From NCBI GenBank assembly GCA_021772985.1, contig JAJFKX010000058.1, positions 1-64,000 on the forward strand: a DNA stretch of 64,000 nucleotides, written 5' to 3'. Below, piece by piece: positions 1 to 64,000 of the stretch (the first letter of the stretch is position 1; every line of letters begins with the position of its first letter). The DNA is from Gammaproteobacteria bacterium. GTDB lineage: Bacteria; Pseudomonadota; Gammaproteobacteria; Xanthomonadales; Wenzhouxiangellaceae. The position numbers and the translations under genes are program-made. A model generated the notes under the pieces. The model was not told the DNA's origin and did not search any database. It saw only the letters and a list, made by a program, of their open reading frames with translations.

Positions 1-75
1 CCGCACACAACGGCCAATTACATGGTAATAGGGCGTTGCAGCCATTGAGACGAGTGAGGAACGGGCAACAGTCAT
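1..75 (-). CDS. REP-associated tyrosine transposase, second copy, 5' end only
   Basis: The first 25 codons of a second copy of the transposase at 267-1280 run off the left edge of the window. The ATG is at 73-75 on the minus strand. The peptide begins MTVARSSLVSM, then TPYYHVIGRCVR, against MTVARSSLVSL and TPYYHVIGRCVR in the complete copy. The upstream flank to about position 190 also matches the flank of the complete copy (1201-1395), so the whole unit is a direct duplication. Nothing can be said about whether the rest of the gene is intact. Confidence 0.75.
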   Translation of the reverse strand, partial: MTVARSSLVSMAATPYYHVIGRCVR

Positions 76-122
76 AGGATGCTCCAGAAAATACTGCAGT
101 CAGCATAATCCAACGATTATCA

Positions 123-190
123 GTTGGGCATCAGAAAATCAGCAGCCATGGCGTAGGATATGATCTATATAATGTGCCTGTCCTAAATCT
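123..190 (+). repeat. RAYT-associated palindromic repeat, copy A (right half)
   Basis: Starts GTTGGGCATCAGAAAATCAG and ends ATGTGCCTGTCCTAAATCT. It is nearly identical to the repeat at 1328-1395. It carries a TATAAT hexamer just before the TGCCTGTCC arm. The matching GGACAGGCA left arm is not present beside it. It lies between the partial transposase copy and the 3' end of the complete transposase gene. Confidence 0.8.
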
Positions 191-266
191 TCTCTGGATT
201 AATCAAATCCCAGACACGTCAAACCTCGACAGATGCCGATTAATTTACTTTTGGGTTTATGCTTGG

Positions 267-1280
267 TTAGTTGAGCTGCGGAAACAGCCGATTGGCAGCA
301 GCGATACCTTTTAGAAAACTTGCGCTTAATTGATTGGCGGCACTGCGAATAGTTGTGACTTTTCCTATCACTTGAGCAAAGCCGTGTTCTTGCTTGGACA
401 GGTAGCGCAGCAGATGCTCTGGAGCAATGCCGAGCCTCAGCAGTATTGGTGGTACATCATCGGCAATTGCACCTCTCTTTTGTGGATGTATCGCCCGTCC
501 GCTCCAATCAACCAACTCCAGATAGTCGGTTAGTGAAAATGGCAGGCCTTGATCATCATCCAATCGAGCGGAAAAACCGAACAGGCTTGGAACCACATTC
601 GATAATAATTCTGTGTTGATTATCTTTGTGGCTGTATCTTTTTCCAGCTCATCGATTCGTTGCTGGATCGAAGTGTAGTCCGATTGCTCTGGTGTATCGG
701 CCATGCCTGCGCGGATCGGATTCAGATCAACATAGGCCATACAACTTATCAGGGCCTGCTCATCCAGCAACGCCTGCGACTTGAAACGACCTTCCCAAAA
801 ATGACCGGTGCAATTATCTTCAGCATTGGCTCTACAGGCTATGTCATGATTCAAGCCTCGCATAAACCAGGAAAGATCAGCCAAACGATTGCGATACATC
901 TCCACCAGTTGCGAGACCACCGATAGCTCACCAACACTTAAGGATTCACCGGCTCGATAGCGTTGAACCAGCAGATTCCCTGCATACAATGAGCACCAGC
1001 GATCCAATATCTCATCGTTCGACCAGGTATCGATCATTTCAGAATTTAATTTAATCACCAAATGGTAATGATTACTCATCACTGCATAGGCACAAACCTC
1101 GATAGCATATACTGATGACAGTAAAGCCAGGCGCTCAACTATCCAGCTCCGGCGATGCTCATATGATCGTCCTGATAATGAATCAACCCCACACAAAAAT
1201 GCCCGCCTAACACAACGCCCAATGACATGGTAATAGGGTGTTGTAACCAATGAGACAAGTGATGAACGGGCAACAGTCAT
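267..1280 (-). CDS. REP-associated tyrosine transposase (RAYT, Y1/HUH family)
   Basis: This 337-residue protein is an IS200-like single-strand transposase of the RAYT group, whose members mobilise or maintain REP palindromes. The HUH metal-binding motif is H71-Y-H73, inside VMSNHYHLVI. The N-terminal YYHVIGRCVRRAF strand is typical of the fold. The later GHFWEGRFKS and MAYVDLNPIRAG segments match the conserved RAYT region that holds the catalytic tyrosine. The start is the ATG at 1278-1280. Copies of the 1-11.4 kb repeat lie on both sides, and a second copy begins at the left window edge. It probably acts on those repeats; that link is inferred from proximity. The family assignment is firm. 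Confidence 0.9.
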   Translation of the reverse strand: MTVARSSLVSLVTTPYYHVIGRCVRRAFLCGVDSLSGRSYEHRRSWIVERLALLSSVYAIEVCAYAVMSNHYHLVIKLNSEMIDTWSNDEILDRWCSLYAGNLLVQRYRAGESLSVGELSVVSQLVEMYRNRLADLSWFMRGLNHDIACRANAEDNCTGHFWEGRFKSQALLDEQALISCMAYVDLNPIRAGMADTPEQSDYTSIQQRIDELEKDTATKIINTELLSNVVPSLFGFSARLDDDQGLPFSLTDYLELVDWSGRAIHPQKRGAIADDVPPILLRLGIAPEHLLRYLSKQEHGFAQVIGKVTTIRSAANQLSASFLKGIAAANRLFPQLN

Positions 1281-1327
1281 AGGAGAATCCAGGAAATACT
1301 GTAGTCAGCATAATCCAACAATAATAA

Positions 1328-1395
1328 GTTGGGCATCAGAAAATCAGCAGCCATGGCGTAGGATATGATCTATATAATGTGCCTGTCCTAAATCT
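1328..1395 (+). repeat. RAYT-associated palindromic repeat, copy B (right half)
   Basis: Almost identical to the copy at 123-190, running from GTTGGGCATCAG to TGCCTGTCCTAAATCTAC. A TATAAT hexamer precedes the TGCCTGTCCT arm. It ends about 20 bp before the start codon of the PKD-domain gene, so it could supply that gene's promoter, although no -35 hexamer is evident. Confidence 0.85.
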
Positions 1396-1414
1396 ACTAA
1401 AAGGAGTTAAAATC

Positions 1415-2551
1415 ATGACAAGGAAAATAGTTCTATTGTTATTGCTGCCCGTATATGGCATTTTTAGCACGACTGCAGTTATAGCCCAGGAGCATATCAA
1501 GATTCTCTATGCCGGTCGTAATGCCGTTACGATTTCAGAACCTGACCCGGTGGGGGTGGGTATTCGAACGATATTCAACGAGATCGGACGGTTCCGGCTT
1601 GATCTTGAAGAAGATATTGAAGCAGTAATCAGCGTTCTTCCATTGACTCGAAGTGAAGATGTGGATTTGGAAAGAGACATTATTCTCGAACTGACAGGGC
1701 GTCCCGGCGGTTTGATTGATATCAAAATCACAACCTTCGGGGGGGATTTCGACTTTGATGTGCACTGCGCTATTGGTAATATTACCCGCCCTCATGTTGA
1801 TGTCGACCTAACCAGGGTTGAGGCGAATGCTACTTTTAGCCTGTTCGATGGCCTATCTCCATTTTCTCTGGAGTTATTTGGTTTTGATGTTGACCTGAAT
1901 CGCGGAATCAACGGATGTAGCTTTTTCTCGTTGCTGCTGTCAGTATTTGGTGAAAATCCACTAGACATTCTGGAAGATACACTCGAAAGCCGAATAAAAA
2001 ATGCTGTGGAACAGGAAATGGTGCAGCTTTTTGAGCTGAACGGATTAAGTCAAGGCTACTTGTTTGATATTCTGACCAATATTGATCAGGCTCCATTTGA
2101 TGTGGTCAATGCTGACATACAGCAAATTATTGATGTTGTTACCAATCCTTTTGATGGAATCTATATCAAACTTAAGCTTGATGAAGATAATAATGATACA
2201 AGTGGTGATGATGAAGTCATCACGCTGGTAATCGAGGTGCCATGGGAACAGCGCCCAATTGCCCAGTTCAATTTGACGCATGATGGCCAGCGTGGAATTA
2301 TCTTAAATGCGGAAAATAGCTTCGATCCAGATGGTGGGTCGATTAGCTATTATTGGGAGTTTGGTGATGGTCATATACAAGGCCCGTCAAACACACCAAT
2401 CGCCCAACATACCTACCAGGATGATGGGTTTTACAGTGTCTTTTTAGTTGTCACAGATGATGAAACTGTCGTTTCCACGGCTATACAGCATATTGATATC
2501 GATACTGGTTCAGGTGGGGATGCAACACCAGGGCTGGATAATGGCTTTTAG
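1415..2551 (+). CDS. secreted PKD-domain protein
   Basis: A 378-residue exported protein of unknown function. The ATG at 1415 follows an AAGGAG ribosome-binding site, which favours it over an in-frame ATG at 1379 lying inside the repeat. Residues 1-24 form a signal peptide ending in a VIAQ cleavage region. The middle has no recognisable domain; it is acidic and rich in beta-prone residues. Residues about 280-365 form a PKD domain (AENSFDPDGGSISYYWEFGD, then HTYQDDGFYSVFLVVTDDE). PKD folds usually mediate protein or glycan contacts outside the cell. The gene lies alone between two copies of the palindromic repeat. Confidence 0.75.
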   Translation: MTRKIVLLLLLPVYGIFSTTAVIAQEHIKILYAGRNAVTISEPDPVGVGIRTIFNEIGRFRLDLEEDIEAVISVLPLTRSEDVDLERDIILELTGRPGGLIDIKITTFGGDFDFDVHCAIGNITRPHVDVDLTRVEANATFSLFDGLSPFSLELFGFDVDLNRGINGCSFFSLLLSVFGENPLDILEDTLESRIKNAVEQEMVQLFELNGLSQGYLFDILTNIDQAPFDVVNADIQQIIDVVTNPFDGIYIKLKLDEDNNDTSGDDEVITLVIEVPWEQRPIAQFNLTHDGQRGIILNAENSFDPDGGSISYYWEFGDGHIQGPSNTPIAQHTYQDDGFYSVFLVVTDDETVVSTAIQHIDIDTGSGGDATPGLDNGF

Positions 2552-2627
2552 ATTGCAGAGCACATGGTGATTATCATTTTTAATGAATTCAATTAATTCG
2601 ATACCGATATAGAACAGGATATAGAAC

Positions 2628-2679
2628 AGGACAGGCATGATTCAGCGAAATAGCTAAATCTATATAATGTGCCTGTCCT
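2628..2679 (+). repeat. RAYT-associated palindrome, copy C (complete hairpin)
   Basis: This is the cleanest full copy. The left arm AGGACAGGCA (2628-2637) and right arm TGCCTGTCCT (2670-2679) are a perfect 10-bp inverted repeat around a 32-nt loop. The loop contains TATAAT immediately upstream of the right arm. The unit sits between the PKD gene and the next secreted-protein gene. Confidence 0.85.
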
Positions 2680-2711
2680 AAATCTACTTTTCGGTGCTTA
2701 GCGGAGACATT

Positions 2712-3284
2712 ATGAAAACCATGATTCGATTGTTGTTGGTCATGACCTTTATCCTCGGCAGCGTATCCACGTTGAGTGCGGGCGAGAAGGGTGTGGCAGA
2801 GGGTGCGCCACCGGAGCTGGCCCATTGGTCGAAACTGATCGGTTATTGGTCCACAACCGAAGAGCGCCTGCGGCAAGATGGCAGTTCCTGGGAGCCCTCA
2901 AAAGATGCGGATTGGAGCTTCTACTGGTCATTTGACGGCTGGGGCATACGTGACGACTATATGTCTCCGCCAGCCTCCGAAGCGGTTGAGGATGAAAGCA
3001 AACGGCAGCGCGGTACCAACTTAAGAATCTACAATCCGACCACCGAGCAATGGGTCATGACCTGGCTCACGGTGCAATCGACTACACCGGCATCGTTTAC
3101 TGCCACGTCAACGGATGAAGAGATAGTAATGCTGTCGGATATCGCTAACCCGCAGGGGTTCTTCGGCCGAATTACCTTCTTCGATATGCAAGAAAACTCC
3201 TTTGAGTGGAAGCTGGAGTGGTCCAAGGACAAAGAGTCGTGGGCTGAGGTCTACAAGATTCACGGTACGCGCAAGCCGAAGTAG
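2712..3284 (+). CDS. exported DUF1579-like protein
   Basis: A 190-residue exported protein. The ATG at 2712 follows GGAGA and opens a hydrophobic signal peptide (MIRLLLVMTFILGSVSTLSA); an ATG at 2694 has no such support. The mature part is rich in tryptophan (HWSKLIGYWSTTEERL, DADWSFYWSFDGWGIRDDY, ITFFDMQENSFEWKLEWSKD). That alternation of aromatic beta strands resembles lipocalin-like DUF1579 proteins. No catalytic motif is visible. It is a single-gene unit bracketed by palindromic repeats and probably uses a promoter in the upstream repeat. The family call is by pattern only. Confidence 0.6.
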   Translation: MKTMIRLLLVMTFILGSVSTLSAGEKGVAEGAPPELAHWSKLIGYWSTTEERLRQDGSSWEPSKDADWSFYWSFDGWGIRDDYMSPPASEAVEDESKRQRGTNLRIYNPTTEQWVMTWLTVQSTTPASFTATSTDEEIVMLSDIANPQGFFGRITFFDMQENSFEWKLEWSKDKESWAEVYKIHGTRKPK

Positions 3285-3344
3285 TTGTACTCGTGCAATA
3301 ACTCTATTATTAGGAAAGATATAGGACAAAAAAAGTAAAGATAC

Positions 3345-3431
3345 AGGACAGGCATCATTCGAAAATGGAATAACGAAGATACAGGACAGGTATGATTCTG
3401 TAGGATAAGATTTATGCAATGTGCATGTCTT
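3345..3431 (+). repeat. RAYT-associated palindrome, copy D (duplicated left arm, degenerate right arm)
   Basis: Two left arms occur in tandem: AGGACAGGCA near 3345 and AGGACAGGTA near 3384. One degenerate right arm, TGCATGTCTT, follows at about 3422. The loop reads GATTCTGTAGGAT, as in copy E. A further partial AGGACA lies at 3323. Confidence 0.7.
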
Positions 3432-3572
3432 AATAATCTTACTTCAGGGTGTCTTATTTGTTCTCTCAGACGAAACAAAAAATTAACAAAATGGTTCCAA
3501 CAATGGGACATACTGATCGGACAAGAAGTATATGCCAATCTAGGAAGTAATTAGCAATCAGGAGGATTCATT

Positions 3573-3980
3573 TTGATTAATAGATTCATTTATATATTCG
3601 CGCTCGCACTTTCTGCGTTTTCAGTTAATGCCTTCGCCCAAACATGTCAGCAACCCTCACATGTCTGGGTGCATGGCATTAGTAACAATGCTGCATACCC
3701 CGTTGGGACCGTGATTTACCCCACAGGGGTTGTTCAGCCAAATACTTCAGCAAATTTCATCTTTACTCATGCTTCTACGGGAAATATTGAACGACTCAAG
3801 ACAACATTTCCTGCACAATCTAACTGTGTAATTCATCATGAGCAGGAAGTTATGAGTACAGGAGACTGGCCTGTGGGCACCTATAATGTACACGTGAGCT
3901 ACACATCTTGGGAAAATCCCGGCGTCCCGTTCCAAAGCAGATATATAACAACATTTTCTTTATATGCATGGAGTGGTTGA
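3573..3980 (+). CDS. small secreted protein, interrupted by an in-frame TGA
   Basis: The visible product is 135 residues with a signal peptide (FIYIFALALSAFSVNAFAQ) and a beta-rich mature region (HVWVHGISNNAAYPVGTVIY, WPVGTYNVHVSYTSWENPG) that resembles a carbohydrate- or surface-binding domain without matching one I can name. The start is TTG at 3573, chosen because a perfect AGGAGG lies 8 nt upstream. The TGA at 3978-3980 falls inside a glycine-rich run: W-S-G, stop, G-G-G-G-D-D-G-G-G-D. The same frame stays open to TAG at 4131-4133. A single GGA-to-TGA change explains this. The gene is therefore probably truncated recently, or rarely read through. Confidence 0.65.
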   Translation: MINRFIYIFALALSAFSVNAFAQTCQQPSHVWVHGISNNAAYPVGTVIYPTGVVQPNTSANFIFTHASTGNIERLKTTFPAQSNCVIHHEQEVMSTGDWPVGTYNVHVSYTSWENPGVPFQSRYITTFSLYAWSG

Positions 3981-4133
3981 GGTGGTGGTGGAGATGATGG
4001 TGGTGGTGATTTTATCGACTACGAATATGAGCAATGCGTTAGCGATTATATCTACTTTTTCCCGTTCGCCAGCGAATATGAAATTGATGAGTTCTGTTCG
4101 CTTCCACCATATCTTCAAGATTTTTCTCAGTAG
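3981..4133 (+). pseudogene. in-frame C-terminal remainder of the 3573 gene beyond a TGA
   Basis: Fifty codons continue in the frame of the upstream secreted protein. They begin with the linker GGGGDDGGGD, followed by a tyrosine- and acid-rich tail (DYEYEQCVSDYIYFFPFASE, then CSLPPYLQDFSQ) that ends at TAG. The tail has two cysteines. It has no start codon or ribosome-binding site of its own, so it would be made only by read-through of the TGA. Confidence 0.6.
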
Positions 4134-4146
4134 AACAGGACGGGAC

Positions 4147-4196
4147 AGGGCAGGCATGATTCTGTAGGATATGACCTATGCAATGTGCCTGTCCTA
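4147..4196 (+). repeat. RAYT-associated palindrome, copy E
   Basis: AGGGCAGGCA (4147-4156) pairs with TGCCTGTCCT (4187-4196), with one G-T wobble. The loop contains GATTCTGTAGGATATGACC, shared with copy D. It follows directly on the end of the interrupted secreted-protein gene. Confidence 0.8.
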
Positions 4197-4320
4197 ATAG
4201 TCTAATGCGAACAGCATGGTTGTAATATGATTTTCGCACGATATTGGTAAAAGCTGCAATATCGTTGCAAGTGGTCAATATAATCAATGGTTATACGCAC
4301 ACAGCAATAGTCGAGGTTCT

Positions 4321-4779
4321 ATGAAAAAATTATGTATGGTTTTATTAACATTTTATTCAATGTCATCATTGGCTAATGAAATTCCTTTGATAGACAGAAT
4401 GAAAGCTCTTGATACAGAGCTTTTTGAATCTTTTAATAACTGCCAGAATCCTAAAGAATTAGATAAACATGCCAGCTTTTTTTCTCCTGACGTAGAGTTT
4501 TACCATGATAACGGCGGTGTAACTTGGGATCGTGACACTATGATCTCAAATACTAAAAACAATGCATGTGGTGTTTATACTCGTAAACTTGTTGCTGGTT
4601 CCTTTAATGTGCACCGAATTAAAGAGTTCGGTGCAATCACTGAAGGGGTTCATGTTTTTTGTCAAAATAAAACCAAAAAATGTGAAGGAAAAGCTGATTT
4701 TGTAATTGTTTGGCGCAATACAAATAATAAATGGGAAATTACCCGAGCATTAAGTTATGGGCATCGTGAAAATAACTAG
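4321..4779 (+). CDS. exported NTF2-like (SnoaL/DUF4440-type) protein
   Basis: A 152-residue exported protein. Residues 1-18 are a signal peptide (KKLCMVLLTFYSMSSLA). The remainder has the layout of an NTF2-like cone fold: an N-terminal helix (LIDRMKALDTELFESFNNC), the HASFFSPDVEFYHDNGGVTW strand region, and C-terminal strands ending in FVIVWRNTNNKWEITRAL. Such domains bind small ligands or act as simple enzymes. No substrate can be read from the sequence. The gene is visibly richer in A and T than its neighbours, which suggests a separate origin. It is bracketed by repeat copies E and F. Confidence 0.7.
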   Translation: MKKLCMVLLTFYSMSSLANEIPLIDRMKALDTELFESFNNCQNPKELDKHASFFSPDVEFYHDNGGVTWDRDTMISNTKNNACGVYTRKLVAGSFNVHRIKEFGAITEGVHVFCQNKTKKCEGKADFVIVWRNTNNKWEITRALSYGHRENN

Positions 4780-4838
4780 GGTACGTATAACAAGTCAATC
4801 AAAAGGGCTAAAACAGCTGGCTATACTCGTGCCTGGAC

Positions 4839-4884
4839 AGGACAGGCATTATTCGAAAATAAAATTGTGCAATGTGCCCGTCCT
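4839..4884 (+). repeat. RAYT-associated palindrome, copy F
   Basis: AGGACAGGCA (4839-4848) pairs with TGCCCGTCCT (4875-4884), one change from perfect, around a 26-nt loop. This is the shortest full copy. It lies between the NTF2-like gene and the 3' end of the minus-strand gene at 4956-5843. Confidence 0.8.
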
Positions 4885-4955
4885 AAATCAACTTTCAAAT
4901 AAAAACCGGGTTGAACAGCGCTCAGCCCGGCTTTCAGCTAAAATCAGTTTAGCGT

Positions 4956-5843
4956 TTACTTATCACCATACAACCGGATGCCGTAAGAGAAGTTGGCTGA
5001 ATCCACGCTGGAAATGTTCCCGCGAACGCCAAAGATTACTCTGGTTTCTTCTTTCTTGAAGAAATCTCTGGCCTGCTTGTCGGTTAAGCCATAGACGTCC
5101 CTTAATACACGTTGACTGATCAGCCCGGCTGTACAATCCCGGCCAAGCCTTGGAGCATTAAATTCAAAATCACCGGCTTCCAAGTTTCGAAATTGAAAGA
5201 ACGTGCTCAGCCCTGATGGCCCGTTGGTAAACAGCTGACCGTTAAAGGGCAAGCCAGTGTTGGGATCGGTCAGACCATTAAGAGTATCATTTTCAATCTG
5301 GAAACGTGGGTTCACCGTCATAGACGCGAACTCTGATGCGCCTGTGGTATTGATCCAGTTCCAGCTGGAGAACATCGTTACAGTAAAGCAGATCAGTGAA
5401 TTGGTTGATTTTTTGGGTAGCACAAACGTTGCCACTTCAGTTTCGTCAACACTGGTGTTCTGTGAAAGATCAGCTGGTAACTCAATACAGGCTCCAGGAT
5501 CTGTGGGATCAACACCGCTGCAATCTGCCTGCAGACTGACGTTTGCAGTTTGCTTGACGCCAAGAAAAATTACATTTTTGCCAAAAGAATCCACGTCACC
5601 AACGTCATCTTCTGTTGGGTTTGGGGCCAGTGGTGCAGGGCCAGGTCCAAAGCTTATGCTGGGGCCCACGCTTGTCCCGACGCTCGGTGCACTGCGTGTA
5701 AACGCGTTGCTGCGTTGCATCATATCGGCATCATTCTGCTGTTTTATAACATCTGCCTGAGCAGCATACTCTGGTGACACCGCATACACGGTTGTTACTG
5801 CACAAAGGGATAAAATACCGGTTATTACTCTAGATAATTGCAT
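4956..5843 (-). CDS. secreted protein of unknown function
   Basis: A 295-residue exported protein I do not recognise. GGAGAAGAGG precedes the ATG at 5841-5843. A signal peptide (VITGILSLCAVTTVYA) is followed by an Asn/Gln-rich stretch, a proline/glycine linker (SISFGPGPAPLAPNPTEDD) and a beta-rich domain with four cysteines that could pair (C of ADCSGVDPTDPGAC, ICFTVTMF and RDCTAG). The C-terminus has VIFGVRGNISSVDSANFSYG. The layout suggests a surface or extracellular structural protein. It is the first minus-strand gene among the repeats. Confidence 0.65.
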   Translation of the reverse strand: MQLSRVITGILSLCAVTTVYAVSPEYAAQADVIKQQNDADMMQRSNAFTRSAPSVGTSVGPSISFGPGPAPLAPNPTEDDVGDVDSFGKNVIFLGVKQTANVSLQADCSGVDPTDPGACIELPADLSQNTSVDETEVATFVLPKKSTNSLICFTVTMFSSWNWINTTGASEFASMTVNPRFQIENDTLNGLTDPNTGLPFNGQLFTNGPSGLSTFFQFRNLEAGDFEFNAPRLGRDCTAGLISQRVLRDVYGLTDKQARDFFKKEETRVIFGVRGNISSVDSANFSYGIRLYGDK

Positions 5844-6047
5844 ACCTCTTCTCCGTATTATTATTAAAATGGGTTGTTATGCGTTGGTTGCTTCGCATGT
5901 ACTGGTATGTTTTTTAAGGTATTGCTAAAACACGCACACGATAAGCACCAACCATCCTAAGGCTATCAGCGAGTTTAGACAAGTTGACTCTGTAAGAAAA
6001 AGCCCCGGCCCTGTGTCAGTATTTTCAGTGCAGAATACAGATACCCT

Positions 6048-6176
6048 GTTAGTTGAGCTGCGGAGTCAACCGATTGGCAGTGGCGATGCCTTATAGAAAA
6101 TTTGCGCCTAATTGATGGCAACACTGGGAATAGTTGTGACTTTCCGATCACTTGGGAAAGCCTTGTTCTTGCCTGG
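6048..6176 (-). pseudogene. remnant of the RAYT transposase 3' end
   Basis: This stretch matches the last 130 bp or so of the transposase gene (about 266-395) with scattered substitutions and small indels, beginning TTAGTTGAGCTGCGGA. It joins directly to the repeat flank that normally lies upstream of the transposase start. A transposase unit was therefore internally deleted here, keeping only the gene's 3' end and the outer repeat. The rest of the 455-bp gap (5844-6298) holds no gene. Confidence 0.75.
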
Positions 6177-6180
6177 ATCA

Positions 6181-6252
6181 GTTGGGCATCAGAAAATCAG
6201 CAGATATCGTGTAGGATATGATCTATAGGCTTTGGCTGTCCAAAATCCACTC
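6181..6252 (+). repeat. RAYT-associated repeat, copy J (degenerate right half)
   Basis: Begins GTTGGGCATCAGAAAATCAG, as in copies A and B. The end has diverged (TCTATAGGCTTTGGCTGTCC), so the TATAAT and TGCCTGTCC parts are both altered. It follows the transposase remnant and precedes the cold-shock gene by about 45 bp. Confidence 0.7.
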
Positions 6253-6298
6253 ATAAGGCAAGTAAAATAGCGGCATCAATTACATAAGGTGGGAGGTT

Positions 6299-6952
6299 AT
6301 GAAAGGAATTATTAATCAATGGCGGGACGATAAGGGATTCGGGTTTATCCAGCCGGATGATGGTTCAGAGAAGCTGTTTTTCCATATAAGCAGTGTTAAA
6401 ACTGCAGGTCGCAGACCTCAGGTAGGTGATAGCGTATTGTATGACTCGATGCGTGACTCCCAGCAAAGGCTTAAAGCTAAAAGCGTTGTGATTCAAGATG
6501 TTGCTAATGCATCACCTGCAATGCAGATAATTCGAACAGAGCCACCCAGGAAAGATATTATTGATTATGTTTCATTTCTAATCCTGATTGGTTCAGTAGC
6601 TATGGCTGCGTTTGGGTATTATCGCTCAGGCACTATAGAGAATGTCTGGTTTTATGGTGTTTTTGCTGCCATTGCATTTTTTTTATTAAACCGACAGAAG
6701 AAACCTAAAGAAAAATTATTTAGCTGCTCACGCTGTAAAAAACTAAGCACGCATAATCCCAGAACGATTAAAGCCTGGAATCGCGGGCTAAAAAAGCTTT
6801 ATTGCCATGACTGCCACCGTGTCTGGCTAGCGAATAATGTTCACGGGCAGGCTATTTCCCATAATGACAAGGTTGGCTGTCTGAGTGTGCTGGCTTGTGT
6901 AACTATTCTGCCAGTTTCAATTGGTATCGGATTATGTCAGTGGTTGCTATAG
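6299..6952 (+). CDS. cold-shock domain protein fused to membrane segments and a zinc ribbon
   Basis: A 217-residue protein. Residues 1-66 are a cold-shock domain with both RNA-binding motifs: RNP1-like K12-GFGFIQ and RNP2-like L26-FFHI. Two membrane segments follow (about 91-108 and 115-131), then a zinc-ribbon-like pair C143-x2-C146 and C169-x2-C172, then a third membrane segment (about 193-213). Cold-shock domains fused to a DUF1294 membrane part are known; the zinc ribbon between membrane segments is less usual. It probably binds single-stranded nucleic acid at the inner membrane. GGGAGG precedes the ATG. It is flanked by degenerate repeat copies. Confidence 0.8.
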   Translation: MKGIINQWRDDKGFGFIQPDDGSEKLFFHISSVKTAGRRPQVGDSVLYDSMRDSQQRLKAKSVVIQDVANASPAMQIIRTEPPRKDIIDYVSFLILIGSVAMAAFGYYRSGTIENVWFYGVFAAIAFFLLNRQKKPKEKLFSCSRCKKLSTHNPRTIKAWNRGLKKLYCHDCHRVWLANNVHGQAISHNDKVGCLSVLACVTILPVSIGIGLCQWLL

Positions 6953-7129
6953 AAAGCATAAATTTCTGCTCAATAGACTATAGATTATAGGACACCCACT
7001 ATTTGAGATTACATAGCGATGAGTGTCTGGAATCGTCAAATTGGATAGTGAGAAATATTGTAAAGTATTGGCTACGAGTGATGGGGGTTCCCAATATCCA
7101 CTCCCAACTAATGCACATTGGAGAGTCAC

Positions 7130-7516
7130 ATGAAGCGAGTCACAGGCATCGGCGGTATTTTCTTCAAAGCAAAGGATGCAGCTACGCTGCAAGCCTGGTA
7201 CAAGCGTCATCTAGGTATCGATGTTCAGGCTTGGGGCGGTACCGCGTTTTCCTGGACTGACTCGGAGGGCAAGCCCACAGGCGGAACGACTGTCTGGTCG
7301 GTAGGTTCGGAGGAAGGCGACCAATTTGCTCCGAGCAACGCCTCGTTTATGATCAATTACCGTGTTGAAGACCTTCACGCTCTGGTCAAGATGCTCAAAC
7401 AGGAAGACTGCAACGTACTCGACAAGATTGATGAATCTGAGTACGGCAAATTTGCCTGGGTCATTGACCCTGAGGGAAATAAGGTCGAGTTGTGGCAACC
7501 ACCTGCCGGTCAATGA
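7130..7516 (+). CDS. VOC/glyoxalase-family protein
   Basis: A 128-residue protein of the vicinal oxygen chelate fold. GGIFFKAKDAATLQAWYKRH opens the first beta-alpha-beta module. FMINYRVEDLHALVKMLKQE and AWVIDPEGNKVELWQPP form the second, ending with the usual D-P-E-G-N-x-x-E-L-W signature whose glutamate is a metal ligand in this family. The ATG at 7130 follows TTGGAGAG with good spacing. Substrate unknown. Genes of this kind are common in accessory cassettes, and it lies between repeats. Confidence 0.85.
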   Translation: MKRVTGIGGIFFKAKDAATLQAWYKRHLGIDVQAWGGTAFSWTDSEGKPTGGTTVWSVGSEEGDQFAPSNASFMINYRVEDLHALVKMLKQEDCNVLDKIDESEYGKFAWVIDPEGNKVELWQPPAGQ

Positions 7517-7594
7517 AATCGCCCATGCTTCCCGTGCAGTATGCGATCTAGCCCTTGAACAGTAGAAAACAAGAAACAGAACGGGCGAAGATAC

Positions 7595-7761
7595 AGGACA
7601 GGCATGATTCAAAAAGCAATAGAATCACTGAAAACCTATAAATCTGAGTTATCTTCATCCGAGAGTCATGAGAATGGGGCAAATACCAGGACAAAATTAT
7701 CTTGGCATCTGAAAATCAGCAGCTATGGCGTAGGATGTGATCTATAAAATGTGCCTGTCCT
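7595..7761 (+). repeat. RAYT-associated palindrome, copy G (long-loop)
   Basis: AGGACAGGCA (7595-7604) and TGCCTGTCCT (7752-7761) are a perfect 10-bp inverted repeat. Here the loop is about 147 nt and contains the longer flank motif GGCATCTGAAAATCAGCAGC and TATAAAATG. This shows that the left arm, the GGCATCAGAAAATCAG flank and the right arm belong to one larger unit. Confidence 0.75.
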
Positions 7762-7791
7762 AAATCTATACTCGAAACCAGGGGTTGCTTG

Positions 7792-8304
7792 TTAGAAGAG
7801 CGAGATAACAAAAAGTGTCAGGAACAGAAGGGCCGCCGCTACAACCCAATGTCCATGCACCTGTATGCGAATGGATCGCCTTGGAATACGGCCTGAGTGT
7901 TTAATGGCCTTCGAGGGTGGCGCAGAAGCAAAGGAGACAGGTGCAATCAGGCGATAGCCTACCTTTCGGATTGTCTGAATGAAAACCGCTTTTTTTGGGT
8001 TATCGCCGAGTGCTGTTCGCAGCTTGCAGATCGCTTGTGTCAGACCTTCATCATTCGGTGTGGTTTTCGCCCAAACAGCTTCGAGGATCTCTTCGCGTGA
8101 TATTGCCTGATTGGGATGAGCAGCAAGCAACAAAAGCACCTGCATGGCCTGGTGTTCAACATGTGTGGCCCGGTTTTCAGATGCAATCTGGTTCAAGCGT
8201 GGCTCAATCAACTTATTCCCGATCCAGAAGGGCTTGTCACAGGGAATCTGTTCCTCGGTGGATAGCGGCTTTTGAACGTTTGATGTGGTTACAGAGTGTT
8301 TCAT
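7792..8304 (-). CDS. membrane-anchored winged-helix regulator, ToxR/CadC type, without a periplasmic domain
   Basis: A 170-residue protein. Residues about 28-122 are an OmpR/ToxR-type winged helix (ISREEILEAVWAKTTPNDEG, LTQAICKLRTALGD, FIQTIRKVGYRLIAPV). A single C-terminal membrane segment (about 152-169) ends the protein, so no periplasmic sensor is left. It is transcribed away from the S41 peptidase gene and the two starts are about 110 bp apart, which suggests that it controls that peptidase. A similar small regulator is at 35594-36040. How it would sense a signal is unclear. Confidence 0.85.
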   Translation of the reverse strand: MKHSVTTSNVQKPLSTEEQIPCDKPFWIGNKLIEPRLNQIASENRATHVEHQAMQVLLLLAAHPNQAISREEILEAVWAKTTPNDEGLTQAICKLRTALGDNPKKAVFIQTIRKVGYRLIAPVSFASAPPSKAIKHSGRIPRRSIRIQVHGHWVVAAALLFLTLFVISLF

Positions 8305-8412
8305 TTGTGGCTAAATATACATTAAATACCTAAAAAAAACCTTTTCTTCAGGATACCGACCTGGGTGTTCGTTTATTGTTCGATCCAGTTTGAAATTAAC
8401 GAATCCAGGATC

Positions 8413-9861
8413 ATGAAAACACAGGTTATTGTTACAGTTCTTTTTATTTTCAGCTTTGGTTTGGCTTCAACAGCCTACAGCCAGAGTGCTGCGCGACAGG
8501 GTGAACTACAGGCCACCACAGTGCTTAGCGAAGCGCAAAAGGAAATTATCATTCAGCGTTTACTCAAACGCGTAGAGGACTTTTATGTGCTGCAAAGCCA
8601 GGCGCAGGAGATCATGGACAATATCCGGGAGCGACATGCGAGCCATGCTTATCAAGAGCTGGAGGACCCGCAGCAGTTCGCCAGGCAATTGACCCTCGAT
8701 TTGCGGGAGGCTTCGCAAGATGCGCATTTCGGCATCATGTATAACTCCGAGACATTTCAGGCGATGGCATCGGAATTGCCTCTGTTGGATGGTCCAAACA
8801 GTCGCGAAACCATGAAGGAATGGTTGGAGGACGACGATGCTGCTCCTGACATCGGTAGTTTAGCAGGAGACAAAAGACAGAATTTCTTCTTTACCAGGCT
8901 GGAAATCCTGGAAGGCAATGTAGGGTATCTGCGGCTGGATCGCATTCCTGCTCTTGATCCGGCAAAACCAACGGTCGACGCGGCCATGGCTTTTCTGGCT
9001 CATTCTGATGCAGTGATTCTTGACCTGCGTGGTAATCCGGGTGGCGTCGGCGGTTTTATCACTTACCTGATGAGTTACTTCTTTCCGGAGGGCCGCACGT
9101 ATCTCTACAAGCGTGATTTTCAGGCAGTGGGTGTAGTAGATGAGTTTTACACCGAGGAGACCCTACCGGGAAAACGGCTGGATCATGTCCCGCTCTATGT
9201 CCTGATCGACCCCTTCACCGGTTCAGCCGCGCGGAATTTGTCGTATACCTTACAAACCTTCGAACGCGCCATCCTGGTCGGGGAGGCAACTGGAGAGCAA
9301 GGCTATCGCGGTGCACATAGCGCGGGTCTGTTCCCGCTGGCGGATGGGCTGCTGGCGGTGGTACCTATCGGCCGGGTGGTGAATGCAAAGACCAATACCA
9401 ATTGGCGCGAAGGTGGGGTGCAGCCCGACGTATCGGTCAGCTCTAAAGAAGCCCTGGACGCAGCGCATCAATTGGCCCTGGAAACCCTGCTGGAGCGTAC
9501 TGGGGATGCTGCGATCACACAGGAGCTGAATCAGGCACTACAGAACCTGGACAGCAAACAAGAGGCGGCCATTTCGCCGCCGGTCGATGAAGCGGCTATG
9601 GCTGAATATGTCGGTGTTTACGGTGTGCGCACCATCAGTCTGGATGATGGCGTCTTGAAGTATACGAGAGAGGGTATGGGGGTAAAACTGGAGATGCAGG
9701 AAATCGAAAAAGATCTTTATACCTTAGTGATTCCGTCCAACACTAGATCCGCAAGCGTGCCCAATGTGCGGTTCAACCGCGATGAACAAGGTAGCGTTGT
9801 CGGGCTTTCCCTAATCAGTCCGGATGGCTCAGTCATGGAGACGACAAACAAGGATGAGTAA
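8413..9861 (+). CDS. secreted S41-family peptidase
   Basis: A 482-residue exported protein. The ATG at 8413 opens a signal peptide (VIVTVLFIFSFGLASTAYS); an in-frame ATG at 8365 would bury it. An N-terminal helical region (KEIIIQRLLKRVEDFYVLQ) resembles the S41 N-domain. The catalytic core has AVILDLRGNPGG, then PLYVLIDPFTGSAARNLSYT, where the serine of GSAA is the expected nucleophile, then AILVGEATGEQGYRGAHSAG and GGVQPDVSV. The usual S-A-A-E is S-A-A-R here, as in the IRBP-like tail-specific group. A C-terminal beta region follows. Divergent from the ToxR-type regulator. Confidence 0.85.
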   Translation: MKTQVIVTVLFIFSFGLASTAYSQSAARQGELQATTVLSEAQKEIIIQRLLKRVEDFYVLQSQAQEIMDNIRERHASHAYQELEDPQQFARQLTLDLREASQDAHFGIMYNSETFQAMASELPLLDGPNSRETMKEWLEDDDAAPDIGSLAGDKRQNFFFTRLEILEGNVGYLRLDRIPALDPAKPTVDAAMAFLAHSDAVILDLRGNPGGVGGFITYLMSYFFPEGRTYLYKRDFQAVGVVDEFYTEETLPGKRLDHVPLYVLIDPFTGSAARNLSYTLQTFERAILVGEATGEQGYRGAHSAGLFPLADGLLAVVPIGRVVNAKTNTNWREGGVQPDVSVSSKEALDAAHQLALETLLERTGDAAITQELNQALQNLDSKQEAAISPPVDEAAMAEYVGVYGVRTISLDDGVLKYTREGMGVKLEMQEIEKDLYTLVIPSNTRSASVPNVRFNRDEQGSVVGLSLISPDGSVMETTNKDE

Positions 9862-9937
9862 GGGCAAACTATCCTTTGACCAGAAGAATCTGGGCACACA
9901 CTATTATCAGCCGGAGCAAGAGTCAAAAACGAGAAAC

Positions 9938-9985
9938 AGGACAGGCACGGACATAAGGTAAAGTAAAGATAAAGGGCAGGCTGGG
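9938..9985 (+). repeat. RAYT-associated repeat, copy H (left arm only)
   Basis: AGGACAGGCA at 9938-9947 is a perfect left arm with no matching right arm; AGGGCAGGCT near 9975 is a weak second left arm. The 324-bp gap between the peptidase gene and the next gene (9862-10185) holds nothing else I can identify. Confidence 0.55.
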
Positions 9986-10185
9986 CCTCTTCAAAATAAT
10001 GGCCACTGTAGTTAAGAAGCACCGGCTGCCACAGTATGGCCCTAAGGTGTTTGATATCCTGGAGGTGACTGAATAAGCTGACGTGTAATAGTGACTGACA
10101 CTACTTGTGCTGTCCATAGATGCTAACCTCGGACTTAAGGTCGATTGTGTTATGCAATGTTAGAGTTCGGAGATAGGCTTGATCA

Positions 10186-11271
10186 ATGGATACAGCATCG
10201 TTTTTCTTTTGCAACGAAAAGCCGGGATTAGATATCAAGGCCATCGCCTCAAAAGTGGTTGCCATCGTGGAAGGGAATAACAATAAGGTCAGCGAAATGA
10301 CCTATGGTCAAGATGGTGAGGGGTTTTTTACCTCCTTCTGGTCATCATTGCGGGATGACGGTTCAGATATCTTGGCTGTGCTCACCTATCTAGGTGGTCT
10401 GTCGGGCAGCAACAGTCCCCATGCGAAGGTGGAGTTGGATCAGACCGGAGAGGTTTTTTATTACGCATTGGATGGAAGGCATCTGGTTACTTTCGACAGT
10501 CAGAATGATCTGTCCGAGCACCTGAAAAGTGCAGGGCAGTCGTCAGTCGAGGAATTGATGGTAAGTCGAACAAACCCGAAATACACTTTGCTTTTTGTAC
10601 GGCTTAAGTTTTCTAAAAAACGCTCGCTAGTCGACTATCACAAAGCAGCGATTGATTTCATTGCAGAAAAAAGTGCAGTAACGTATTCAACTCTTAAGCA
10701 GTTGCTGGATGCAAACTCATACACGAGTAATGTGGTCGACTATCCGTTTGCCAGTGTTTTCAGAGACGAGTTTGCCAAGCACAACATGAGTCCAGAAGCG
10801 ATGGAAGAATATGGGCAACTTATCGCAAGCATGGGCGAAGATGAGACAGACGACGAGTTTTATGAGCGGGTACAGCCGCGTTTGGAAAAACTAGAGAAAC
10901 AGCGCTATCAAACGGAACCACTGGCAAGCAGTAAGCTGGGTAACCTGAAGTTAGGCGAAGCGCTAAGTCAGTGTATTGCTCAAAAGAGTTTCTTGTTTTT
11001 GGTTTTCGAGCACGAGAAACAATTTGGTGTGTCCCCTTGCACGGAAGGCAAGCAGACCTGGCATGCCAGAAACAACATATTGAATGGCGAAGGGTTGCAA
11101 GTGCTTGAGTTGATGGAGTGCTTCATTCTTCAGCAGAGTATCGATAGTGTATCTGCTAAGCTCTACTCATCGTGTACTGGTTCAGGCGCGTCGTTTTTCA
11201 ATGGTGAGGATGGTATTGAGTGCCTTCCGTGGTGGCAAAGTGAGCCACTTCCGCTGACAATATGGCCATAG
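10186..11271 (+). CDS. hypothetical protein, cytoplasmic
   Basis: A 361-residue soluble protein with no signal peptide, membrane segment or motif I recognise. It is acidic and helical in the middle (SPEAMEEYGQLIASMGEDE, YERVQPRLEKLEKQ). The N-terminal part is mixed alpha/beta (IKAIASKVVAIVEGNNNKVS). The C-terminus is rich in aromatic residues and cysteines (SSCTGSGASFFNG, CLPWWQSEPLPLTIWP). The ATG at 10186 lacks a strong ribosome-binding site. It lies among the repeats and is probably an accessory gene. Confidence 0.6.
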   Translation: MDTASFFFCNEKPGLDIKAIASKVVAIVEGNNNKVSEMTYGQDGEGFFTSFWSSLRDDGSDILAVLTYLGGLSGSNSPHAKVELDQTGEVFYYALDGRHLVTFDSQNDLSEHLKSAGQSSVEELMVSRTNPKYTLLFVRLKFSKKRSLVDYHKAAIDFIAEKSAVTYSTLKQLLDANSYTSNVVDYPFASVFRDEFAKHNMSPEAMEEYGQLIASMGEDETDDEFYERVQPRLEKLEKQRYQTEPLASSKLGNLKLGEALSQCIAQKSFLFLVFEHEKQFGVSPCTEGKQTWHARNNILNGEGLQVLELMECFILQQSIDSVSAKLYSSCTGSGASFFNGEDGIECLPWWQSEPLPLTIWP

Positions 11272-11347
11272 AAATAACCATCAAAACTGCAGTTCTGCTT
11301 TCGAGAAACCATAGTGCACCCACAATTAGGTAGGCATGGTTTACTCG

Positions 11348-11417
11348 TTAGGCATCAGAAAAGCGGCGCATGTCATGCAGGATATGATCTATATAATGTG
11401 CTTGCATTAAATCTACT
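11348..11417 (+). repeat. RAYT-associated repeat, copy I (right half, last copy)
   Basis: TTAGGCATCAGAAAAGCGGC through ATGATCTATATAATGTG to CTTGCATTAAATCTACTGAG. The TATAAT part is intact but the TGCCTGTCC arm has become TGCTTGCAT. This is the last copy seen; none was found from 11.5 to 64 kb. Confidence 0.7.
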
Positions 11418-11481
11418 GAGCGGATAGCTAAAGATGCTGTAGGGTATTGGCTATGTATGATGGGTGCCCCAAAACTTCAGC

Positions 11482-12162
11482 TTAATCCCCACCTCCCAAA
11501 TACCTTCTCGTTTGCCCAATGGTATTAATTATCCCGTGGCTGAAAATTAGCGGCATAATGTTTTTTCGGCCAAACCAAATATATAAAAATCCCAGTGTTA
11601 AACCAATCATGCCTGTCTGTAACGCACCATTGAAGCCTTGATAATAATAATGGCGATAACCAAAAAACAGAGCAGAAAAAAATACCGCAGAGATATCAGC
11701 AGCTAAGCTATTTCCCAATACGGTGCTCATCCGATTAATAATAAATGCACGAAACAACAGCTCTTCAAAAAAAGACCCATGTGTCCAAACCAGTATAAGC
11801 ATGCCGATATAAGCAGTCAGATTGCCTTCAACATGATTAAAGCGACCACTGGTACCTATAGACTCATAACCTATCAGCCATTGGGTTAAGCTGGCAGCGA
11901 CTGCTACTGCAATAAAGGTCAGTGCTGTTAAAGCGATTGTTTTAAGCAGGTTTTTCGGCCATCTAAGGCCCAAGGCATACCAGTTAAGCCCACGACGCCT
12001 GAGCAAATAAGTCCCCAGGATCATCGCAGATAGCGTGGAGATTGGGCCAGCGTATAACTGGCTATAGGGTAGTATGGTTTGTTTGATAGTAACCAACACA
12101 ACCATAATAATTACCAGGTCTGCTAATGCACCCCCGCTGAAACTGGATTTATGTTTCATCAA
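11482..12162 (-). CDS. CPBP-family intramembrane metalloprotease (Abi/CAAX-type)
   Basis: A 226-residue multi-pass membrane protein. All three signature motifs are present: E133-E134-x-x-x-R138 (FFEELLFRAF), F-x-x-x-H ending at H171 (FFGYRHYYYQG) and H209-x-x-x-N213 (SHGIINTIG). These residues form the metal-binding active site of CPBP proteases, which cleave prenylated or small membrane peptides and are often linked to bacteriocin self-immunity. Here it lies 7 kb from the RiPP genes and on the edge of the repeat array, so no functional link is claimed. Confidence 0.85.
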   Translation of the reverse strand: MMKHKSSFSGGALADLVIIMVVLVTIKQTILPYSQLYAGPISTLSAMILGTYLLRRRGLNWYALGLRWPKNLLKTIALTALTFIAVAVAASLTQWLIGYESIGTSGRFNHVEGNLTAYIGMLILVWTHGSFFEELLFRAFIINRMSTVLGNSLAADISAVFFSALFFGYRHYYYQGFNGALQTGMIGLTLGFLYIWFGRKNIMPLIFSHGIINTIGQTRRYLGGGD

Positions 12163-12600
12163 AATTCCTATGCATTAAGCTGTTTTCTATTTGCCAGGGG
12201 TACGCCCGTGTCATTCAATTGGCTTATATAAGGCAACAACAAAAATTGTTACATCATTTTGTGATTACGCTTTATGTCTTTCTGCTGACTAAACATATGC
12301 AAAGAGTTTTCCCTGGTTCGAGTGACTCGCTGAACCAGGGAAAAGGTTTATAAAACAAGGCAATATGGCCAGTCACAAATTTGTCCTTGTTTTGTCATTG
12401 TTCACACCTTGATCAGGAAGTGGTACTCGGTCAGATTCTGCAGCTATGAATTAAACAAAAGATTTGGGCAATACGTGAATTGCCGATGATCATGCTGGAA
12501 CTATGGTGAACACTTATGCTGTATTTCATGGGTAATCAGTAGATCGCTTATTTCTTTATCCCCGTTACATAATTGTGACTAGCTGTGCCTGGAGTGTTTT
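12163..12600. other. divergent intergenic region with a nested inverted repeat
   Basis: This 438-bp gap separates two divergent genes. It holds a perfect 13-bp inverted repeat, TTTTCCCTGGTTC (12307-12319) and GAACCAGGGAAAA (12332-12344), with GAGTGACTC as a smaller palindrome in the loop. Each strand has T residues before the stem and A residues after it, the opposite of an intrinsic terminator, so a protein-binding site or a small mobile remnant is more likely. No open reading frame of interest. Confidence 0.6.
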
Positions 12601-14088
12601 ATGAACCGATTGACCCTGTTTTTATTGTGTCTTTTGTATGCAATGTCTTCCCTGGCGCAAAATGCTCACCCAGGGCTGGAATATGTCAGCGTTCTGGAAG
12701 CCGATGTGAATGATATAAATCATAGCTACTATTTGCGTGTTAATGATTCTGTTATTGATGATCTTGGGAATCTGGTTGTGATTGGGTTTTTTAATGGCTC
12801 CATTGATATGGATCCATCACCTGATGTGAATTTACTGACGGCAGCACCTGTCGCACCTTTTGACCATCCGTTTTTACGGACCAGTTCGTTCATTGCCAAG
12901 TATTCACCAAACGGAAGGTTAATTTGGGCACGCAAACTAGGCGATGATGGAAACATTGTTCGAGCACTGCATCTGAACACTGATGCCGAAAACAACATCG
13001 TTGTTTCTGGTCATTATAAATACATAGTCGACTTCGACCTTGGTGAAAACCAGGAATTGATGGATGCTTTAAGCACATTGGGCAACTTTGTGGTCAGTTA
13101 TGATCAAGACGCGGGGTTCAATTGGGTTAATCAAATTAATTCGGGAAGCGGATATGTCGAAATTATGGATGTTGGCATAAAAAACAACGGAAACCCTGTT
13201 GTCTCGGGCCAGTTCAATGGACAGATAGTTTTTCAAAGGCCGATCGGGGAGGTTGTATTAACAACTGGTCCTGCAAATTCATTTTTTGGGGAACTCAATC
13301 TTTCAGGGGAATGGCTGAATGCGAGACATGTGGCCAGCACAGATAATTTGAAAGTGAACAGTATGGTTCTGGACTCTGATGACAATGTGGTGCTGAATTT
13401 GACCGAAAATAATGTCTCCTATGTGCTGCGCCGCTATCTTGAGACAACCGTAGGATTCCAAACAATCTTAAGCTTACATCGCGGGGAGAACAGTGCGTTT
13501 ACCCTGAGTGGGATGGATATTGATGAGCATGACAATATCTATTTGGGAGGGGATTTTCGTGGAACCATATTGAAAAGTGGGTCGGTTTTTCTAAATTCCA
13601 GTAGTCCGACCGATGAAGATGCTTTTTTGGTAAAAGTGGACACTAGCAATAGTGTCATTTGGAAAAAGACAATAGTCCCGACAGAAGATGGAGATACCTT
13701 CCCCAAAAAAATCCTTTTAAAGCAAATCGAAATTAACAGTGGCGAGGACAGCAATGAAGGGCTATTGATAATGGGTATCACAAATTCAGTTTATTCATTC
13801 GGGAATGGCACTGTGCTTCCATCTTCTTCACCTGGTTTTGGTGCTTATATTGCAAAATTTAAAGCCAATGGAGATGCGGTTCACGCATCAGTCTTTGAGG
13901 GGTATGGGAACAATAGTTCGGTGCTCCTGACTTCGGCTCACGTAAATAATGACCAAATTCTTGTTGTCGGGAAATTAAAATCACTGACTGACTTCGATAT
14001 TAATCCATTAAGTATTTTTGATGTCTCTATTGCAAATGGTGATCCGGATGTCTTTTTTGCAAAGTACATTGATTTCATAAAGAACTAA
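12601..14088 (+). CDS. secreted beta-propeller (SBBP-like repeat) protein
   Basis: A 495-residue exported protein. Residues 1-19 are a signal peptide (LTLFLLCLLYAMSSLAQ). The rest is a series of blades with the repeated pattern of a D-x-x-x-N-V/I-V-V-x-G strand followed by F-I-A-K-Y/F: DDLGNLVVIGFFNGSIDMDP, TDAENNIVVSGHYKYIVDFD, DEHDNIYLGGDFRGT, FGAYIAKFKANGDAVHASVF and NNDQILVVGKLKSLTDFDIN. This is typical of SBBP/beta-propeller proteins found outside the cell. No catalytic residues are evident. It is monocistronic, and its 3' end converges on pepA. Confidence 0.75.
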   Translation: MNRLTLFLLCLLYAMSSLAQNAHPGLEYVSVLEADVNDINHSYYLRVNDSVIDDLGNLVVIGFFNGSIDMDPSPDVNLLTAAPVAPFDHPFLRTSSFIAKYSPNGRLIWARKLGDDGNIVRALHLNTDAENNIVVSGHYKYIVDFDLGENQELMDALSTLGNFVVSYDQDAGFNWVNQINSGSGYVEIMDVGIKNNGNPVVSGQFNGQIVFQRPIGEVVLTTGPANSFFGELNLSGEWLNARHVASTDNLKVNSMVLDSDDNVVLNLTENNVSYVLRRYLETTVGFQTILSLHRGENSAFTLSGMDIDEHDNIYLGGDFRGTILKSGSVFLNSSSPTDEDAFLVKVDTSNSVIWKKTIVPTEDGDTFPKKILLKQIEINSGEDSNEGLLIMGITNSVYSFGNGTVLPSSSPGFGAYIAKFKANGDAVHASVFEGYGNNSSVLLTSAHVNNDQILVVGKLKSLTDFDINPLSIFDVSIANGDPDVFFAKYIDFIKN

Positions 14089-14122
14089 TACTTTGTTCAG
14101 TCCTTTAACCAGATAGCGATAA

Positions 14123-15604
14123 TCAGTTGCACCGGTCAACCAGCCATTGGGTCAGTAGCCGTACCGGGCGGCCGGTGCAACCACTATTTTTACCCCATTG
14201 CCAGGCGGCCCCGGCAATATCCAAATGTGCCCAGCGCTGATCTTCAACGAAGCGTGATAAAAAGCACCCGGCGGTAATACTGCCCGCCGGCATACCGCCA
14301 ACGTTTCTCATGTCAGCAAACTCAGTGTCCAGCTGTTGCTGGTAATCGTCCCAAAGCGGTAACTGCCAGGCACGGTCATGGGTTAGTTGGCCGGCAGAAA
14401 ACAGTTCTTCAGCCAGGTCATCGTGTTTGCTCATTATGGCCGAGGCATGATGGCCTAGAGCCACAACACATGCGCCAGTTAAAGTGGCCACGTCAACGAT
14501 AGCCGCCGGCTTCAGGCGGGTTGACCAGGTTAAGGCGTCACACAACACCATGCGGCCTTCCGCATCGGTATTCAGCACTTCCACAGTTTTGCCAGACATT
14601 GTGGTAATCACATCGCCCGGGCGATAGGCTTTGCCGTCCGGCATGTTTTCGGCTGCAGCCACTATACAAGTGATATTTAAGGGTAAGTTAAGCCCGACAA
14701 CTGCTTCAAAAGCACCCAGCACTGAAGCGGCGCCGCACATATCGTATTTCATCTGTTGCATATTGGCAGCGGGTTTAATACTAATGCCGCCGGTATCAAA
14801 AGTAATACCTTTACCAACCATTACATAAGGGTTGGCACCTTCAGCGCCACCGCAATAATGTAATGCAATCAAGCGCGGTGGGTTAACACTGCCTTTGCCA
14901 ACCGCCAGCAAAGCATGCATGCCCAGCTCGTGCATGGCATCCGGATCCAAAATTTCGGCGGTGACTTTGTCCTGACTATCAGCCAATTGCTGAGCGTGTT
15001 GAGCTAAATCTATGGGTGTACATAAATTCGGTGGGGCGTCGCCTAGATAGCGGGCACTGTTTACGCCGGCGGCAATTGCGCTGGCTTGTTGCAGCACTTG
15101 TTCGCTGGCGCTGCTGACAAAAGCCACATAATCGGTAGCGGGGCTGGCGTCTTTGCCAGGTTTTTTGGTACGGGTATAACGGTAATCGGTATGCGCAAAG
15201 TCCAGCGCTGCTGTTTGTAATGCCCAACTGGCAGTACGGTTGTTGACGGCTAGTTCCGGTAAAGCACAAACAGCATTACTGGCACGACTGTTGCGTAAAG
15301 CTTTACCGGCTGCGATACACGCCTTGCTGTAATTACCAGCATCCAGCTCATCAGCCACACCGCAGCCAACCAATAGCAGCCGTGGGCTGGTGATACCGGC
15401 AGGGTGGTGTAACCATGTGGTTTTGCCAGCTACTGTGGCGATATCATGGCTGGCCAGCATTTGGCTTAGCTGGCCATTGCTAGCGCTATCCAGGTTATTG
15501 AAAGCTTGGCTTTGGCTGGTTGCCTCTGTTGATTTGAACACCCCGGCAATAATGCAGTCTTGATCTGCGTGTGCGAGTTCATCCGAATATAGTTTGAAAT
15601 TCAT
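14123..15604 (-). CDS. pepA: leucyl aminopeptidase, M17 family
   Basis: A 493-residue cytosolic di-metal aminopeptidase that removes N-terminal residues from peptides. The catalytic domain begins at VMVGKGITFDTGGISIKP, whose lysine and aspartate are metal or catalytic residues. MKYDMCGAASVLGA supplies another metal-binding aspartate, and NTDAEGR (about residues 346-352) is the family signature. MPAGSITAGCFL and AHLDIAGAAW follow near the end. Length and motif order match PepA. It is transcribed alone, converging on the beta-propeller gene. Confidence 0.93.
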   Translation of the reverse strand: MNFKLYSDELAHADQDCIIAGVFKSTEATSQSQAFNNLDSASNGQLSQMLASHDIATVAGKTTWLHHPAGITSPRLLLVGCGVADELDAGNYSKACIAAGKALRNSRASNAVCALPELAVNNRTASWALQTAALDFAHTDYRYTRTKKPGKDASPATDYVAFVSSASEQVLQQASAIAAGVNSARYLGDAPPNLCTPIDLAQHAQQLADSQDKVTAEILDPDAMHELGMHALLAVGKGSVNPPRLIALHYCGGAEGANPYVMVGKGITFDTGGISIKPAANMQQMKYDMCGAASVLGAFEAVVGLNLPLNITCIVAAAENMPDGKAYRPGDVITTMSGKTVEVLNTDAEGRMVLCDALTWSTRLKPAAIVDVATLTGACVVALGHHASAIMSKHDDLAEELFSAGQLTHDRAWQLPLWDDYQQQLDTEFADMRNVGGMPAGSITAGCFLSRFVEDQRWAHLDIAGAAWQWGKNSGCTGRPVRLLTQWLVDRCN

Positions 15605-16062
15605 AGTTACCTCTGGGTGTCTGGCGCTATCAGGCTGACAATGATTTTAAGTTTAATCTGACATAACCGTTGGCCGGTCTCATTTAGCCCAAAACGATGT
15701 CATGCAGAAATTGAAACAATCCTATGCTGCAACCCACAATATCAATTGATGCAGTGGCTTGATTATTACGCCGCACCTGGTTATTTAAAACCAGCTTGTT
15801 ACAAAAATGCGAGGCGAGTAAAGCAAGCTTCCTACCTTACCAACCCTCCAAACTTATTTACTACTATGAATACTCTAAAAAATATTGGCTATTTAGGCGA
15901 ATAGTTGAGCAGCCATGTCCGAAAGAGCGATTGAAATAGCACCAGTTTATCGCCGGGCTTTTCGAGATTATTAGACTGGGAAAAATGTGAAGTGTTGGAA
16001 ATGTGATATTACATTCTGCGCTTTTGTCATAGTTTACGACCAGCAAAGGGTTATACAGTTTA
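15605..16062. other. intergenic region, nothing recognised
   Basis: This 458-bp divergent gap lies between pepA and the cupin gene. It presumably holds both promoters. No clear hexamers, repeats, hairpins or small genes were found in it. Confidence 0.5.
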
Positions 16063-17454
16063 ATGACAATCACTGTTCCCTCGAAGCAAGTAACTTTAAG
16101 GAAACCGCATAAACGAAATTCTATCGGATGGAGAATAACCTTGCAGATATCCAACTTCTATTCGCTGCTAAGTTCCGGCTCGGCGGATGGGCCTAGAGAG
16201 CCTGTAGCGGTGAATGGTCGCGAACTTCAGGAACTGATCAGCCCAACGCTGTCCGATGAATTTGCCAATCGCTATTTCTCGCGTTTGCCGTTCGGAATGC
16301 GTGGAGCTTCTGAAAAATTCAAACCTATTTTCGGTTGGGAAGCGTTGAATCAAGCGCTCGCTGCAGGCCGGAAAACTACGGATAAACGGTATGAAATAAA
16401 GGCGTGCTTTTCCCAAGGCGAAAAGTCCGGGAGCCCCCGGCGTATGTTTGTAGCGTATCACGGCCAACTAGCCGAGTTACTACAGGCTGGCGCAACGGTG
16501 TGTATCACTAACATCCATCTGGTTGATCCGTCCCTGGCTCGGTGGTCATCAGCGATTCGCGATCAATTGAATTTTACTGGTTACACGGGGGTTAACTGCT
16601 ATATATCGCCCGACGGTTCCGGGTTTGCCACTCACTACGATGCGAGGGTTGCCACGACTCTCCAGGTCGCCGGGAAAAAGCGATGGAGATATTCTACAGA
16701 GCCCGCAAAGGCTTGGCCCACACGTAATGTGATGTATCGCCAGGAAGAGCTCCAAGCGAACAAGGCGGACCTGGATGACATTGGAAAATTGCCCCCCGAT
16801 ATGGAATTTCATGAAGTGGAGTTGGGTCCCGGTGACCTTCTCTGTCTCCCCGCTGGCACTTGGCACTCTGCCTGCGCCGTTGGCCATTCGTTGGCTCTTA
16901 ACCTCTATTTCCAGCCTCGGAACTTTCTAAGCCAGTTGATTCCTGTGCTGCAGGGTTTGGCAGGCTCGAATAGCCACTGGATTTCCGGCCCGCCGGTGAC
17001 GGTGGAGAAGGCCCATGGGTCCATACCGAAGCAAGTCTCGGCTTATATGCAGGAACGCCTCGATGAGTTTCGCAATATGGCTTTGGAGACCATCGATGAT
17101 CGTTGCGCGGTGACCGAGTCTTGGTTGAATTCGTTACGCGGCGTGGGTGCAGGGCAATCTGCTGCACGATCATTAACGCCGCTGGTGTCGGCGGAGCAAC
17201 GTTTACGCGTTGCAACGTCATCGTTTCGTTTTATTCAATGTCGAGACAATGTCGTTGTAGCTTGTGAATCTGGCCTGCTCAAGTTTCCTGCGGCTGTGGC
17301 GCCGACCCTGCAGCTGCTGTTTTCCGAAGCACATAGTTTTACCGCAAATGATGTTCTTGGATGGCGGGTAAAATCCGATCAGCCTGCTGCAGGTGAAATC
17401 ATGTCTTGCTTGCAGGCCTTGATGGATAATGGAATTCTCGAGATAGCAGGGTAA
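16063..17454 (+). CDS. JmjC-type cupin (Fe(II)/2-oxoglutarate oxygenase-like) protein
   Basis: A 463-residue protein of the cupin_4/JmjC group, which includes the ribosomal oxygenases. The iron ligands are visible as H191-x-D193 (GFATHYDARVATTLQVAGKK) and H268 (LCLPAGTWHSA). TGVNCYISPDGSGF and KKRWRYSTEP are typical flanking segments. The C-terminal 150 residues resemble a winged-helix or dimerisation part. Two starts are possible: ATG at 16063, with no clear ribosome-binding site, or TTG at 16141 behind GGAGA. It may hydroxylate a protein or peptide. It lies 2 kb outside the RiPP genes on the other strand, so a role there is only a possibility. Confidence 0.8.
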   Translation: MTITVPSKQVTLRKPHKRNSIGWRITLQISNFYSLLSSGSADGPREPVAVNGRELQELISPTLSDEFANRYFSRLPFGMRGASEKFKPIFGWEALNQALAAGRKTTDKRYEIKACFSQGEKSGSPRRMFVAYHGQLAELLQAGATVCITNIHLVDPSLARWSSAIRDQLNFTGYTGVNCYISPDGSGFATHYDARVATTLQVAGKKRWRYSTEPAKAWPTRNVMYRQEELQANKADLDDIGKLPPDMEFHEVELGPGDLLCLPAGTWHSACAVGHSLALNLYFQPRNFLSQLIPVLQGLAGSNSHWISGPPVTVEKAHGSIPKQVSAYMQERLDEFRNMALETIDDRCAVTESWLNSLRGVGAGQSAARSLTPLVSAEQRLRVATSSFRFIQCRDNVVVACESGLLKFPAAVAPTLQLLFSEAHSFTANDVLGWRVKSDQPAAGEIMSCLQALMDNGILEIAG

Positions 17455-17790
17455 GCTGTTATCAGCGGTGCTGGATTAATTAGCATGCCCCCGGTGGTGG
17501 TTGGCAATCGGTTGTACAATTACGCGCAGCGCTTAACGAGTTATGTCTTAGTGCTTAATAGTTGGAATTGAAATCAATTCGGGCACCACGATTGGATACC
17601 CGCCAAGGCTCAGAAAACCTGTCTCATTGGCCTCGGTGTGGCGCAAGGTACCATTAACAAACAAATTCAAACCGCCTACCGCACCCAGAGACAATTTGCA
17701 GCACTAACATTTAAGTCAATGCCATCATCTGTGAGATAACCCGCCAATACGGCTACGGTATCAATCATAAAATGAATCAGGCCAAATTAA

Positions 17791-17949
17791 GGGCACCTCT
17801 ATTAATTCTGGATGAGTCAGCTTGAGAGTCAAAATGGCCAAGATCAAGGCGAAATCCGCAGGTAATAGCTGGCTATTGCAAAGGGTTTTAACGCAGATAT
17901 TGGGTATTTTGGACTCAAGATGCTCGTTCATGAATTAATAGAGGCGCCC
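17791..17949. mobile_element. palindromic MITE-like element with TTAA flanks
   Basis: The terminal inverted repeats are GGGCACCTCTATTAATTC on the left and GAATTAATAGAGGCGCCC on the right, with one mismatch. TTAA abuts both ends and may be the target duplication. The symmetry continues inwards (TTGAGAGTCAAAAT against ATTTTGGACTCAAG) to a central GTAATAGC/GCTATTGC, so the whole 159 bp can fold into one hairpin. It has no coding capacity. It lies in the 523-bp gap between the cupin and EEP genes, the rest of which shows nothing. Confidence 0.8.
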
Positions 17950-17977
17950 TTAAATCTATGTTGATTGATTCAGGGCG

Positions 17978-19426
17978 TTATGTTTTACTTTTGATGCTGG
18001 TCAGGTAGTCATCGGAGTAATCAATTTTCAACTCAATCCACATCGGTAAATGATCAGACATTTGAAATGTTCTCCAATCCTTGTACTTCCAGTTTGATGC
18101 TTTGCTTCTGCCCGCTTTGCGCCGGCGTTGCAACTCCTTGTTCATCAGCGGTATATAGTGTTTCTCATCTTGTCCGCCATCATCGCCGCAGTTTCGATAA
18201 ACATATTTGAAGAAATCAAATACGCCAGCCCGTACGGTTTCCACCTTGGTGATCTGCTGGTGATCGGAATCACCTGTATAAATGGCAATCTGATCGTAAT
18301 ATTCGTCACGCGATACATTGGTGCCCGCAGGGATTTTTCTGATCTGTTCGGGAATTTCGAAACCGTTGGATACCAATGCTTCGTAAGTCTTGTGGTTTTT
18401 ACCTTTGATATTGAAATCGCCAAGCGCAAAGAAAAAACTATCTGCTTCAGAATCTGACTCCGACTTGGCTTTTTTGGCCAGCATTTTGGTCAGTTGAGCA
18501 ATTTCTCGACGGCGACGTTCCAGACCATGTGCGCTGTTATCACCGTAGTAGATATGCACGGTGCACAACATTATTTTCAACCACCCGGCCTGAAAAGCAA
18601 CCAGGTAAGGTGTTCGGGCAAACTGCAACAATCCGGAGGCACGGGCACCATCAGGCAGCTCCAAAGCCCAATTTTTCGCCAGGCTAATTTCATTGACAGG
18701 TTTGTTCTGGAGTTGCCAGGTATCTGGTTGTTGATTGCATATCACTGGTGTTCCAGTTGGAATAAGCAGCTCACTGCCGGCTGGCAGCGTTACTTTGGTG
18801 CCCGGCGGTAACGGCAGGCGCAAAGCTTGCTTGAGTTGATATTGTCCACAGCGAACGCGCAACTTAGGGTTTTGCAGAGGCATACATGTGGCTTGCGGGA
18901 AAGTAATTGTATAGTCATTGCCAGTGGCTATCAGCTGTAAACCTTCCGGATGATAGATAACATGCGAATCACCCAGCGTTAACTCACCAGCAATACCCCG
19001 AAACCAACAAGTGTTTCGGTTATAGATGAATACCATGCGCTCGGAATTACCGGATACGTCAGTGGCAATGGCCTTCCAGGCACTGCCAAGCAAAGCTAAT
19101 AATTTATGCAAGCCACTCAGGTCACTGGTTACTTCTTGAATAGCAACCAGGTCAAATTCAGATATTATTTCGGCGATAAAATAATAGGCATCGTCCAGCC
19201 GTACACCATATTTATTCTCATCACCGAACTCTCTTAAATTCCAGGTTGCTAATCTCAGGACTTTACTGGAGTCAGGCAGTCTATTCATATGCTTGGGCAG
19301 TTTATTGAGGTGCTGCCTAAACCCTTTTCGCAGACGCAGTAACCCATCCGCAATCCACCTTTTATTAGCAGCCGCTTGTGCCGAGTCTCCAGGTAAAATC
19401 TTGAGTGCGGAATAATCAATACTCAT
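17978..19426 (-). CDS. endonuclease/exonuclease/phosphatase-family protein
   Basis: A 482-residue protein with an EEP (DNase I-like) fold split by a long insertion. N-terminal LRLATWNLREFGDE has the metal-binding asparagine (N63), and FDLVAIQEV the glutamate. FFFALGDFNIKGKNHKTYEA supplies the D-x-N pair, and MSDHLPMWIELKID the C-terminal D-H pair. Between them is a beta-rich insertion of about 150 residues (LPAGSELLIPTGTPVICNQQ). There is no signal peptide. It could act on nucleic acid or on a phosphoester; the substrate cannot be read. It lies just downstream of the lanthipeptide synthetase on the same strand (75-bp gap). A broken paralogue is at 29240-29750. Confidence 0.85.
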   Translation of the reverse strand: MSIDYSALKILPGDSAQAAANKRWIADGLLRLRKGFRQHLNKLPKHMNRLPDSSKVLRLATWNLREFGDENKYGVRLDDAYYFIAEIISEFDLVAIQEVTSDLSGLHKLLALLGSAWKAIATDVSGNSERMVFIYNRNTCWFRGIAGELTLGDSHVIYHPEGLQLIATGNDYTITFPQATCMPLQNPKLRVRCGQYQLKQALRLPLPPGTKVTLPAGSELLIPTGTPVICNQQPDTWQLQNKPVNEISLAKNWALELPDGARASGLLQFARTPYLVAFQAGWLKIMLCTVHIYYGDNSAHGLERRRREIAQLTKMLAKKAKSESDSEADSFFFALGDFNIKGKNHKTYEALVSNGFEIPEQIRKIPAGTNVSRDEYYDQIAIYTGDSDHQQITKVETVRAGVFDFFKYVYRNCGDDGGQDEKHYIPLMNKELQRRRKAGRSKASNWKYKDWRTFQMSDHLPMWIELKIDYSDDYLTSIKSKT

Positions 19427-19501
19427 ATAGCCATATCCGCCGATAGTGGATAATCGAGTTGCTCATTGTGCGATCATCAGCCTCTATGCACGCAGTCGAA
19501 T

Positions 19502-22240
19502 CTATTCCGGGAGGCGAAGGGATTGCAGTCCTTCCAGATCGTGTAACAACCTGGTTTTGCCATGCATGAATCGATCCAGAAATACACCCGCACCGGCGCT
19601 GCCATAGCCGTAGTCATTGCTGATGCGTGACAAAGATCTGCCCGGCATTGCGATTCCATTGCCTTTTTGTATGCGATAGAGAAGAATGCTCTTTGCAATA
19701 TCACGTGCTTTTTTTGCGAACCCACTGTCACCGGTGACCTGATGCATATCCAGCATAAAATCACCGATACCACTTAAGCCCTCAAACTGTGCTGGCAAAA
19801 TAGTAAAACGAGAATAATTGGCACGAGCAACATCGTGGGCAAGTTTAAGATAGCGACCCTCCTGCAGCATCACAAAGAACCGAATGATGACAGCACCGAT
19901 GCCGCAACCGCCTTCTAACCAATAAGGTGACCATACGCCAGATTTACCGCTCAGCGACCAACGTGGCAAACCATCTGCATAATCAACACTGGCGGCCGAG
20001 ATGTCATACTCCAGGGCATTTCTGGCGGCGTTTAGAAACTGTGTTTGCTGAGTCAAATGGCTCAGATACAAAAGGAATAATGCAATGCCGCTGCCACCAT
20101 ATGCATAGCCAGGTTTCAGCATATCTCCTGTGGAATCTTGCCAACCTATGCCGTGAGCATTACTGACGCTATCGCCGGCAATGCGTTCGCCGATCTCAAT
20201 GGCTTTGTCGATATACCATTGATCGTTGGTCCATAAGTACATTTGCATGCATACCATGCCGCAACCTGCAGCACCATAGAAGATGCCCCGGTCTTTATAA
20301 AGCAGATCCGATTCAAGTGCCATTTTGAGTGTATCTTGCGCGCGCTGTTTATGACCTATCTGCCAGAACGTATAGGCAATGCCCGCCAGACCCAGGTATA
20401 ACCCTGGTGGATAACGCTCTAGCGAAAGTGGTTGTTTACACATCCACCGATCAACTGTTTCGGGAATTTCTGCAGCAACCGTCTGTAAGTACAATGCCGG
20501 ACCGCATGCCCCATAAGCAATGCTCATTGGATTGGTGCCAAAAATCTTATAATCAGATGGCCACAGGCAATCAGAACGTTTGCTATTACTTGTTGCTATT
20601 ATGTATTGAGTAATACCAGCAGTCGTTTGTTTGACCTGTTCGCTCAAGCTGATGTCATCATAGATAAATGCTGATACCGTATTAACTGGTTGTTGATAAA
20701 CAACCGGTTGGTGATCGTGCCCTTCAAGTTCTAATAATTTCAGCGCAGCTATCGGTTTACCCAGTGTCAATAATCTAATGGCTTGCGGCACCCATCCAGG
20801 TAATTGCGCCGCCTCAGTCATAATTGCCATGAACTGTTCGTAAATACCGGGCGATAGCGTATTAAGGCGATTAACAGGCAATAACATGCTGAATAACACC
20901 ATTCCAGCCGCATACCAATCGTCACTGTAAGTAACACTTAGCTTGGTGCTTTTACCCCGTGATCGATAACCGGGGGTCATCCAGACACTGGATAGTTCAT
21001 CAGGGTCCGCGGACCAACGATGATCCCATGCGCTTTCTAAATCCACCAGATAAATATTGCGCTGCTCATCAATCAAGATGTTATAGGGAGAGATATCACC
21101 AATAACAATGTTCCGTCGATGAACAGCCAGTATGGCTTTTATCAGATTAATTCCAACTGCCTGGAAGGCTTCGCAAAAACGTTTGATCTTTTCTCGATTC
21201 GCATCAAAAGGTGCCAGTAAAACATTGTCCTGTGCCCTGAACCGTGAGAATGAAAACCCATCAATAAACTGCTGTACAGCGAAAGTGTGTCCACCTTCAT
21301 TAAATACTTCTATGCCTCGTGCTACACAATTTAACTCAGATAATTTATTTAATATTTTATGTTCTCGCCTGATAGAATCTTCCGCATAAAACCGCCACTT
21401 GGGAACGTGCGAGATTGTTGTATGTGGTCGTGCTTCCTTGATCAAAACCTCATCACCACTGGTCAAATCTGTAGCCAGATAAGTCCCCCCGCAATTAGAA
21501 AAGGTAATGGCCTCCTTGATCCGGTACTTTCCGTTTAATACCACCGAACCAGCTTGGGCCAGGCTATCATCACCAGCAAAAGGATCCGCGACATCATCTG
21601 GCAGTCTAAAATACGGAACGCGCTGATCCGGTATCAACTTACCACTTGAGTCAACAATACATAGAACGCTCCCACCCTTGACTGTCAGTTGTTTTTTAGG
21701 CACAAAACCACCGTACCGGTAAAACAGCACTTTGTTATCATTAATTGGTTTGTCAGAGAGAATATATGGACCGGAAAAATCTCGCGTTTCAGCATCCAGT
21801 TTTTTAGCCAGATCCAGGAACTGATCGATACAAGCAGGGTAAATCGTAATAAGCTTATGTGCTGATTCGCGCGGGAAAAACTTGCAGTTAGCGATAGCCA
21901 GCATACTCTCTGACTGCAATACCTTAAAGATAACCTTTCCTTCAATACAAACAGGTATCGCCGCTTTCAGAATGCTCCTGGCATTATCCTGTGTTGCACT
22001 GATATGCAGCTTGAAACCGTTGTCAGGAAGTTTTTTGCCTGATGGTGCCACATGGTACCAGAGACCACTGCGTTTAAGCATCCAGTCACTGGGCACCATA
22101 GAGCGCAATACTTTTCTATAATCTCCTGACAAAGGCATCCGTTCCAGGGTTTCAAAATAGGTATTACTGGCTAGTGTATATAAAAAAGCATTTTGTGAGC
22201 CCGAATGCTCAGGGTAAACTTTACTGGTAGAAATATCCAT
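19502..22240 (-). CDS. lanKC: class III lanthipeptide synthetase (LanKC)
   Basis: A 912-residue trifunctional synthetase that phosphorylates Ser/Thr, eliminates phosphate and cyclises onto Cys. Residues about 70-185 are the lyase domain (FKLHISATQDNARSIL, HKLITIYP, GPYILSDKP, FYRYGGFV). Residues about 238-510 are a Ser/Thr kinase: K268 (LIKEA), catalytic loop GDISPYN at 381-387, and DLE at 400-402 in place of DFG, as usual in this family. From about 560 to the end is a LanC-like cyclase with G-x-x-G blades. The class I/II/IV zinc ligands are missing (YWLEGGCGIG and QFEGLSGIG stand where W-C-x-G and C-H-G would be). This assigns class III. AGGTGG precedes the start. It is the last of the RiPP genes and follows four precursor genes. 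Confidence 0.95.
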   Translation of the reverse strand: MDISTSKVYPEHSGSQNAFLYTLASNTYFETLERMPLSGDYRKVLRSMVPSDWMLKRSGLWYHVAPSGKKLPDNGFKLHISATQDNARSILKAAIPVCIEGKVIFKVLQSESMLAIANCKFFPRESAHKLITIYPACIDQFLDLAKKLDAETRDFSGPYILSDKPINDNKVLFYRYGGFVPKKQLTVKGGSVLCIVDSSGKLIPDQRVPYFRLPDDVADPFAGDDSLAQAGSVVLNGKYRIKEAITFSNCGGTYLATDLTSGDEVLIKEARPHTTISHVPKWRFYAEDSIRREHKILNKLSELNCVARGIEVFNEGGHTFAVQQFIDGFSFSRFRAQDNVLLAPFDANREKIKRFCEAFQAVGINLIKAILAVHRRNIVIGDISPYNILIDEQRNIYLVDLESAWDHRWSADPDELSSVWMTPGYRSRGKSTKLSVTYSDDWYAAGMVLFSMLLPVNRLNTLSPGIYEQFMAIMTEAAQLPGWVPQAIRLLTLGKPIAALKLLELEGHDHQPVVYQQPVNTVSAFIYDDISLSEQVKQTTAGITQYIIATSNSKRSDCLWPSDYKIFGTNPMSIAYGACGPALYLQTVAAEIPETVDRWMCKQPLSLERYPPGLYLGLAGIAYTFWQIGHKQRAQDTLKMALESDLLYKDRGIFYGAAGCGMVCMQMYLWTNDQWYIDKAIEIGERIAGDSVSNAHGIGWQDSTGDMLKPGYAYGGSGIALFLLYLSHLTQQTQFLNAARNALEYDISAASVDYADGLPRWSLSGKSGVWSPYWLEGGCGIGAVIIRFFVMLQEGRYLKLAHDVARANYSRFTILPAQFEGLSGIGDFMLDMHQVTGDSGFAKKARDIAKSILLYRIQKGNGIAMPGRSLSRISNDYGYGSAGAGVFLDRFMHGKTRLLHDLEGLQSLRLPE

Positions 22241-22373
22241 AATTAAACCACCTGCTGCTACGGTTACAATTAACTTGTCATAGGCAAAATCACGACCGCT
22301 GGATAAAATATGGGGCTGACAACATACGCTGCCCGCCCCAACGGTTAGCTTTGTAAATAAAAAGCTTAATCAA

Positions 22374-22496
22374 TTAGTTGTTATTTTCGAACTGATCATC
22401 ACCGTCACAACCCAAGCTTGCAGCACTGCCTGTCATTTCTGCGTAGTTATCGGTATCGGTGGTTCTAATTTCCTGTAAAGAAAGTACATTTTTCAT
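22374..22496 (-). CDS. lanA1: class III lanthipeptide precursor 1
   Basis: A 40-residue precursor peptide. The leader carries V4-L-S-L-Q-E-I10, matching the class III leader motif (I/L-x-x-L-Q) that docks on LanKC. The core region, M21-T-G-S-A-A-S-L-G-C-D31, has S24-x-x-S27-x-x-C30, the exact spacing that yields a labionin or a lanthionine plus dehydroalanine. The tail is acidic and Asn-rich (GDDQFENNN). GGAG lies 8 nt before the ATG. It is the copy closest to lanKC, with a 133-bp gap and no obvious terminator, so read-through into lanKC is likely. Confidence 0.93.
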   Translation of the reverse strand: MKNVLSLQEIRTTDTDNYAEMTGSAASLGCDGDDQFENNN

Positions 22497-22549
22497 TGTT
22501 ATCTCCTGGTAATTAATACAAATATGAATGAATTAGCTATCTTTATAAA

Positions 22550-22570
22550 AGACGCACTGTAATTATTGCC
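22550..22570 (-). promoter_or_regulatory. conserved block upstream of precursor 1
   Basis: On the plus strand it reads ACGCACTGTAATTATTGCC. It shares GCA-N5-ATTATTG with the regions upstream of precursors 2 and 3, 66-74 bp before each start codon. A second shared piece, CTTTATAAAAGA (22541-22552), lies between the block and the gene. The block may be a promoter element or operator. Confidence 0.5.
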
Positions 22571-22690
22571 TTTATCATCAGCCTTTTAAAGCCGAAAAAA
22601 CAATAATTAATTCCACTGTTTTATATATATTTGCATTATTAGAGGGTGCGAATATACAAGTTTTTCCCTTTGGAAGATCAGACCGTTCAT

Positions 22691-22723
22691 AAAAAAGCAG
22701 GCGATATGTTATCGCCTGCTTTT
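22691..22723 (-). terminator. intrinsic terminator after precursor 2
   Basis: On the minus strand a perfect 13-bp stem (AAAAGCAGGCGAT with ATCGCCTGCTTTT, 5-nt loop) is followed by six T residues. It lies about 40 bp past the stop codon of precursor 2, so that gene can be a transcription unit of its own. Confidence 0.85.
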
Positions 22724-22761
22724 ACCTGCCTGGCGGCAAGTGGTGCCACTATCTCATGGCT

Positions 22762-22878
22762 TTAGGCATCCTGCTGTTGCTCGCCATCACAACCCAAGCT
22801 GGCAGCACTACCTGTCATTTCAGCGTGATCATTAACATCATTGGTTTTGATTTCTTGCAAAGAAAGTACATTTTTCAT
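22762..22878 (-). CDS. lanA2: class III lanthipeptide precursor 2
   Basis: A 38-residue precursor. The leader is M-K-N-V-L-S-L-Q-E-I-K, and the core M21-T-G-S24-A-A-S27-L-G-C30-D31 is identical to precursor 1. The tail differs (GEQQQDA). GGAGATACTA precedes the ATG at 22876-22878. The gene has its own conserved upstream block and its own strong terminator, which gives a repeated promoter-gene-terminator module. Confidence 0.93.
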   Translation of the reverse strand: MKNVLSLQEIKTNDVNDHAEMTGSAASLGCDGEQQQDA

Positions 22879-22929
22879 TAGTATCTCCTAATAAGTGATA
22901 TGAATATGGATTAATTATGCACCTTTATA

Positions 22930-22955
22930 AAAGATGCAGAACCATTATTGCTTTT
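22930..22955 (-). promoter_or_regulatory. conserved block upstream of precursor 2
   Basis: On the plus strand it contains GATGCAGAACCATTATTGC followed by TTTTAC. It shares GCA-N5-ATTATTG-N2-TTTA with precursors 1 and 3. CTTTATAAAAGATGCA, just nearer the gene, is also shared with precursor 1. The spacing to the start codon (66 bp) is the same as for precursor 1. Confidence 0.55.
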
Positions 22956-23055
22956 ACTGGAAGGTATTAAAACAATGAAAGGCAGTAACTTATTTTGCTT
23001 TTTTATTATTAATTATGAGGCATTTAAATTTCGCTTAAAACTTGCTCTACCGCAC

Positions 23056-23085
23056 AAAAACAGACGGCAATATGCCGCCTGTTTT
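23056..23085 (-). terminator. intrinsic terminator after precursor 3
   Basis: On the minus strand AAAACAGGCGGCA pairs with TGCCGTCTGTTTT (one G-T pair, 3-nt loop) and runs into five T residues. It begins about 50 bp after the stop codon of precursor 3. Confidence 0.8.
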
Positions 23086-23135
23086 ACTTGCCAGATAGCA
23101 AGTGATACTTCTACCTTGCGGTATTAAGTATTCGA

Positions 23136-23240
23136 TTAGTCTACGTCATCACAGCCCAGACTGGCAGCACTGCCGGTCATTTCCGCGTGATCATTGACTT
23201 CACTGGTATTGATTTCTTGTAAAAAAAGTACATTTTTCAT
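23136..23240 (-). CDS. lanA3: class III lanthipeptide precursor 3
   Basis: A 34-residue precursor. The leader is M-K-N-V-L-F-L-Q-E-I, where S6 of the other copies is F6. The core M21-T-G-S24-A-A-S27-L-G-C30-D31 is unchanged, and the tail is short and acidic (DDVD, counting D31). GGAGATAGTA precedes the ATG at 23238-23240. It is one of four tandem copies and is flanked by its own upstream block and terminator. Confidence 0.92.
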   Translation of the reverse strand: MKNVLFLQEINTSEVNDHAEMTGSAASLGCDDVD

Positions 23241-23300
23241 TACTATCTCCTAATGATAAGTTAGCGTAACTGGTTTGTTACAAAAACGCTTTTAAATATA

Positions 23301-23326
23301 AAAACGCAAATCCATTATTGTTTTAC
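23301..23326 (-). promoter_or_regulatory. conserved block upstream of precursor 3
   Basis: On the plus strand it contains ACGCAAATCCATTATTG followed by TTTTACC. It matches the blocks of precursors 1 and 2, with the same GCA-N5-ATTATTG core, about 74 bp before the start codon. The equivalent region of precursor 4 keeps only a weak resemblance. Confidence 0.5.
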
Positions 23327-23493
23327 CAGGGGCATATTAAAAGCGCAAAAAGTTGATATTTTCTGCATATTTTAAATATTCATGCCTGTAAAAAAATAAA
23401 CATTCCCCGAGTTTCCAGGTCGGGACAACATGATATTGATCAAAATAGGGCCTTTCGCTGGCCTCAAGATCAGCTTAAATAGTCCAATACAAT

Positions 23494-23527
23494 TAAAAGT
23501 GGGGCAGCAGACTAACACCGCCGCCCC
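23494..23527 (-). terminator. probable terminator after precursor 4
   Basis: On the minus strand GGGGCGGC pairs with GCTGCCCC (one G-T pair) around an 11-nt loop and is followed by ACTTTTAATT. It begins about 60 bp after the stop codon of precursor 4. Confidence 0.55.
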
Positions 23528-23589
23528 GAACTCTAGCTTGCTTTTAAAGAAAGCAGGCAATGCAAGATTGCATTATGCGTCTTGTTGTA

Positions 23590-23694
23590 TCAGTTTTCAC
23601 CGTCACAGCCCAGGCTGGCAATGCTACCTGTCATTTTCGCATGGTTGTAGGTGCTATTGGTTTCAATCAATTGTAGTGTTAGTACATCTTTCAT
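23590..23694 (-). CDS. lanA4: class III lanthipeptide precursor 4 (divergent)
   Basis: A 34-residue precursor, the most divergent of the four. The leader is M-K-D-V-L-T-L-Q-L-I-E, which keeps V-L-x-L-Q. The core is K-M-T-G-S24-I-A-S27-L-G-C30-D31, with A25 replaced by I, so the ring-forming S-x-x-S-x-x-C and the flanking T22 and D31 are all kept. The tail is GEN. GGAGATAATC precedes the ATG at 23692-23694. It is the copy nearest to the ATP-grasp ligase gene. Confidence 0.92.
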   Translation of the reverse strand: MKDVLTLQLIETNSTYNHAKMTGSIASLGCDGEN

Positions 23695-23994
23695 GATTAT
23701 CTCCTGTTAAGAAATTAAACGGCTGACTTGCCGTAATAGACATTCCTCTCATTAAGAATGCATCATCAGAATTGACAATTACCTGATCATTAAAAAGCAC
23801 TAAAAATGCTCTTTTACTACTGATATTAAGAAAAATTAATGAATATATTAAAGCAACGCAGCTTAGCCTGAAGAGCGCTAATTTTAACGGGCATTAGCGA
23901 TATCATTTTGCCTGGTCGCGACCAGCTGTCAGGCAAATTTTATAACTTTGTCCGGGCAGCGCCGTGGCCATAAACCACAGTGCTGTCACGCCCG
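23695..23994. other. intergenic region between ATP-grasp ligase and precursor 4, with a palindrome
   Basis: This 300-bp gap holds a palindrome at 23906-23939: TTTGCCTG and CAGGCAAA enclose CTGGTCGCGACCAG. It lies about 60 bp past the ligase stop codon and has no T-tract after it, so it may be a weak terminator or a REP-like site. The promoter of precursor 4 should also lie here. No further precursor gene was found. Confidence 0.5.
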
Positions 23995-25113
23995 TTATTC
24001 CATGAAAACACCACCGATCCGCTCTTCAGGATCAGTGGAAGCATTGACGCGCGCCTGCCATTCACTGAAAGCTTCTGATTCCAGATAATCATGGTAAGCA
24101 ACACCGGTAATCGCATCCAGTGAATAATCCGTACGGCCTGTTTTAAGCATGGCACACATTGACCGGAGCAACGGTAAGGATCCAACCATGTCTTCCACAA
24201 ACGAAAATGCGCCTGCTTGATTGACTTCCAGAAAATACATATCGCCAGCCGTATCCACCAATAAGTCGATACAGCCATATACAATCCCCAGCTTGTTCAT
24301 CAGCCGACTGATTTTATCTTCAATTGCAGCCGGCAATGGATAGACGCGCGCATCAATTGATTGAGTTAAAGCGTCCTGGCGCCAATCAACACAGGCACCC
24401 TGCGCCAATGGCTTCAATCGTATGGTGAACAGCCGTTCACCGATAACCGTTACCCGCAAGTCGTATTGCTTCTTGATCACCGGTTGATAAGTTCCCGGGC
24501 TTAATTTGATGACCCGGTCGTCCAGCACGCTGCTGGTATCCAGAGTGTCTACCCATTGAGCATATAACTCTCCGCTAACCGAATCTTTCCAGGTGTAACG
24601 CCCAAAACCTTTATAGATCACACGTCCGTGCCGTTGAATGAAACGCCGAACATCTCCAGGGTGGTTCGATACCAAGGTTTCCGGAAAAGCCAGGCCACAT
24701 TTCCGCGCCACCTGAAGCTGTAAAAGTTTGTTTTCCGCTTGCGCCGCCGCAACTGGTTGATTAACCCACAATGTATCACCAAAGTCGGGGCATACCGCAT
24801 ATAGGTTGTCATACAACCGCGACCACTCTGCGCGCAGGTGTGGCTCATCACAAGCCCTTGCGTTAGGGAAGTGCTTGGGCTTGCGCGGGCGATGCAACCA
24901 CACCGAACTGATTTTCTCCGGGTTGAACGCTCCCTGCAGGCGCCACGGCAGATCCTGATTGCTATGCAGTGAAACCGGCCCATCGGGCTGTTCACTGAAT
25001 GTTGTCCAGCATGGTTCAATGCCATTTTTCCGCAGTCCCCAACAAACCGCAGCGGCTTGTACATCCCATTGTGTGGACAGAATCAGCGGACGTTTTTGCA
25101 TGCTTGCACCCAT
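23995..25113 (-). CDS. MvdC/MvdD-type ATP-grasp peptide ligase (graspetide synthetase-like)
   Basis: A 372-residue member of the ATP-grasp group that forms ester or amide side-chain bonds in graspetides (microviridin MdnB/MdnC type). N-terminal LILSTQWDVQAAAVCWGLRK and SVWLHRPRKPKHFP, then WVNQPVAAAQAENKLLQLQV (K129), FPETLVSN and VIYKGF (K168) give the typical pre-ATP-grasp and ATP-binding parts. YDLRVTVIGERLFTIR and YGCIDLLVDTAGDMYFLEVN supply the Mg-binding D283, E296 and N298. The start is ATG at 25113, or at 25101 (MQKRPL). Either start overlaps the end of the small gene upstream. It is on the same strand as the four lanthipeptide precursors and lanKC, so it probably modifies the same peptides or the upstream small protein. 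Confidence 0.88.
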   Translation of the reverse strand: MGASMQKRPLILSTQWDVQAAAVCWGLRKNGIEPCWTTFSEQPDGPVSLHSNQDLPWRLQGAFNPEKISSVWLHRPRKPKHFPNARACDEPHLRAEWSRLYDNLYAVCPDFGDTLWVNQPVAAAQAENKLLQLQVARKCGLAFPETLVSNHPGDVRRFIQRHGRVIYKGFGRYTWKDSVSGELYAQWVDTLDTSSVLDDRVIKLSPGTYQPVIKKQYDLRVTVIGERLFTIRLKPLAQGACVDWRQDALTQSIDARVYPLPAAIEDKISRLMNKLGIVYGCIDLLVDTAGDMYFLEVNQAGAFSFVEDMVGSLPLLRSMCAMLKTGRTDYSLDAITGVAYHDYLESEAFSEWQARVNASTDPEERIGGVFME

Positions 25114-25340
25114 TCCCGAAGCTGTTCTTTGTTAGGTGTACCTGTATCATCCTTAAACATCCCGGAAGCTTTCTGCAAACCCTGGTAGGTTTCTTGTTTT
25201 AGGTGATCGTGTTTCCGCGACCCGATCCGCTTTGGCTGCAACGCATCACTGGGCAACTTGCGAGCCAGCTGACGCGCCAGTGGGCGTAACCCGTCAATAT
25301 CATTTGCATTTTTTTGCTTCGATTTTTTCTTTACTATCAT
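25083..25340 (-). CDS. small basic protein overlapping the ATP-grasp ligase gene
   Basis: An 85-residue protein I do not recognise. AGGAG lies 6 nt before the ATG. Its 3' end overlaps the ligase start by 19-31 bp, so the two are translationally coupled. The N-terminus is strongly basic (MIVKKKSKQK), followed by LRPLARQLARKLPSDALQPK, and the C-terminal third mixes acidic residues with Thr/Lys (FKDDTGTPNKEQLREW). It could be the substrate of the ligase, since it has both nucleophile and acid side chains near its end, or a partner protein. No established graspetide core repeat is visible, so its role is open. Confidence 0.7.
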   Translation of the reverse strand: MIVKKKSKQKNANDIDGLRPLARQLARKLPSDALQPKRIGSRKHDHLKQETYQGLQKASGMFKDDTGTPNKEQLREWVQACKNVR

Positions 25341-26004
25341 GTCGTTCTCCTAGTTAATGCGCCGGAATCGCCATGGGTTGCATTAAAAACCAAAGATAAC
25401 CGTCAATTTTTTCAAAAGCCGGGGATATCATCGGCCACGCTTTCGGGCTTGCCGGCCTCGTACAACCCATTGAATTCACGGCAGTATGTGTGAAGCCTAT
25501 TTGATCTTCGCACAACAACCATGGCTTAAATACCGTAAAAACAAGCATCCGGGTAAACGCTATCAATACTTTTTTTAAACACTCCCCATGCAATAGTAAT
25601 GTTGTGTCTCGCAATTTAACGGAGACCAAAAGCCGGACTGTCACAGAGAAGCTGATCAAGGATTGAACAGGAGCTGCGGCAGACCAAAATCCAGACCAGC
25701 ATGGTTCACAAATATCGATAAAGCACCATGGCTGCCTGGGTAATTAATATCAATTTAATTTGAGGAGCAGATTTATTTAGCCACAGCTGGAAGCAGACTT
25801 ATTTATGGGGTTTAGCCGGTTTTCCGGCACGTGTACCCAGATTCGTAAGCACGAGCAGTATTACCAGTATTTGATGATAAAACTAATATCTTTTTACCAT
25901 CTAGTTCGTATTGATGCTCTGGGTCACAACACCATATACGACTCATTTGACACTGCAACCACGCATAAAGCCAATAAAAAGCTAATCGTATTTGGAGAAA
26001 TTAT
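25341..26004. other. divergent intergenic region between the RiPP operon and flhDC-like genes
   Basis: This 664-bp gap separates the small-protein/ligase unit from the FlhD-like gene and should contain both promoters, making it the natural site of control. A minus-strand open frame ends 14 bp before the AGGAG of the small gene (tail FEKIDGYLWFLMQPMAIPAH). It has only a TTG start at 25657-25659 or an ATG at 25546-25548, neither with a ribosome-binding site, so I do not call it a gene. Confidence 0.5.
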
Positions 26005-26301
26005 ATGGATGTAAGCTTTTCTGAACTTAATATGGAATATTTTATAGCAGCCAGAGATTTTGCTAAAAAAAATATCAATACAGCATCTATCATGCTGGGC
26101 ACATCACCTGAACTGATGCAATCGATTGCCATACTGACACCACGACAGCTCGCTAATATAGCGCTTGTTGATACACCTTTGATCATACCTAGAAATGAAA
26201 GAACCTGGTGGCCACGCTTTATCCGGGCATTGCAGGATGGCAATAAAACTGAAATGCAGACACTCGCTGAGCAAACCAGTTATTACTTTTCTGGTGTGTA
26301 A
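26005..26301 (+). CDS. FlhD-like transcriptional regulator
   Basis: A 98-residue protein that aligns by eye with FlhD, the smaller subunit of the FlhD4C2 master regulator of flagella. NMEYFIAARDFAKKN and SIMLGTSPELMQSIAIL correspond to FlhD's N-L-S-Y-L-L-L-A-Q and F-R-L-G-x-x-E-E-M-A segments. LTPRQLANIALVDTPLII matches L-x-x-x-Q-M-V-K-L-A. It is about 20 residues shorter than E. coli FlhD. GGAGA precedes the ATG at 26005. It is followed after 5 bp (GTG start) or 20 bp (ATG start) by an FlhC-like gene, and it diverges from the RiPP operon. No flagellar gene is in the window, so it may regulate the peptides instead. Confidence 0.8.
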   Translation: MDVSFSELNMEYFIAARDFAKKNINTASIMLGTSPELMQSIAILTPRQLANIALVDTPLIIPRNERTWWPRFIRALQDGNKTEMQTLAEQTSYYFSGV

Positions 26302-26306
26302 ACTAG

Positions 26307-26900
26307 GTGCTGATTGACGATATGTTATCTTTTTCTAATAGCCAGTTTTGGCAATACGACATGGCCTGCGCCAAAAAAGCGCAGGCTTTTAGACTGATCA
26401 AGCTTGGCGCACGCGCCGGATTGGTGGTGCAACTAACAGGGTTACCCAAGTCACCTGTTAAAGCACTGTATCGAAAAGTTCATGGTAAACCCTCGCCACC
26501 TGGCTTGAGCCCTTTTACAGATAATTGGTATTTACAAAGTGAACAGCGTCAGTTGCATGCCAATATCATCTGGAAAATTGATAGTGAACTAAAATCACAA
26601 CTAGAAGAACGGGCACAACGATTAATCAATGTTTATCAATGCTATTTATGTAGCGTTATCGATCCGCTGCTGGATATTCAGCGTGCTTATTTTGTGCCGC
26701 AGCTTTTGCAGGCCCAATTATGGCAGCAGCAAATTTGCAAACAATGCAAAATTGATTATATCTGCTCAGTTACTCACGTGGCTCTGCTATGCCCCGCATG
26801 TAGAATCCAGCAAATTCATAGGTGCCGTCAGTGTAATGCCCCACTAAGTCAATCAACACTTGGGCGCAGAACACTCCTATGCGATAGTTGCCATCCTTGA
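26307..26900 (+). CDS. FlhC-like transcriptional regulator
   Basis: A 197-residue FlhC homologue. FRLIKLGARAGLVVQLTG matches FlhC's L-I-x-L-G-A-R-x-x-x-x-x-x-x-T. VKALYRKVHGKPSPPGLSPF followed by TDNWYL matches its L-Y-K-E-L-x-G-x-x-P-P-K-G-x-x-P-F-S-x-D-W-F. FlhC binds zinc through four cysteines. This protein has four C-x2-C pairs (C144/C147, C162/C165, C173/C176, C192/C195), so it has an extra zinc-ribbon-like unit at the C-terminus. The start may be GTG at 26307 or ATG at 26322; neither has a clear ribosome-binding site. It forms an operon with the FlhD-like gene. A stem GCACCA-TTTG-TGGTGC at 26910-26925 follows the gene. Confidence 0.85.
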   Translation: MLIDDMLSFSNSQFWQYDMACAKKAQAFRLIKLGARAGLVVQLTGLPKSPVKALYRKVHGKPSPPGLSPFTDNWYLQSEQRQLHANIIWKIDSELKSQLEERAQRLINVYQCYLCSVIDPLLDIQRAYFVPQLLQAQLWQQQICKQCKIDYICSVTHVALLCPACRIQQIHRCRQCNAPLSQSTLGRRTLLCDSCHP

Positions 26901-26936
26901 GGGTTTAAAGCACCATTTGTGGTGCCATAGAAAGGC

Positions 26937-27524
26937 TCAAATACTTGAGCAAACACGTCGTGTGTCTATTGAACTCTGATATTCACGTTCAACCAGATGC
27001 AATAGGCTTTGGTAACTCTCCAGCAGGTCGCTCTGGATGCCCACCAGTTCATTGATCACACCACGTTCACCCGCCAAATGCCATTCCTGATCTTCTTTAA
27101 ATTGTAATGCCAACCCAAACAGAGCTTGAATATAAGCCTGTACAACTGCTCGGTGGTCGCCCTGGAGTGCACTGATTTCTCCCATTTTGGCCAATATTTC
27201 ATAGTCTAAATGTGGTGCGCCACCGGTGGTTTTGACCACGTCCCATGCGTCGTTGCGCAACAGACCTATTTGTACACCTTGCGGGTTTCGTTCTCCGCTG
27301 AGGATACCGTCGTGATAAGCCTTAACATTGGTAATTTTTCTGCAGTTAATCTGCATTTCGTCAATGAATCCTTGCAAGGCGCGTTCAGCCACCTTGTTTT
27401 CGGCTCTGCTTTGTTGCCAATCTTCCAGCGCCAAAGCGAGAAAAACACTGGCAACCACCAGGAATGCCTCTATTAGCAGTAACCGCCAGGGCAGATCAGA
27501 AACTTTTTTCTTGGTACTTATCAT
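26937..27524 (-). CDS. single-pass membrane protein, hypothetical
   Basis: A 195-residue protein with one N-terminal membrane segment (LLLIEAFLVVASVFLALALE) followed by DWQQSRAENKVAERAL and a helical soluble part. The pattern of a membrane helix ending in L-A-L-x-x-W-x-Q recurs in uncharacterised membrane proteins of marine bacteria. The soluble part has no catalytic motif. It converges on the FlhC-like gene with a short gap. The ATG is at 27522-27524. Confidence 0.65.
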   Translation of the reverse strand: MISTKKKVSDLPWRLLLIEAFLVVASVFLALALEDWQQSRAENKVAERALQGFIDEMQINCRKITNVKAYHDGILSGERNPQGVQIGLLRNDAWDVVKTTGGAPHLDYEILAKMGEISALQGDHRAVVQAYIQALFGLALQFKEDQEWHLAGERGVINELVGIQSDLLESYQSLLHLVEREYQSSIDTRRVCSSI

Positions 27525-27608
27525 GCCTCGATTATAACTGCTCAGGATCCGATATCAGAGAGCCAAAGCTTTCAGTAGCTGTTTGGCTTTTGGGTAGTTT
27601 ATCCGTAT

Positions 27609-28226
27609 TTACTCTGTATTATCTGGTATTCGCTGAATGACCTTGCCTTGTTCATCCAATATTTCAATCGCCGCCTTGCCATCCACATTAACACCGAGAC
27701 GGATACGCTCACGTCCTTCATCATCATGGATAATCAAGCCGGCATCCGCATTCTGTGTGCCCAGAAAAATTCGCTTAACGCCCTGGCTGCTGGTCACCGG
27801 GCCAGGCACATAAGGCCGGCGATCATAGACCGTTAATCCACCTTTCCATGTTTCCCCATCTTCAGATTCGAAAGTGCCTAAATTGACAGCATCGGTAATC
27901 TGATGAGTAAAGTCGAAAGTGATCATGCGGGCCTTGGTGGTATTGTCAGGAGGATAACGGGTGGTCACAATGCCTCCGCTTTCATTACCATCCTCATCAT
28001 GCCAGATAATGCCTGCAGGCGAGATTGAGCGCTCGTACTGCTGTCCTCGTACAATTGGACCTGGAGATTCCCCCGCGATGATGAAACGGAGTTTACCGGA
28101 TTCATCAACAACATTAATGCGTTTAACCGTTATCTCATCCGCAGGTACAACACTTGCGCACCCTGCGATCAGCAGCATGCCCACACTTAGAATACCGAAA
28201 CTTACGCACAGCTTGTTACTTCTCAT
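27609..28226 (-). CDS. lipoprotein, hypothetical
   Basis: A 205-residue lipoprotein. The signal sequence ends in a lipobox (MLLIAGCASVVP), so C23 would be lipidated. The mature part has repeated beta segments of similar form: RINVVDESGKLRFIIAGESP, IIWHDEDGNESGGIVTT, GLIIHDDEGRERIRLGVN and AIEILDEQGKVIQRIPD. These resemble the short D-x-x-G-K/R-x-R-I repeats of beta-solenoid surface proteins. No enzyme function is evident. It lies with two other unknown minus-strand genes at 26.9-28.9 kb, with gaps of 84-145 bp. Confidence 0.7.
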   Translation of the reverse strand: MRSNKLCVSFGILSVGMLLIAGCASVVPADEITVKRINVVDESGKLRFIIAGESPGPIVRGQQYERSISPAGIIWHDEDGNESGGIVTTRYPPDNTTKARMITFDFTHQITDAVNLGTFESEDGETWKGGLTVYDRRPYVPGPVTSSQGVKRIFLGTQNADAGLIIHDDEGRERIRLGVNVDGKAAIEILDEQGKVIQRIPDNTE

Positions 28227-28370
28227 CCCTGAATACTACATAACGTTGAGATACTTAAGTATACCTCATCAATGTGACCTATCCAGAGAGTGCGAGCACA
28301 CCGAGGGTCGGCCTGGAAGTGTCGCTGTTAAGTCACCAGGTCTAAAATATCAACTTCAACCGCTTATTAA

Positions 28371-28949
28371 TTAATGACCATTGGATTCGAGCGTACGTAC
28401 CATTTCGAAATCGATATACCGGTTCATTCGCACCTCGGTTCCATCCTTCATCATTATCCTGCAGATACACAGGAATGGTCCTGCCGCAGATGTGGTGATA
28501 CCCATTAAAACGTTGTTTGGCTCTTCCCGGTAAACCTTGTTACCCCAATGCGAGCCTAGGAAAAACTCTGCATACTCGACATCATCGAAAGCCTCGGACT
28601 TATGCCGTACTAAGTAGATAAAGATGTCATAATCGTGACCTGGCGTCGCTGGTGATTCAACAATGTGTGCCAAAAATAACCCGTAATTATGACGATAAAC
28701 CCCATTACGCTCCTTGGTCCAGTCATCTTCCTGGACCGCCTCAACCGGATCTGTCGGGGCGACCTTTTCCAAGCTCTCAAAGGCAACCGAACCCAACTCA
28801 ACCGGGCCGGCTTTAAACGAACTACCGGCGGCCACTCGTTCCTGTATGGCATCAAATAACGCTTGTAATTGTGGTGTAAAGCGATAAATCAGATAAAGAA
28901 TCAGCCCAACCCAGACCACTGACTCGAATAATGGAACCCATGCGTTCAT
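28371..28949 (-). CDS. membrane-anchored pYEATS-domain protein
   Basis: A 192-residue protein. An N-terminal membrane segment (residues about 8-23, FESVVWVGLILYLIYRF) leads to a short coiled linker and a C-terminal domain resembling the prokaryotic YEATS (pYEATS) domain: DIFIYLVRHKSEAFDDVEYA, EFFLGSHWGNKVYRE, GITTSAAGPFLCICRIM and FKDGTEVRMNRYIDFEM-like segments. Comparative-genomic work ties such domains to membrane-linked signalling or conflict systems. The domain call rests on the E-F-F-L-G-x-x-W-G-N and G-P-F-L-C pattern. No effector gene adjoins it. Confidence 0.7.
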   Translation of the reverse strand: MNAWVPLFESVVWVGLILYLIYRFTPQLQALFDAIQERVAAGSSFKAGPVELGSVAFESLEKVAPTDPVEAVQEDDWTKERNGVYRHNYGLFLAHIVESPATPGHDYDIFIYLVRHKSEAFDDVEYAEFFLGSHWGNKVYREEPNNVLMGITTSAAGPFLCICRIMMKDGTEVRMNRYIDFEMVRTLESNGH

Positions 28950-29239
28950 CCAGTTCCTACCGCTGTTTATCTGAAGTGATCAAAACTGATAGTCTGCAGG
29001 CTTTGATCCCATTGTGTTTTTCAAAAACTGTGAAATACATCGAATTAACTCTATTAAATGATTGGTTGTTTAGACACAATACGAATTTAGAGAGTTCTCG
29101 CGAAAAGTTACATGTTTTTCTCCATTTTTTACAGCCATTAACGAATTAACCAATCTATAAACTATCAAGTCGAGCAGCACAACCTTAGAATCAATCAATA
29201 ACCGCGCTAGTCTATTGCAGAAATTAGTTCTCTATCCAC
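28950..29239. other. intergenic region, nothing recognised
   Basis: The stretch between the pYEATS gene and the EEP remnant holds AT-rich sequence with no convincing open frame, hairpin or repeat. Confidence 0.4.
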
Positions 29240-29750
29240 TCTGGTCTTTGATACTTGCCAGGCAATCATCGGAGTGATCAATTTTCAGTTCAATCCACAT
29301 TGGCATTTGTCCGGGTTTTTCAAAACTATTTGAAACCATTGCTTCGCAGGTAATGTGGTCTTTATCTTTGATATTAAAATCACCCAGCGCAAAGAAAAAC
29401 TGTCTGGTTCGGTATCAGATTCAGCTCATCTTGCCAACACATAAGGCAACTTGCGATTTCGCATTGGCGGCGATTGAGGCCGTCTTTGCTGAGATCACGA
29501 TAATAAATATCCGCTATACACAACACCACTTTCAACCAATCCGCCTGAAATGCGACACATGCAGGGTGTGCGGGAAAATTGCAGCAGTCCGGAGGCACGC
29601 GCGCCATCGGGCAAGCTCACAGTCGCACCTGCAGGTATTGGCAGGAAAAGTTTTTTTTAAAATCGCCGCCGGTTGATATAATCTGCAAATCTCTGGGGCG
29701 TACAGTACATCCGAATCCCCCAGCGTCACTGATTCAGTCCATGACGAAAT
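29240..29750 (-). pseudogene. degenerate copy of the EEP-family gene
   Basis: Fragments of the protein at 17978-19426 can be read in changing frames: a tail MPMWIELKIDHSDD and ASIKDQ (compare LPMWIELKIDYSDD), the active-site segment FFALGDFNIKDKDHITCEAM, a middle part ADWLKVVLCIADIYYRD (compare AGWLKIMLCTVHIYYGD) and VTLGDSDVLYAPE. About 200 bp between the tail and the GDFN segment are missing, as is the N-terminal third, and frameshifts separate the pieces. It is on the same strand as the intact copy 10 kb away, so the two flank the RiPP/FlhDC block as direct repeats. Confidence 0.85.
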
Positions 29751-29818
29751 GCTGCAATATCATTACAGATGAACAACATTATAACCGGTTGGGTATCCAT
29801 CGATAAACTGGGAATTCA

Positions 29819-30250
29819 ATGAACCCTCAAATGACATTAAGAGAAGCTATTCATGTATTTGATGAAATCAATTCATTGAATTTCAATGACCGAGATGTAT
29901 CTAAAGACGCACAAGAGTTCTTTAAGTGTCACGATGTCGCGCATGTCATATTTGACTGTGATACTTCAATGCTCGGAGAGGCGAAAGTAAAGCTTTGGAC
30001 AATATTTGGCACAACTCTTGGATTTTGGAATCATCTGAAAGGTTATTCTGAAGCCAATGCTTTTACTTTGTTTAAGCAGTATTCGGTCTCTCATGTTTTG
30101 TCTAATGTATTCAAATTGATAAGCCTAGCCCCCAAAACAATTTCCAGAGCAAGAAGCATGTCAAAAAAATGGGAGTGGTCAGGATACGAGGTTTACATGG
30201 ACATGCCACTAGAGCAAATAAGAAAAGAATTTAATATCAAAGAGTTTTGA
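29819..30250 (+). CDS. Coq4-like protein
   Basis: A 143-residue soluble protein. H38-D39-x-x-H42 followed by E54 (CHDVAHVIFDCDTSMLGEAK) is the metal-binding H-D-x-x-H-x11-E signature of Coq4, which acts in ubiquinone ring decarboxylation and assembly. The ending (YMDMPLEQIRKEFNI) also resembles the Coq4 C-terminal motif. The protein is shorter than eukaryotic Coq4 and matches bacterial Coq4-domain proteins in length. No ubiquinone gene adjoins it. It stands alone between two pseudogenes, so its role here is open. Confidence 0.6.
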   Translation: MNPQMTLREAIHVFDEINSLNFNDRDVSKDAQEFFKCHDVAHVIFDCDTSMLGEAKVKLWTIFGTTLGFWNHLKGYSEANAFTLFKQYSVSHVLSNVFKLISLAPKTISRARSMSKKWEWSGYEVYMDMPLEQIRKEFNIKEF

Positions 30251-30459
30251 GCATGGAAATTCCTAATAAATAACAACAAATATGCTGCGGTTCAGTCATC
30301 ATGCGATGATGTGGTCAAACATTATGAATTAGTAGATACATAGCCAGGTTATCAGTTTTACTTCTTAATTCAGGCCTTCAAGCCAAGTTACCGGAGGGGT
30401 TTTAATATATCCTACCGGCAACTTTTGCTGCACCTCAGCCAGGCCAGCGTCACTTTAAA

Positions 30460-30830
30460 TCAAATGATGCAACAGCTAACCTGAGGAAGCCGATGTGCAC
30501 GGTTGGGGTCTTGTGCGAGTTGCCACATGAAGTCGGTTTGGAAGAAAATGGAATCTTCGTTTACCGTACCAAGTGAGTCGGGATTCAGATAATCTTCAGG
30601 AATTGGTGTGCCCATAAAGGTAGTGGGGTGAAACCCAAGGGTGCTTTTATCAGTAGCAGGGGTAAATTGACCAGGCTTTTTTCGGTAGTAAACATGTCAA
30701 GGTTTTGTCGGCCATCAGCGTTGTTGTTGAGGGTTGCGCGTGCATGGCAACTGATACAGGAAGAGGTTCTTACAAGATTGGCTTCTAGAATGGGGTTAGC
30801 CAACCTGGTCGGTTTGCCGGTCCTCCTCAA
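30460..30830 (-). pseudogene. frameshifted c-type cytochrome-like remnant
   Basis: An upstream frame carries the heme-binding C-x-x-C-H in NLVRTSSCISCHARATLN and then QNLDMFTTEKS. It runs out at a run of six T residues (30677-30682). A second frame continues with PGQFTPATDKSTLGFHPTTF, NPDSLGTVNEDSIFF and QTDFMWQLAQDPN to a stop at 30460. Together they read as the C-terminal part of a secreted cytochrome c-like protein with a single frameshift and no N-terminal half. The rest of the 30251-31091 gap shows nothing. Confidence 0.65.
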
Positions 30831-31091
30831 CTGGCCTGGGAGTCTAAAACAGATGTCAAATTCTGAAATTGAAGTGGGGTTGGAACTAAGGGCAATGAAT
30901 GTCCCAGTCTTTCAGTGTTCGAATGCGCTTAAGCAGATCGTATCTTATAGTGTTGGATCTTCATGAAAACTACCAACTGTCGTAATACTGTCGTACAGTT
31001 GGCGGTATATTTGCGTATGAAATTCGTAAAAGATTCGTGGGTGTCTAGGTAAGATGACAGTCTCTCCATAACTATAGGTCACAAAATATCA

Positions 31092-31502
31092 ATGAAAATA
31101 GATGCACAGCTAGTGCTTGAGTTGAGAGCCGAAAGATCATGGTCGCAAGAAGAACTGGGACTTGCTTCGGGTCTTAATATCAGGACAATACAGCGAATCG
31201 AGAAAGAGGCAACAATATCGCTTCAATCAAAGAAAGCTTTAGCGTCTGCATTTGACATTGATATTCATGATCTTGATTACAAGGAAATACCTGTCATGAA
31301 AAAATATGAATATAAGTCAGTGGTTTTGAAGTTTGATATGGGCTGGTCAAAAAAAGCAGCGACAGGCCCATATGATTTTGATCTGGCTTTAAATGAATAC
31401 GCCAGGAAAGGTTGGCGCTTGAATAACCTGACAGTAGGAACCACTGTACATGGTGGTTCAGGACAAGCTGTTGCAATCCTTGAGCGTGAACTCGTTGAAT
31501 AA
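31092..31502 (+). CDS. XRE-type HTH protein with a C-terminal DUF4177-like domain
   Basis: A 136-residue protein. Residues about 6-60 are a Cro/CI helix-turn-helix (LVLELRAERSWSQEELGLAS, then LNIRTIQRIEKEATISLQSK). Residues 75-136 match DUF4177-like proteins (KKYEYKSVVLKF, then LNEYARKGWRLNNLTVGTTV). DUF4177 usually stands alone as a small protein of unknown function. A hydrophilic linker joins the two parts. Probably a cytoplasmic repressor with a small sensing domain. It is monocistronic. Confidence 0.8.
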   Translation: MKIDAQLVLELRAERSWSQEELGLASGLNIRTIQRIEKEATISLQSKKALASAFDIDIHDLDYKEIPVMKKYEYKSVVLKFDMGWSKKAATGPYDFDLALNEYARKGWRLNNLTVGTTVHGGSGQAVAILERELVE

Positions 31503-31633
31503 CTTTTTGAAGAAAAATTTAAATAGCCATTATTTTCAACTGATATAGAACGCTAAAACGTGTCGCGACCTCTGGTATGGAAGTCTAAAAATAGCGATTT
31601 TCTTCACTTATGGCTTTGTGCACAATTATGAGC

Positions 31634-31808
31634 TCATTGGCCGGAATCAGAGCTGACCATAACGCCTCCGGCCTCAAATCCGCTAACGAAGACAAATTCC
31701 GGGTCTAAATTACTAAAGGTACAGGTAATCGCCTCACCAAAATCCAGATCAATGGTTGCTTCTACCGCAGCCAAATCTACTGCACTGCCGCCATCAGGGT
31801 CATTGCAA
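31634..31808 (-). pseudogene. C-terminal tail of the three-repeat secreted protein, displaced by a frameshift
   Basis: This frame continues the protein at 31809-33950: [40 protein letters not shown] and [12 protein letters not shown]. The join V-P-S-G-W-S-L-A-G / I-S-C-N-D-P restores the usual P-S-G-W-x-L-x-x-I-x-C-x-D beta-domain found at the ends of such proteins, so a one-base indel near 31815-31825 (GGTTGGT) explains the break. The final SGFEA is the short tail seen on other secreted proteins here. Confidence 0.75.
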
Positions 31809-33950
31809 CTAATACCAACCAGCAAGACTCCAGCCGCTGGGGACTGCCTGGGAAACCGTATAGCTACCGGCTGGCAGGTTGTTGACCAGCCGCCGGTTGC
31901 TCAGCGTCATGTCGGCATTATCATCAAGCGTGAAGTCGCCGAGATCACCTGAAAAATCAAAGTCAGTTGCATCGGAAAATGTTGTCGCCAAAACGATGGT
32001 GACGTTGTGTGGCGGTGCGGCGTTACGTTGACTGGCTTCAACTCTTGTCGAATCCTGGGTTGAGCCTGACAAGCCGTCTAATTGCCCACCCGGTGCGCCT
32101 ACAAAATCGATCTGATAACTGATATCAAAGAAGCTGTCGACCAGAAAAGTGCCATTACCCTGGTCGGTTAAAGTGGTATACCCCGGACTCGGCATGCTGT
32201 TGTTGCTGCCTGCAGTAATCGACAGTTGATCGAAATCCGGATCTCCATTGATCTGGCCCTGCATGCTGAACAGGTCGGTATTAAAACGCTGTACCGCGTC
32301 GCCTGGTGTCCGCGGGGCAGAGTGGGTTTCTATAGACAATGGGATTTGGATGGTCCTGTTAAAGCCCCCCAAGGTGAAAATACTGGTGAGCACCAGATCA
32401 AAAGTAGCGTTGAACACTTCCATATCACCGCCCAACGCTCCGCCACTTTGTCCGCAGCCGGGGGTGACGCAGAAAAAATTGAACTGGGCTGAATCGATAT
32501 TGATCGTTATTCCAGGTGGAAGGCCATTTATAATTCGAAAACCATCCTCGGGGTCAGTATATTCAACTGGTTCAGGCGGCAAGGTGGTGGTGCCGGTGCC
32601 GATATCCTGAGCCACTGCATCGGCAATTGCGCGGCGTGTATCCAGCCGGGTAGCTGTTGTGGTCGAGCCCGACATGCCGTCCAGGGATCCACCTGGTGCA
32701 CCTTCAAAATCAATCCGATAATTGATATCGAAGAAACTATCCACTTGAAAGGTTCCGTTGCCTAGATCTTGCAGCGTGGTTTGTCCGGGTCCCGGCAATC
32801 CGTTGCTGGAACCAGCGGTAATGCTCAGCGAAGCAAAATCCGGGTCGCCGGTCAGCGTGCCTTGCATGTCAGCCAGCTCAGTGACAAAAGCTTGAACCGG
32901 ATCCCCCGGGGTGCGAGGGCCTGAATCTGTGGCCACCGTTAGCGGCATTCGTAGCGTCCGACGAAAGCCTGCCAAGGCGCCTGTGCCTTTCAGATACAGG
33001 CGCAAGGTCGAATCGAACACTTCTCGCTCTCCACCCAGATTACCGCCGGGGCTGGAACAACTGCCTCCAGCGCCTGTACAGATGAATTGATAGTGCAGCG
33101 GCTCGAGTTCGATAGTAGTTCCTGGAGGCAGGCCATCGATGATAAAAAAGTCAGAGCTGAATATGTTCGAGGTGGTGTGCGAGCACTGTGCCGGCGGTAG
33201 CGTTATTGTGCCGCTACCGTTGTCTGGTTCTATACAGCGGCGATTCACTGGAATACCTTGAGCTTCCAGCCGTGTGGTTCCTGTTGTTGAGCCGGATAAA
33301 CCATCAAGTGCCCCGCCTGGTGCACCTACAAAATCGATTTGATAGCTGACATCAAAAAAACTGTCTACATAGAAAGTTCCATCGCCTCTATCTCTCAATG
33401 AGGCATGACCCGGACTAAATAAGCCGAAAGCCGTTCCAGCAGTCAATTGCAGCTGGGCGAAATCGGGATCACCAAACAGTGCGCCCTGGAGTTGGGTAAA
33501 GTCGGTATCGAAATTTTGCACCGGGTCTCCCGGTGTGCGCGGGGCGCTTTGCCATTCGTTTGAGGTTTGCAATGAGAGTACGCGCCGGAAACCGTTGAGT
33601 TCTCCAGTGCCGACCAATTCGAGCACCATCACCGCATCGAAAACCTCCCGTTGCCCACCTAGGTTGCCGCCGTCTTCTACAAACCGGGAATGGAAGGCAC
33701 TGAAGGTGGGAATTAGCTCAATACGAGTGCCGGCAGGCAGACCATCAATGATCATAAACACCTCCTGAGGGGAGGTGTAGTCGCAACCTGCAGGAGGAAT
33801 GTCGATAGTACCAGTGCTGTTATCCGTAACCACACAAGTCCGGTGGCTTGCCAGGCCCGGTGTGGCCCAGCCAAAGATGGTCAGTGCCATGACCATTAAT
33901 ACGCTTGGAACATTCTGCTTGCGCTTCAAAATATGCTTGGACTCGATCAT
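31809..33950 (-). CDS. secreted protein with three tandem repeats of about 205 residues, frameshifted near its end
   Basis: A 713-residue exported protein. After a signal peptide ([19 protein letters not shown]) come three copies of one domain. Each has G-T-I/T-x-x-P-P-A/E, then F-x-I-I-D/N-G-L-P-x-G-T/I, G-G-x-L-G-G-x-x-E-V-F, [17 protein letters not shown]-x-x-L, and [19 protein letters not shown] followed by LDG(L/M)SGST. The copies start near residues 36, 247 and 462. A C-terminal beta domain ([19 protein letters not shown]) is cut short by the frameshift. The repeated domain is not one I recognise. It probably forms an extracellular or surface structure. Confidence 0.8.
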
Positions 33951-34170
33951 TTTGTGTTACCACTTGAGTTAGGTGAAAAGCTCACGGGTATGGGGTATGT
34001 TGGAGTTATCAGAGTATCATCTGACACAGCAAAGCCCAACTTTAAGCTTGTTATGTGTACTGCTTGAAGTTCAAATAATGATGACTGCAGTGGGCACTGA
34101 AATATAATAAAACATCCAGCAGTGGATAGCTCTGCTGGTGTGTTTTTTTAGGAATAGGTTAGATTTATTT

Positions 34171-34659
34171 ATGACAAGTTTACGTGATGCCATTAATGCC
34201 GACTTTTCCAGCATCCTCAAACTCAATGATGATGAGGTTAAACAAACCAGCGCTATGGATATGGAAAGGCTAGGTTTGCTTGCAGGTATTTCCTGCTACC
34301 TGAAAGTTGCAGTTGTTGAAGGTGAGGTGGCTGCGTTTTTACTCGCTATGCAGCAGGGTGTTGCTTACGAAAACGACAACTACAATTGGTTTGCTGCCCG
34401 ATTTCGAAGCTTTCTATATGTAGACCGCATAGTCGTAGGTTCAGAGTATTCAGGGCTTGGAATCGGCAGCATGATGTATAACAATTTGTTTGAGCATGCA
34501 CGTTCTCAGGGCATAAAATTAATAACCTGCGAATACAACATTGAACCGCCTAATCCAGCATCGCGTGCCTTTCATGACAAATTTGGATTCAGGGAACTTG
34601 ATACTCAGTGGGTCGCAAATGGTACCAAGGCGGTCTCACTTCAGGCTGCCGATACCTAA
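34171..34659 (+). CDS. GNAT-family N-acetyltransferase
   Basis: A 162-residue acetyltransferase. SFLYVDRIVVGSEYSGLGIG followed by SMMYNNLFEHAR is the acetyl-CoA-binding motif A (V-V-x-x-x-x-x-G-L-G-I-G). NPASRAFHDKFGFRELDTQW is motif B. The N-terminus (LRDAINADFSSILKLNDDEV) is the typical first strand and helix. ATG at 34171 is preferred to an upstream ATG at 34138, which lies in an unlikely Phe/Arg-rich leader. Substrate unknown. Monocistronic. Confidence 0.85.
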   Translation: MTSLRDAINADFSSILKLNDDEVKQTSAMDMERLGLLAGISCYLKVAVVEGEVAAFLLAMQQGVAYENDNYNWFAARFRSFLYVDRIVVGSEYSGLGIGSMMYNNLFEHARSQGIKLITCEYNIEPPNPASRAFHDKFGFRELDTQWVANGTKAVSLQAADT

Positions 34660-34787
34660 CCAGCAAAGAATCCTGGGCAGAGCTCAGACATTCAATATAT
34701 TCAACTCGCAGAACGAGGAAAATCTGCGGATTAGCCGTGGTGTATCGGCTATGAGCAAAGGGGTATAAGTTGTGTGATTGATATCGA

Positions 34788-35369
34788 CTATACAAGAAAC
34801 CATAAGCCGGATATGGCTGCTAACATAACCCCTGCAACCACTGTCACAGCTGGCCGCCAGCTTGTGCGTTGGAATTGAGGTTCAAACTTGTGATGCTGAC
34901 CATCATGAGTATATAAATTCATTTTTTCACTGGCCTCAATCATTGCCTGCTGAACTTCCGCTTGGTCGAGCATCTTTTCATGCACACCAATAATCATCTG
35001 CAAACATGATTCCCTGCGCTCTGCTGTGGCCCATTGAATCAGTTTTACCAATACTTCAATGCTGGTCAGCCTGGGTATGCGCAACATCACTAAGTGGCGC
35101 AGTTTGTTTTTACGAAGATGATCTACCCAGTCATGCATGCCGGGCAGTGCATCCATACTATGTACAATGCCATATTGCTGAGCGAACGCCTGATTCAATT
35201 GCTGCAGGTAACTTTGCCAGTCATCTGCTTGTAACCGTAACGATAATAGTAAACCTGAAAAACGCCACCTCGTCTGATGCCGTTTCTCAATCCGGGCATA
35301 ATCCAATAGCTGTCCGGCGTAGCGCATATCTTTGATTGGCACAATAGTTAAGTTGGTTTCTTCCATCAT
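34788..35369 (-). CDS. hypothetical protein with a C-terminal membrane anchor
   Basis: A 193-residue protein. Most of it is soluble and mixed alpha/beta (LTIVPIKDMRYAGQLLDYAR, then KLRHLVMLRIPRLTSIEVL and CLQMIIGVHEKMLDQAEVQ). A single C-terminal membrane segment (VVAGVMLAAISGLWFLV) closes it. No nucleotide-binding loop is visible, so it is not a functional AAA protein even though parts of its layout resemble one. It lies on the same strand downstream of the ToxR-type regulator at 35594-36040 (224-bp gap). Confidence 0.6.
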   Translation of the reverse strand: MMEETNLTIVPIKDMRYAGQLLDYARIEKRHQTRWRFSGLLLSLRLQADDWQSYLQQLNQAFAQQYGIVHSMDALPGMHDWVDHLRKNKLRHLVMLRIPRLTSIEVLVKLIQWATAERRESCLQMIIGVHEKMLDQAEVQQAMIEASEKMNLYTHDGQHHKFEPQFQRTSWRPAVTVVAGVMLAAISGLWFLV

Positions 35370-35593
35370 TGCTCACCTTTTAGAACAAGTCCCAGCTGTT
35401 ACCGGGCTTATATACCGGGTAGGTGGCGAAAGCTGTGCAAAAGGTTCAACGGGTTTTAATGAATGCTGTTTTAACCCGAGATTAAGCTTGGTCAGGCAAG
35501 GTCATAGCCAGAGATGGTCAAAAAAAGGCATTGGCCCCTATACTTTTACTATTCACATATTGGTTGTTCTGCGAACCGGCCTGATTACGAAAC

Positions 35594-36040
35594 CTAGCCG
35601 GTGATTGCCAGGTATAAACATAGGGAAACCACAACACCGGGTAAAAAAAGTACCCCACCAACAAACCACATTGCCCGTCCCATGCCTCGTTTAACTGAAG
35701 CCCTGGCAGAGATAACCGGTTCCAGCGGCGCGCAAAAACTATAACCACGCTTGGCCAGGGTGCGGATGAATGTAGGGTTGCGAGCATCGTCCGCCAGCGC
35801 TGTTCTTAATTCCTGGATTAACCTATGTAATCCCATTTCCCACTCTACGATCCGATCTCCCCATAGCTGTTGGCGCAATTGTTTGTGGGTTACAACCGAG
35901 TTGTGGTTATCCAGCAGAATCGCAAGTGTCTGTGCGGCCAAAGGGCGTAAGTGAATGCTCTGAGAGCCGCTACGCAACAATTTATTGTTTAGATCAAAGG
36001 TAAATCTGCCGAATTTCAGAGTTTTTTCAGAGTAATGCAC
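35594..36040 (-). CDS. membrane-anchored winged-helix regulator, ToxR/CadC type, without a periplasmic domain
   Basis: A 148-residue protein. Residues about 8-108 are an OmpR/ToxR-type winged helix (LRPLAAQTLAILLDNHNSVV, THKQLRQQLWGD, MGLHRLIQELRTALADDARN, FIRTLAKRGYSF). A membrane segment (about 123-145, MWFVGGVLFLPGVVVSLCLY) ends the protein, with almost nothing after it. It has the same architecture as the regulator at 7792-8304. It is divergent from the membrane protein at 36106 (65-bp gap), which it may control or sense through. Confidence 0.85.
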   Translation of the reverse strand: MHYSEKTLKFGRFTFDLNNKLLRSGSQSIHLRPLAAQTLAILLDNHNSVVTHKQLRQQLWGDRIVEWEMGLHRLIQELRTALADDARNPTFIRTLAKRGYSFCAPLEPVISARASVKRGMGRAMWFVGGVLFLPGVVVSLCLYLAITG

Positions 36041-36105
36041 TGTTACAAAGCCTAAGATGCTTGGTGTGATGACTCCATATTACACTTCTTTAAGATGAGT
36101 TTCGG

Positions 36106-36864
36106 ATGAGCTTCCAGGCGGTTAATAACCATCTCAGCATCAATCGCTGGGTCTACCTGAGCGCAGCAATTGTTTTACTGTGGCGTATTGCAGCGTTTCT
36201 CAGGCCATCATCTTATATTATAGTTGCTGATGGTTTAGCTGTGGCAATGGCATTGCTGGGCATGCTGTTTCTGGTTTGCAGTGTATATGCCTGGATAGTG
36301 CGTCCGGGCAGGTGGACGTTGGTTTTCCTGCTCTATGGGGTTGGAGGTGGAATTCATTGGGGTGGTTCATTCGGGCTTTTATCGTCAGAATTTGAGCGCG
36401 GCGTGTTGCTTATATATCTGGGGTTCAGCGTATTAGCCGAGGCTGCATTGCTGCATCTGGCATTGATTTATCCGAGTAATACGCATATTCATAAGCGATG
36501 GCTTTGCATGCTTTATGCACCCGCCATGCTGGCACTGGTTATTGCTCCAATTGCTAGTGTAATTCCAGCCTCAATGTTGCAAACAATGGGGGGTATTATC
36601 CTGCTGGTCGCGAATTTGTTCTCGATCATCACAGCGGTGGTCTTTATTACGCGATTGTTTATTGTCGATTCGGCTGTATTTCGAGCATCATATCTTGCAC
36701 TTATCGTAGGGGTGGGTATCACCAGCGGGGTTATCGCGTTGTTCGGTTCAGCAGGAATGCTGATTGGCAATCCAGAGGCCTGGAATCTGATTATTGGTGT
36801 GCTCCCAATCACTATTGCCTTTGCTTTAACAAAGCATAAATTGAAGACTGCCGTTGTGAGCTAA
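36106..36864 (+). CDS. multi-pass membrane protein of unknown function
   Basis: A 252-residue, very hydrophobic protein with about seven membrane segments (for example VYLSAAIVLLWRIAAFL, GLAVAMALLGMLFLVCSVYA, MLYAPAMLALVIAPIASVI, LVANLFSIITAVVFITRLF). The arrangement resembles the seven-helix sensory region at the N-terminus of some histidine kinases, without any kinase part. It is divergent from the small ToxR-type regulator, so the two may form a sensor pair. That is inference from position. Confidence 0.6.
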   Translation: MSFQAVNNHLSINRWVYLSAAIVLLWRIAAFLRPSSYIIVADGLAVAMALLGMLFLVCSVYAWIVRPGRWTLVFLLYGVGGGIHWGGSFGLLSSEFERGVLLIYLGFSVLAEAALLHLALIYPSNTHIHKRWLCMLYAPAMLALVIAPIASVIPASMLQTMGGIILLVANLFSIITAVVFITRLFIVDSAVFRASYLALIVGVGITSGVIALFGSAGMLIGNPEAWNLIIGVLPITIAFALTKHKLKTAVVS

Positions 36865-36998
36865 TACAGCTGACCTGAGAATAACGCATCCACACTACAA
36901 GAAGATATCCATAATTCCTGATTTGAAATCAATGAATAGATTGAGTGTCCCGGTCTGCACTCAATTTTAAGTGCCAATCTTTGCTTGGCACTTGCTAA

Positions 36999-38678
36999 CT
37001 AATCAATCGGGTTTTTACGGAACTCAACCCAATAATTTTCCACAGTGTCACGCATATCCCGCCGCAATAGAATCATCGAAAACAGATTGGGGATGGTGGT
37101 CAGCACAATGGTAATCGCCGATAAAGTCCAAATAATGGTGGTATCAGCAAACGATGCGATAAAGAAACCGGCAATATAGAAAATCCGGTAGGGCAACACA
37201 CCTTTTGGTCCGAACAGGTACAAGGTTGCCCGGTTGCCGTAATATGACCAGGCAATGGTGGTGGAAAACGCGAACAGCAGCAAACCTATTGAAACAATGT
37301 ATTTGCCGTACTCACCAAACGGTGAATACGTGAACGCCATGGTGGTTAACGGCACCGAATGCAGCAATGATTTGCCACTTATTACAATTTGATCCTGGAC
37401 GTCACCACCAGCTAAACGCCCAGCATTGATGGTCAACTCGCCATTATAGGGCTCGTTCTGGAAACGGTAGTTGACTTCCTCGGCCACCGATCGGGCGTTG
37501 ATCAAGGTATAACCATCGCTGGCCGCGACACCGTTCTGCACCTGGATAACGCCATCAAAGCTTTCCAGCCTGTTGCCACCGACCAAATGGCCATACAGTG
37601 ATGACAGGCCAGTTTCATTCTGATCGGAAATATCACCGACCACGTATTGCATGTCGGTACGCTGGAAATCATTGACGAATTTCTCACTCCAGACACCGGA
37701 TGACAGCAATACCAGAGCAGTGATGGTGCAGATGATGATGGTGTCGATAAACGGTTCCAGAATTGAAACGACACCTTCGGATACCGGGTTATCGCCACGT
37801 GCGGCCGCGTGAGCAATCGGCGCAGAACCCTGACCGGCTTCGTTGGAAAACAAGCCGCGGTTTACGCCGCGATTAAAGGCGAACGCAAAGCTCGCGCCGA
37901 TAAAACCACCGGTGGCAGCAGAACCCGAGAAAATATCCTGAAGAATCGACATAAACGAAGGAATGATGTTGCCCAGGTTGGTCAAGATAACCGCCATTGC
38001 ACCAACGATATACAACGCAGCCATGGTCGGCACAATCGCTTCAGTAACCTTGGCTATACGCTTGATGCCGCCGATAATCACCAAAAACAAGAATACTGAC
38101 AATACTGCGCCGGTCCAGATCGGTGGAATATTGAAGGTTTCACGCATGCCCGCTGCAATTGAATTAATCTGTGGCATATTACCCGCGCCAAAGGCAGATA
38201 TGATCATGCCCACGGCAAATATCACCGCCAGCCATTTCATCTTCAGGGCATTTTCCATCACGAACATCGGGCCCCCTGCGATGGTGCCGTCTTCGGTTTT
38301 GATGCGGTATTTGTGGGATAAGGTCACTTCGACAAACTTGGTGGCCATGCCCAGGAAGGCGGTCGCCCACATCCAGAAAATTGCCGCTGGACCGCCCAAA
38401 TGAATGGCCAAAGCGACACCGCCGATGTTGCCGGTGCCTACCGTACCGGAAAGGGCAGTGGTCAATGCACCGAAGTGACTGGTATCACCTTCGGCGTCTT
38501 TTCGGGAAAACTTGCCGCTGACCACTTTCCATGCGTGGCCAAAAAATCGAATTTGCGGGAATTTCAAATAGATCGTGAAAAACAGACCTGTGCCCAACAA
38601 CAGAAAGGGAAAGTAGGCTGCCGAACCCAGTAAACTGTCGATAAAAAGAAAAAACTGATTAATTTGATCTGCATTCAT
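36999..38678 (-). CDS. sodium:alanine symporter, AGCS family
   Basis: A 559-residue inner-membrane carrier that takes up alanine or glycine with sodium. The family signature is clear: [60 protein letters not shown] and [17 protein letters not shown]. An unusual feature is a hydrophilic insertion of about 110 residues in the C-terminal half (from about [15 protein letters not shown] to [10 protein letters not shown]), which makes the protein longer than the usual 450-500. A 9-bp inverted repeat (AAGTGCCAA/TTGGCACTT) follows the gene. Monocistronic. Confidence 0.92.
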
Positions 38679-38895
38679 AGTCGCCCAAAATCCCGAATTT
38701 TTGTTGGTCTAAGCAGGCGAGCATAGGCCAATCACGGCCGGTTCTCAATAGAAGGGCGATCAAACTCACTAAAGATGGGGTTTGTGGCTGGTAGCCTGGG
38801 TTATCAAAAAAGTATGCAGATATATCCTTTGGCGTTATCGGATATTGTTATTACAGTGGTAATATTTCGCCATTTCATCAATGGTTGTTTATCTA

Positions 38896-39321
38896 ATGAA
38901 TACTACCCATGGTAAATGTCGTTGTGGCCATATAAAATTGCTGGTTAGCCTTCCTGAAGCATTGGAAAGTTATAGTCCCAGAGAATGTGATTGTGATTTT
39001 TGCAGTGCCAGAGGTATCGAGTATCTCTCCGATCCAGCAGGGCAAATTACAATTACCGGTATTGAACCTCTGGTGGTATCCCGGCAAGGTTCTGATCAGG
39101 CACAATTTCTTAGCTGTAACCGGTGCCGGGTAGTGGTGGCTGTCGTCTTAGAGTTGGAAAATCACTTGATTGGTGCAGTTAATGCTCCTTTGCTAGATTC
39201 GTATCACCGTTTTGGCCAGAAAAGCGTTGTTTCTCCACGGCTTTTGGAGGCTAATGAAAAACGTAGTCGCTGGGAAAGTATCTGGTCTGCTGTGGAAATT
39301 AACGGGCAAAAACAGATCTAG
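38896..39321 (+). CDS. GFA/CENP-V-domain zinc protein
   Basis: A 141-residue protein of the GFA (CENP-V) fold. The zinc-binding cysteines are in GKCRCGHIKLLV, RECDCDFCSARG and SCNRCRVVVAV, matching the C-x-C, C-x-x-C and C-x-x-C sets of the family. Members named glutathione-dependent formaldehyde-activating enzyme share this fold, but most have unknown substrates. ATG at 38896 (MNTTHGKC) fits family starts better than the ATG at 38881. Monocistronic. Confidence 0.85.
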   Translation: MNTTHGKCRCGHIKLLVSLPEALESYSPRECDCDFCSARGIEYLSDPAGQITITGIEPLVVSRQGSDQAQFLSCNRCRVVVAVVLELENHLIGAVNAPLLDSYHRFGQKSVVSPRLLEANEKRSRWESIWSAVEINGQKQI

Positions 39322-39619
39322 CTATTTCAGTTTGGCGGATCACTGAATTTCAGCGCGTACAGGATGCCAAGTCATATCGTTTAGGTACTAACTTGCTTTA
39401 AGTATTTCCTGGAACGCCAATAGCTTATCTGCTAGTATTCTTTCAACGAAAGACTTCGGACTTTGGCCGATCAAAATCCAGATAAGCACTCAAACCTCTG
39501 TTTCAACAGAAAAGCTTATCCTGAATTCTTATTACAAATAGGAATCTACGCTGGAAAAATATTTTATATGGCTAATGATCGAAGTTCGATGGTGCTTAAT
39601 ATGTTCCAGGAGTAGTCGA

Positions 39620-41665
39620 ATGGTCAAAATCTCCATGCCCGGTATTATTATTTTTGTGCTTAGTTTGGTTGGTACTGTAGCGTTGGCACAAGACTCGACA
39701 GTGTTGTTCACAGATGAATCTGCTGTGATCAATTTCGACCATGGCTCCAATGATATTGGTGGTAATGGATTAGCCGGTGCGGCCTGGTTTGATTATGACA
39801 AAGATGGTGATCTGGATGCTTTTATCACCAATGGTCTACAACGTGATAACGGTTTGTTTCGAAATAATGGTGATGGCTCATTTACCAATGTTGCACAACA
39901 GGCCGGAGTAACCAACGGGCTAGGGAATGCTGCGGTGATTGCAGCAGATTTTGACAATGATGGTGACAGCGATCTATTCCTGACCGGTGAACAGGGCCGT
40001 GGAAACGGCTGGACCCAGCAACCTGTAAAAATGTATCGCAATATGGGCAACGGGAGCTTTCAGGATGTCACCGCCCAATCCGGGATTACCGGGCCGGCTG
40101 CACATCGAACCGCTTCTGCAGCAGATATCGACAACGATGGCCTGCTGGATCTGGTTATCGCCGGGAATACCATGTCTGCCATCGAACCCAACCGTGTATA
40201 CCAAAATCTGGGGGGTATGAATTTTCAGGATATTACCGCCACTGCAGGCTTGGACAGGCTGCAAAGCTCATGTGCATCGATGTTTTCTGATTACGATAAT
40301 GACGGCGATCAGGATTTTTTTACCGTTGGTTGCACCACCGCAATTCCACTCAACTTATTTCGCAATAATGGTCAGGGCAGCTTTACAGATGTAACCCAGG
40401 CGGCTGGCTTTAACACCAACGCGTTGCATATGGGTTTGTGTGGGGCTGATTATGATCATGATGGCGATATAGATGTGTTTGCCACCAATTATTCATCAAC
40501 CCGAACCAATCTGCCGCATGCCTTATATCGCAACAATGGCGATAGCACTTTTACTGATGTGGCTGTGCAGGCCGGTGTTGCAGCGCATGAGTTCGCCTGG
40601 GGCTGTAGTTTTACCGATCTGGATAATGATGGGTGGGATGATCTGTTCTTTACCGGCGCATTAGATACCGTTTGCCAGCCAGGTGTTAGCGGCTGCCCGG
40701 ATTTGGATACCATCGGGCCGGGAGAGGGCAACCCGGGGTCATTGTTTTTTGGCAGTTCCGACGGGCAGTTTGATGAGTTATCCGAGCAGTTACCAATTGA
40801 CCTGACCAATGATTACAGCTCGGCGGTGGTGCACGGTGATTTCGACAGTAATGGCTTTAGCGATATTCTGATCGTTCGCGAACAGGTCCCTGCTCATAAT
40901 GGACGACCGGAAACATCAGGGAAAGCCATTTTGCTTAAGAATCAGGGCAATACCAATAATTGGGCAGCGCTGGATTTGGTGGGCACACAAAGTAATCGGG
41001 ATGCGATTGGTGCACGTGTGTTCCTGCATGCTCAGGAGTTAAGTCAGAGCAAGGAAGTTTATGCAGGTTCCAGTCATTTGAGTACTGAATCTCGCCGTTT
41101 GACCTTTGGTTTGGGTAATAAAACTTCAGTTACTGGAGTGGTGGTGCAATGGCCTTCAGGCAGCAGCGAATTGTTTTCCGGTATTGGCGTTAACGCATTG
41201 ACGGTTTTGGTTGAAGGTGAGGGTAACCCGATTTTAGCGGCCATTGAAGGTACCTGGTTTAATCCCGCAACCGATGGTGAAGGCATCTTGATTGATTTTG
41301 TGCCCGGCCCGGATATTTTATTTGCTGCCTGGTTTACCTATACCCTGCAAGCTGTGATCCCGGCTGTTGGTCCGCCACAGGATATTGGTGCTGAAGGACA
41401 ACGCTGGATGACCACGGTGCTGACCCAAAATGGCTTGGTTGCATCCGGTCCTTTGCGCGTTCGCCAAGGCGGCGCGTTTGATTCACCGCCTACTAACGTG
41501 GAAACAGCCAATATTGTGGGTCAGATAACAATAACTTTTGAAAGCTGCGATCGGGGCACGGTTGAATATGTGATTGATGGCGTCACCAGCGGTAGTTTTG
41601 AAATTCAGCCGCTGGCGCAGGCACTTAGCCCCAATTCGTTTTCCTGCGTTCCCATTAGTATGTGA
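39620..41665 (+). CDS. secreted FG-GAP/VCBS repeat protein with ASPIC/UnbV domain
   Basis: A 681-residue exported protein. AGGAG precedes the ATG at 39620, which opens the signal peptide (GIIIFVLSLVGTVALAQ). Repeated calcium-binding blades of D-x-D-x-D-G-D-x-D form follow (WFDYDKDGDLDAFITNG, DFDNDGDSDLFLTG, DIDNDGLLDLVIAG, DYDNDGDQDFFTVG, DYDHDGDIDVFATN), making a beta-propeller. RDAIGARVFLHAQELSQSKE and TFGLGNKTSVTGVVVQWPSG are the ASPIC/UnbV domain. The last 150 residues (GTWFNPATDGEGILIDFVPG) are a common tail of secreted proteins. A clear terminator follows. Confidence 0.9.
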   Translation: MVKISMPGIIIFVLSLVGTVALAQDSTVLFTDESAVINFDHGSNDIGGNGLAGAAWFDYDKDGDLDAFITNGLQRDNGLFRNNGDGSFTNVAQQAGVTNGLGNAAVIAADFDNDGDSDLFLTGEQGRGNGWTQQPVKMYRNMGNGSFQDVTAQSGITGPAAHRTASAADIDNDGLLDLVIAGNTMSAIEPNRVYQNLGGMNFQDITATAGLDRLQSSCASMFSDYDNDGDQDFFTVGCTTAIPLNLFRNNGQGSFTDVTQAAGFNTNALHMGLCGADYDHDGDIDVFATNYSSTRTNLPHALYRNNGDSTFTDVAVQAGVAAHEFAWGCSFTDLDNDGWDDLFFTGALDTVCQPGVSGCPDLDTIGPGEGNPGSLFFGSSDGQFDELSEQLPIDLTNDYSSAVVHGDFDSNGFSDILIVREQVPAHNGRPETSGKAILLKNQGNTNNWAALDLVGTQSNRDAIGARVFLHAQELSQSKEVYAGSSHLSTESRRLTFGLGNKTSVTGVVVQWPSGSSELFSGIGVNALTVLVEGEGNPILAAIEGTWFNPATDGEGILIDFVPGPDILFAAWFTYTLQAVIPAVGPPQDIGAEGQRWMTTVLTQNGLVASGPLRVRQGGAFDSPPTNVETANIVGQITITFESCDRGTVEYVIDGVTSGSFEIQPLAQALSPNSFSCVPISM

Positions 41666-41668
41666 GCA

Positions 41669-41698
41669 AACCGGGAGAAGTTGCTTCTCCCGGTTTTG
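41669..41698 (+). terminator. intrinsic terminator after the FG-GAP/ASPIC gene
   Basis: AACCGGGAGAAG pairs perfectly with CTTCTCCCGGTT around a 3-nt loop and runs into a T-tract. It lies 4 bp past the stop codon and also separates this gene from the convergent peptidase. Confidence 0.9.
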
Positions 41699-41748
41699 AA
41701 TCAGGGCTATCGCCAAACGGTTGCTGTTCTCTGAGCAATGATTAGCTG

Positions 41749-43287
41749 TTATTCGCCGATGCTCTTACGGATAAAGGCCACCAGATCATCACGGTATTTA
41801 TGTCTGGACGGTTCGTGCAGGTACATCATATGCCCGGCTTCATAATAAGCGACGTCTATCCGCGCACGTGCTTCAGGTGTGATGTCCAGGTGGTCAAGGT
41901 CATAGTGCATTGCTGCAAAAGGTGTTGCCAGATCGTAATAACCATGTTGGATCAGCAGTTGCAGGTTTGGATTCATGGTCATGGCCATGCTCAAATCAGG
42001 CAGCAAGTTGGGGAAAGGCAGTGTTCTCTGGTTACCTGGTGGTCGGTGTTCCCAGTCCCAATCGACACCAAAAGCCGATACCTGATAATCAGCATCCGGG
42101 TGAAAGTCCAATTCGGATTGCAGGTAGTCCATGAAAGCAGCAGTAAATGCAGGGCCTACTGAAGGAAAGAATGGGTCGTAATCCATGCTTTCGCCTAATG
42201 GATTGACGGCAGGTCCAATAAAGCGCGAATCTATCCGCCCTGCGATCTGGCGCTGATCACGCAATAGTTCCTGCAGGTATTGCTGATGGTTTACCCGTAG
42301 ATCAGCTTTGTCCCAGTAATCAGCGGAGGTGCCGGTGTAGGTGGCCAGACGGTTGGCGATAGTCTGCTTCTGCTGCGCGTTAATGCTATAGCCCTGCATC
42401 AATGCAGATGCATAGTCACTGCGCGCAAACTGCTCAACTTCATTTAGAAATGCCTGCAGGTCAGCAGGTTTGTCGGCAAGTTTGTCGTGATACCAGGCGG
42501 TGGCGGCAAATGTCGGCAGATACAGCACATGCGGCAGATCAATGTCAGCACCGTCAAAACCGGAAATCATGCTGAAAAACGGCGACACCAAAACCAGTCC
42601 GTTTAGATTCATACCCTGGCTGGACTGCAGGTGCTGAGCCAGACCGGCACCCCGGATACCACCATAGCTTTCACCGAGTATGAATTTAGGCGATGACCAG
42701 CGTTGATTTTCACTGATGTATTGCTTGATAAAAGCGCCTACCGAGCGAATGTCCTGATCAACTCCCCAGAACTCTTCACCTTTAGTTTTACCCAAAGGTT
42801 TGCTGAAGCCGGTGCCGACCGGATCGACCATCACCAGGTCGGTGACATCAATAATACTGGATGCGTTGTCGATGTAATGACCAGGCGGCGGCGTGAAGCC
42901 TTCATCGGTAATATCAACACGTTGCGGGCCCAGGATACCCAGATGCAGCCAGATGGAGGATGAGCCGGGACCGCCGTTGAAAGCAAACATAATCGGCCGC
43001 TCTGACACATCATCAATGCCATCACGGGTGTAGGCGGTGTAACCAAAACGGGCAATAGGTTTATCGTCTTTTTTCTGTATCAGCCAGCCAACAGTGGCCT
43101 GATAATTGATGACCTGTCCATCAATTCGAACCTGATGTTGGGTAACCGACTGTTTTGGCTCGGGAGGTGGTTTATTGCTTTTGTTGGTTTGTTTGTTATT
43201 TTGAGCCTGGAGTACACTGGTTGTCAGCAGCAATATTGCCAGTAGGAGTGTGCTGCTTATCTGATGCATAAGGTTGCGGGGTTGCAT
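41749..43287 (-). CDS. secreted S10-family serine carboxypeptidase
   Basis: A 512-residue exported peptidase. The signal peptide (STLLLAILLLTTSVLQAQ) is followed by a Lys/Pro/Gln-rich linker. MFAFNGGPGSSSIWLHLG is the oxyanion-hole segment and ILGESYGGIRGAGLA holds the nucleophile (G-E-S-Y-G-G, near residue 206). QHGYYDLATPFAAMHYDLDH carries the aspartate and YYEAGHMMYLHEPS the histidine of the triad. Probably periplasmic. Similar bacterial S10 enzymes degrade peptides. The start may be the ATG at 43285-43287 or the internal MHQIS. Confidence 0.92.
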   Translation of the reverse strand: MQPRNLMHQISSTLLLAILLLTTSVLQAQNNKQTNKSNKPPPEPKQSVTQHQVRIDGQVINYQATVGWLIQKKDDKPIARFGYTAYTRDGIDDVSERPIMFAFNGGPGSSSIWLHLGILGPQRVDITDEGFTPPPGHYIDNASSIIDVTDLVMVDPVGTGFSKPLGKTKGEEFWGVDQDIRSVGAFIKQYISENQRWSSPKFILGESYGGIRGAGLAQHLQSSQGMNLNGLVLVSPFFSMISGFDGADIDLPHVLYLPTFAATAWYHDKLADKPADLQAFLNEVEQFARSDYASALMQGYSINAQQKQTIANRLATYTGTSADYWDKADLRVNHQQYLQELLRDQRQIAGRIDSRFIGPAVNPLGESMDYDPFFPSVGPAFTAAFMDYLQSELDFHPDADYQVSAFGVDWDWEHRPPGNQRTLPFPNLLPDLSMAMTMNPNLQLLIQHGYYDLATPFAAMHYDLDHLDITPEARARIDVAYYEAGHMMYLHEPSRHKYRDDLVAFIRKSIGE

Positions 43288-43413
43288 AGATTTATTCTCA
43301 GTTTATGAGGTTATGATCACTATAACCGATCACAACTGATGCTAAATGACAGCTGCCGTATTACATGCTCTGCCTGGCGCACCATTCAAAAAACGACCGC
43401 TCCCCAAGGGGGT

Positions 43414-43507
43414 ATGCCCGAAATACGCCAATCCTGCGTTGCATTGCTTGGCAATAGGCCTGTTATTGCACTTCACAACGACGCCTTGTCTTGGCGTAAT
43501 TCGGGCA
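43414..43507. repeat. palindromic element with 17-bp inverted ends
   Basis: TGCCCGAAATACGCCAA (43414-43430) and TTGGCGTAATTCGGGCA (43491-43507) are an inverted repeat with one mismatch. The inside is also symmetrical (GCAATAGGCCTGTTATTGC at the centre), so the 94 bp can form one long hairpin. It lies in the 330-bp gap between the S10 peptidase and the acetyltransferase. It looks like a small non-autonomous element. No other copy was seen in the window. Confidence 0.6.
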
Positions 43508-43617
43508 GTAACGCGACCATGTATGATTAAATCAGAGGTTCCTTAACTCTAGTAAGGTATCTTGCGATGCAGTTGGGTAAACTTTCCAACAGAGTTCGGT
43601 GGTACAAGTAATTTGCA

Positions 43618-44478
43618 ATGCATACAGATGAAATGATTATTCGCCCAATGCGGCGTCTGGAATTGGACACATTGGTTGATTGGGCAGCACAGGAGGGTTG
43701 GAACCCGGGGCTGAATGATGCCGAAGTTTTCTGGGCAACCGATCCGGAAGGCTTCATCGCCGCTGAATTAAATGGCGAACTTGCTGGCGGCGGTTCAATT
43801 GTCAGCTATGCAGGCCGTTACGGTTTTATGGGTTTTTTTATTGTGCGCAAGGACTTACGTGGCAAAGGATTAGGTAACCAGCTTTGGCATGCTCGCAAGC
43901 AACGGCTGATTGAGCGCCTGGATGATCCTGCGGTAATTGGCATGGATGGTGTATTTGATATGCAGCATTATTATGCCAAAGGCGGATTTGAGTTTGTTGG
44001 CCGAGAGCTGCGACATGAAGGTATTGGGCAAGCTGCTGCGCTCCAGGCTGATGTGGTTGAGCTTGCCAGTGTGCCTTTTGAGCAAGTTGATGAATATGAC
44101 CAACAACACTTTCCAGCACCACGTACACAATTTCTGCAGCAGTGGATTGCCAGACCGGGTGGGCATGCTGTCGCTGTGATTCGGAAAGCCGGTCTGGTTG
44201 GATATGCAGTGATGCGCCCATGCCGGGTTGGCTATAAAATCGGACCTTTATTTGCTGATGACCCAGGCATTGCTGATAAGTTATTCACCACACTTTCCGG
44301 CAGGGCTTCTGGTGAACCGATTTTTCTCGACACACCGGAGAACAACCCGGAAGCCGTTCAGCTTGCGCAACGGCATCATATGCAGGAAGTGTTTGGCTGC
44401 GCCAAAATGATTTTGGGTAAAAAACCGCTATTACCAGATCATCAGATTTTTGGCGTAACTACATTCGAGCTTGGCTAA
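43618..44478 (+). CDS. GNAT acetyltransferase with YitH-like C-terminal domain
   Basis: A 286-residue protein. The N-terminal half is a GNAT domain (IIRPMRRLELDTLVDWAAQE, then MGFFIVRKDLRGKGLGNQLW with the acetyl-CoA loop R-G-K-G-L-G, and YYAKGGFEFVGRE). The C-terminal half (PFEQVDEYDQQHFPAPRTQF, LVGYAVMRPCRVGYKIGPLF, IFLDTPENNPEAVQLAQRHH) matches the YitH/HolE-type second domain. Substrate unknown. Monocistronic. Confidence 0.88.
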   Translation: MHTDEMIIRPMRRLELDTLVDWAAQEGWNPGLNDAEVFWATDPEGFIAAELNGELAGGGSIVSYAGRYGFMGFFIVRKDLRGKGLGNQLWHARKQRLIERLDDPAVIGMDGVFDMQHYYAKGGFEFVGRELRHEGIGQAAALQADVVELASVPFEQVDEYDQQHFPAPRTQFLQQWIARPGGHAVAVIRKAGLVGYAVMRPCRVGYKIGPLFADDPGIADKLFTTLSGRASGEPIFLDTPENNPEAVQLAQRHHMQEVFGCAKMILGKKPLLPDHQIFGVTTFELG

Positions 44479-44529
44479 TACCGACCGGGCATCAACTGAA
44501 TTTTGGTTTGCAGACAAACTGACTCAGTT

Positions 44530-46287
44530 TCATTGTTTTTGTAGTTTTGCCTGGGAAACTCCGCTGCGAATAACATCAATCGCCACAATTTCACCGTCCT
44601 GTTCGATGAAGTCAAAATGATCACCAGGTGGTGAGCCGGCAATTTTGAAGCGCATTGGGCCAATCGGCGTCAGACGCAGTGTACTGTCATCTGCAGTTGT
44701 TACCAGGCCATCATCAGTGACTTCCAGAATTAATTGAAACCCACCTTCTTCCATACTGTAGCTGCCGCTGAAACGTTGCAGAGCAGCATTTTCCATCACG
44801 ATCTCCTGGTCTTTTGGTATCGTCAGCATAAAGGCTGGCCGGGATATTCCCTGCAGACAGGCAGTTGCATTAATATCATCAACTGAAGCAGTGGCCAGCA
44901 GTTGAGCTTGAATATCGAGTAAGCATTCTGCGTCACGTAGCCCTGCTGCTGAGTGGCCACTTTCAGGAATGACCAGATTTAGGCTGTTGGGCAAGAATTG
45001 CTGAACATGGTCAGCCCACCGGCTGGTGGTTACCGGGTCTCGTTCTCCAGTGAACAATAAAACTGGGGCATTGGATTGTATCGGCTGATAGAAATTGTCC
45101 GGCAACTTGCCTGTTACCCATTTGTCACAGGCAGCCAGCTCCTGACGCACCCGCAGGTCACCAAAAAAGCCAGGTTGATCAGCTGCATCTTGTGCTGTTA
45201 TAAGTGCTGAACCCTCACTGCAACTGACCGAAAGATATAGCCCCATCGGCAGTTGGCTGAGCAGGAAATTGCCAATGTTGTATGCAGTCTGGGCCACAGG
45301 TTGCCAATCACCGTTGGCGGCAGCGTGCAAGAAAGCCGGAACCTTAAGTGCCTGCGGGGCTGAGTAGAGCATATAACGCAGCGTTTGCACAAAGGAATTA
45401 TGGGATAAATTTAGTACCTCTGCCGATTGGGTTTGGGGGTTGATAATGGACATGTTCCTGGGGCTGTTATCAAGTTCAGTCAGCACCTTGGTGAGGTCAT
45501 CCATTGGATTCGGAAAAGCCTTGTTACAAGCAGGTTCTGCCGCGCATTCCGCAAACCAGCCCTGCAATGCAGTTTGGGCATCGGTCGCGAAATCAGCAGG
45601 TGCTTTTGCATCGGCAGGCGCAACGCCTTCAAGCGTCACAGTGCGGACCAATTGGGGATGTCGCCGCATGAATATCATCGCTACCCGGGTACCATATGAT
45701 CCTCCCCACAAGTTGACTTGCTGATAATCGAGTGCCGTTAACACTTCAGCGATGTCATCAGTAATGATAGGCGTGGTGTATTGGGTCAGATCAGCTTTAG
45801 CGGCAAGCGCGGTAAGGCATTCGTCTACCAATTCCACCGGTATGAAAGATTCTAAGGCTTCGGCTATCCCTTTGCCTGCGCCTTCTTGGTAAGGGCAAAA
45901 CAGCGGTTGTGATTGGCCGGTGCCGCGATAATCTATAAATACAAAATCCCGTTGCTTCAGGTCTTCGCTGCGAAAGCCGGCCATACCGGCTGCCATGTTG
46001 ACCGAAGAGCCGCCCGGGCCGCCTGCAAAGAAAATTATTGGATCAGGTTTTGGGTTATCGCCTGTTGCTGGTAAGACCGCCACGTGCAGGGGGATTTGCC
46101 GGCCTGTTTTGGTTTGTCGGTTCTCGTAAACCGGGTAGCTGCCGCATTGTGCTTTAGCAGCCAGCCCCTGAATTTCGCAGGTTTCAAGCGTTAGTTCTGT
46201 TGCTCCGGCTGGGCCGATGCTGAGGCAGCAAAATAATAAAACAGCAAGTGAGGGGGGTGATCTCAATACCGGTATACGCTTCCGCAT
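44530..46287 (-). CDS. secreted alpha/beta-hydrolase peptidase (S33-like, TAP C-terminal domain)
   Basis: A 585-residue exported hydrolase. The ATG at 46287 follows GGAAGG and opens a signal peptide (PPSLAVLLFCCLSIGPAGA); an ATG further upstream (46344) would precede it with a hydrophilic stretch. IIFFAGGPGGSSVNMAAGM and FIDYRGTGQSQPLFCP are oxyanion-hole and strand elements. NLWGGSYGTRVAMIFMR has the nucleophile serine near residue 196. PVLLFTGERDPVTTSRWAD and IPESGHSAAGLRDAEC supply the acid and histidine. Likely a periplasmic tripeptidyl or prolyl aminopeptidase-like enzyme. Confidence 0.9.
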   Translation of the reverse strand: MRKRIPVLRSPPSLAVLLFCCLSIGPAGATELTLETCEIQGLAAKAQCGSYPVYENRQTKTGRQIPLHVAVLPATGDNPKPDPIIFFAGGPGGSSVNMAAGMAGFRSEDLKQRDFVFIDYRGTGQSQPLFCPYQEGAGKGIAEALESFIPVELVDECLTALAAKADLTQYTTPIITDDIAEVLTALDYQQVNLWGGSYGTRVAMIFMRRHPQLVRTVTLEGVAPADAKAPADFATDAQTALQGWFAECAAEPACNKAFPNPMDDLTKVLTELDNSPRNMSIINPQTQSAEVLNLSHNSFVQTLRYMLYSAPQALKVPAFLHAAANGDWQPVAQTAYNIGNFLLSQLPMGLYLSVSCSEGSALITAQDAADQPGFFGDLRVRQELAACDKWVTGKLPDNFYQPIQSNAPVLLFTGERDPVTTSRWADHVQQFLPNSLNLVIPESGHSAAGLRDAECLLDIQAQLLATASVDDINATACLQGISRPAFMLTIPKDQEIVMENAALQRFSGSYSMEEGGFQLILEVTDDGLVTTADDSTLRLTPIGPMRFKIAGSPPGDHFDFIEQDGEIVAIDVIRSGVSQAKLQKQ

Positions 46288-46402
46288 TTTAGCCTTCCTT
46301 GTTTGGGTATTATTAATCTGACTAAGCTTACTATGCTCTGGCACTCAGGCCTTGTGCCGGAAGTTATGGGGGTGAATGATTGCAGGTACTCTGTTTTAAG
46401 AT

Positions 46403-46813
46403 TCAGAACTTGTTATTGTCGTGAGTATTCAGGTTATTGATTTTGCTTTTACCTAACAGCTTTAACAGCAGATTACGGAAAAAACGCAATACCGGATATA
46501 GCCAGCGTGCAATGAAGTTGTATTTGAATAACCAGTAACTGGTACGATTAAACAGCCCGGAACGGGTGCTTAGCAGGGCCAGGGCATGCATGGCAGCTGG
46601 GCCATAATAAATTTCATCCTCGACCTTCAACACTATTCCCTGGTCGATATCCAGTCCAAGTGCGGTGATTTCTGCCATGATTTCATGGTTTTCCCGGGCG
46701 TTAATCAGCACCAGTTCACCCACAGTTTCACCTACGCGGACCAGTTGAGAGTAGTAATTGCAAGCAGGGCACTGCTGGTCATAAACCAAGAATAGTTGTT
46801 TGTGATTTGTCAT
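46403..46813 (-). CDS. DUF393 (DCC-family) thiol-disulfide oxidoreductase-like protein
   Basis: A 136-residue protein with a thioredoxin-like N-terminus: FLVYDQQCPACNYY has C15-x-x-C18 preceded by Y-D, the D-C-C signature that names the family. YYGPAAMHALALLSTRSGLF and the C-terminal helical part (FIARWLYPVLRFFRNLLLKL) also fit. Function is unknown; redox activity is likely but unproven. It follows the hydrolase start region on the same strand, with a gap of about 115 bp. Confidence 0.85.
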   Translation of the reverse strand: MTNHKQLFLVYDQQCPACNYYSQLVRVGETVGELVLINARENHEIMAEITALGLDIDQGIVLKVEDEIYYGPAAMHALALLSTRSGLFNRTSYWLFKYNFIARWLYPVLRFFRNLLLKLLGKSKINNLNTHDNNKF

Positions 46814-47027
46814 TTGATTAACTGGAAGGCCGGACCCTCATTGGCGGTAAATAATAACAACCACAATACCAGATTAAAAAACGCTCATCATTATCCTGCT
46901 GGCAGTCAAACACCAAGTGTTAATTAACATTCACAAGTGTACCTAACTATGTGAATTAACAGGTTTTTTTAGCTATTCCATATAACATCATTGTGCTAGG
47001 GAGATTCATAGAGCTTAGGAAGTTAAA

Positions 47028-48641
47028 ATGAAATTTAGTTCTTCATTGTTATTTTTAAAACGTTCCAGTTTAATCTTACTGTTTTGTTCAGGTTCCAGCG
47101 TAGCGCAGCTAACGGATTCCAGCCAGACTGATCAAAACAACAACGCTAATGCTCCAGGAGGTTTTATCAACAGGTCTTTACAAGACCAGATTGGCCCTGG
47201 GCGTGGCGAGGACACTGTTTTTGGTGCATCGTTGTTTTTGATTGCACGTGATCCGGCTCGATCGATACGTCGTGGGCGACAATTGTTTCAACGCAAGTTC
47301 AGTGTGGCTGAAGGCCTGGGGCCGCGGGTCAATGATTTCAGTAACGGTGATATAACCCAGGCCAGAGCGCTGGGAGCAGGGTTGTCCGATAGTTGTGCAG
47401 CTTGCCATGGCAGACCGCGTGGTTCAGCAGGGTTTGGTGGTGATGTAGTAACCCGCCCGGATAGTCGGGATGCACCACATTTGTTTGGCTTGGGCATTGT
47501 TGAGCAACTGGGTGATGAAATGACCAGTGAATTACGCCAGTTGCGCACAGATGCCATTGCTGCAGCACAGCAAAACCAATCGATCGTGAGTGTGAATCTG
47601 GTTGCTAAAGGGGTGGCTTTTGGGCGGCTTTCAGCTAATCCGGATGGTACGGTTGATACTTCAGAAGTTGAGGGCGTTAACGAAGATTTGCGGGTCAGGC
47701 CATTTTTTCACCAGGGCGGAACCATGTCGATGCGAGAATTTGTGATCGGTGCATTTAATGATGAAATGGGGCTACAGGCATGGGATCCGGTATTGTGTTC
47801 TGCGACTGATCCTGCCAATCCACAATTGGCAGTCAGTCCTGCCGGGTTTGTATTTGATCCAGCTCTGGATAGCATCGAACGTCCCAAGGTATGTGATCCA
47901 GAAAGCGATGCTGATGGTGACTTGATCAGCAATGAAATTGATCCGGCGCTTGTTGATCATTTGGAATTCTACCTGCTGAATTATTTCAAACCGGGCAGTT
48001 ATCGCGAATCCGGTTTTACCCGGTTCGGCAAACGTTTGATGAGACAGATCGGTTGTACCTCCTGTCACGTTGAACAACTGGTGGTAGAAAGCGATCGACG
48101 GGTGGCAGATGTGCAAACTGAATATGATCGGGAAAAGGGCATTTTTAATGATTTGTTCGCCACTGCAACAACTCTTTTTGAAGAACTAGACGATGGCCAG
48201 CCATTCCCCAAGCTATTGCCGCAAGGTAACGCTTTTGTAGTGGAGAACTTTTTCTCCGATTTAAAACGCCATGACCTGGGGCCAGCGTTTCATGAACGGG
48301 ATTTTGACGGTAGCCGGGTAACCGGGTTTGTGACCGAGCCATTATGGGGCGTGGGCAGCACTGCGCCTTACGGGCATGACGGACGCAGTATTAACCTGGA
48401 TGCAGTGATCCGGCGGCATGGCGGTGAGGCAGAGGCGTCAAGTCGGGCGTATCGGCGTTTGTCCAGGTCCCGACAATTGGCAATTACCGATTTTTTGCAG
48501 ACGTTGGTATTATTTCCACCGGATGACACGGCATCCAATCTGAATCCGGGCAACCCTGATGCAGATGACCCCCAGGATCCTGACAACCATGGCAGTATTG
48601 ATTTAGGTGCTTTGTTTCAGACTGAGGACGGCGCAGAATAA
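47028..48641 (+). CDS. secreted di-heme oxidoreductase (DHOR, DUF1111 family)
   Basis: A 537-residue exported protein. A signal peptide precedes residue 27. Two heme-attachment motifs are seen: C123-A-A-C-H127 (SDSCAACHGRPRGSAGFGGD) and C-T-S-C-H near residue 345 (RQIGCTSCHVEQLV). TRFGKRLMRQIGCTSCH and LWGVGSTAPYGHDGRS followed by NLDAVIRRHGGEAE are typical of the putative thiol oxidoreductase/MauG-like DHOR group. It probably accepts electrons in the periplasm. It converges on the GMC oxidoreductase, with a 12-bp stem between them. Confidence 0.9.
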   Translation: MKFSSSLLFLKRSSLILLFCSGSSVAQLTDSSQTDQNNNANAPGGFINRSLQDQIGPGRGEDTVFGASLFLIARDPARSIRRGRQLFQRKFSVAEGLGPRVNDFSNGDITQARALGAGLSDSCAACHGRPRGSAGFGGDVVTRPDSRDAPHLFGLGIVEQLGDEMTSELRQLRTDAIAAAQQNQSIVSVNLVAKGVAFGRLSANPDGTVDTSEVEGVNEDLRVRPFFHQGGTMSMREFVIGAFNDEMGLQAWDPVLCSATDPANPQLAVSPAGFVFDPALDSIERPKVCDPESDADGDLISNEIDPALVDHLEFYLLNYFKPGSYRESGFTRFGKRLMRQIGCTSCHVEQLVVESDRRVADVQTEYDREKGIFNDLFATATTLFEELDDGQPFPKLLPQGNAFVVENFFSDLKRHDLGPAFHERDFDGSRVTGFVTEPLWGVGSTAPYGHDGRSINLDAVIRRHGGEAEASSRAYRRLSRSRQLAITDFLQTLVLFPPDDTASNLNPGNPDADDPQDPDNHGSIDLGALFQTEDGAE

Positions 48642-48658
48642 GCCTATCCAGCTATACC

Positions 48659-48686
48659 TGACTGGTTGGCTTTGGCCAACCAGTCA
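48659..48686. terminator. bidirectional hairpin between convergent genes
   Basis: TGACTGGTTGGC (48659-48670) and GCCAACCAGTCA (48675-48686) form a perfect 12-bp stem with a TTTG loop, between the ends of the DHOR and GMC genes. It lacks a long T-tract, so termination efficiency is uncertain. Confidence 0.65.
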
Positions 48687-48721
48687 ATATCCAGTAACCA
48701 ACAATCCTGGCATGTTGCTGT

Positions 48722-50311
48722 TTATGGGGTATTTTTCAGGTGATCGGCCAGTCGCAGGGCCAGTGCAACAATTGTCAGTGTTGGGTTGGCATAACCTGAT
48801 GTGGGAAATACTGAGCAGCCGGCTGCATATAAGTTATCAACCGAATGGAACTTGAGATCAGCATTGACGATCCCGTTCTCAGCCGCGTCAGACATCCGCA
48901 TTGCACCCATGTGATGATCACCTGGATTTAAAGCTAACGGATTCCTATTACGGGGGCTGGGGTCGAATACCCATTGCTCGGGACCGCCACTGAGATCAGT
49001 GGTGATTCGGAAATTCTGCCCTCCACGTTGCTTGAAAAACTCTTCACACATACTCAGACCTTTAATAATGGTCTGTTTATCTGCTTCAAGCAGATTCCAG
49101 TTTACATTCACTACTGGTTGGCCAAATACCGGATCGGTTTGTGATGGGTCTATTTGAATAGTACTGTTTTCATTGGGTATCTGTTCCCAATTCATGTTGA
49201 TGGAACACGAATCACCCAACGGTGAAAAATTCAGCATAGCCCGGAAATTACCGGTTTTTTGGTTGTCCATGGCAGCTACAGTTGGCGCCAGGATTCCCCA
49301 GGCTTGAAATGTCTGCTGTGCCTCCAGATCATCAGCATCATAAGGTGGAGGAGTAGGCTGATTGGAAGACTTTAGCAAGTCACCGGTTTGATCCAAAGTC
49401 ACTCTTTGATAGGCGTAAAAATTTCGAATAAATTGGGTAATGGGCGGATTAAAATCAACTTTGGCAGCTTCACCTATCACCGGATGCAACATAAAACCAC
49501 GACCTAAAAGCTTCCTGTTGTTATTGCCGAGGTCTCCGGATAGCTGCAATAAGCGTACAGATTCAATTCCACCAAGTGCCAGTACATATCGGTTTGCCTG
49601 TAAGTTTGAAGGTATCCCCGGGCGACCATTGATAATGGCTGCGTAATCTACACTTGTGACATGCCGACGATCAGCTGAGGTATTGATTCTTAGGACATTG
49701 GCATTGAATAACACGGTAACGTTGGGCGCATCTTTTAATTGCTGGCCACGTTGTAGCTGGAAGTGAGTGATATAGCGGTCTTCCTGGGCATGAAATACCG
49801 CGTTTTTTAATTGATCACCTGGTTTTTCCGGGAAAGCCGATGCGCGGAAAACCTTTTCCCAAAAACCAATATCATCATAATTAAACGGACCATAATTGCC
49901 GAATTCATTGGCGGTCGGATAATAAGCGTCCAGCTCTTTGCGGCTGATAGGCCAGTATGCATCCCGGTAACCTGGACGAGGTTGCAGGTCTGCCTCATCC
50001 AGCGGGCGTGCCCAGAAATTAAAGTGATTGGTTGTTCCACCATACATTCGTAACCTTGAGCGGGTTAAGAATTCCGGATCAACTTTGCGCATAAAATTAC
50101 CAACAATGCCTTTGTATATAGACTCCCTGTCTGGTGATGGAGGAGGGTTAAAATCTGTTTCCAGGCCACTGGACAATACCAATACCTGTTTTTTTGAGCC
50201 AATCAACTGAGTGGCCATGGCAATACCGGCTGCGCCTCCACCGATAATGCAAATGTCATAGAAATTATTGGCTAGCTGATTGCTGTCAAATTCGCTTGCG
50301 TCACAATACAT
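48722..50311 (-). CDS. GMC-family FAD-dependent oxidoreductase
   Basis: A 529-residue flavoenzyme of the glucose-methanol-choline family. The N-terminal Rossmann motif is FYDICIIGGGAAGIAMATQL. YGGTTNHFNFWARPL and RYVLALGGIESVRLLQLSG are typical FAD-contact segments. The C-terminal GDHHMGAMRMSDAAENGIVN, followed by NLYAAGCSVFPTSGYANPTL, carries the usual catalytic histidine/asparagine region. No Tat or Sec signal is evident. AAGGGAGA precedes the ATG. It lies just downstream of the metallophosphoesterase on the same strand, with a hairpin between them. Substrate unknown. Confidence 0.9.
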   Translation of the reverse strand: MYCDASEFDSNQLANNFYDICIIGGGAAGIAMATQLIGSKKQVLVLSSGLETDFNPPPSPDRESIYKGIVGNFMRKVDPEFLTRSRLRMYGGTTNHFNFWARPLDEADLQPRPGYRDAYWPISRKELDAYYPTANEFGNYGPFNYDDIGFWEKVFRASAFPEKPGDQLKNAVFHAQEDRYITHFQLQRGQQLKDAPNVTVLFNANVLRINTSADRRHVTSVDYAAIINGRPGIPSNLQANRYVLALGGIESVRLLQLSGDLGNNNRKLLGRGFMLHPVIGEAAKVDFNPPITQFIRNFYAYQRVTLDQTGDLLKSSNQPTPPPYDADDLEAQQTFQAWGILAPTVAAMDNQKTGNFRAMLNFSPLGDSCSINMNWEQIPNENSTIQIDPSQTDPVFGQPVVNVNWNLLEADKQTIIKGLSMCEEFFKQRGGQNFRITTDLSGGPEQWVFDPSPRNRNPLALNPGDHHMGAMRMSDAAENGIVNADLKFHSVDNLYAAGCSVFPTSGYANPTLTIVALALRLADHLKNTP

Positions 50312-50369
50312 GCTGTTCTCCCTTGCTGTGTTTTGATACAGGCAAACCGATGATGGTTTGCAACTGCTG

Positions 50370-50397
50370 AGACTGCCGGTTTAAGGTCCGGCAGTCT
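50370..50397 (-). terminator. hairpin between metallophosphoesterase and GMC genes
   Basis: AGACTGCCGG and CCGGCAGTCT form a perfect 10-bp stem around an 8-nt loop, 15 bp past the metallophosphoesterase stop codon. No strong T-tract follows, so it may attenuate rather than stop transcription into the GMC gene. Confidence 0.6.
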
Positions 50398-50411
50398 GTG
50401 GTAATGCTTTG

Positions 50412-51791
50412 TTATTGGCAGGCAAAGCTGCCGATATCATTTCCTTGTGAGTTTTTAATGGTTACGTTCCAACCGCATGCTGCCTGTTCCATTACCCCAA
50501 AACTGATGTCGTGCAGGATATTTACATCTTGTCTGGTGATGCCTAATTCAGTCAACACCTGTGGATTGTCATCAAGCAATTGATTGGTAATACCTGGATC
50601 CAGCTCGGTACCACCGCCACCGAACACCCATTGTGAGGGCCTGCCATTGGTTAAGGTCAGCATTTCAAACAGGTGTACATGACCAGTCAGCAGCATTTCG
50701 ATAGGCGGGTTGGGCAGTTGTTTGGTATTGGATTGCGCAATGGCCTGTTGTAAGGTCAGGTCGGTGGCCGAAATAGCGGGATTGCCATCGTTATCAATAT
50801 ATCCTGCGATGCCCCAGATTGGACGGTGGGTGGATAGCCACGCTGAAGTGCTGCCACTTACCAGTGATTCCACTTGATTGAATTCTTTAGCGTAACGGGC
50901 AACAGCTGCTGGATTGGGGGTTGCAGCATAATCATCGGGGATGGTGGCGCTGTCCATCACGATCAAATCCTGATGTCCGGCCGAAACAAGATAGGGGTCG
51001 GTATAAGCGCTGCAATTACTCACAACCCAGGGGTTGTCCGGTAAGGCATTGGGATCCAGGAAGTAAAACCAGCCACGCCAGGCGCGGGTACAGTCTTCAT
51101 GGTTGCCTCGTACAAATACCCATGGCGCTTGAGCAAGAATGTTTTTGCTGGGATCAAAAAAGTCAACTTTCCAGCTTACCCAGGTATAGCCGATATTGCT
51201 TTGGATACAATTGGCATCGCAGCTGCCGTATTCGCGATAATGGTAATCACCGACATGGATAATTAAATCAGGATTTATCTTGGCTATTGCATCAGCAACT
51301 TCGGCATAATCCCATAATTCACCAGTGCCGTTACCGGTACAATCCTGTATATCGGTGCCTTTGACCCGGCAACCGGTATCGCCTACCACCACAATCGTAG
51401 TTGGATTGGAGACCGGTAATACCAACTGCTGGCCGTTAATGGATGCGCTGGCTGTATTCGCAGGAATGGCATATTCGCATAATTGCACTTCACTGAAGCC
51501 GGTGGGGCTGGCGCCACGTGATTGCATCGAATCGGTATTGGAATCCAGATTAATATCCGGACAATCATTGCCTGCAGCCACAATAGCTCTGGCCAGTACG
51601 ATATTATTCGGCCCTAACTCAACCCAGCTGTAGTCGGGCGCAGATGGTGCTGGAGTGGGTATGCTTTTATCAGCTGTTAAAACCTGTTGCTCGCCGGCTG
51701 GTTTATCACAGCCGATCAGCATCAACAAAACCCAGACTGTTAATGCCAGTGCTAATTTAGGCTGGCTAAGATGCATGCTGTTGTTAACCAT
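50412..51791 (-). CDS. metallophosphoesterase lipoprotein
   Basis: A 459-residue lipoprotein. The signal sequence ends in VLLMLIGCDKP, a lipobox. The calcineurin-like metal-binding blocks appear in order: IVVVGDTGCRVKG (G-D-x-G), LIIHVGDYHYREYG (G-D-x-x), VFVRGNHEDCTRAWRG (G-N-H-E/D), and LTGHVHLFEML (G-H-x-H). The domain hydrolyses phosphoesters in the periplasm or at the cell surface. Several cysteines suggest disulfides. AAGGGAGA precedes the ATG at 51789-51791. First gene of a probable pair with the GMC oxidoreductase. Confidence 0.9.
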   Translation of the reverse strand: MVNNSMHLSQPKLALALTVWVLLMLIGCDKPAGEQQVLTADKSIPTPAPSAPDYSWVELGPNNIVLARAIVAAGNDCPDINLDSNTDSMQSRGASPTGFSEVQLCEYAIPANTASASINGQQLVLPVSNPTTIVVVGDTGCRVKGTDIQDCTGNGTGELWDYAEVADAIAKINPDLIIHVGDYHYREYGSCDANCIQSNIGYTWVSWKVDFFDPSKNILAQAPWVFVRGNHEDCTRAWRGWFYFLDPNALPDNPWVVSNCSAYTDPYLVSAGHQDLIVMDSATIPDDYAATPNPAAVARYAKEFNQVESLVSGSTSAWLSTHRPIWGIAGYIDNDGNPAISATDLTLQQAIAQSNTKQLPNPPIEMLLTGHVHLFEMLTLTNGRPSQWVFGGGGTELDPGITNQLLDDNPQVLTELGITRQDVNILHDISFGVMEQAACGWNVTIKNSQGNDIGSFACQ

Positions 51792-51987
51792 ATTGTTCTC
51801 CCTTGTTTATGGTTAGAGCCCATTAATTATGCAGGTTACAAGCTGGATACTGGGTATCCGTGATGGTTTATAACCTGGATGTTTGATTCTAGTCTTTTGT
51901 TTTGGTAATGCCAAACGGTAACTGACACAGGCAAACTCTGAATTATCGGAGGTTTCTTAGCAGCTGATATATTTAGGTTTTAGTTGC

Positions 51988-52530
51988 TCAACTGAGCGGG
52001 AACTTGGCGGCCAGGCGCTTGATAGTGTTGATACCACGGAAGGTTGCGCTGGCGGAAATATTTTTTTCGAATACCGTATTAGAAAACTTCGATTGGCTTT
52101 GCTTGATAGTGCACAACCAGTAAAGCTCACGCTGATGGCAGTGAAAATGATCAATCTCGGTTTCCAGCAACTGCAAAGCATGATGTGCCTGTTTACTCAA
52201 AGGCCTATCCAGGAAACCCACACTTAGTGCAGCTGCCGCGTCCAATCTTGCTTGCTCAAATGGCAGGTATTCTGCGATAGCGGTGAGTTCAGCAGGTGTT
52301 CTGATGAAGGTTTTTACTGCATAGCCCAGTGCATTCAGCAAGCGTGTTTCAATTTGTTGTTGTAATAAGCTTGTATTGTTATCGGTTGAGTTAAAAATCA
52401 CATTGCCGCTGGCGATAAAGGTTACTACGTTGGTAAAACCCAGTTGGGTAAACAGCTCTCTCAACTCAGCCATTTTCACGTTATGACCGCCTACGTTTAT
52501 GGCCCTGAGCAAGGCGATGTATTGATACAC
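51988..52530 (-). CDS. DUF1697-family protein
   Basis: A 180-residue soluble protein. YIALLRAINVGGHNVKMAEL followed by RELFTQLGFTNVVTFIASGN and VIFNSTDN is the diagnostic DUF1697 N-terminus. FIRTPAELTAIAEYLPF and the ending SASATFRGINTIKRLAA, in which the usual T-x-R-N-W-x-T becomes T-F-R-G-I-N-T, also fit. Function unknown. The gene is 12 bp from the end of the YCII-like gene upstream on the same strand, so they are probably co-transcribed. Confidence 0.88.
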   Translation of the reverse strand: MYQYIALLRAINVGGHNVKMAELRELFTQLGFTNVVTFIASGNVIFNSTDNNTSLLQQQIETRLLNALGYAVKTFIRTPAELTAIAEYLPFEQARLDAAAALSVGFLDRPLSKQAHHALQLLETEIDHFHCHQRELYWLCTIKQSQSKFSNTVFEKNISASATFRGINTIKRLAAKFPLS

Positions 52531-52542
52531 CAGCTTGGCTTC

Positions 52543-52920
52543 TCAGTTTTCGGTTGAAACAGCAGGCTGTTGCCAGGTATAAAAAACGTTCAGCGGCGCG
52601 ATACTGTAATTAAATATGCCTGTTAATACAGCCGGGTCATCCATGAGTATCTGTTCAGCATTCTCGATTGAGTCAGACTGAATAATCAGCATGCCCAGGT
52701 CTTGATAACGGGCACCAAACAGCGTCGTGCCTTGTCTGCGCAGTTGTTGCATATTGGCGGAATGGTCTGCAAATCCATCCTGGTCTTGTGGGGACAGGCT
52801 TTGATCCCAGTTAGGGCCGAGGGAAAAATGCACGATAAACTGCTGGGCTTTGTCGTCTTGGGCGAACAAACTCAAAGCAAATAATGTCGGTAATGCTGCG
52901 AACAGGATTTTACGGTACAT
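52543..52920 (-). CDS. exported YCII-related protein
   Basis: A 125-residue protein with a signal peptide (LFAALPTLFALSLFAQ) followed by a YCII-like ferredoxin fold: QFIVHFSLGPNWDQSLSPQD, GFADHSANMQQLRRQGTTLF with the family histidine, LGMLIIQSDSIENAEQILMD and DPAVLTGIFNYSI. YCII proteins are usually cytoplasmic; an exported one is less common. It probably forms an operon with the DUF1697 gene. Confidence 0.8.
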   Translation of the reverse strand: MYRKILFAALPTLFALSLFAQDDKAQQFIVHFSLGPNWDQSLSPQDQDGFADHSANMQQLRRQGTTLFGARYQDLGMLIIQSDSIENAEQILMDDPAVLTGIFNYSIAPLNVFYTWQQPAVSTEN

Positions 52921-53015
52921 GGCTTTCCAGGGTAATCATTTATTACCAGTATAGCTTCCAGCTTGTTGCAGCACGCTGGTATGGGTAAGTTTTATGAAGC
53001 CGCTATTTGTTTTGG

Positions 53016-55913
53016 TTATTCATAATCACTCATAGGTGGACAACTGCAGACCAGGTTTCGATCACCGTATACATTGTCCACCCGCCCGACAGGTGGCCAG
53101 TATTTGTCTGCAAGTAAAGTCTCAGCCGGCCAGCCAGCTTGCCTGCGGCTGTAACTGTGCGGCCAATCATCACTGCTGAGTTCGCTGACCGTATGCGGCG
53201 CATTTGCCAGTGGATTGTCGTCAGCGTGCAACTCACCATTGTTTACGGCGGCAATTTCTGCGTGAATGCTGAGCAGGGCGTTGATAAATCGATCCAATTC
53301 AGCTTTACATTCACTTTCCGTCGGTTCAATCATCAAAGTGCCGGGTACCGGCCATGACATGGTGGGTGCGTGAAAGCCATAATCGATTAGCCGTTTGGCA
53401 ACGTCTTCTTCGGATATGCCGGTGCTGTCTTTGAATGGGCGCAGGTCAATAATACATTCATGCGCAATTCGGTTATTCCGGCCGGTATATAACACTTGGT
53501 ATGCTGAGTTAAGTTGCGTAGCAATATAGTTGGCATTAAGAATGGCTACCTGGGTGGCTTTGGATAAGCCATCACGACCCATCATGGCAATATACGCCCA
53601 GGAAATCGGCAAAATACCGGCACTGCCCCAGGGCGCTGCGGCTACCGGCCCCAGTTTGCCTTTGAGTTCAGCCTGCAATGGGTGGCTGGGCAGGTAAGGT
53701 GCTAGATGTGTGCGCACACACACCGGGCCGACACCGGGGCCACCGCCACCATGCGGAATGCAGAAGGTCTTGTGTAAATTCAGATGTGACACGTCTGCAC
53801 CAAACTGTCCTGGTGCTGACCAACCCACCAGCGCATTTAAATTGGCACCGTCCAAATACACCTGGCCACCGTGTTGATGGATGATTTCACAGATTTCCAC
53901 AATCTGTTCTTCGAAAACCCCATGGGTGGAAGGATAGGTGACCATCAATGCGGAAAGCTGACTAGCATTTAGTTCAGCTTTCTCTCTTAAATCATTGATA
54001 TCTATATTTCCATTGTCATCGCATCCGATCACAACAATACGCATACCGGCCATTTGTGCACTGGCTGGGTTGGTACCATGTGCGGAATTGGGGATCAGGC
54101 AGACATCACGTTCTGACTGACCACGATCGTTATGGTATTGGCGAATCGCCAGCAAGCCGGCATATTCACCCTGTGATCCGGCATTCGGCTGTAATGAAAC
54201 AGCATCATAACCAGTGCATTCGACCAGCATGCGTTCCAATTCATAAATCAGTTCACGATAACCTGCGGTTTGATCATCCGGCGCAAACGGGTGAATGGCG
54301 GCAAACTCCGGCCAGGTTATGGCATCCATTTCAGCAGCAGCATTGAGTTTCATGGTGCAGGAGCCAAGTGAAATCATGGAGCGAGTCAGTGAAATATCCT
54401 TGTTTTCCAGGCGTTTCAGATAACGCAGCATTTCGGTTTCACTGTGGTACCGCTGGAACACTTCATGCTGCAGGTAAGCTGATTGGCGAATATTGGTTGT
54501 TGGTAATGCTGGTTGGCAACTTAATTGCTGATCGATTTCGATCAAATCTTCTGATATCCCAAAAACCTGCCACAAGGTTTCGATATCCTCACGACGGGTT
54601 ACTTCATTAACACTGATGCCGATGCCGCTGTCATCATCACTGCGCAGGTTGATGCCGGCATTGGTGGCGCCGACCAGCAACCGGCGCCGTTCTGTGCCCG
54701 TGATGGCTACAAACAAGGTATCAAAATAAAGTTGATGCCTTAGCTGGTAGCCACCTTTGCTTAATCCGCAAGCAAGTAATTGGGTTAATCTATGCACCCG
54801 GCCGGCAATTTGTCGCAAGCCTTCCGGGCCATGGTAAACGCCATAAAAGCCCGAGATAATGGCCAACAGCGCTTGCGCAGTACAGATGTTGCTCATCGCT
54901 TTTTCACGACGAATATGTTGCTCACGGGTTTGCAATGCCATCCGCAATGCCTGATTCCCATGGCGGTCTTTGGATACACCGATAATCCGCCCGGGAATTT
55001 TTCTCGAATAGGTTTCACGGGTAGCGAAAAAGGCTGCATGTGGTCCACCAAAGCCCGGTTGGACGCCAAAACGCTGGGCACAACCGATGACCACATCCGC
55101 ATCCATTTCTCCCGGCGGCGTCAGCATGACCAGACTCAGCAGGTCAGCAGCAACAGCAACCAATGCTTGATGCTGATGAGCAATCTGGATCATCGGTGCC
55201 AGATCTATAACCCGTCCATCAGTGTCTGGATACTGCAATAAAGCCCCAAAGTAATCCCCTTCAGGCAGCAACTTCGCAGCATCGCCCAAGACGATTTCAA
55301 TGCCGAAATATTCAGCACGTGTGCGCAACACGGCCTGGGTCTGAGGTAACACACCATGGTCAACAATAAAGCGTTTGGATTTATTTTTACCATTAACCCG
55401 AAGTAACATCGCCATCGCTTCGGCAGCGGCGGTAGCCTCATCAAGTAGTGAGGCATTGGCCAGGGGCATGCCGGTCAGGTCGATAGTCATCTGTTGGAAA
55501 TTCAGCAGGCCTTCCAGGCGGCCTTGTGAAATTTCCGCCTGATAAGGTGTGTAAGCGGTATACCAACCAGGGTTTTCAAGCACACTGCGCAATATTACCG
55601 GTGGCGTGATGGTGTCGTGATAGCCAAGGCCGAGCATATTATGCTGTACCCGATTTTTGCTGGCCAGCTCACGCAATCTCTCCAGTGTTTCAGCTTCATG
55701 ACGTGCGCGCGGCAATTCCATATCGTCTTTGCGGCGGATGGATTCCGGCAGTACTTCGTCCATCAACTCGTCCAGGCTGTTACAGCCTATGACTTTCAGC
55801 ATTGCCTGAATGTCTTGTTCGGACGGGCCAATGTGTCGTTCGACAAAACTGGAATGACCTTCCAGCCGGCGCAATGGTGAATCAGGAATTGGTGGCATCG
55901 TGATATTGGACAT
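53016..55913 (-). CDS. gcvP: glycine dehydrogenase (aminomethyl-transferring), P-protein
   Basis: A 965-residue PLP enzyme that decarboxylates glycine in the glycine cleavage system and passes the aminomethyl group to the H-protein. [17 protein letters not shown] opens the protein. [28 protein letters not shown] and [20 protein letters not shown] fit GcvP. The PLP lysine is in [19 protein letters not shown], near residue 713. Length matches the single-chain proteobacterial form, with both halves fused. gcvT and gcvH are not nearby. It starts 17 bp after ctaB ends on the same strand, so it may be read from that operon. No glycine riboswitch was seen. Confidence 0.97.
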
Positions 55914-55930
55914 GGATTAAACTCTTAGCG

Positions 55931-56815
55931 TCATAGAGTCAGATAATGGTCAACCAATAAAAAGGCAAACAGCATCATCAGATAAATAATTGAATAATTA
56001 AACAAACGCATGGCGATGAGTTCATTTTGCAGTTGCAATAATTGAATCGCATAGCGTAAAAAAGCGGTATTTAAAACCAGCGCACCACCCAGGTAAAACA
56101 GGCCACTCATACCGGTCAACCAGGGCAGGATGGTGGCCATAATCAGCAGCAGTGTATAAAACAGAATCTGCCAGCGGGTGAATGGTATACCGTGGGTTAC
56201 CGGCAGCATCGGCACTGCAGCCCGAGCGTAATCATCTCGTCGATAGATCGCCAGTGCCCAAAAATGCGGAGGTGTCCAGACAAACACGATCAACACTAAC
56301 AGCAATGCATAGGGTTCAATTTGACCGCTGACAGCAGTCCAGCCTAGCAGCGGTGGTGTCGCTCCAGCCAACCCACCGATGACGATATTTTGTGGAGTGG
56401 CCCACTTTAAAAAAAGCGTGTAAATAATCCCATAGCCGATCAATGATAAAAAAGTCAGCAATGCGGTCAGTGGATTCACCCACAGACCAAGTATCAGCAT
56501 CGAGATGCTGCCAAGCAGGATTGCAAACTTTAATACCTGGTTCGAATCCAGTTGCCCGGTAGCCAATGGCCGGTGTTGGGTACGGCTCATCTGCCGGTCG
56601 ATACGCTGGTCAAGCAGGTGATTTAATGCGGCACCTGAAGCTGCACCCAGAGCAATACCCAGCATTGCAATAATCAGCATCGGCCAGACGTTTCGCCAGG
56701 CTGGATCGGCCAGCAGCATTCCAACCAGTGCGGTAAACAGAATCAAGGCAACAACACGTGGTTTACACAATTCCCAGTATTGCCAAATCACGCTTTGTTG
56801 AGGGTGGTTACTCAT
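55931..56815 (-). CDS. ctaB/cyoE: protoheme IX farnesyltransferase (heme O synthase)
   Basis: A 294-residue membrane prenyltransferase that adds a farnesyl group to heme B for cytochrome oxidase. The prenyl-diphosphate motif is [20 protein letters not shown], with A-T-G-Q following. [20 protein letters not shown] and [20 protein letters not shown] are also family signatures. The ATG at 56813-56815 overlaps the ctaA stop codon as A-T-G-A, which is preferred to a TTG at 56854 inside ctaA. The coupling fits sequential use of the two enzymes in heme A synthesis. Confidence 0.95.
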
Positions 56816-57843
56816 GTTGAAGTTGATCGCTGGTAACGTTTGCTGGGATGCCAAATGGCATGCACCAGGGCAACTAGCAATAAAGCTGCGACGCCGTTAT
56901 GTGCAACTGCATTGATCAAAGGTAGCTTCAACAACACATTTTGCACGCCCAGAACTGCCTGAATGCCAAGTAACAGCATAATGATTTTGCCTTGTCCACG
57001 GGTGCCGGGAAAAGCCATCAAGCGAATGGCGGTGAAGCCGATGACAACCAATGCCACCAGGGCGCCAATACGATGGCTGATATGAATGGCATTTCGGGCT
57101 GACTGATCAAGTACACCACCTTCATAGTCCACGCCAATTTCACGCCAAAGGGTAAAGGCTTCCGAAAAATTGGTTTGTGGCCACCATTGCTGCTGGCAAG
57201 TAGGAAAGTCCAGACAGGCCAATGCGGAATAGTTGCTGGAGGTCCAACCACCCAAAAAAATCTGGATGCTGAGTATCACCAGGCTGATCACCAGCCAGGG
57301 GTGATTTTTGTATTGATAAGTTTGGCGGGCTAACCCGGAACTGATCTGTAGCGCATGGTTGATGTTGCGATTAACCCAGAACAACAATGCAAAAGTAAGC
57401 ATGCCGCCGAGCAGATGCGTGGTGACGACCCAGGGCAATAATTTAAGCGTGACCGTCCACATGCCAAACAGCGCCTGCAGTATGATCAGCGGAATCAGTA
57501 GCAGGGCAGGTGTCAGGGGTAGAGCTGGAAAGTGTTTGCGCACACGCCAGTGCATCCATGCCAGTGTGAATACCAGCAGCCCCAGCGCGCCCGCAAAATA
57601 CCGATGAATCACTTCTTTCCAGGCTTTTTCGGTATCCACCGGCCGATCAGGATAGTTTTGCTCTGCGGTGGTAATTTCCGAATCCACTGTCGGCCAGGTG
57701 AGATGGCCATAACAGCCGGGCCAGTCCGGACAGCCCAGTCCTGCATCAGACAGCCGCACCCATGCCCCCAGCACGATCACAATCAGCGCCAATAACAGCG
57801 CCACTGTGCTGACGCGCTTTAATAATTGTAGTTGATGTTCCAA
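56812..57843 (-). CDS. ctaA: heme A synthase (COX15/CtaA family)
   Basis: A 343-residue, eight-helix membrane enzyme that oxidises the C8 methyl of heme [21 protein letters not shown] is the family N-terminal signature with its cysteine pair. The histidines of [37 protein letters not shown] and [13 protein letters not shown] are heme ligands in this family. The best start is TTG at 57841-57843, since no upstream ATG is available; it has no clear ribosome-binding site. It lies between the SCO-like gene and ctaB in one operon. Confidence 0.95.
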
Positions 57844-57877
57844 GTTAGTTTATCAGTTCAGTTTCAAATCCAGGCAA

Positions 57878-58486
57878 TTACTGGCTGCCTCGCGCCTTAT
57901 TAGACCAGGTCAACAGTCGCCTCAGGTCTTTGCGAACGCCGGTGACGTCTGTGTCTTCCGAGTAACGCAGTATTATAAATCCTGCCGGGTCGATGAGATA
58001 CGTTGTCAGTCCGGTTTGTGCTTCAACCGGCGTTAACTGGGTGATGGCATGTTGCAGATTAGCCTGTTGTCGTGCATCCGGGAGTCGCAACTCGTCAAAA
58101 ATTGTTTTTACGGCAGTTTGTTGGGGACTCGATAAACTGACACCGGTTGCCAGTTGAATCTCTACTTGTTGGCTATGTCGGCCTTGAGCGATGCGGACCT
58201 GACGCAGCCAGCCCAGTTGCTGCTGACAAGCTTCAGCGCAATCGCTATTGCTGGCCAGCAGCAATGTCCAGATTGGCGGCTTGTCTTCAATGCTTAAGGT
58301 GCTACTGGTATCCGGCCAACCATCAACAGCAATCGGTGGTTGCAGCAATTCGCCATGATTACGGGTTGTATTGGGCCGGTATGGCCACCATTGGCTGTGC
58401 ATCAGGATGGTCAGCAACACTGGCGCAGCAAACAGTATTGCTATAACAATGATGGTAAAACGATTGGATGATTTAATTTTGTTCAT
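57878..58486 (-). CDS. SCO-like membrane-anchored thioredoxin-fold protein of the cox cluster
   Basis: A 202-residue protein. Residues about 11-28 are a membrane anchor (TIIVIAILFAAPVLLTIL). The soluble part has C83-x-x-x-C87 (LLASNSDCAEACQQQLGWL) in the place of SCO1's copper-binding C-x-x-x-C, followed by TTYLIDPAGFIILRYSEDTD and VRKDLRRLLTW, as in SCO proteins. The distal histidine of true SCO proteins is not obvious. It stands between SURF1 (1-bp gap) and ctaA, and probably helps copper delivery or redox upkeep of cytochrome oxidase. Confidence 0.8.
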   Translation of the reverse strand: MNKIKSSNRFTIIVIAILFAAPVLLTILMHSQWWPYRPNTTRNHGELLQPPIAVDGWPDTSSTLSIEDKPPIWTLLLASNSDCAEACQQQLGWLRQVRIAQGRHSQQVEIQLATGVSLSSPQQTAVKTIFDELRLPDARQQANLQHAITQLTPVEAQTGLTTYLIDPAGFIILRYSEDTDVTGVRKDLRRLLTWSNKARGSQ

Positions 58487-58487
58487 G

Positions 58488-59222
58488 TTATCGGTTACCT
58501 TGACGGTTGACCACCAGCCAGGTTATTAAAACTGCCAGCGCAAGGGTAAACCATTGCCAGGCATATGCAAGGTGCTTGTTTGGGCCGAAATTTACTGGTG
58601 ACCAATCACGCCCGGCAAAACCATTTGCTGCATTGGCATTCAGTTGTAATACCAATGGCAATAGCTGTAATTCAGGCTGGTCCAGGCTCAAACGATAAGC
58701 CTGTTGGATAACGGAATGGTCTGCATAAGTGATTAGCTGCGGCCACTTATTTGGATTCAGTTCGGGCTGTGTGCCCAAGCGCATACCAACCTGGGGAAAT
58801 GGGGTAAGTTGACCACTGAGTTCAACAGCCGGATCAGGAACCGGTGCTGCTGGTAAATGCTCCCGGCCTGGTCCAAAGGGTAGCCAGCCACGATTAATCA
58901 ATAGCAGCCTGTGTTCATCAACAAGTGCTGCAGACAGGACATGAATACCGGCCTGACCCAGGTGGATACGGTTATCCAGGAACAGCTGCTGCGGTAGAAT
59001 TTTGAGTTTTCCTGCCAGTTTGGTGTACACCGCTGTTTCAGCAGTTATCTGTGTCACTTGTATTTCAGCTGCAATGGCATAACTTTGGAGTATCTGTTGC
59101 TTCTGATCAGCACGATCCAGCTGCCAAAAGCCAAGCCGAGCAAAAGTAGCTGTGACCGCTAGGGTCAACAGCAACCACAATATATCGGCAGGCTTTAATG
59201 ACAATAAACTGGGCACATGCAA
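58488..59222 (-). CDS. SURF1-family cytochrome oxidase assembly protein
   Basis: A 244-residue protein with a membrane segment at each end (about 11-28 and 220-238), the usual SURF1 layout. FARLGFWQLDRADQKQQILQ is the N-terminal signature (G-x-W-Q-x-x-R-x-x-x-K). FLDNRIHLGQAGIHVLSAAL and LLINRGWLPFGPGREHLP are typical, as is the late GPNKHLAYAWQWFTLALAV. SURF1 helps insert heme A into oxidase subunit I. First gene of the SURF1-SCO-ctaA-ctaB operon. Confidence 0.93.
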   Translation of the reverse strand: MHVPSLLSLKPADILWLLLTLAVTATFARLGFWQLDRADQKQQILQSYAIAAEIQVTQITAETAVYTKLAGKLKILPQQLFLDNRIHLGQAGIHVLSAALVDEHRLLLINRGWLPFGPGREHLPAAPVPDPAVELSGQLTPFPQVGMRLGTQPELNPNKWPQLITYADHSVIQQAYRLSLDQPELQLLPLVLQLNANAANGFAGRDWSPVNFGPNKHLAYAWQWFTLALAVLITWLVVNRQGNR

Positions 59223-59273
59223 TCCTGTAACAGAAGTGAGCTATCTATATGACGGCAGTGAACGGAGAATTCC

Positions 59274-59504
59274 ATGCTGATTAAGGTTGTAATTGTATTG
59301 TTTTTACTGGTGATCATCTACACCTTGGGATCCAGTTTTTTCTATTTGGCCAAAGATAAAGGTCAGGGTGATCGTGTTGTTCGCGGCCTCAGCTGGCGTA
59401 TCGGTTTGTCACTGATATTAGTGCTATCGTTATTTGCTGCCTTTAAAATGGGCTGGATAGAGCCGGGCAACAAGCCACCGGTACGTTATTCTGAAGGTCA
59501 GTAG
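59274..59504 (+). CDS. DUF2909 twin-transmembrane protein
   Basis: A 76-residue inner-membrane protein with two helices (VVIVLFLLVIIYTLGSSFFY and IGLSLILVLSLFAAFKMGW) joined by LAKDKGQGDRVVRGLSWR. This is the DUF2909 pattern, found next to cox assembly genes in gammaproteobacteria. It is divergent from SURF1 with a gap of about 50 bp. The coxBAC structural genes expected nearby are not in the window, so the cox locus is split here. Confidence 0.9.
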   Translation: MLIKVVIVLFLLVIIYTLGSSFFYLAKDKGQGDRVVRGLSWRIGLSLILVLSLFAAFKMGWIEPGNKPPVRYSEGQ

Positions 59505-59583
59505 TGGTCAGCAGGCATCAAAAAATGCCGAGGAGCTGAAAGTTGACGGCACTGATTTGGGTTCAGATCAGTATTGATCGGGA

Positions 59584-61260
59584 CTAATCACTGGTTCGAT
59601 CGCCAAACATTTCACGTAGGTCTTTGCGCAGTATTTTGCCGACATTTGTTTTGGGCAGCTCATCAACGAACTGAATAAATTTTGGAATTTTGTAACCGGT
59701 TAATTCTTCCCGGCAAAAATCTCGCAGGGTCGCTGCTGTCAGGTCATTGTTTTTGCGAACAACCACAGCTTTAACCAGTTCACCTGATTTGTCGTCGGGT
59801 ACGCCAATTGCACCTACTTCCAGAACCTCAGGATGCGATGCAATCACGTCTTCGATTTCGTTTGGGTATACGTTAAAACCTGAGACCAGGATCATGTCTT
59901 TCTTACGATCGACGATATAAAAATAGCCTTTTTCATCCATTTTGGCGATATCACCGGTTTTCAACCAGCCATCTTCGGTAACAGTTTCAGCAGTGGCTTC
60001 GGGGCGTTGCCAGTAGCCTTTCATTACCTGTGGTCCGCGGATACACAGTTCGCCTATCTCATCGACACCGAGGGTATTGCCGTCCTCATCCATAATGCAG
60101 CACTCTGTGGATGAAATGGGTACCCCGATGGAGCCGTTAAAATCCTGGATGTTGGTCGGGTTAATACATGCGGCAGGTGATGACTCTGTCAAACCATAAG
60201 CTTCTATCAAAGGTTTGCCGGTGACTTTTTTCCATTGCTCTGCCACTGCCCGTTGGACTGCCATGCCACCTCCAAGCGTAAACTTAAGGTGACTGAAATC
60301 CACCTGCTCAAACCCAGGGGTGTTCAACAGGCCGTTGAACAGGGTATTGACCCCGGTGATGGCAGTAAACGGCTGTTTGGCGAGGGTCTTAACGAAGCCG
60401 GGCATATCTCTTGGATTGGCAATCAAGCGGTTAAGTGCGCCCAATTTAATGTACAACAGACAATTGGCGGTTAGCGCAAACACATGGTAAAGCGGTAGCG
60501 CTGTGATGATGACGTCACCGCCGATACCAACTGCAGTTAACCAGACATAGGATTGCTCGACATTGGACAGCATGTTTTTGTTGGTCAACATGGCGCCTTT
60601 GGCTACCCCGGTAGTGCCACCGGTGTATTGCAAAAATGCAATGTCTTCCAAGCCGCGCTCTACCTCGGTAAAAGTTTTGCGGGAACCATCTGCCAGCACC
60701 GCTTTAAAGCGTGTGTAATGGCTGATCTGATATGCGGGAATTTGCTTTTTGATGTGCTTTAGCACGGCATTGATCAAGTTCCCTTTGGGAAACCCCAGCA
60801 TATCGCCAACGTTGGTGATTACCACTTGTTCAACCTTGGTTTCGGGCAGCACGGCGGCAACCACATCGGCAAAGTTTTCCAATACCACCACGACCTTGGC
60901 GCCTGAGTCATTCAGTTGATGTTTTAATTCGCGTTTGGTATACAGCGGATTGGTATTCACTGCCACCAATCCAGCTCTTAAAATACCGAATAGTGCGATA
61001 GGGTACTGCAACAGGTTAGGCATCATAATCGCGACCCGGTCACCCGGCTGCAAACCCAACCCCTGCAGCCATGCTGCAAAAGCTTTGCTATGCCGATCAA
61101 GTACGGCAAAAGTCATACGTACATCAAAGCTTTCGAATGCATCCCGGTCAGCAAATTGCTGAAATGATTGATTCAATAATTGCCCCAGTGACTGGACCCC
61201 ACCAAGGTCAATTTGCTCAGGGACACCTTGCTCATATTCATTCAACCAGGGTTTTTGCAT
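59584..61260 (-). CDS. fadD: long-chain fatty-acid-CoA ligase
   Basis: A 558-residue adenylate-forming enzyme that activates fatty acids with ATP and CoA at the inner membrane. AFLQYTGGTTGVAKGAML is the P-loop motif, PLIEAYGLTESSPAACINP the Y-G-x-T-E motif, GWLKTGDIAKMDEKGYFYIV and VDRKKDMILVSGFNVYPNEI the fatty-acyl-CoA synthetase signature, and PKTNVGKILRKDLRE holds the catalytic lysine. N-terminal segment and length match FadD. Divergent from the GCS2-CBS gene. Confidence 0.95.
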   Translation of the reverse strand: MQKPWLNEYEQGVPEQIDLGGVQSLGQLLNQSFQQFADRDAFESFDVRMTFAVLDRHSKAFAAWLQGLGLQPGDRVAIMMPNLLQYPIALFGILRAGLVAVNTNPLYTKRELKHQLNDSGAKVVVVLENFADVVAAVLPETKVEQVVITNVGDMLGFPKGNLINAVLKHIKKQIPAYQISHYTRFKAVLADGSRKTFTEVERGLEDIAFLQYTGGTTGVAKGAMLTNKNMLSNVEQSYVWLTAVGIGGDVIITALPLYHVFALTANCLLYIKLGALNRLIANPRDMPGFVKTLAKQPFTAITGVNTLFNGLLNTPGFEQVDFSHLKFTLGGGMAVQRAVAEQWKKVTGKPLIEAYGLTESSPAACINPTNIQDFNGSIGVPISSTECCIMDEDGNTLGVDEIGELCIRGPQVMKGYWQRPEATAETVTEDGWLKTGDIAKMDEKGYFYIVDRKKDMILVSGFNVYPNEIEDVIASHPEVLEVGAIGVPDDKSGELVKAVVVRKNNDLTAATLRDFCREELTGYKIPKFIQFVDELPKTNVGKILRKDLREMFGDRTSD

Positions 61261-61405
61261 CTCACTGCCTTATGCTTAAACTGTTGAAAGCTTCGCATAG
61301 CTTGGCATGCCAGGCAAGTCACCTGTTTGCTTAAAACAAACAATAACGGGTGCAAACAGGCGGGCAGGCGTTTATTATCTAGTTGTCAGAAACAGGAGCC
61401 TGCAA

Positions 61406-63316
61406 ATGGGTGACCAGGATATTACCCGGCAACCTCAAAATGAAGATCGCAGGGCGTTCATGAAATCCCTGCTCAATGAGGTTCGCGCATTAGCCTATAT
61501 GCTGGATAACCAGCAATTTGAAACCGGCATTAGACGTATCGGCGCAGAACAGGAAATGTTTCTGGTTGACCACTCCAACCTGCCCAGTTGGCGCGCGATG
61601 GAAACATTGGAGTTGATCAATGATCCGCGCTTTACCCATGAACTGGGTAAATTTAACCTGGAAGCCAATTTATCGCCTTTGGAATTTGGCAACGATTGTC
61701 TGAGTCAAATGGAACATGAGCTGCAGGAGGTCTATCTGATGGCCCAGCAGGCAGCGGCTAAAAACAACGACCAGATTGCTTTGGTAGGTATTTTGCCAAC
61801 ACTGAGTAAACGCGAATTGACCCTGGACGCAATGCTGCCGCAACCTCGTTATTTGGCTTTGAATGAGGCATTGCTGAAACTGCGTGGCAGTGATTTTCAG
61901 GTGAATATTAAAGGTATTGACCAGCTTCGTTTGTCAGTGGATAACCTGATGCTGGAAGCTTGCAACACCAGTTTTCAAGTGCATTTCCAGGTCGAGCCTG
62001 AGAACTTCAGCCACTTGTACAATGTTGCTCAGACAGTAACCGGCCCATTGTTGGCGGCTTGCGTTAATTCACCGGTATTGCTGGGTAAACGGTTATGGCA
62101 TGAAAGCAGAATTGCGGTCTTTGAACATTCCGTAGATGCGCGTTCGGATACCCATGCAGCACGTGGTTTAAAACCCAGGGTCCACTTTGGTGATCACTGG
62201 GTGGAATTATCTGCCGCAGAAATTTTTAAAGAGGATATTGCCCGGTTCCGTGTCATTCTTACCTGTGACACAGAAGAAGACCCACTGGGAATGGTTAAGC
62301 GTGGCGAAGTACCGAAATTGCGCGCCTTGCGTTTGCATAACGGTACTGTCTATCGCTGGAACCGCCCCTGTTATGGCATCTCGGACAACGGCAAGCCACA
62401 TTTGCGCATTGAAAATCGTGTCATTCCATCAGGCCCTACCGTATTGGATGCGATTGCCAATGCGGCTTTTTATTTTGGTCTGATGGCTGGTCTGAGTAAT
62501 GAAGTCGAGGATATCCGCGAGCACATCAGTTTTGCTGATGTAAAAGCCAATTTTATGGCTGCCGCACGTGACGGTATCCGTGCTCAGCAGGTTTGGTTTG
62601 ACGAACAGCAACTACCGGCTCATCAACTGATCCTGGAAAAATTACTGCCGCTCGCACAACGGGGCCTGGAAACTGCAAACCTTGATGCTGAGGATATCAA
62701 CCGTTACCTGGGTGTGATCGAGCAGCGGGCAGCATTACGGCGTACCGGGGCGCGCTGGTTTCTGGATTCAATTCAGAAACTGGAAGGCAAAGCGTCGCAT
62801 GATGAATGCCTGCGCAGCCTGACAGCTTCAATGATTCAGCAGCAATCTACCGGCCAGCCGGTACATACCTGGGAGCTCGCGGAATTCTGCCAGCAGCAGG
62901 ACTGGCGTGACAGTTATCGTAATGTTGGTCAATTTATGACGACGGATTTATTCACTGTCCAGCCTGATGATATTATTGATTTTGCAGCGTCTTTAATGGA
63001 ATGGCGACACATTCGGCATATCCCTGTTGAAGATGATGCAGGGCAATTGCTGGGCCTGGTATCACACCGGGCGATTCTACGCTTGATTGCTCAGGGTGAT
63101 TCTGGTGAGAGTGCCAGTGTGCGTGACATCATGCGTGCAGATCCGATAACTGTAGGCTCAGAAACCACTACGGTTAGTGCAATTCGGCTGATGCGTGAAC
63201 ACAAGTTGAGCTGTTTGCCGGTGGTTAAAGACGGTAAGTTAATCGGTGTGGTTACTGAACACGACCTATTGGTGGTGGCATCACGATTGCTGGAGAACTA
63301 CCTGGATCAGGATTGA
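61406..63316 (+). CDS. GCS2-type glutamate-cysteine ligase-like protein fused to a CBS pair
   Basis: A 636-residue protein. The ATG at 61406 follows AGGAG. The first 480 residues are a carboxylate-amine ligase domain of the GCS2 group (RRIGAEQEMFLVDHSNLPSW, LGKFNLEANLSPLEFG, FQVHFQVEPENF, PVLLGKRLWHESRIAVFEHS, LRIENRVIPSGPTVLDAIAN). Residues about 510-630 are two CBS domains (FMTTDLFTVQPDDIIDFAAS, DIMRADPITVGSETTTVSAI, VTEHDLLVVASRLL), which usually bind adenosine nucleotides. The fusion suggests that energy state controls the ligase. The true substrate may not be cysteine. Confidence 0.88.
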   Translation: MGDQDITRQPQNEDRRAFMKSLLNEVRALAYMLDNQQFETGIRRIGAEQEMFLVDHSNLPSWRAMETLELINDPRFTHELGKFNLEANLSPLEFGNDCLSQMEHELQEVYLMAQQAAAKNNDQIALVGILPTLSKRELTLDAMLPQPRYLALNEALLKLRGSDFQVNIKGIDQLRLSVDNLMLEACNTSFQVHFQVEPENFSHLYNVAQTVTGPLLAACVNSPVLLGKRLWHESRIAVFEHSVDARSDTHAARGLKPRVHFGDHWVELSAAEIFKEDIARFRVILTCDTEEDPLGMVKRGEVPKLRALRLHNGTVYRWNRPCYGISDNGKPHLRIENRVIPSGPTVLDAIANAAFYFGLMAGLSNEVEDIREHISFADVKANFMAAARDGIRAQQVWFDEQQLPAHQLILEKLLPLAQRGLETANLDAEDINRYLGVIEQRAALRRTGARWFLDSIQKLEGKASHDECLRSLTASMIQQQSTGQPVHTWELAEFCQQQDWRDSYRNVGQFMTTDLFTVQPDDIIDFAASLMEWRHIRHIPVEDDAGQLLGLVSHRAILRLIAQGDSGESASVRDIMRADPITVGSETTTVSAIRLMREHKLSCLPVVKDGKLIGVVTEHDLLVVASRLLENYLDQD

Positions 63317-63333
63317 AAATTTTTCAATCCTGA
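63307..63333. terminator. bidirectional terminator-like palindrome
   Basis: TCAGGATTGAAAA and TTTTCAATCCTGA form a perfect 13-bp palindrome around one T. It overlaps the stop codons of both convergent genes (61406-63316 and 63324-63656). The A/T core gives a T-tract in either direction. Confidence 0.7.
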
Positions 63334-63656
63334 GATTGTGGATTCTTTACGCCGGGCGCAAGTCCGGCGTTAATTTCAGCAGCCTGGGCAATAATGTCTA
63401 TCGGGGTTTTGCCGTTCAAGCTGGCAAAATACTCTTCAATGGTCAGTGATTCCAAATCGAAATTGCGGACTGTGGCAATAGCGTCAATCAATTCAGCATA
63501 ATCATCAGCAGATAACTCACCTTTCAAATCCAGCAGTGATTGGGTTAATTCCAATTGCTCACTGGCAGTGATCGGATCAGTCATCGGGTCATTGCTGCAG
63601 CTGGCCAGCGCCATCAGCAATAGAATGCTGATGGCAGTGCGAATAATGTAAGACAT
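63324..63656 (-). CDS. small lipoprotein, hypothetical
   Basis: A 110-residue lipoprotein. The signal sequence SILLLMALASCSNDP has a lipobox with the cysteine at about 20. The mature part is acidic and helical (TASEQLELTQSLLDLKGELS, TIEEYFASLNGKTPIDIIA), resembling small DUF6694-type lipoproteins. Its ATG shares one base with the stop codon of the sialidase-like gene (T-A-A-T-G), so the two are translationally coupled. Confidence 0.75.
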   Translation of the reverse strand: MSYIIRTAISILLLMALASCSNDPMTDPITASEQLELTQSLLDLKGELSADDYAELIDAIATVRNFDLESLTIEEYFASLNGKTPIDIIAQAAEINAGLAPGVKNPQSQD

Positions 63657-64000
63657 TATTGAACCGGTGCTGGTGGGGGAGGCAATGGATCTTCAAAACC
63701 AGTTTGAAAGAACTCTTCTTCAAGGGTATCGATGACCAATGGAGCGACATAAACATCGGCACTGGTGCCGCCGCCACCGGTTTCGTCGCGGCTGTCGGTA
63801 AAGATCGCAATGCCGCCATCGGCACTGATATCCAGGCCATTGTAATCACCAAACTCAAAGCCATCTGGCAGATTTTCTGAAGATACGTCGGTCAAGCGTT
63901 CCGGAGCTGACCAGGTAACGCCCCCATCGACTGAAAAGCTGGTGAAAAAATCCACCCCGCTGCGGTCAACAAAACTACGGGTGTCATAGAAAGCTACATG
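63656..64000 (-). CDS. sialidase/BNR-repeat-like secreted protein, C-terminal part
   Basis: The last 114 codons and stop of a gene whose start lies beyond the right edge. HVAFYDTRSF and TSFSVDGGVTWSAPERLTD carry the S-x-D-G-G-x-T-W Asp-box of BNR/sialidase propellers. ISADGGIAIFTDSRD is the next blade. A Gly-rich loop and APLVIDTLEEEFFQTGFEDP with a Pro-rich end complete it; the F-Q-T-G-F-E tail is like that of the three-repeat secreted protein. Probably extracellular. The catalytic state cannot be judged from this piece. Confidence 0.8.
   Translation of the reverse strand, partial: HVAFYDTRSFVDRSGVDFFTSFSVDGGVTWSAPERLTDVSSENLPDGFEFGDYNGLDISADGGIAIFTDSRDETGGGGTSADVYVAPLVIDTLEEEFFQTGFEDPLPPPPAPVQ

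Follow-up and report, generated by a model that had tools for sequence, protein, structure and literature searches.

The locus described here, carried by a gammaproteobacterium of the family Wenzhouxiangellaceae, probably combines two RiPP modules that share a regulator: a class III lanthipeptide cluster and an adjoining graspetide-type module (Table 1). The stretch of DNA analysed, hereafter the window, spans 64,000 nucleotides. Clusters of the first kind are already known, but the way this one is joined to an FlhDC-like switch and a further peptide-ring system is undescribed. What makes the locus unusual, namely the ATP-grasp gene, the small ORF with its leader and the two FlhDC-like genes, had been overlooked in the first reading of the sequence. 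Gene content, family assignment, residue conservation, selection and co-conservation are read directly from the sequence; ring chemistry, the substrate of the ATP-grasp enzyme and regulation are inferred.

Table 1. Features of the cluster and its surroundings (positions in the window)
Feature	Position	Strand	Details
LanKC, class III lanthionine synthetase (RamC-type lyase, Ser/Thr-kinase-like, zinc-free LanC-like cyclase)	19502..22240	-	912 aa; NF038151, Pfam, model
Hairpin after precursor 1, weak T-run	22312..22339	-	sequence
Precursor 1, MKNVLSLQEIRTTDTDNYAEMTGSAASLGCDGDDQFENNN	22374..22496	-	40 aa; NF038159 lanthi_III_b 24.0 bits (cut-off 30)
Upstream element, precursor 1 (about 60-95 nt before ATG)	22537..22569	-	conserved sequence, profile
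Terminator-like hairpin and T-run after precursor 2	22694..22723	-	sequence
Precursor 2, MKNVLSLQEIKTNDVNDHAEMTGSAASLGCDGEQQQDA	22762..22878	-	38 aa; NF038159 23.9 bits
Upstream element, precursor 2 (dyad GCATCTT-N5-AAGGTGC)	22919..22951	-	conserved sequence, dyad check, profile
Terminator-like hairpin and T-run after precursor 3	23060..23083	-	sequence
Precursor 3, MKNVLFLQEINTSEVNDHAEMTGSAASLGCDDVD	23136..23240	-	34 aa; NF038159 19.5 bits
Upstream element, precursor 3	23289..23321	-	conserved sequence, dyad check, profile
Terminator-like hairpin after precursor 4	23501..23527	-	sequence
Precursor 4, MKDVLTLQLIETNSTYNHAKMTGSIASLGCDGEN	23590..23694	-	34 aa; NF038159 16.1 bits
Upstream element, precursor 4 (weakest copy)	23743..23775	-	conserved sequence, profile
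Graspetide-type ATP-grasp peptide ligase	23995..25113	-	372 aa; TIGR04187 179.9 bits, PDB matches
Small ORF with graspetide-type leader RPLARQLARKLP (RPLAR), overlaps ATP-grasp start	25083..25340	-	85 aa; precursor profile
FlhD-like protein, divergent from ATP-grasp operon	26005..26301	+	98 aa; PF05247 22.2 bits
FlhC-like protein, proposed cluster regulator	26307..26900	+	197 aa; PF05280 64.2 bits
Conserved protein of unknown function, one likely membrane helix (inferred)	26937..27524	-	195 aa; 59% identity in congener

Synthetase and precursor genes

An earlier note had placed a class III lanthipeptide locus in the window; the family score, the order of the domains, the catalytic residues, the motifs of leader and core and the fold all bear this out. 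LanKC scores 660.1 bits against the class III model NF038151 (cut-off 575), and 456.3 bits, well below the cut-off of 650, against the class IV model NF038150. RamC_N, Pkinase and LANC_like domains follow each other in the lyase-kinase-LanC-like order, and the top PDB matches of the AlphaFold model (pLDDT 87.6) are all class III synthetases. Residues were mapped by hand from the alignment, with their roles taken from the work on ThurKC (PMC10604976). Eight functionally important lyase residues of ThurKC, K65, H67, K94, K108, K117, D152, R163 and R191, align to LanKC K77, H79, K106, K120, K129, D163, R175 and R207. The kinase residues are K268/E269, D382, N387 and D400-L-E402, and the contacts for the leader Gln (Y254, E269 and R124) match those of ThurKC. 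The LanC zinc ligands are missing, as had been claimed: NisC Cys284, Cys330 and His331 correspond, in the hand-mapped alignment, to L775, F819 and E820 of LanKC, and these to S726, F770 and D771 of ThurKC.

Four tandem precursor ORFs, all present as first described, lie on the minus strand ahead of the LanKC gene. Their leaders carry VLSLQ (twice), VLFLQ and VLTLQ, which conform to the class III [IL]xxLQ or LxLQ motif, and their cores S24-x2-S27-x2-C30, which conforms to S-x2-S-x(2-5)-C. SxxSxxC recurs in all seven precursor genes of the genus, three of which reside in a congener, the one other genome of the genus examined. The shared segments pointed out in the earlier note, V4-L5-x-L7-Q8 and T22-G23-S24-x-A26-S27-L28-G29-C30-D31, are invariant within the window only; in the congener, T22 is replaced by Ala and position 28 is either Leu or Ile, and the genus-wide core reads [TA]GSxAS[LI]GCD[GD]. 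Among ORFs shorter than 100 aa in the 64 kb, [LI]xLQ followed by SxxSxxC is found exclusively in these four. Searching with a degenerate DNA pattern for GSxASxGCD gave 4 matches in the 4.8 Mb genome and 3 in the congener genome, every one of them at this locus; the reversed pattern, used as control, gave none. The motif is therefore not a chance occurrence. All precursors miss the NF038159 cut-off, congener sequences reaching at most 27.2 bits. In the 11-codon core, differences among the seven genes are mainly synonymous (pN/pS 0.136); judging from the comparison, the core is under purifying selection. Taken with ribosome sites, a common upstream element and 3' hairpins, this makes the precursors look like real genes.

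A profile built on the four upstream elements ranks the three congener sites 1, 2 and 4 among 45,430 positions. In the reverse test, a profile of the congener sites alone does not put the window sites first, and the dyad is clear in some copies only; the sequence is therefore regarded as a candidate element. The hairpin following precursor 1 might allow read-through into the LanKC gene. No RNA was found by scanning 10-32 kb with Rfam, and the 15 sigma-70 promoter hits are about what chance would give (12.5).

Proposed ring formation

In the mechanism proposed, the VLxLQ helix of each precursor would be bound by LanKC, Ser24 and Ser27 would be phosphorylated, and elimination of phosphate would generate Dha. 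The metal-free cyclase would then add Cys30, forming across SxxSxxC either labionin, or lanthionine plus one Dha. Labionin is a plausible specific product. That LanKC yields simple lanthionine and one Dha, and no labionin, is a real possibility, if not the favored one, since both labionin and a single lanthionine have been reported as outcomes of class III SxxSx(2-5)C motifs (PMC11251773; PMC7268733), and ThurKC R610 and D667, both tied to ring formation, seem by hand mapping to align to different residues in LanKC. Yet the latter are reportedly not conserved in labionin makers either (PMC10604976). Moreover, F819/E820 match the Phe/Asp pair required for cyclisation in ThurKC, and in paenithopeptins and bacinapeptins labionin is formed from a single S-x2-S-x(2-5)-C motif (PMC8960859).

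The locus resembles the andalusicin system of Bacillus thuringiensis, to which ThurKC belongs (PMC10604976), in LanKC domain order, lyase and kinase residues, leader-Gln pocket and zinc-free cyclase, and in the array of near-identical precursors, seven in andalusicin and four here. The two synthetases are about 23% identical in the structural alignment. Andalusicin has a long core, 11 dehydrations and an N-methyltransferase, whereas here the core is very short, with two Ser and one Cys, and is accompanied by an ATP-grasp gene. Paenithopeptins and bacinapeptins of Firmicutes (PMC8960859) similarly have one S-x2-S-x(2-5)-C per core, but differ in leader, core and phylum, and a graspetide-type module has not been reported there.

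The graspetide-type module

The ATP-grasp ligase scores below the cut-off of 350 bits against NCBIfam GRASP_SAV_5884 (TIGR04187), and its PDB matches (1e-20 to 1e-26) are AMdnB, ATP grasp ligases and CdnC. Residues K129, K168, R220, D243, R245, D283, E296 and N298 are invariant across 22 homologues; the enzyme is of the MvdC/D type known for graspetide synthetases, with ATP and metal residues intact. The AlphaFold model of the ligase (two sequences) had a pLDDT of 36, and was left out of the evidence.

The small ORF overlapping the ligase start has AGGAG immediately 5' of its ATG. A profile of 14 graspetide-type precursors from other genera retrieved exactly two small ORFs, this one (E 1.1e-3) and its congener copy (E 1.9e-6), the next best of 2571 ORFs being at E 2.7. 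The candidate core, ASGMFKDDTG, resembles SGxxxND and TGxxxDD cores (second domain, -2.2 bits). The congener peptide has the leader and no recognisable graspetide core, which makes the substrate of the ATP-grasp ligase uncertain. Across the order, an order-wide search showed that this ligase subfamily is often preceded by precursors with RPLAR, RPFAR or RPFG leaders. Since such a leader is present here too, direct tailoring of LanA peptides by the ligase, considered as a candidate role, was demoted. The ligase most likely acts, on sequence grounds, on the 25083-25340 peptide and not on the lanthipeptide precursors, and the two would constitute a second RiPP module.

A more intricate scheme, in which the ligase, activated in trans by the RPLAR peptide, also modifies the lanthipeptide precursors through conserved acids after Cys30, is unlikely. 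It would account for the coreless look of the congener peptide, for the conserved adjacency of ligase, LanA and LanKC genes in two divergent genomes (see below), and for Asp31, kept in seven of seven genus precursors along with additional acidic residues in the tails; graspetide leaders can, in addition, act from unusual positions (PMC13003496). However, no RP[LF]-type motif is present in LanA leaders, no Ser/Thr/Lys nucleophile beyond the SxxS pair is common to the three congener cores, and Paucisalibacillus precursors also have an acid after Cys with no such ligase nearby. Slightly more doubtful still is a natural lanthipeptide-graspetide hybrid with a split leader, in which the RPLAR ORF would be a stand-alone trans activator of the ligase, the four precursors, once treated by LanKC, would be modified by the ligase in their acidic tails, and the FlhDC pair would have moved from flagella to peptide biosynthesis.

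The closest counterparts of the graspetide-type module are Lysobacter graspetides (Gra-8 of L. capsici, PMC9576775; the Lysobacter/Xanthomonas ATP-grasp branch, PMC8939145) and graspimiditides with RPFG leaders (PMC13003496). An MvdC/D-type ligase beside a small peptide whose leader is of the Phhx(1,2)h or RPFG/RPLAR form is the common feature. In contrast to these systems, the core is not clearly recognisable here and is missing in the congener, there is no GG site, and the ligase resides inside a class III lanthipeptide cluster.

The FlhDC-like pair and the cluster boundaries

Against a cut-off of 27 bits, the FlhC domain scores above and the FlhD domain below. Each genome of the genus has one FlhC, that of this pair, and none was found in 41 other genomes of the family. 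By position and distribution, the pair is a likely transcriptional regulator of the cluster, and could act via the conserved element ahead of each precursor. The pair has been retained with the cluster in a genus where the flagellar export gate FlhA (PF00771) was found in neither genome.

The 26937-27524 gene adjoins FlhC in the congener as well. M17 peptidase, JmjC oxygenase and nuclease genes, which lie at 14-19 kb in the window, do not accompany the cluster in the congener, and were excluded as members. The locus has no obvious leader protease or exporter; both may be encoded elsewhere, and the leader protease of paenithopeptins and bacinapeptins can sit outside the cluster (PMC8960859). 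On the opposite side of the block lies a degraded version of the neighbouring nuclease gene, evidence of rearrangement in the region. This copy, and the apparent loss of the core from the congener graspetide-like peptide, would fit a decaying or silent cluster. Such a state is most improbable, as every enzyme is full length with intact catalytic residues, and precursors exhibit the purifying selection, ribosome sites, upstream element and hairpins reported above.

Conservation and distribution

The congener hosts FlhDC, leader ORF, ATP-grasp ligase, three precursors and LanKC (56% identical to that of the window). ATP-grasp, LanA and LanKC genes are adjacent and in unchanged order in both genomes, though the proteins are only 53-57% identical; this comparison covers a single genus with two genomes, of which one is a MAG. 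This ligase was found in none of 68 other LanKC loci within the flanks examined (up to 10 kb). In the open-access literature, no paper was found on a LanKC plus ATP-grasp hybrid, or linking FlhDC to a RiPP cluster.

The notion that class III systems are described mainly from actinobacteria has been overtaken by the characterised Firmicutes products (PMC8960859, PMC10604976), the Myxococcus fulvus peptide (PMC9576775) and many Gram-negative LanKC loci. Among related loci, known from Pseudoalteromonas, Shewanella, Ferrimonas, Idiomarina, Lysobacter and myxobacteria, several contain SxxSxxC precursors in tandem. The M. fulvus product, also of Gram-negative origin, has been made heterologously. 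The claim that a class III locus is unusual in a Gram-negative is therefore weaker than first stated. The M. fulvus product differs in having seven dehydrations, three rings and another precursor family. Synthetases of Shewanella SR44-3, Ferrimonas kyonanensis and Pseudoalteromonas rubra group with LanKC in one region of the tree, and are accompanied by tandem LxLQ precursors with SxxSxxC. Their cores, however, end in WSTISNHC or WSTFSVNC rather than GSxASLGCDG, and no ATP-grasp relative occurs within the flanks examined.

In Proteobacteria, class III lanthipeptides have hardly been characterised. The locus provides very small, uniform substrates, with two Ser and one Cys, to study what decides between labionin and lanthionine, posed as an open question in the ThurKC paper (PMC10604976). 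It pairs two RiPP enzyme types, a combination not found in the literature searched, and is a candidate example of peptide-cluster control by an FlhDC-like regulator in bacteria in which no flagellar export gate was detected.

Synthetase and precursor peptides

The class III assignment made in an earlier note is borne out by family model score and domains. LanKC, the lanthionine synthetase, has three domains: a RamC-type lyase, a kinase and a LanC-like one. It scores 660 bits with the class III equivalog model, above the cut-off of 575, and 456 bits with that of class IV, short of the 650 required. In a hand-mapped alignment to ThurKC, the Bacillus thuringiensis class III enzyme, whose residues were taken from PMC10604976, all 8 named lyase residues are conserved, and the same holds for the kinase Lys/Asp/Asn/Asp, its DxE motif and the three residues contacting the leader Gln; the cyclase zinc positions hold Leu, Phe and Glu in LanKC versus Ser, Phe and Asp in ThurKC. 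The AlphaFold model (pLDDT 87.6) best matches ThurKC, SalKC, CuvL and PneKC.

The four minus-strand precursor ORFs (MKNVLSLQEIRTTDTDNYAEMTGSAASLGCDGDDQFENNN, MKNVLSLQEIKTNDVNDHAEMTGSAASLGCDGEQQQDA, MKNVLFLQEINTSEVNDHAEMTGSAASLGCDDVD, MKDVLTLQLIETNSTYNHAKMTGSIASLGCDGEN) and the large ORF downstream were confirmed on the window sequence where previously placed. LxLQ-type leader and SxxSxxC occur together in no further short ORF of the window, and a genome-wide pattern search found the core pattern nowhere outside the locus. A GGAG-type ribosome site precedes every start codon, and a hairpin lies 3' of each gene. Pairwise sums over seven genes (four from the window, three from the congener, the only other sampled genome of the genus) give, for the 11-codon core, 96 synonymous differences at 148 sites versus 48 non-synonymous at 545 (pN/pS 0.136, versus 0.31 for the leader). 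An element ~60-95 nt 5' of the ATG is common to all seven; a profile of the window copies only ranks congener sites 1, 2 and 4 among 45,430 positions, the reciprocal test with a congener-trained profile being weaker. By these features, the precursor genes look functional and individually regulated.

Features of the cluster and its surroundings
Feature	Position (strand)	Remarks
JmjC/cupin oxygenase-like protein	16063-17454	near cluster
Nuclease-like gene (endonuclease/exonuclease/phosphatase type)	17978-19426	just downstream of LanKC
LanKC	19502-22240 (-)	912 aa
Precursors (LanA)	22374-22496, 22762-22878, 23136-23240, 23590-23694 (-)	
ATP-grasp protein, graspetide-ligase relative	23995-25113 (-)	upstream of precursors; TIGR04187 179.9 bits, below cut-off 350
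RPLAR peptide	25083-25340 (-)	85 aa; overlaps ligase start
FlhD-like	26005-26301 (+)	22 bits, below cut-off 27 (weak)
FlhC-like	26307-26900 (+)	64 bits, cut-off 27 (clear)
Putative lipoprotein	27609-28226	no family match
Prokaryotic YEATS domain protein	28371-28949	pYEATS 41 bits, cut-off 26.9; beyond FlhC side
Degraded nuclease-like copy	29238-29620	same strand as intact gene; stops, frameshifts; opposite side of block

ATP-grasp ligase and leader peptide

The earlier account was right on the class but incomplete on the locus, having missed a graspetide-type module and an FlhDC-like pair. The ATP-grasp protein matches AMdnB, CdnC and others in the PDB. Its congener counterpart, 53% identical, likewise lies directly ahead of precursors and LanKC; no relative was found at the other LanKC loci (0/68; flanks up to 10 kb, shorter on some contigs). 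Across the order, 58 of 398 genomes contain relatives at E 1e-20 or better, so that the ligase is not confined to the genus. In 20 loci of the order most ligases are 38-46% identical to that of the window, and the product of the gene just 5', where present, is a small peptide whose leader carries RPLAR, RPFAR or RPFG, with TTHATGPNGDDPGDP and SGxxxNDxPDP among the cores. In graspimiditide precursors RPFG is known to serve as a recognition element (PMC13003496), and Phhx(1,2)h leaders have been described for graspetides, Lysobacter ones included (PMC8939145).

A leader-peptide profile trained on 14 precursors, none from this genus, was run against 2571 six-frame ORFs. The two best matches (congener, E 1.9e-6; window, E 1.1e-3; third-best ORF, E 2.7) are exactly the ORFs 5' of the ATP-grasp genes; the ligase therefore comes with a leader peptide of its own. 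A possible core, ASGMFKDDTG, is present in the window peptide; none is evident in that of the congener. The RPLAR peptide would most likely be the substrate, and action of the ligase in trans on the LanA peptides seems improbable. In the order members carrying both enzymes (G431, G438, G499) LanKC and ATP-grasp are either widely separated or on separate contigs.

At other loci (L129-L134), graspetide-type precursors (leader RPLAR..AREL..GG, core THATGPNGDDPxDP) lie upstream of the ATP-grasp gene; conserved larger ORFs further upstream resemble, by eye, a secretion adaptor and an ABC transporter.

Distribution

At class level LanKC scores over cut-off in 1 of 369 sampled genomes (the window's own), at order level in 11 of 151 and at genus level in both (the second being MAG OFTM396); a family-level protein search was positive in 2 of 43. 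Scanning 84,980 species genomes with patterns from three related proteins, which samples relatives rather than all LanKCs, gave 69 loci, among which Pseudoalteromonas, Shewanella, Ferrimonas, Idiomarina, Rheinheimera, Sorangium, Corallococcus and Bacteroidota. Several gammaproteobacterial loci host tandem SxxSxxC precursors. In the LanKC tree, window and congener group with Lysobacter silvestris, a member of the same order, next with a Pseudoalteromonas/Shewanella/Ferrimonas clade. Since Gram-negative genera are among the loci, a class III locus in a Gram-negative is uncommon, but not new; the earlier note overstated its rarity, a Myxococcus fulvus class III product having already been made (PMC9576775).

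Precursors from Pseudoalteromonas and Shewanella (L041, L042, L043, L069) and Paenibacillus (L066, L073, L080) are from distant bacteria and yet end in or contain a nearly identical core, (W)ST[IVA]SNHC, although their synthetases do not sit together in the tree; either transfer or convergence on one product may be involved. At LanKC loci L009 and L012 (order members, family f3) LxLQ precursors lack SxxSxxC, with forms such as TNYSTCSHSACS, pairing class III enzymes with non-labionin-like cores.

The window's genome also encodes a class II synthetase, LanM (G000:C11; L033:8508-11720; TIGR03897 868 bits, cut-off 304), and hence at least two lanthipeptide systems.

Surroundings, predicted maturation and possible regulation

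The nuclease-like gene and its degraded copy flanking the block are possibly the footprint of a duplication or insertion. In G505, another member of the order, a relative of the lipoprotein gene follows LanKC by a few bases (L031:7826-8608); one also lies near the congener's cluster. The oxygenase-like gene has no counterpart near the congener's cluster, and was therefore left out of the cluster parts.

Gene content, LanKC family, residue conservation, precursor selection and conservation of the whole block across the two genomes are established by sequence comparison. LanKC would phosphorylate Ser24 and Ser27, then eliminate; Cys30 would close a labionin, or a lanthionine leaving one Dha.

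The FlhDC-like pair is divergent from the ATP-grasp operon. FlhC occurs once in either genome of the genus, always at the block, and in none of the 41 remaining family genomes; FlhA was found in neither genus genome. The pair thus tracks the cluster rather than flagella and, by position and distribution, may regulate it.
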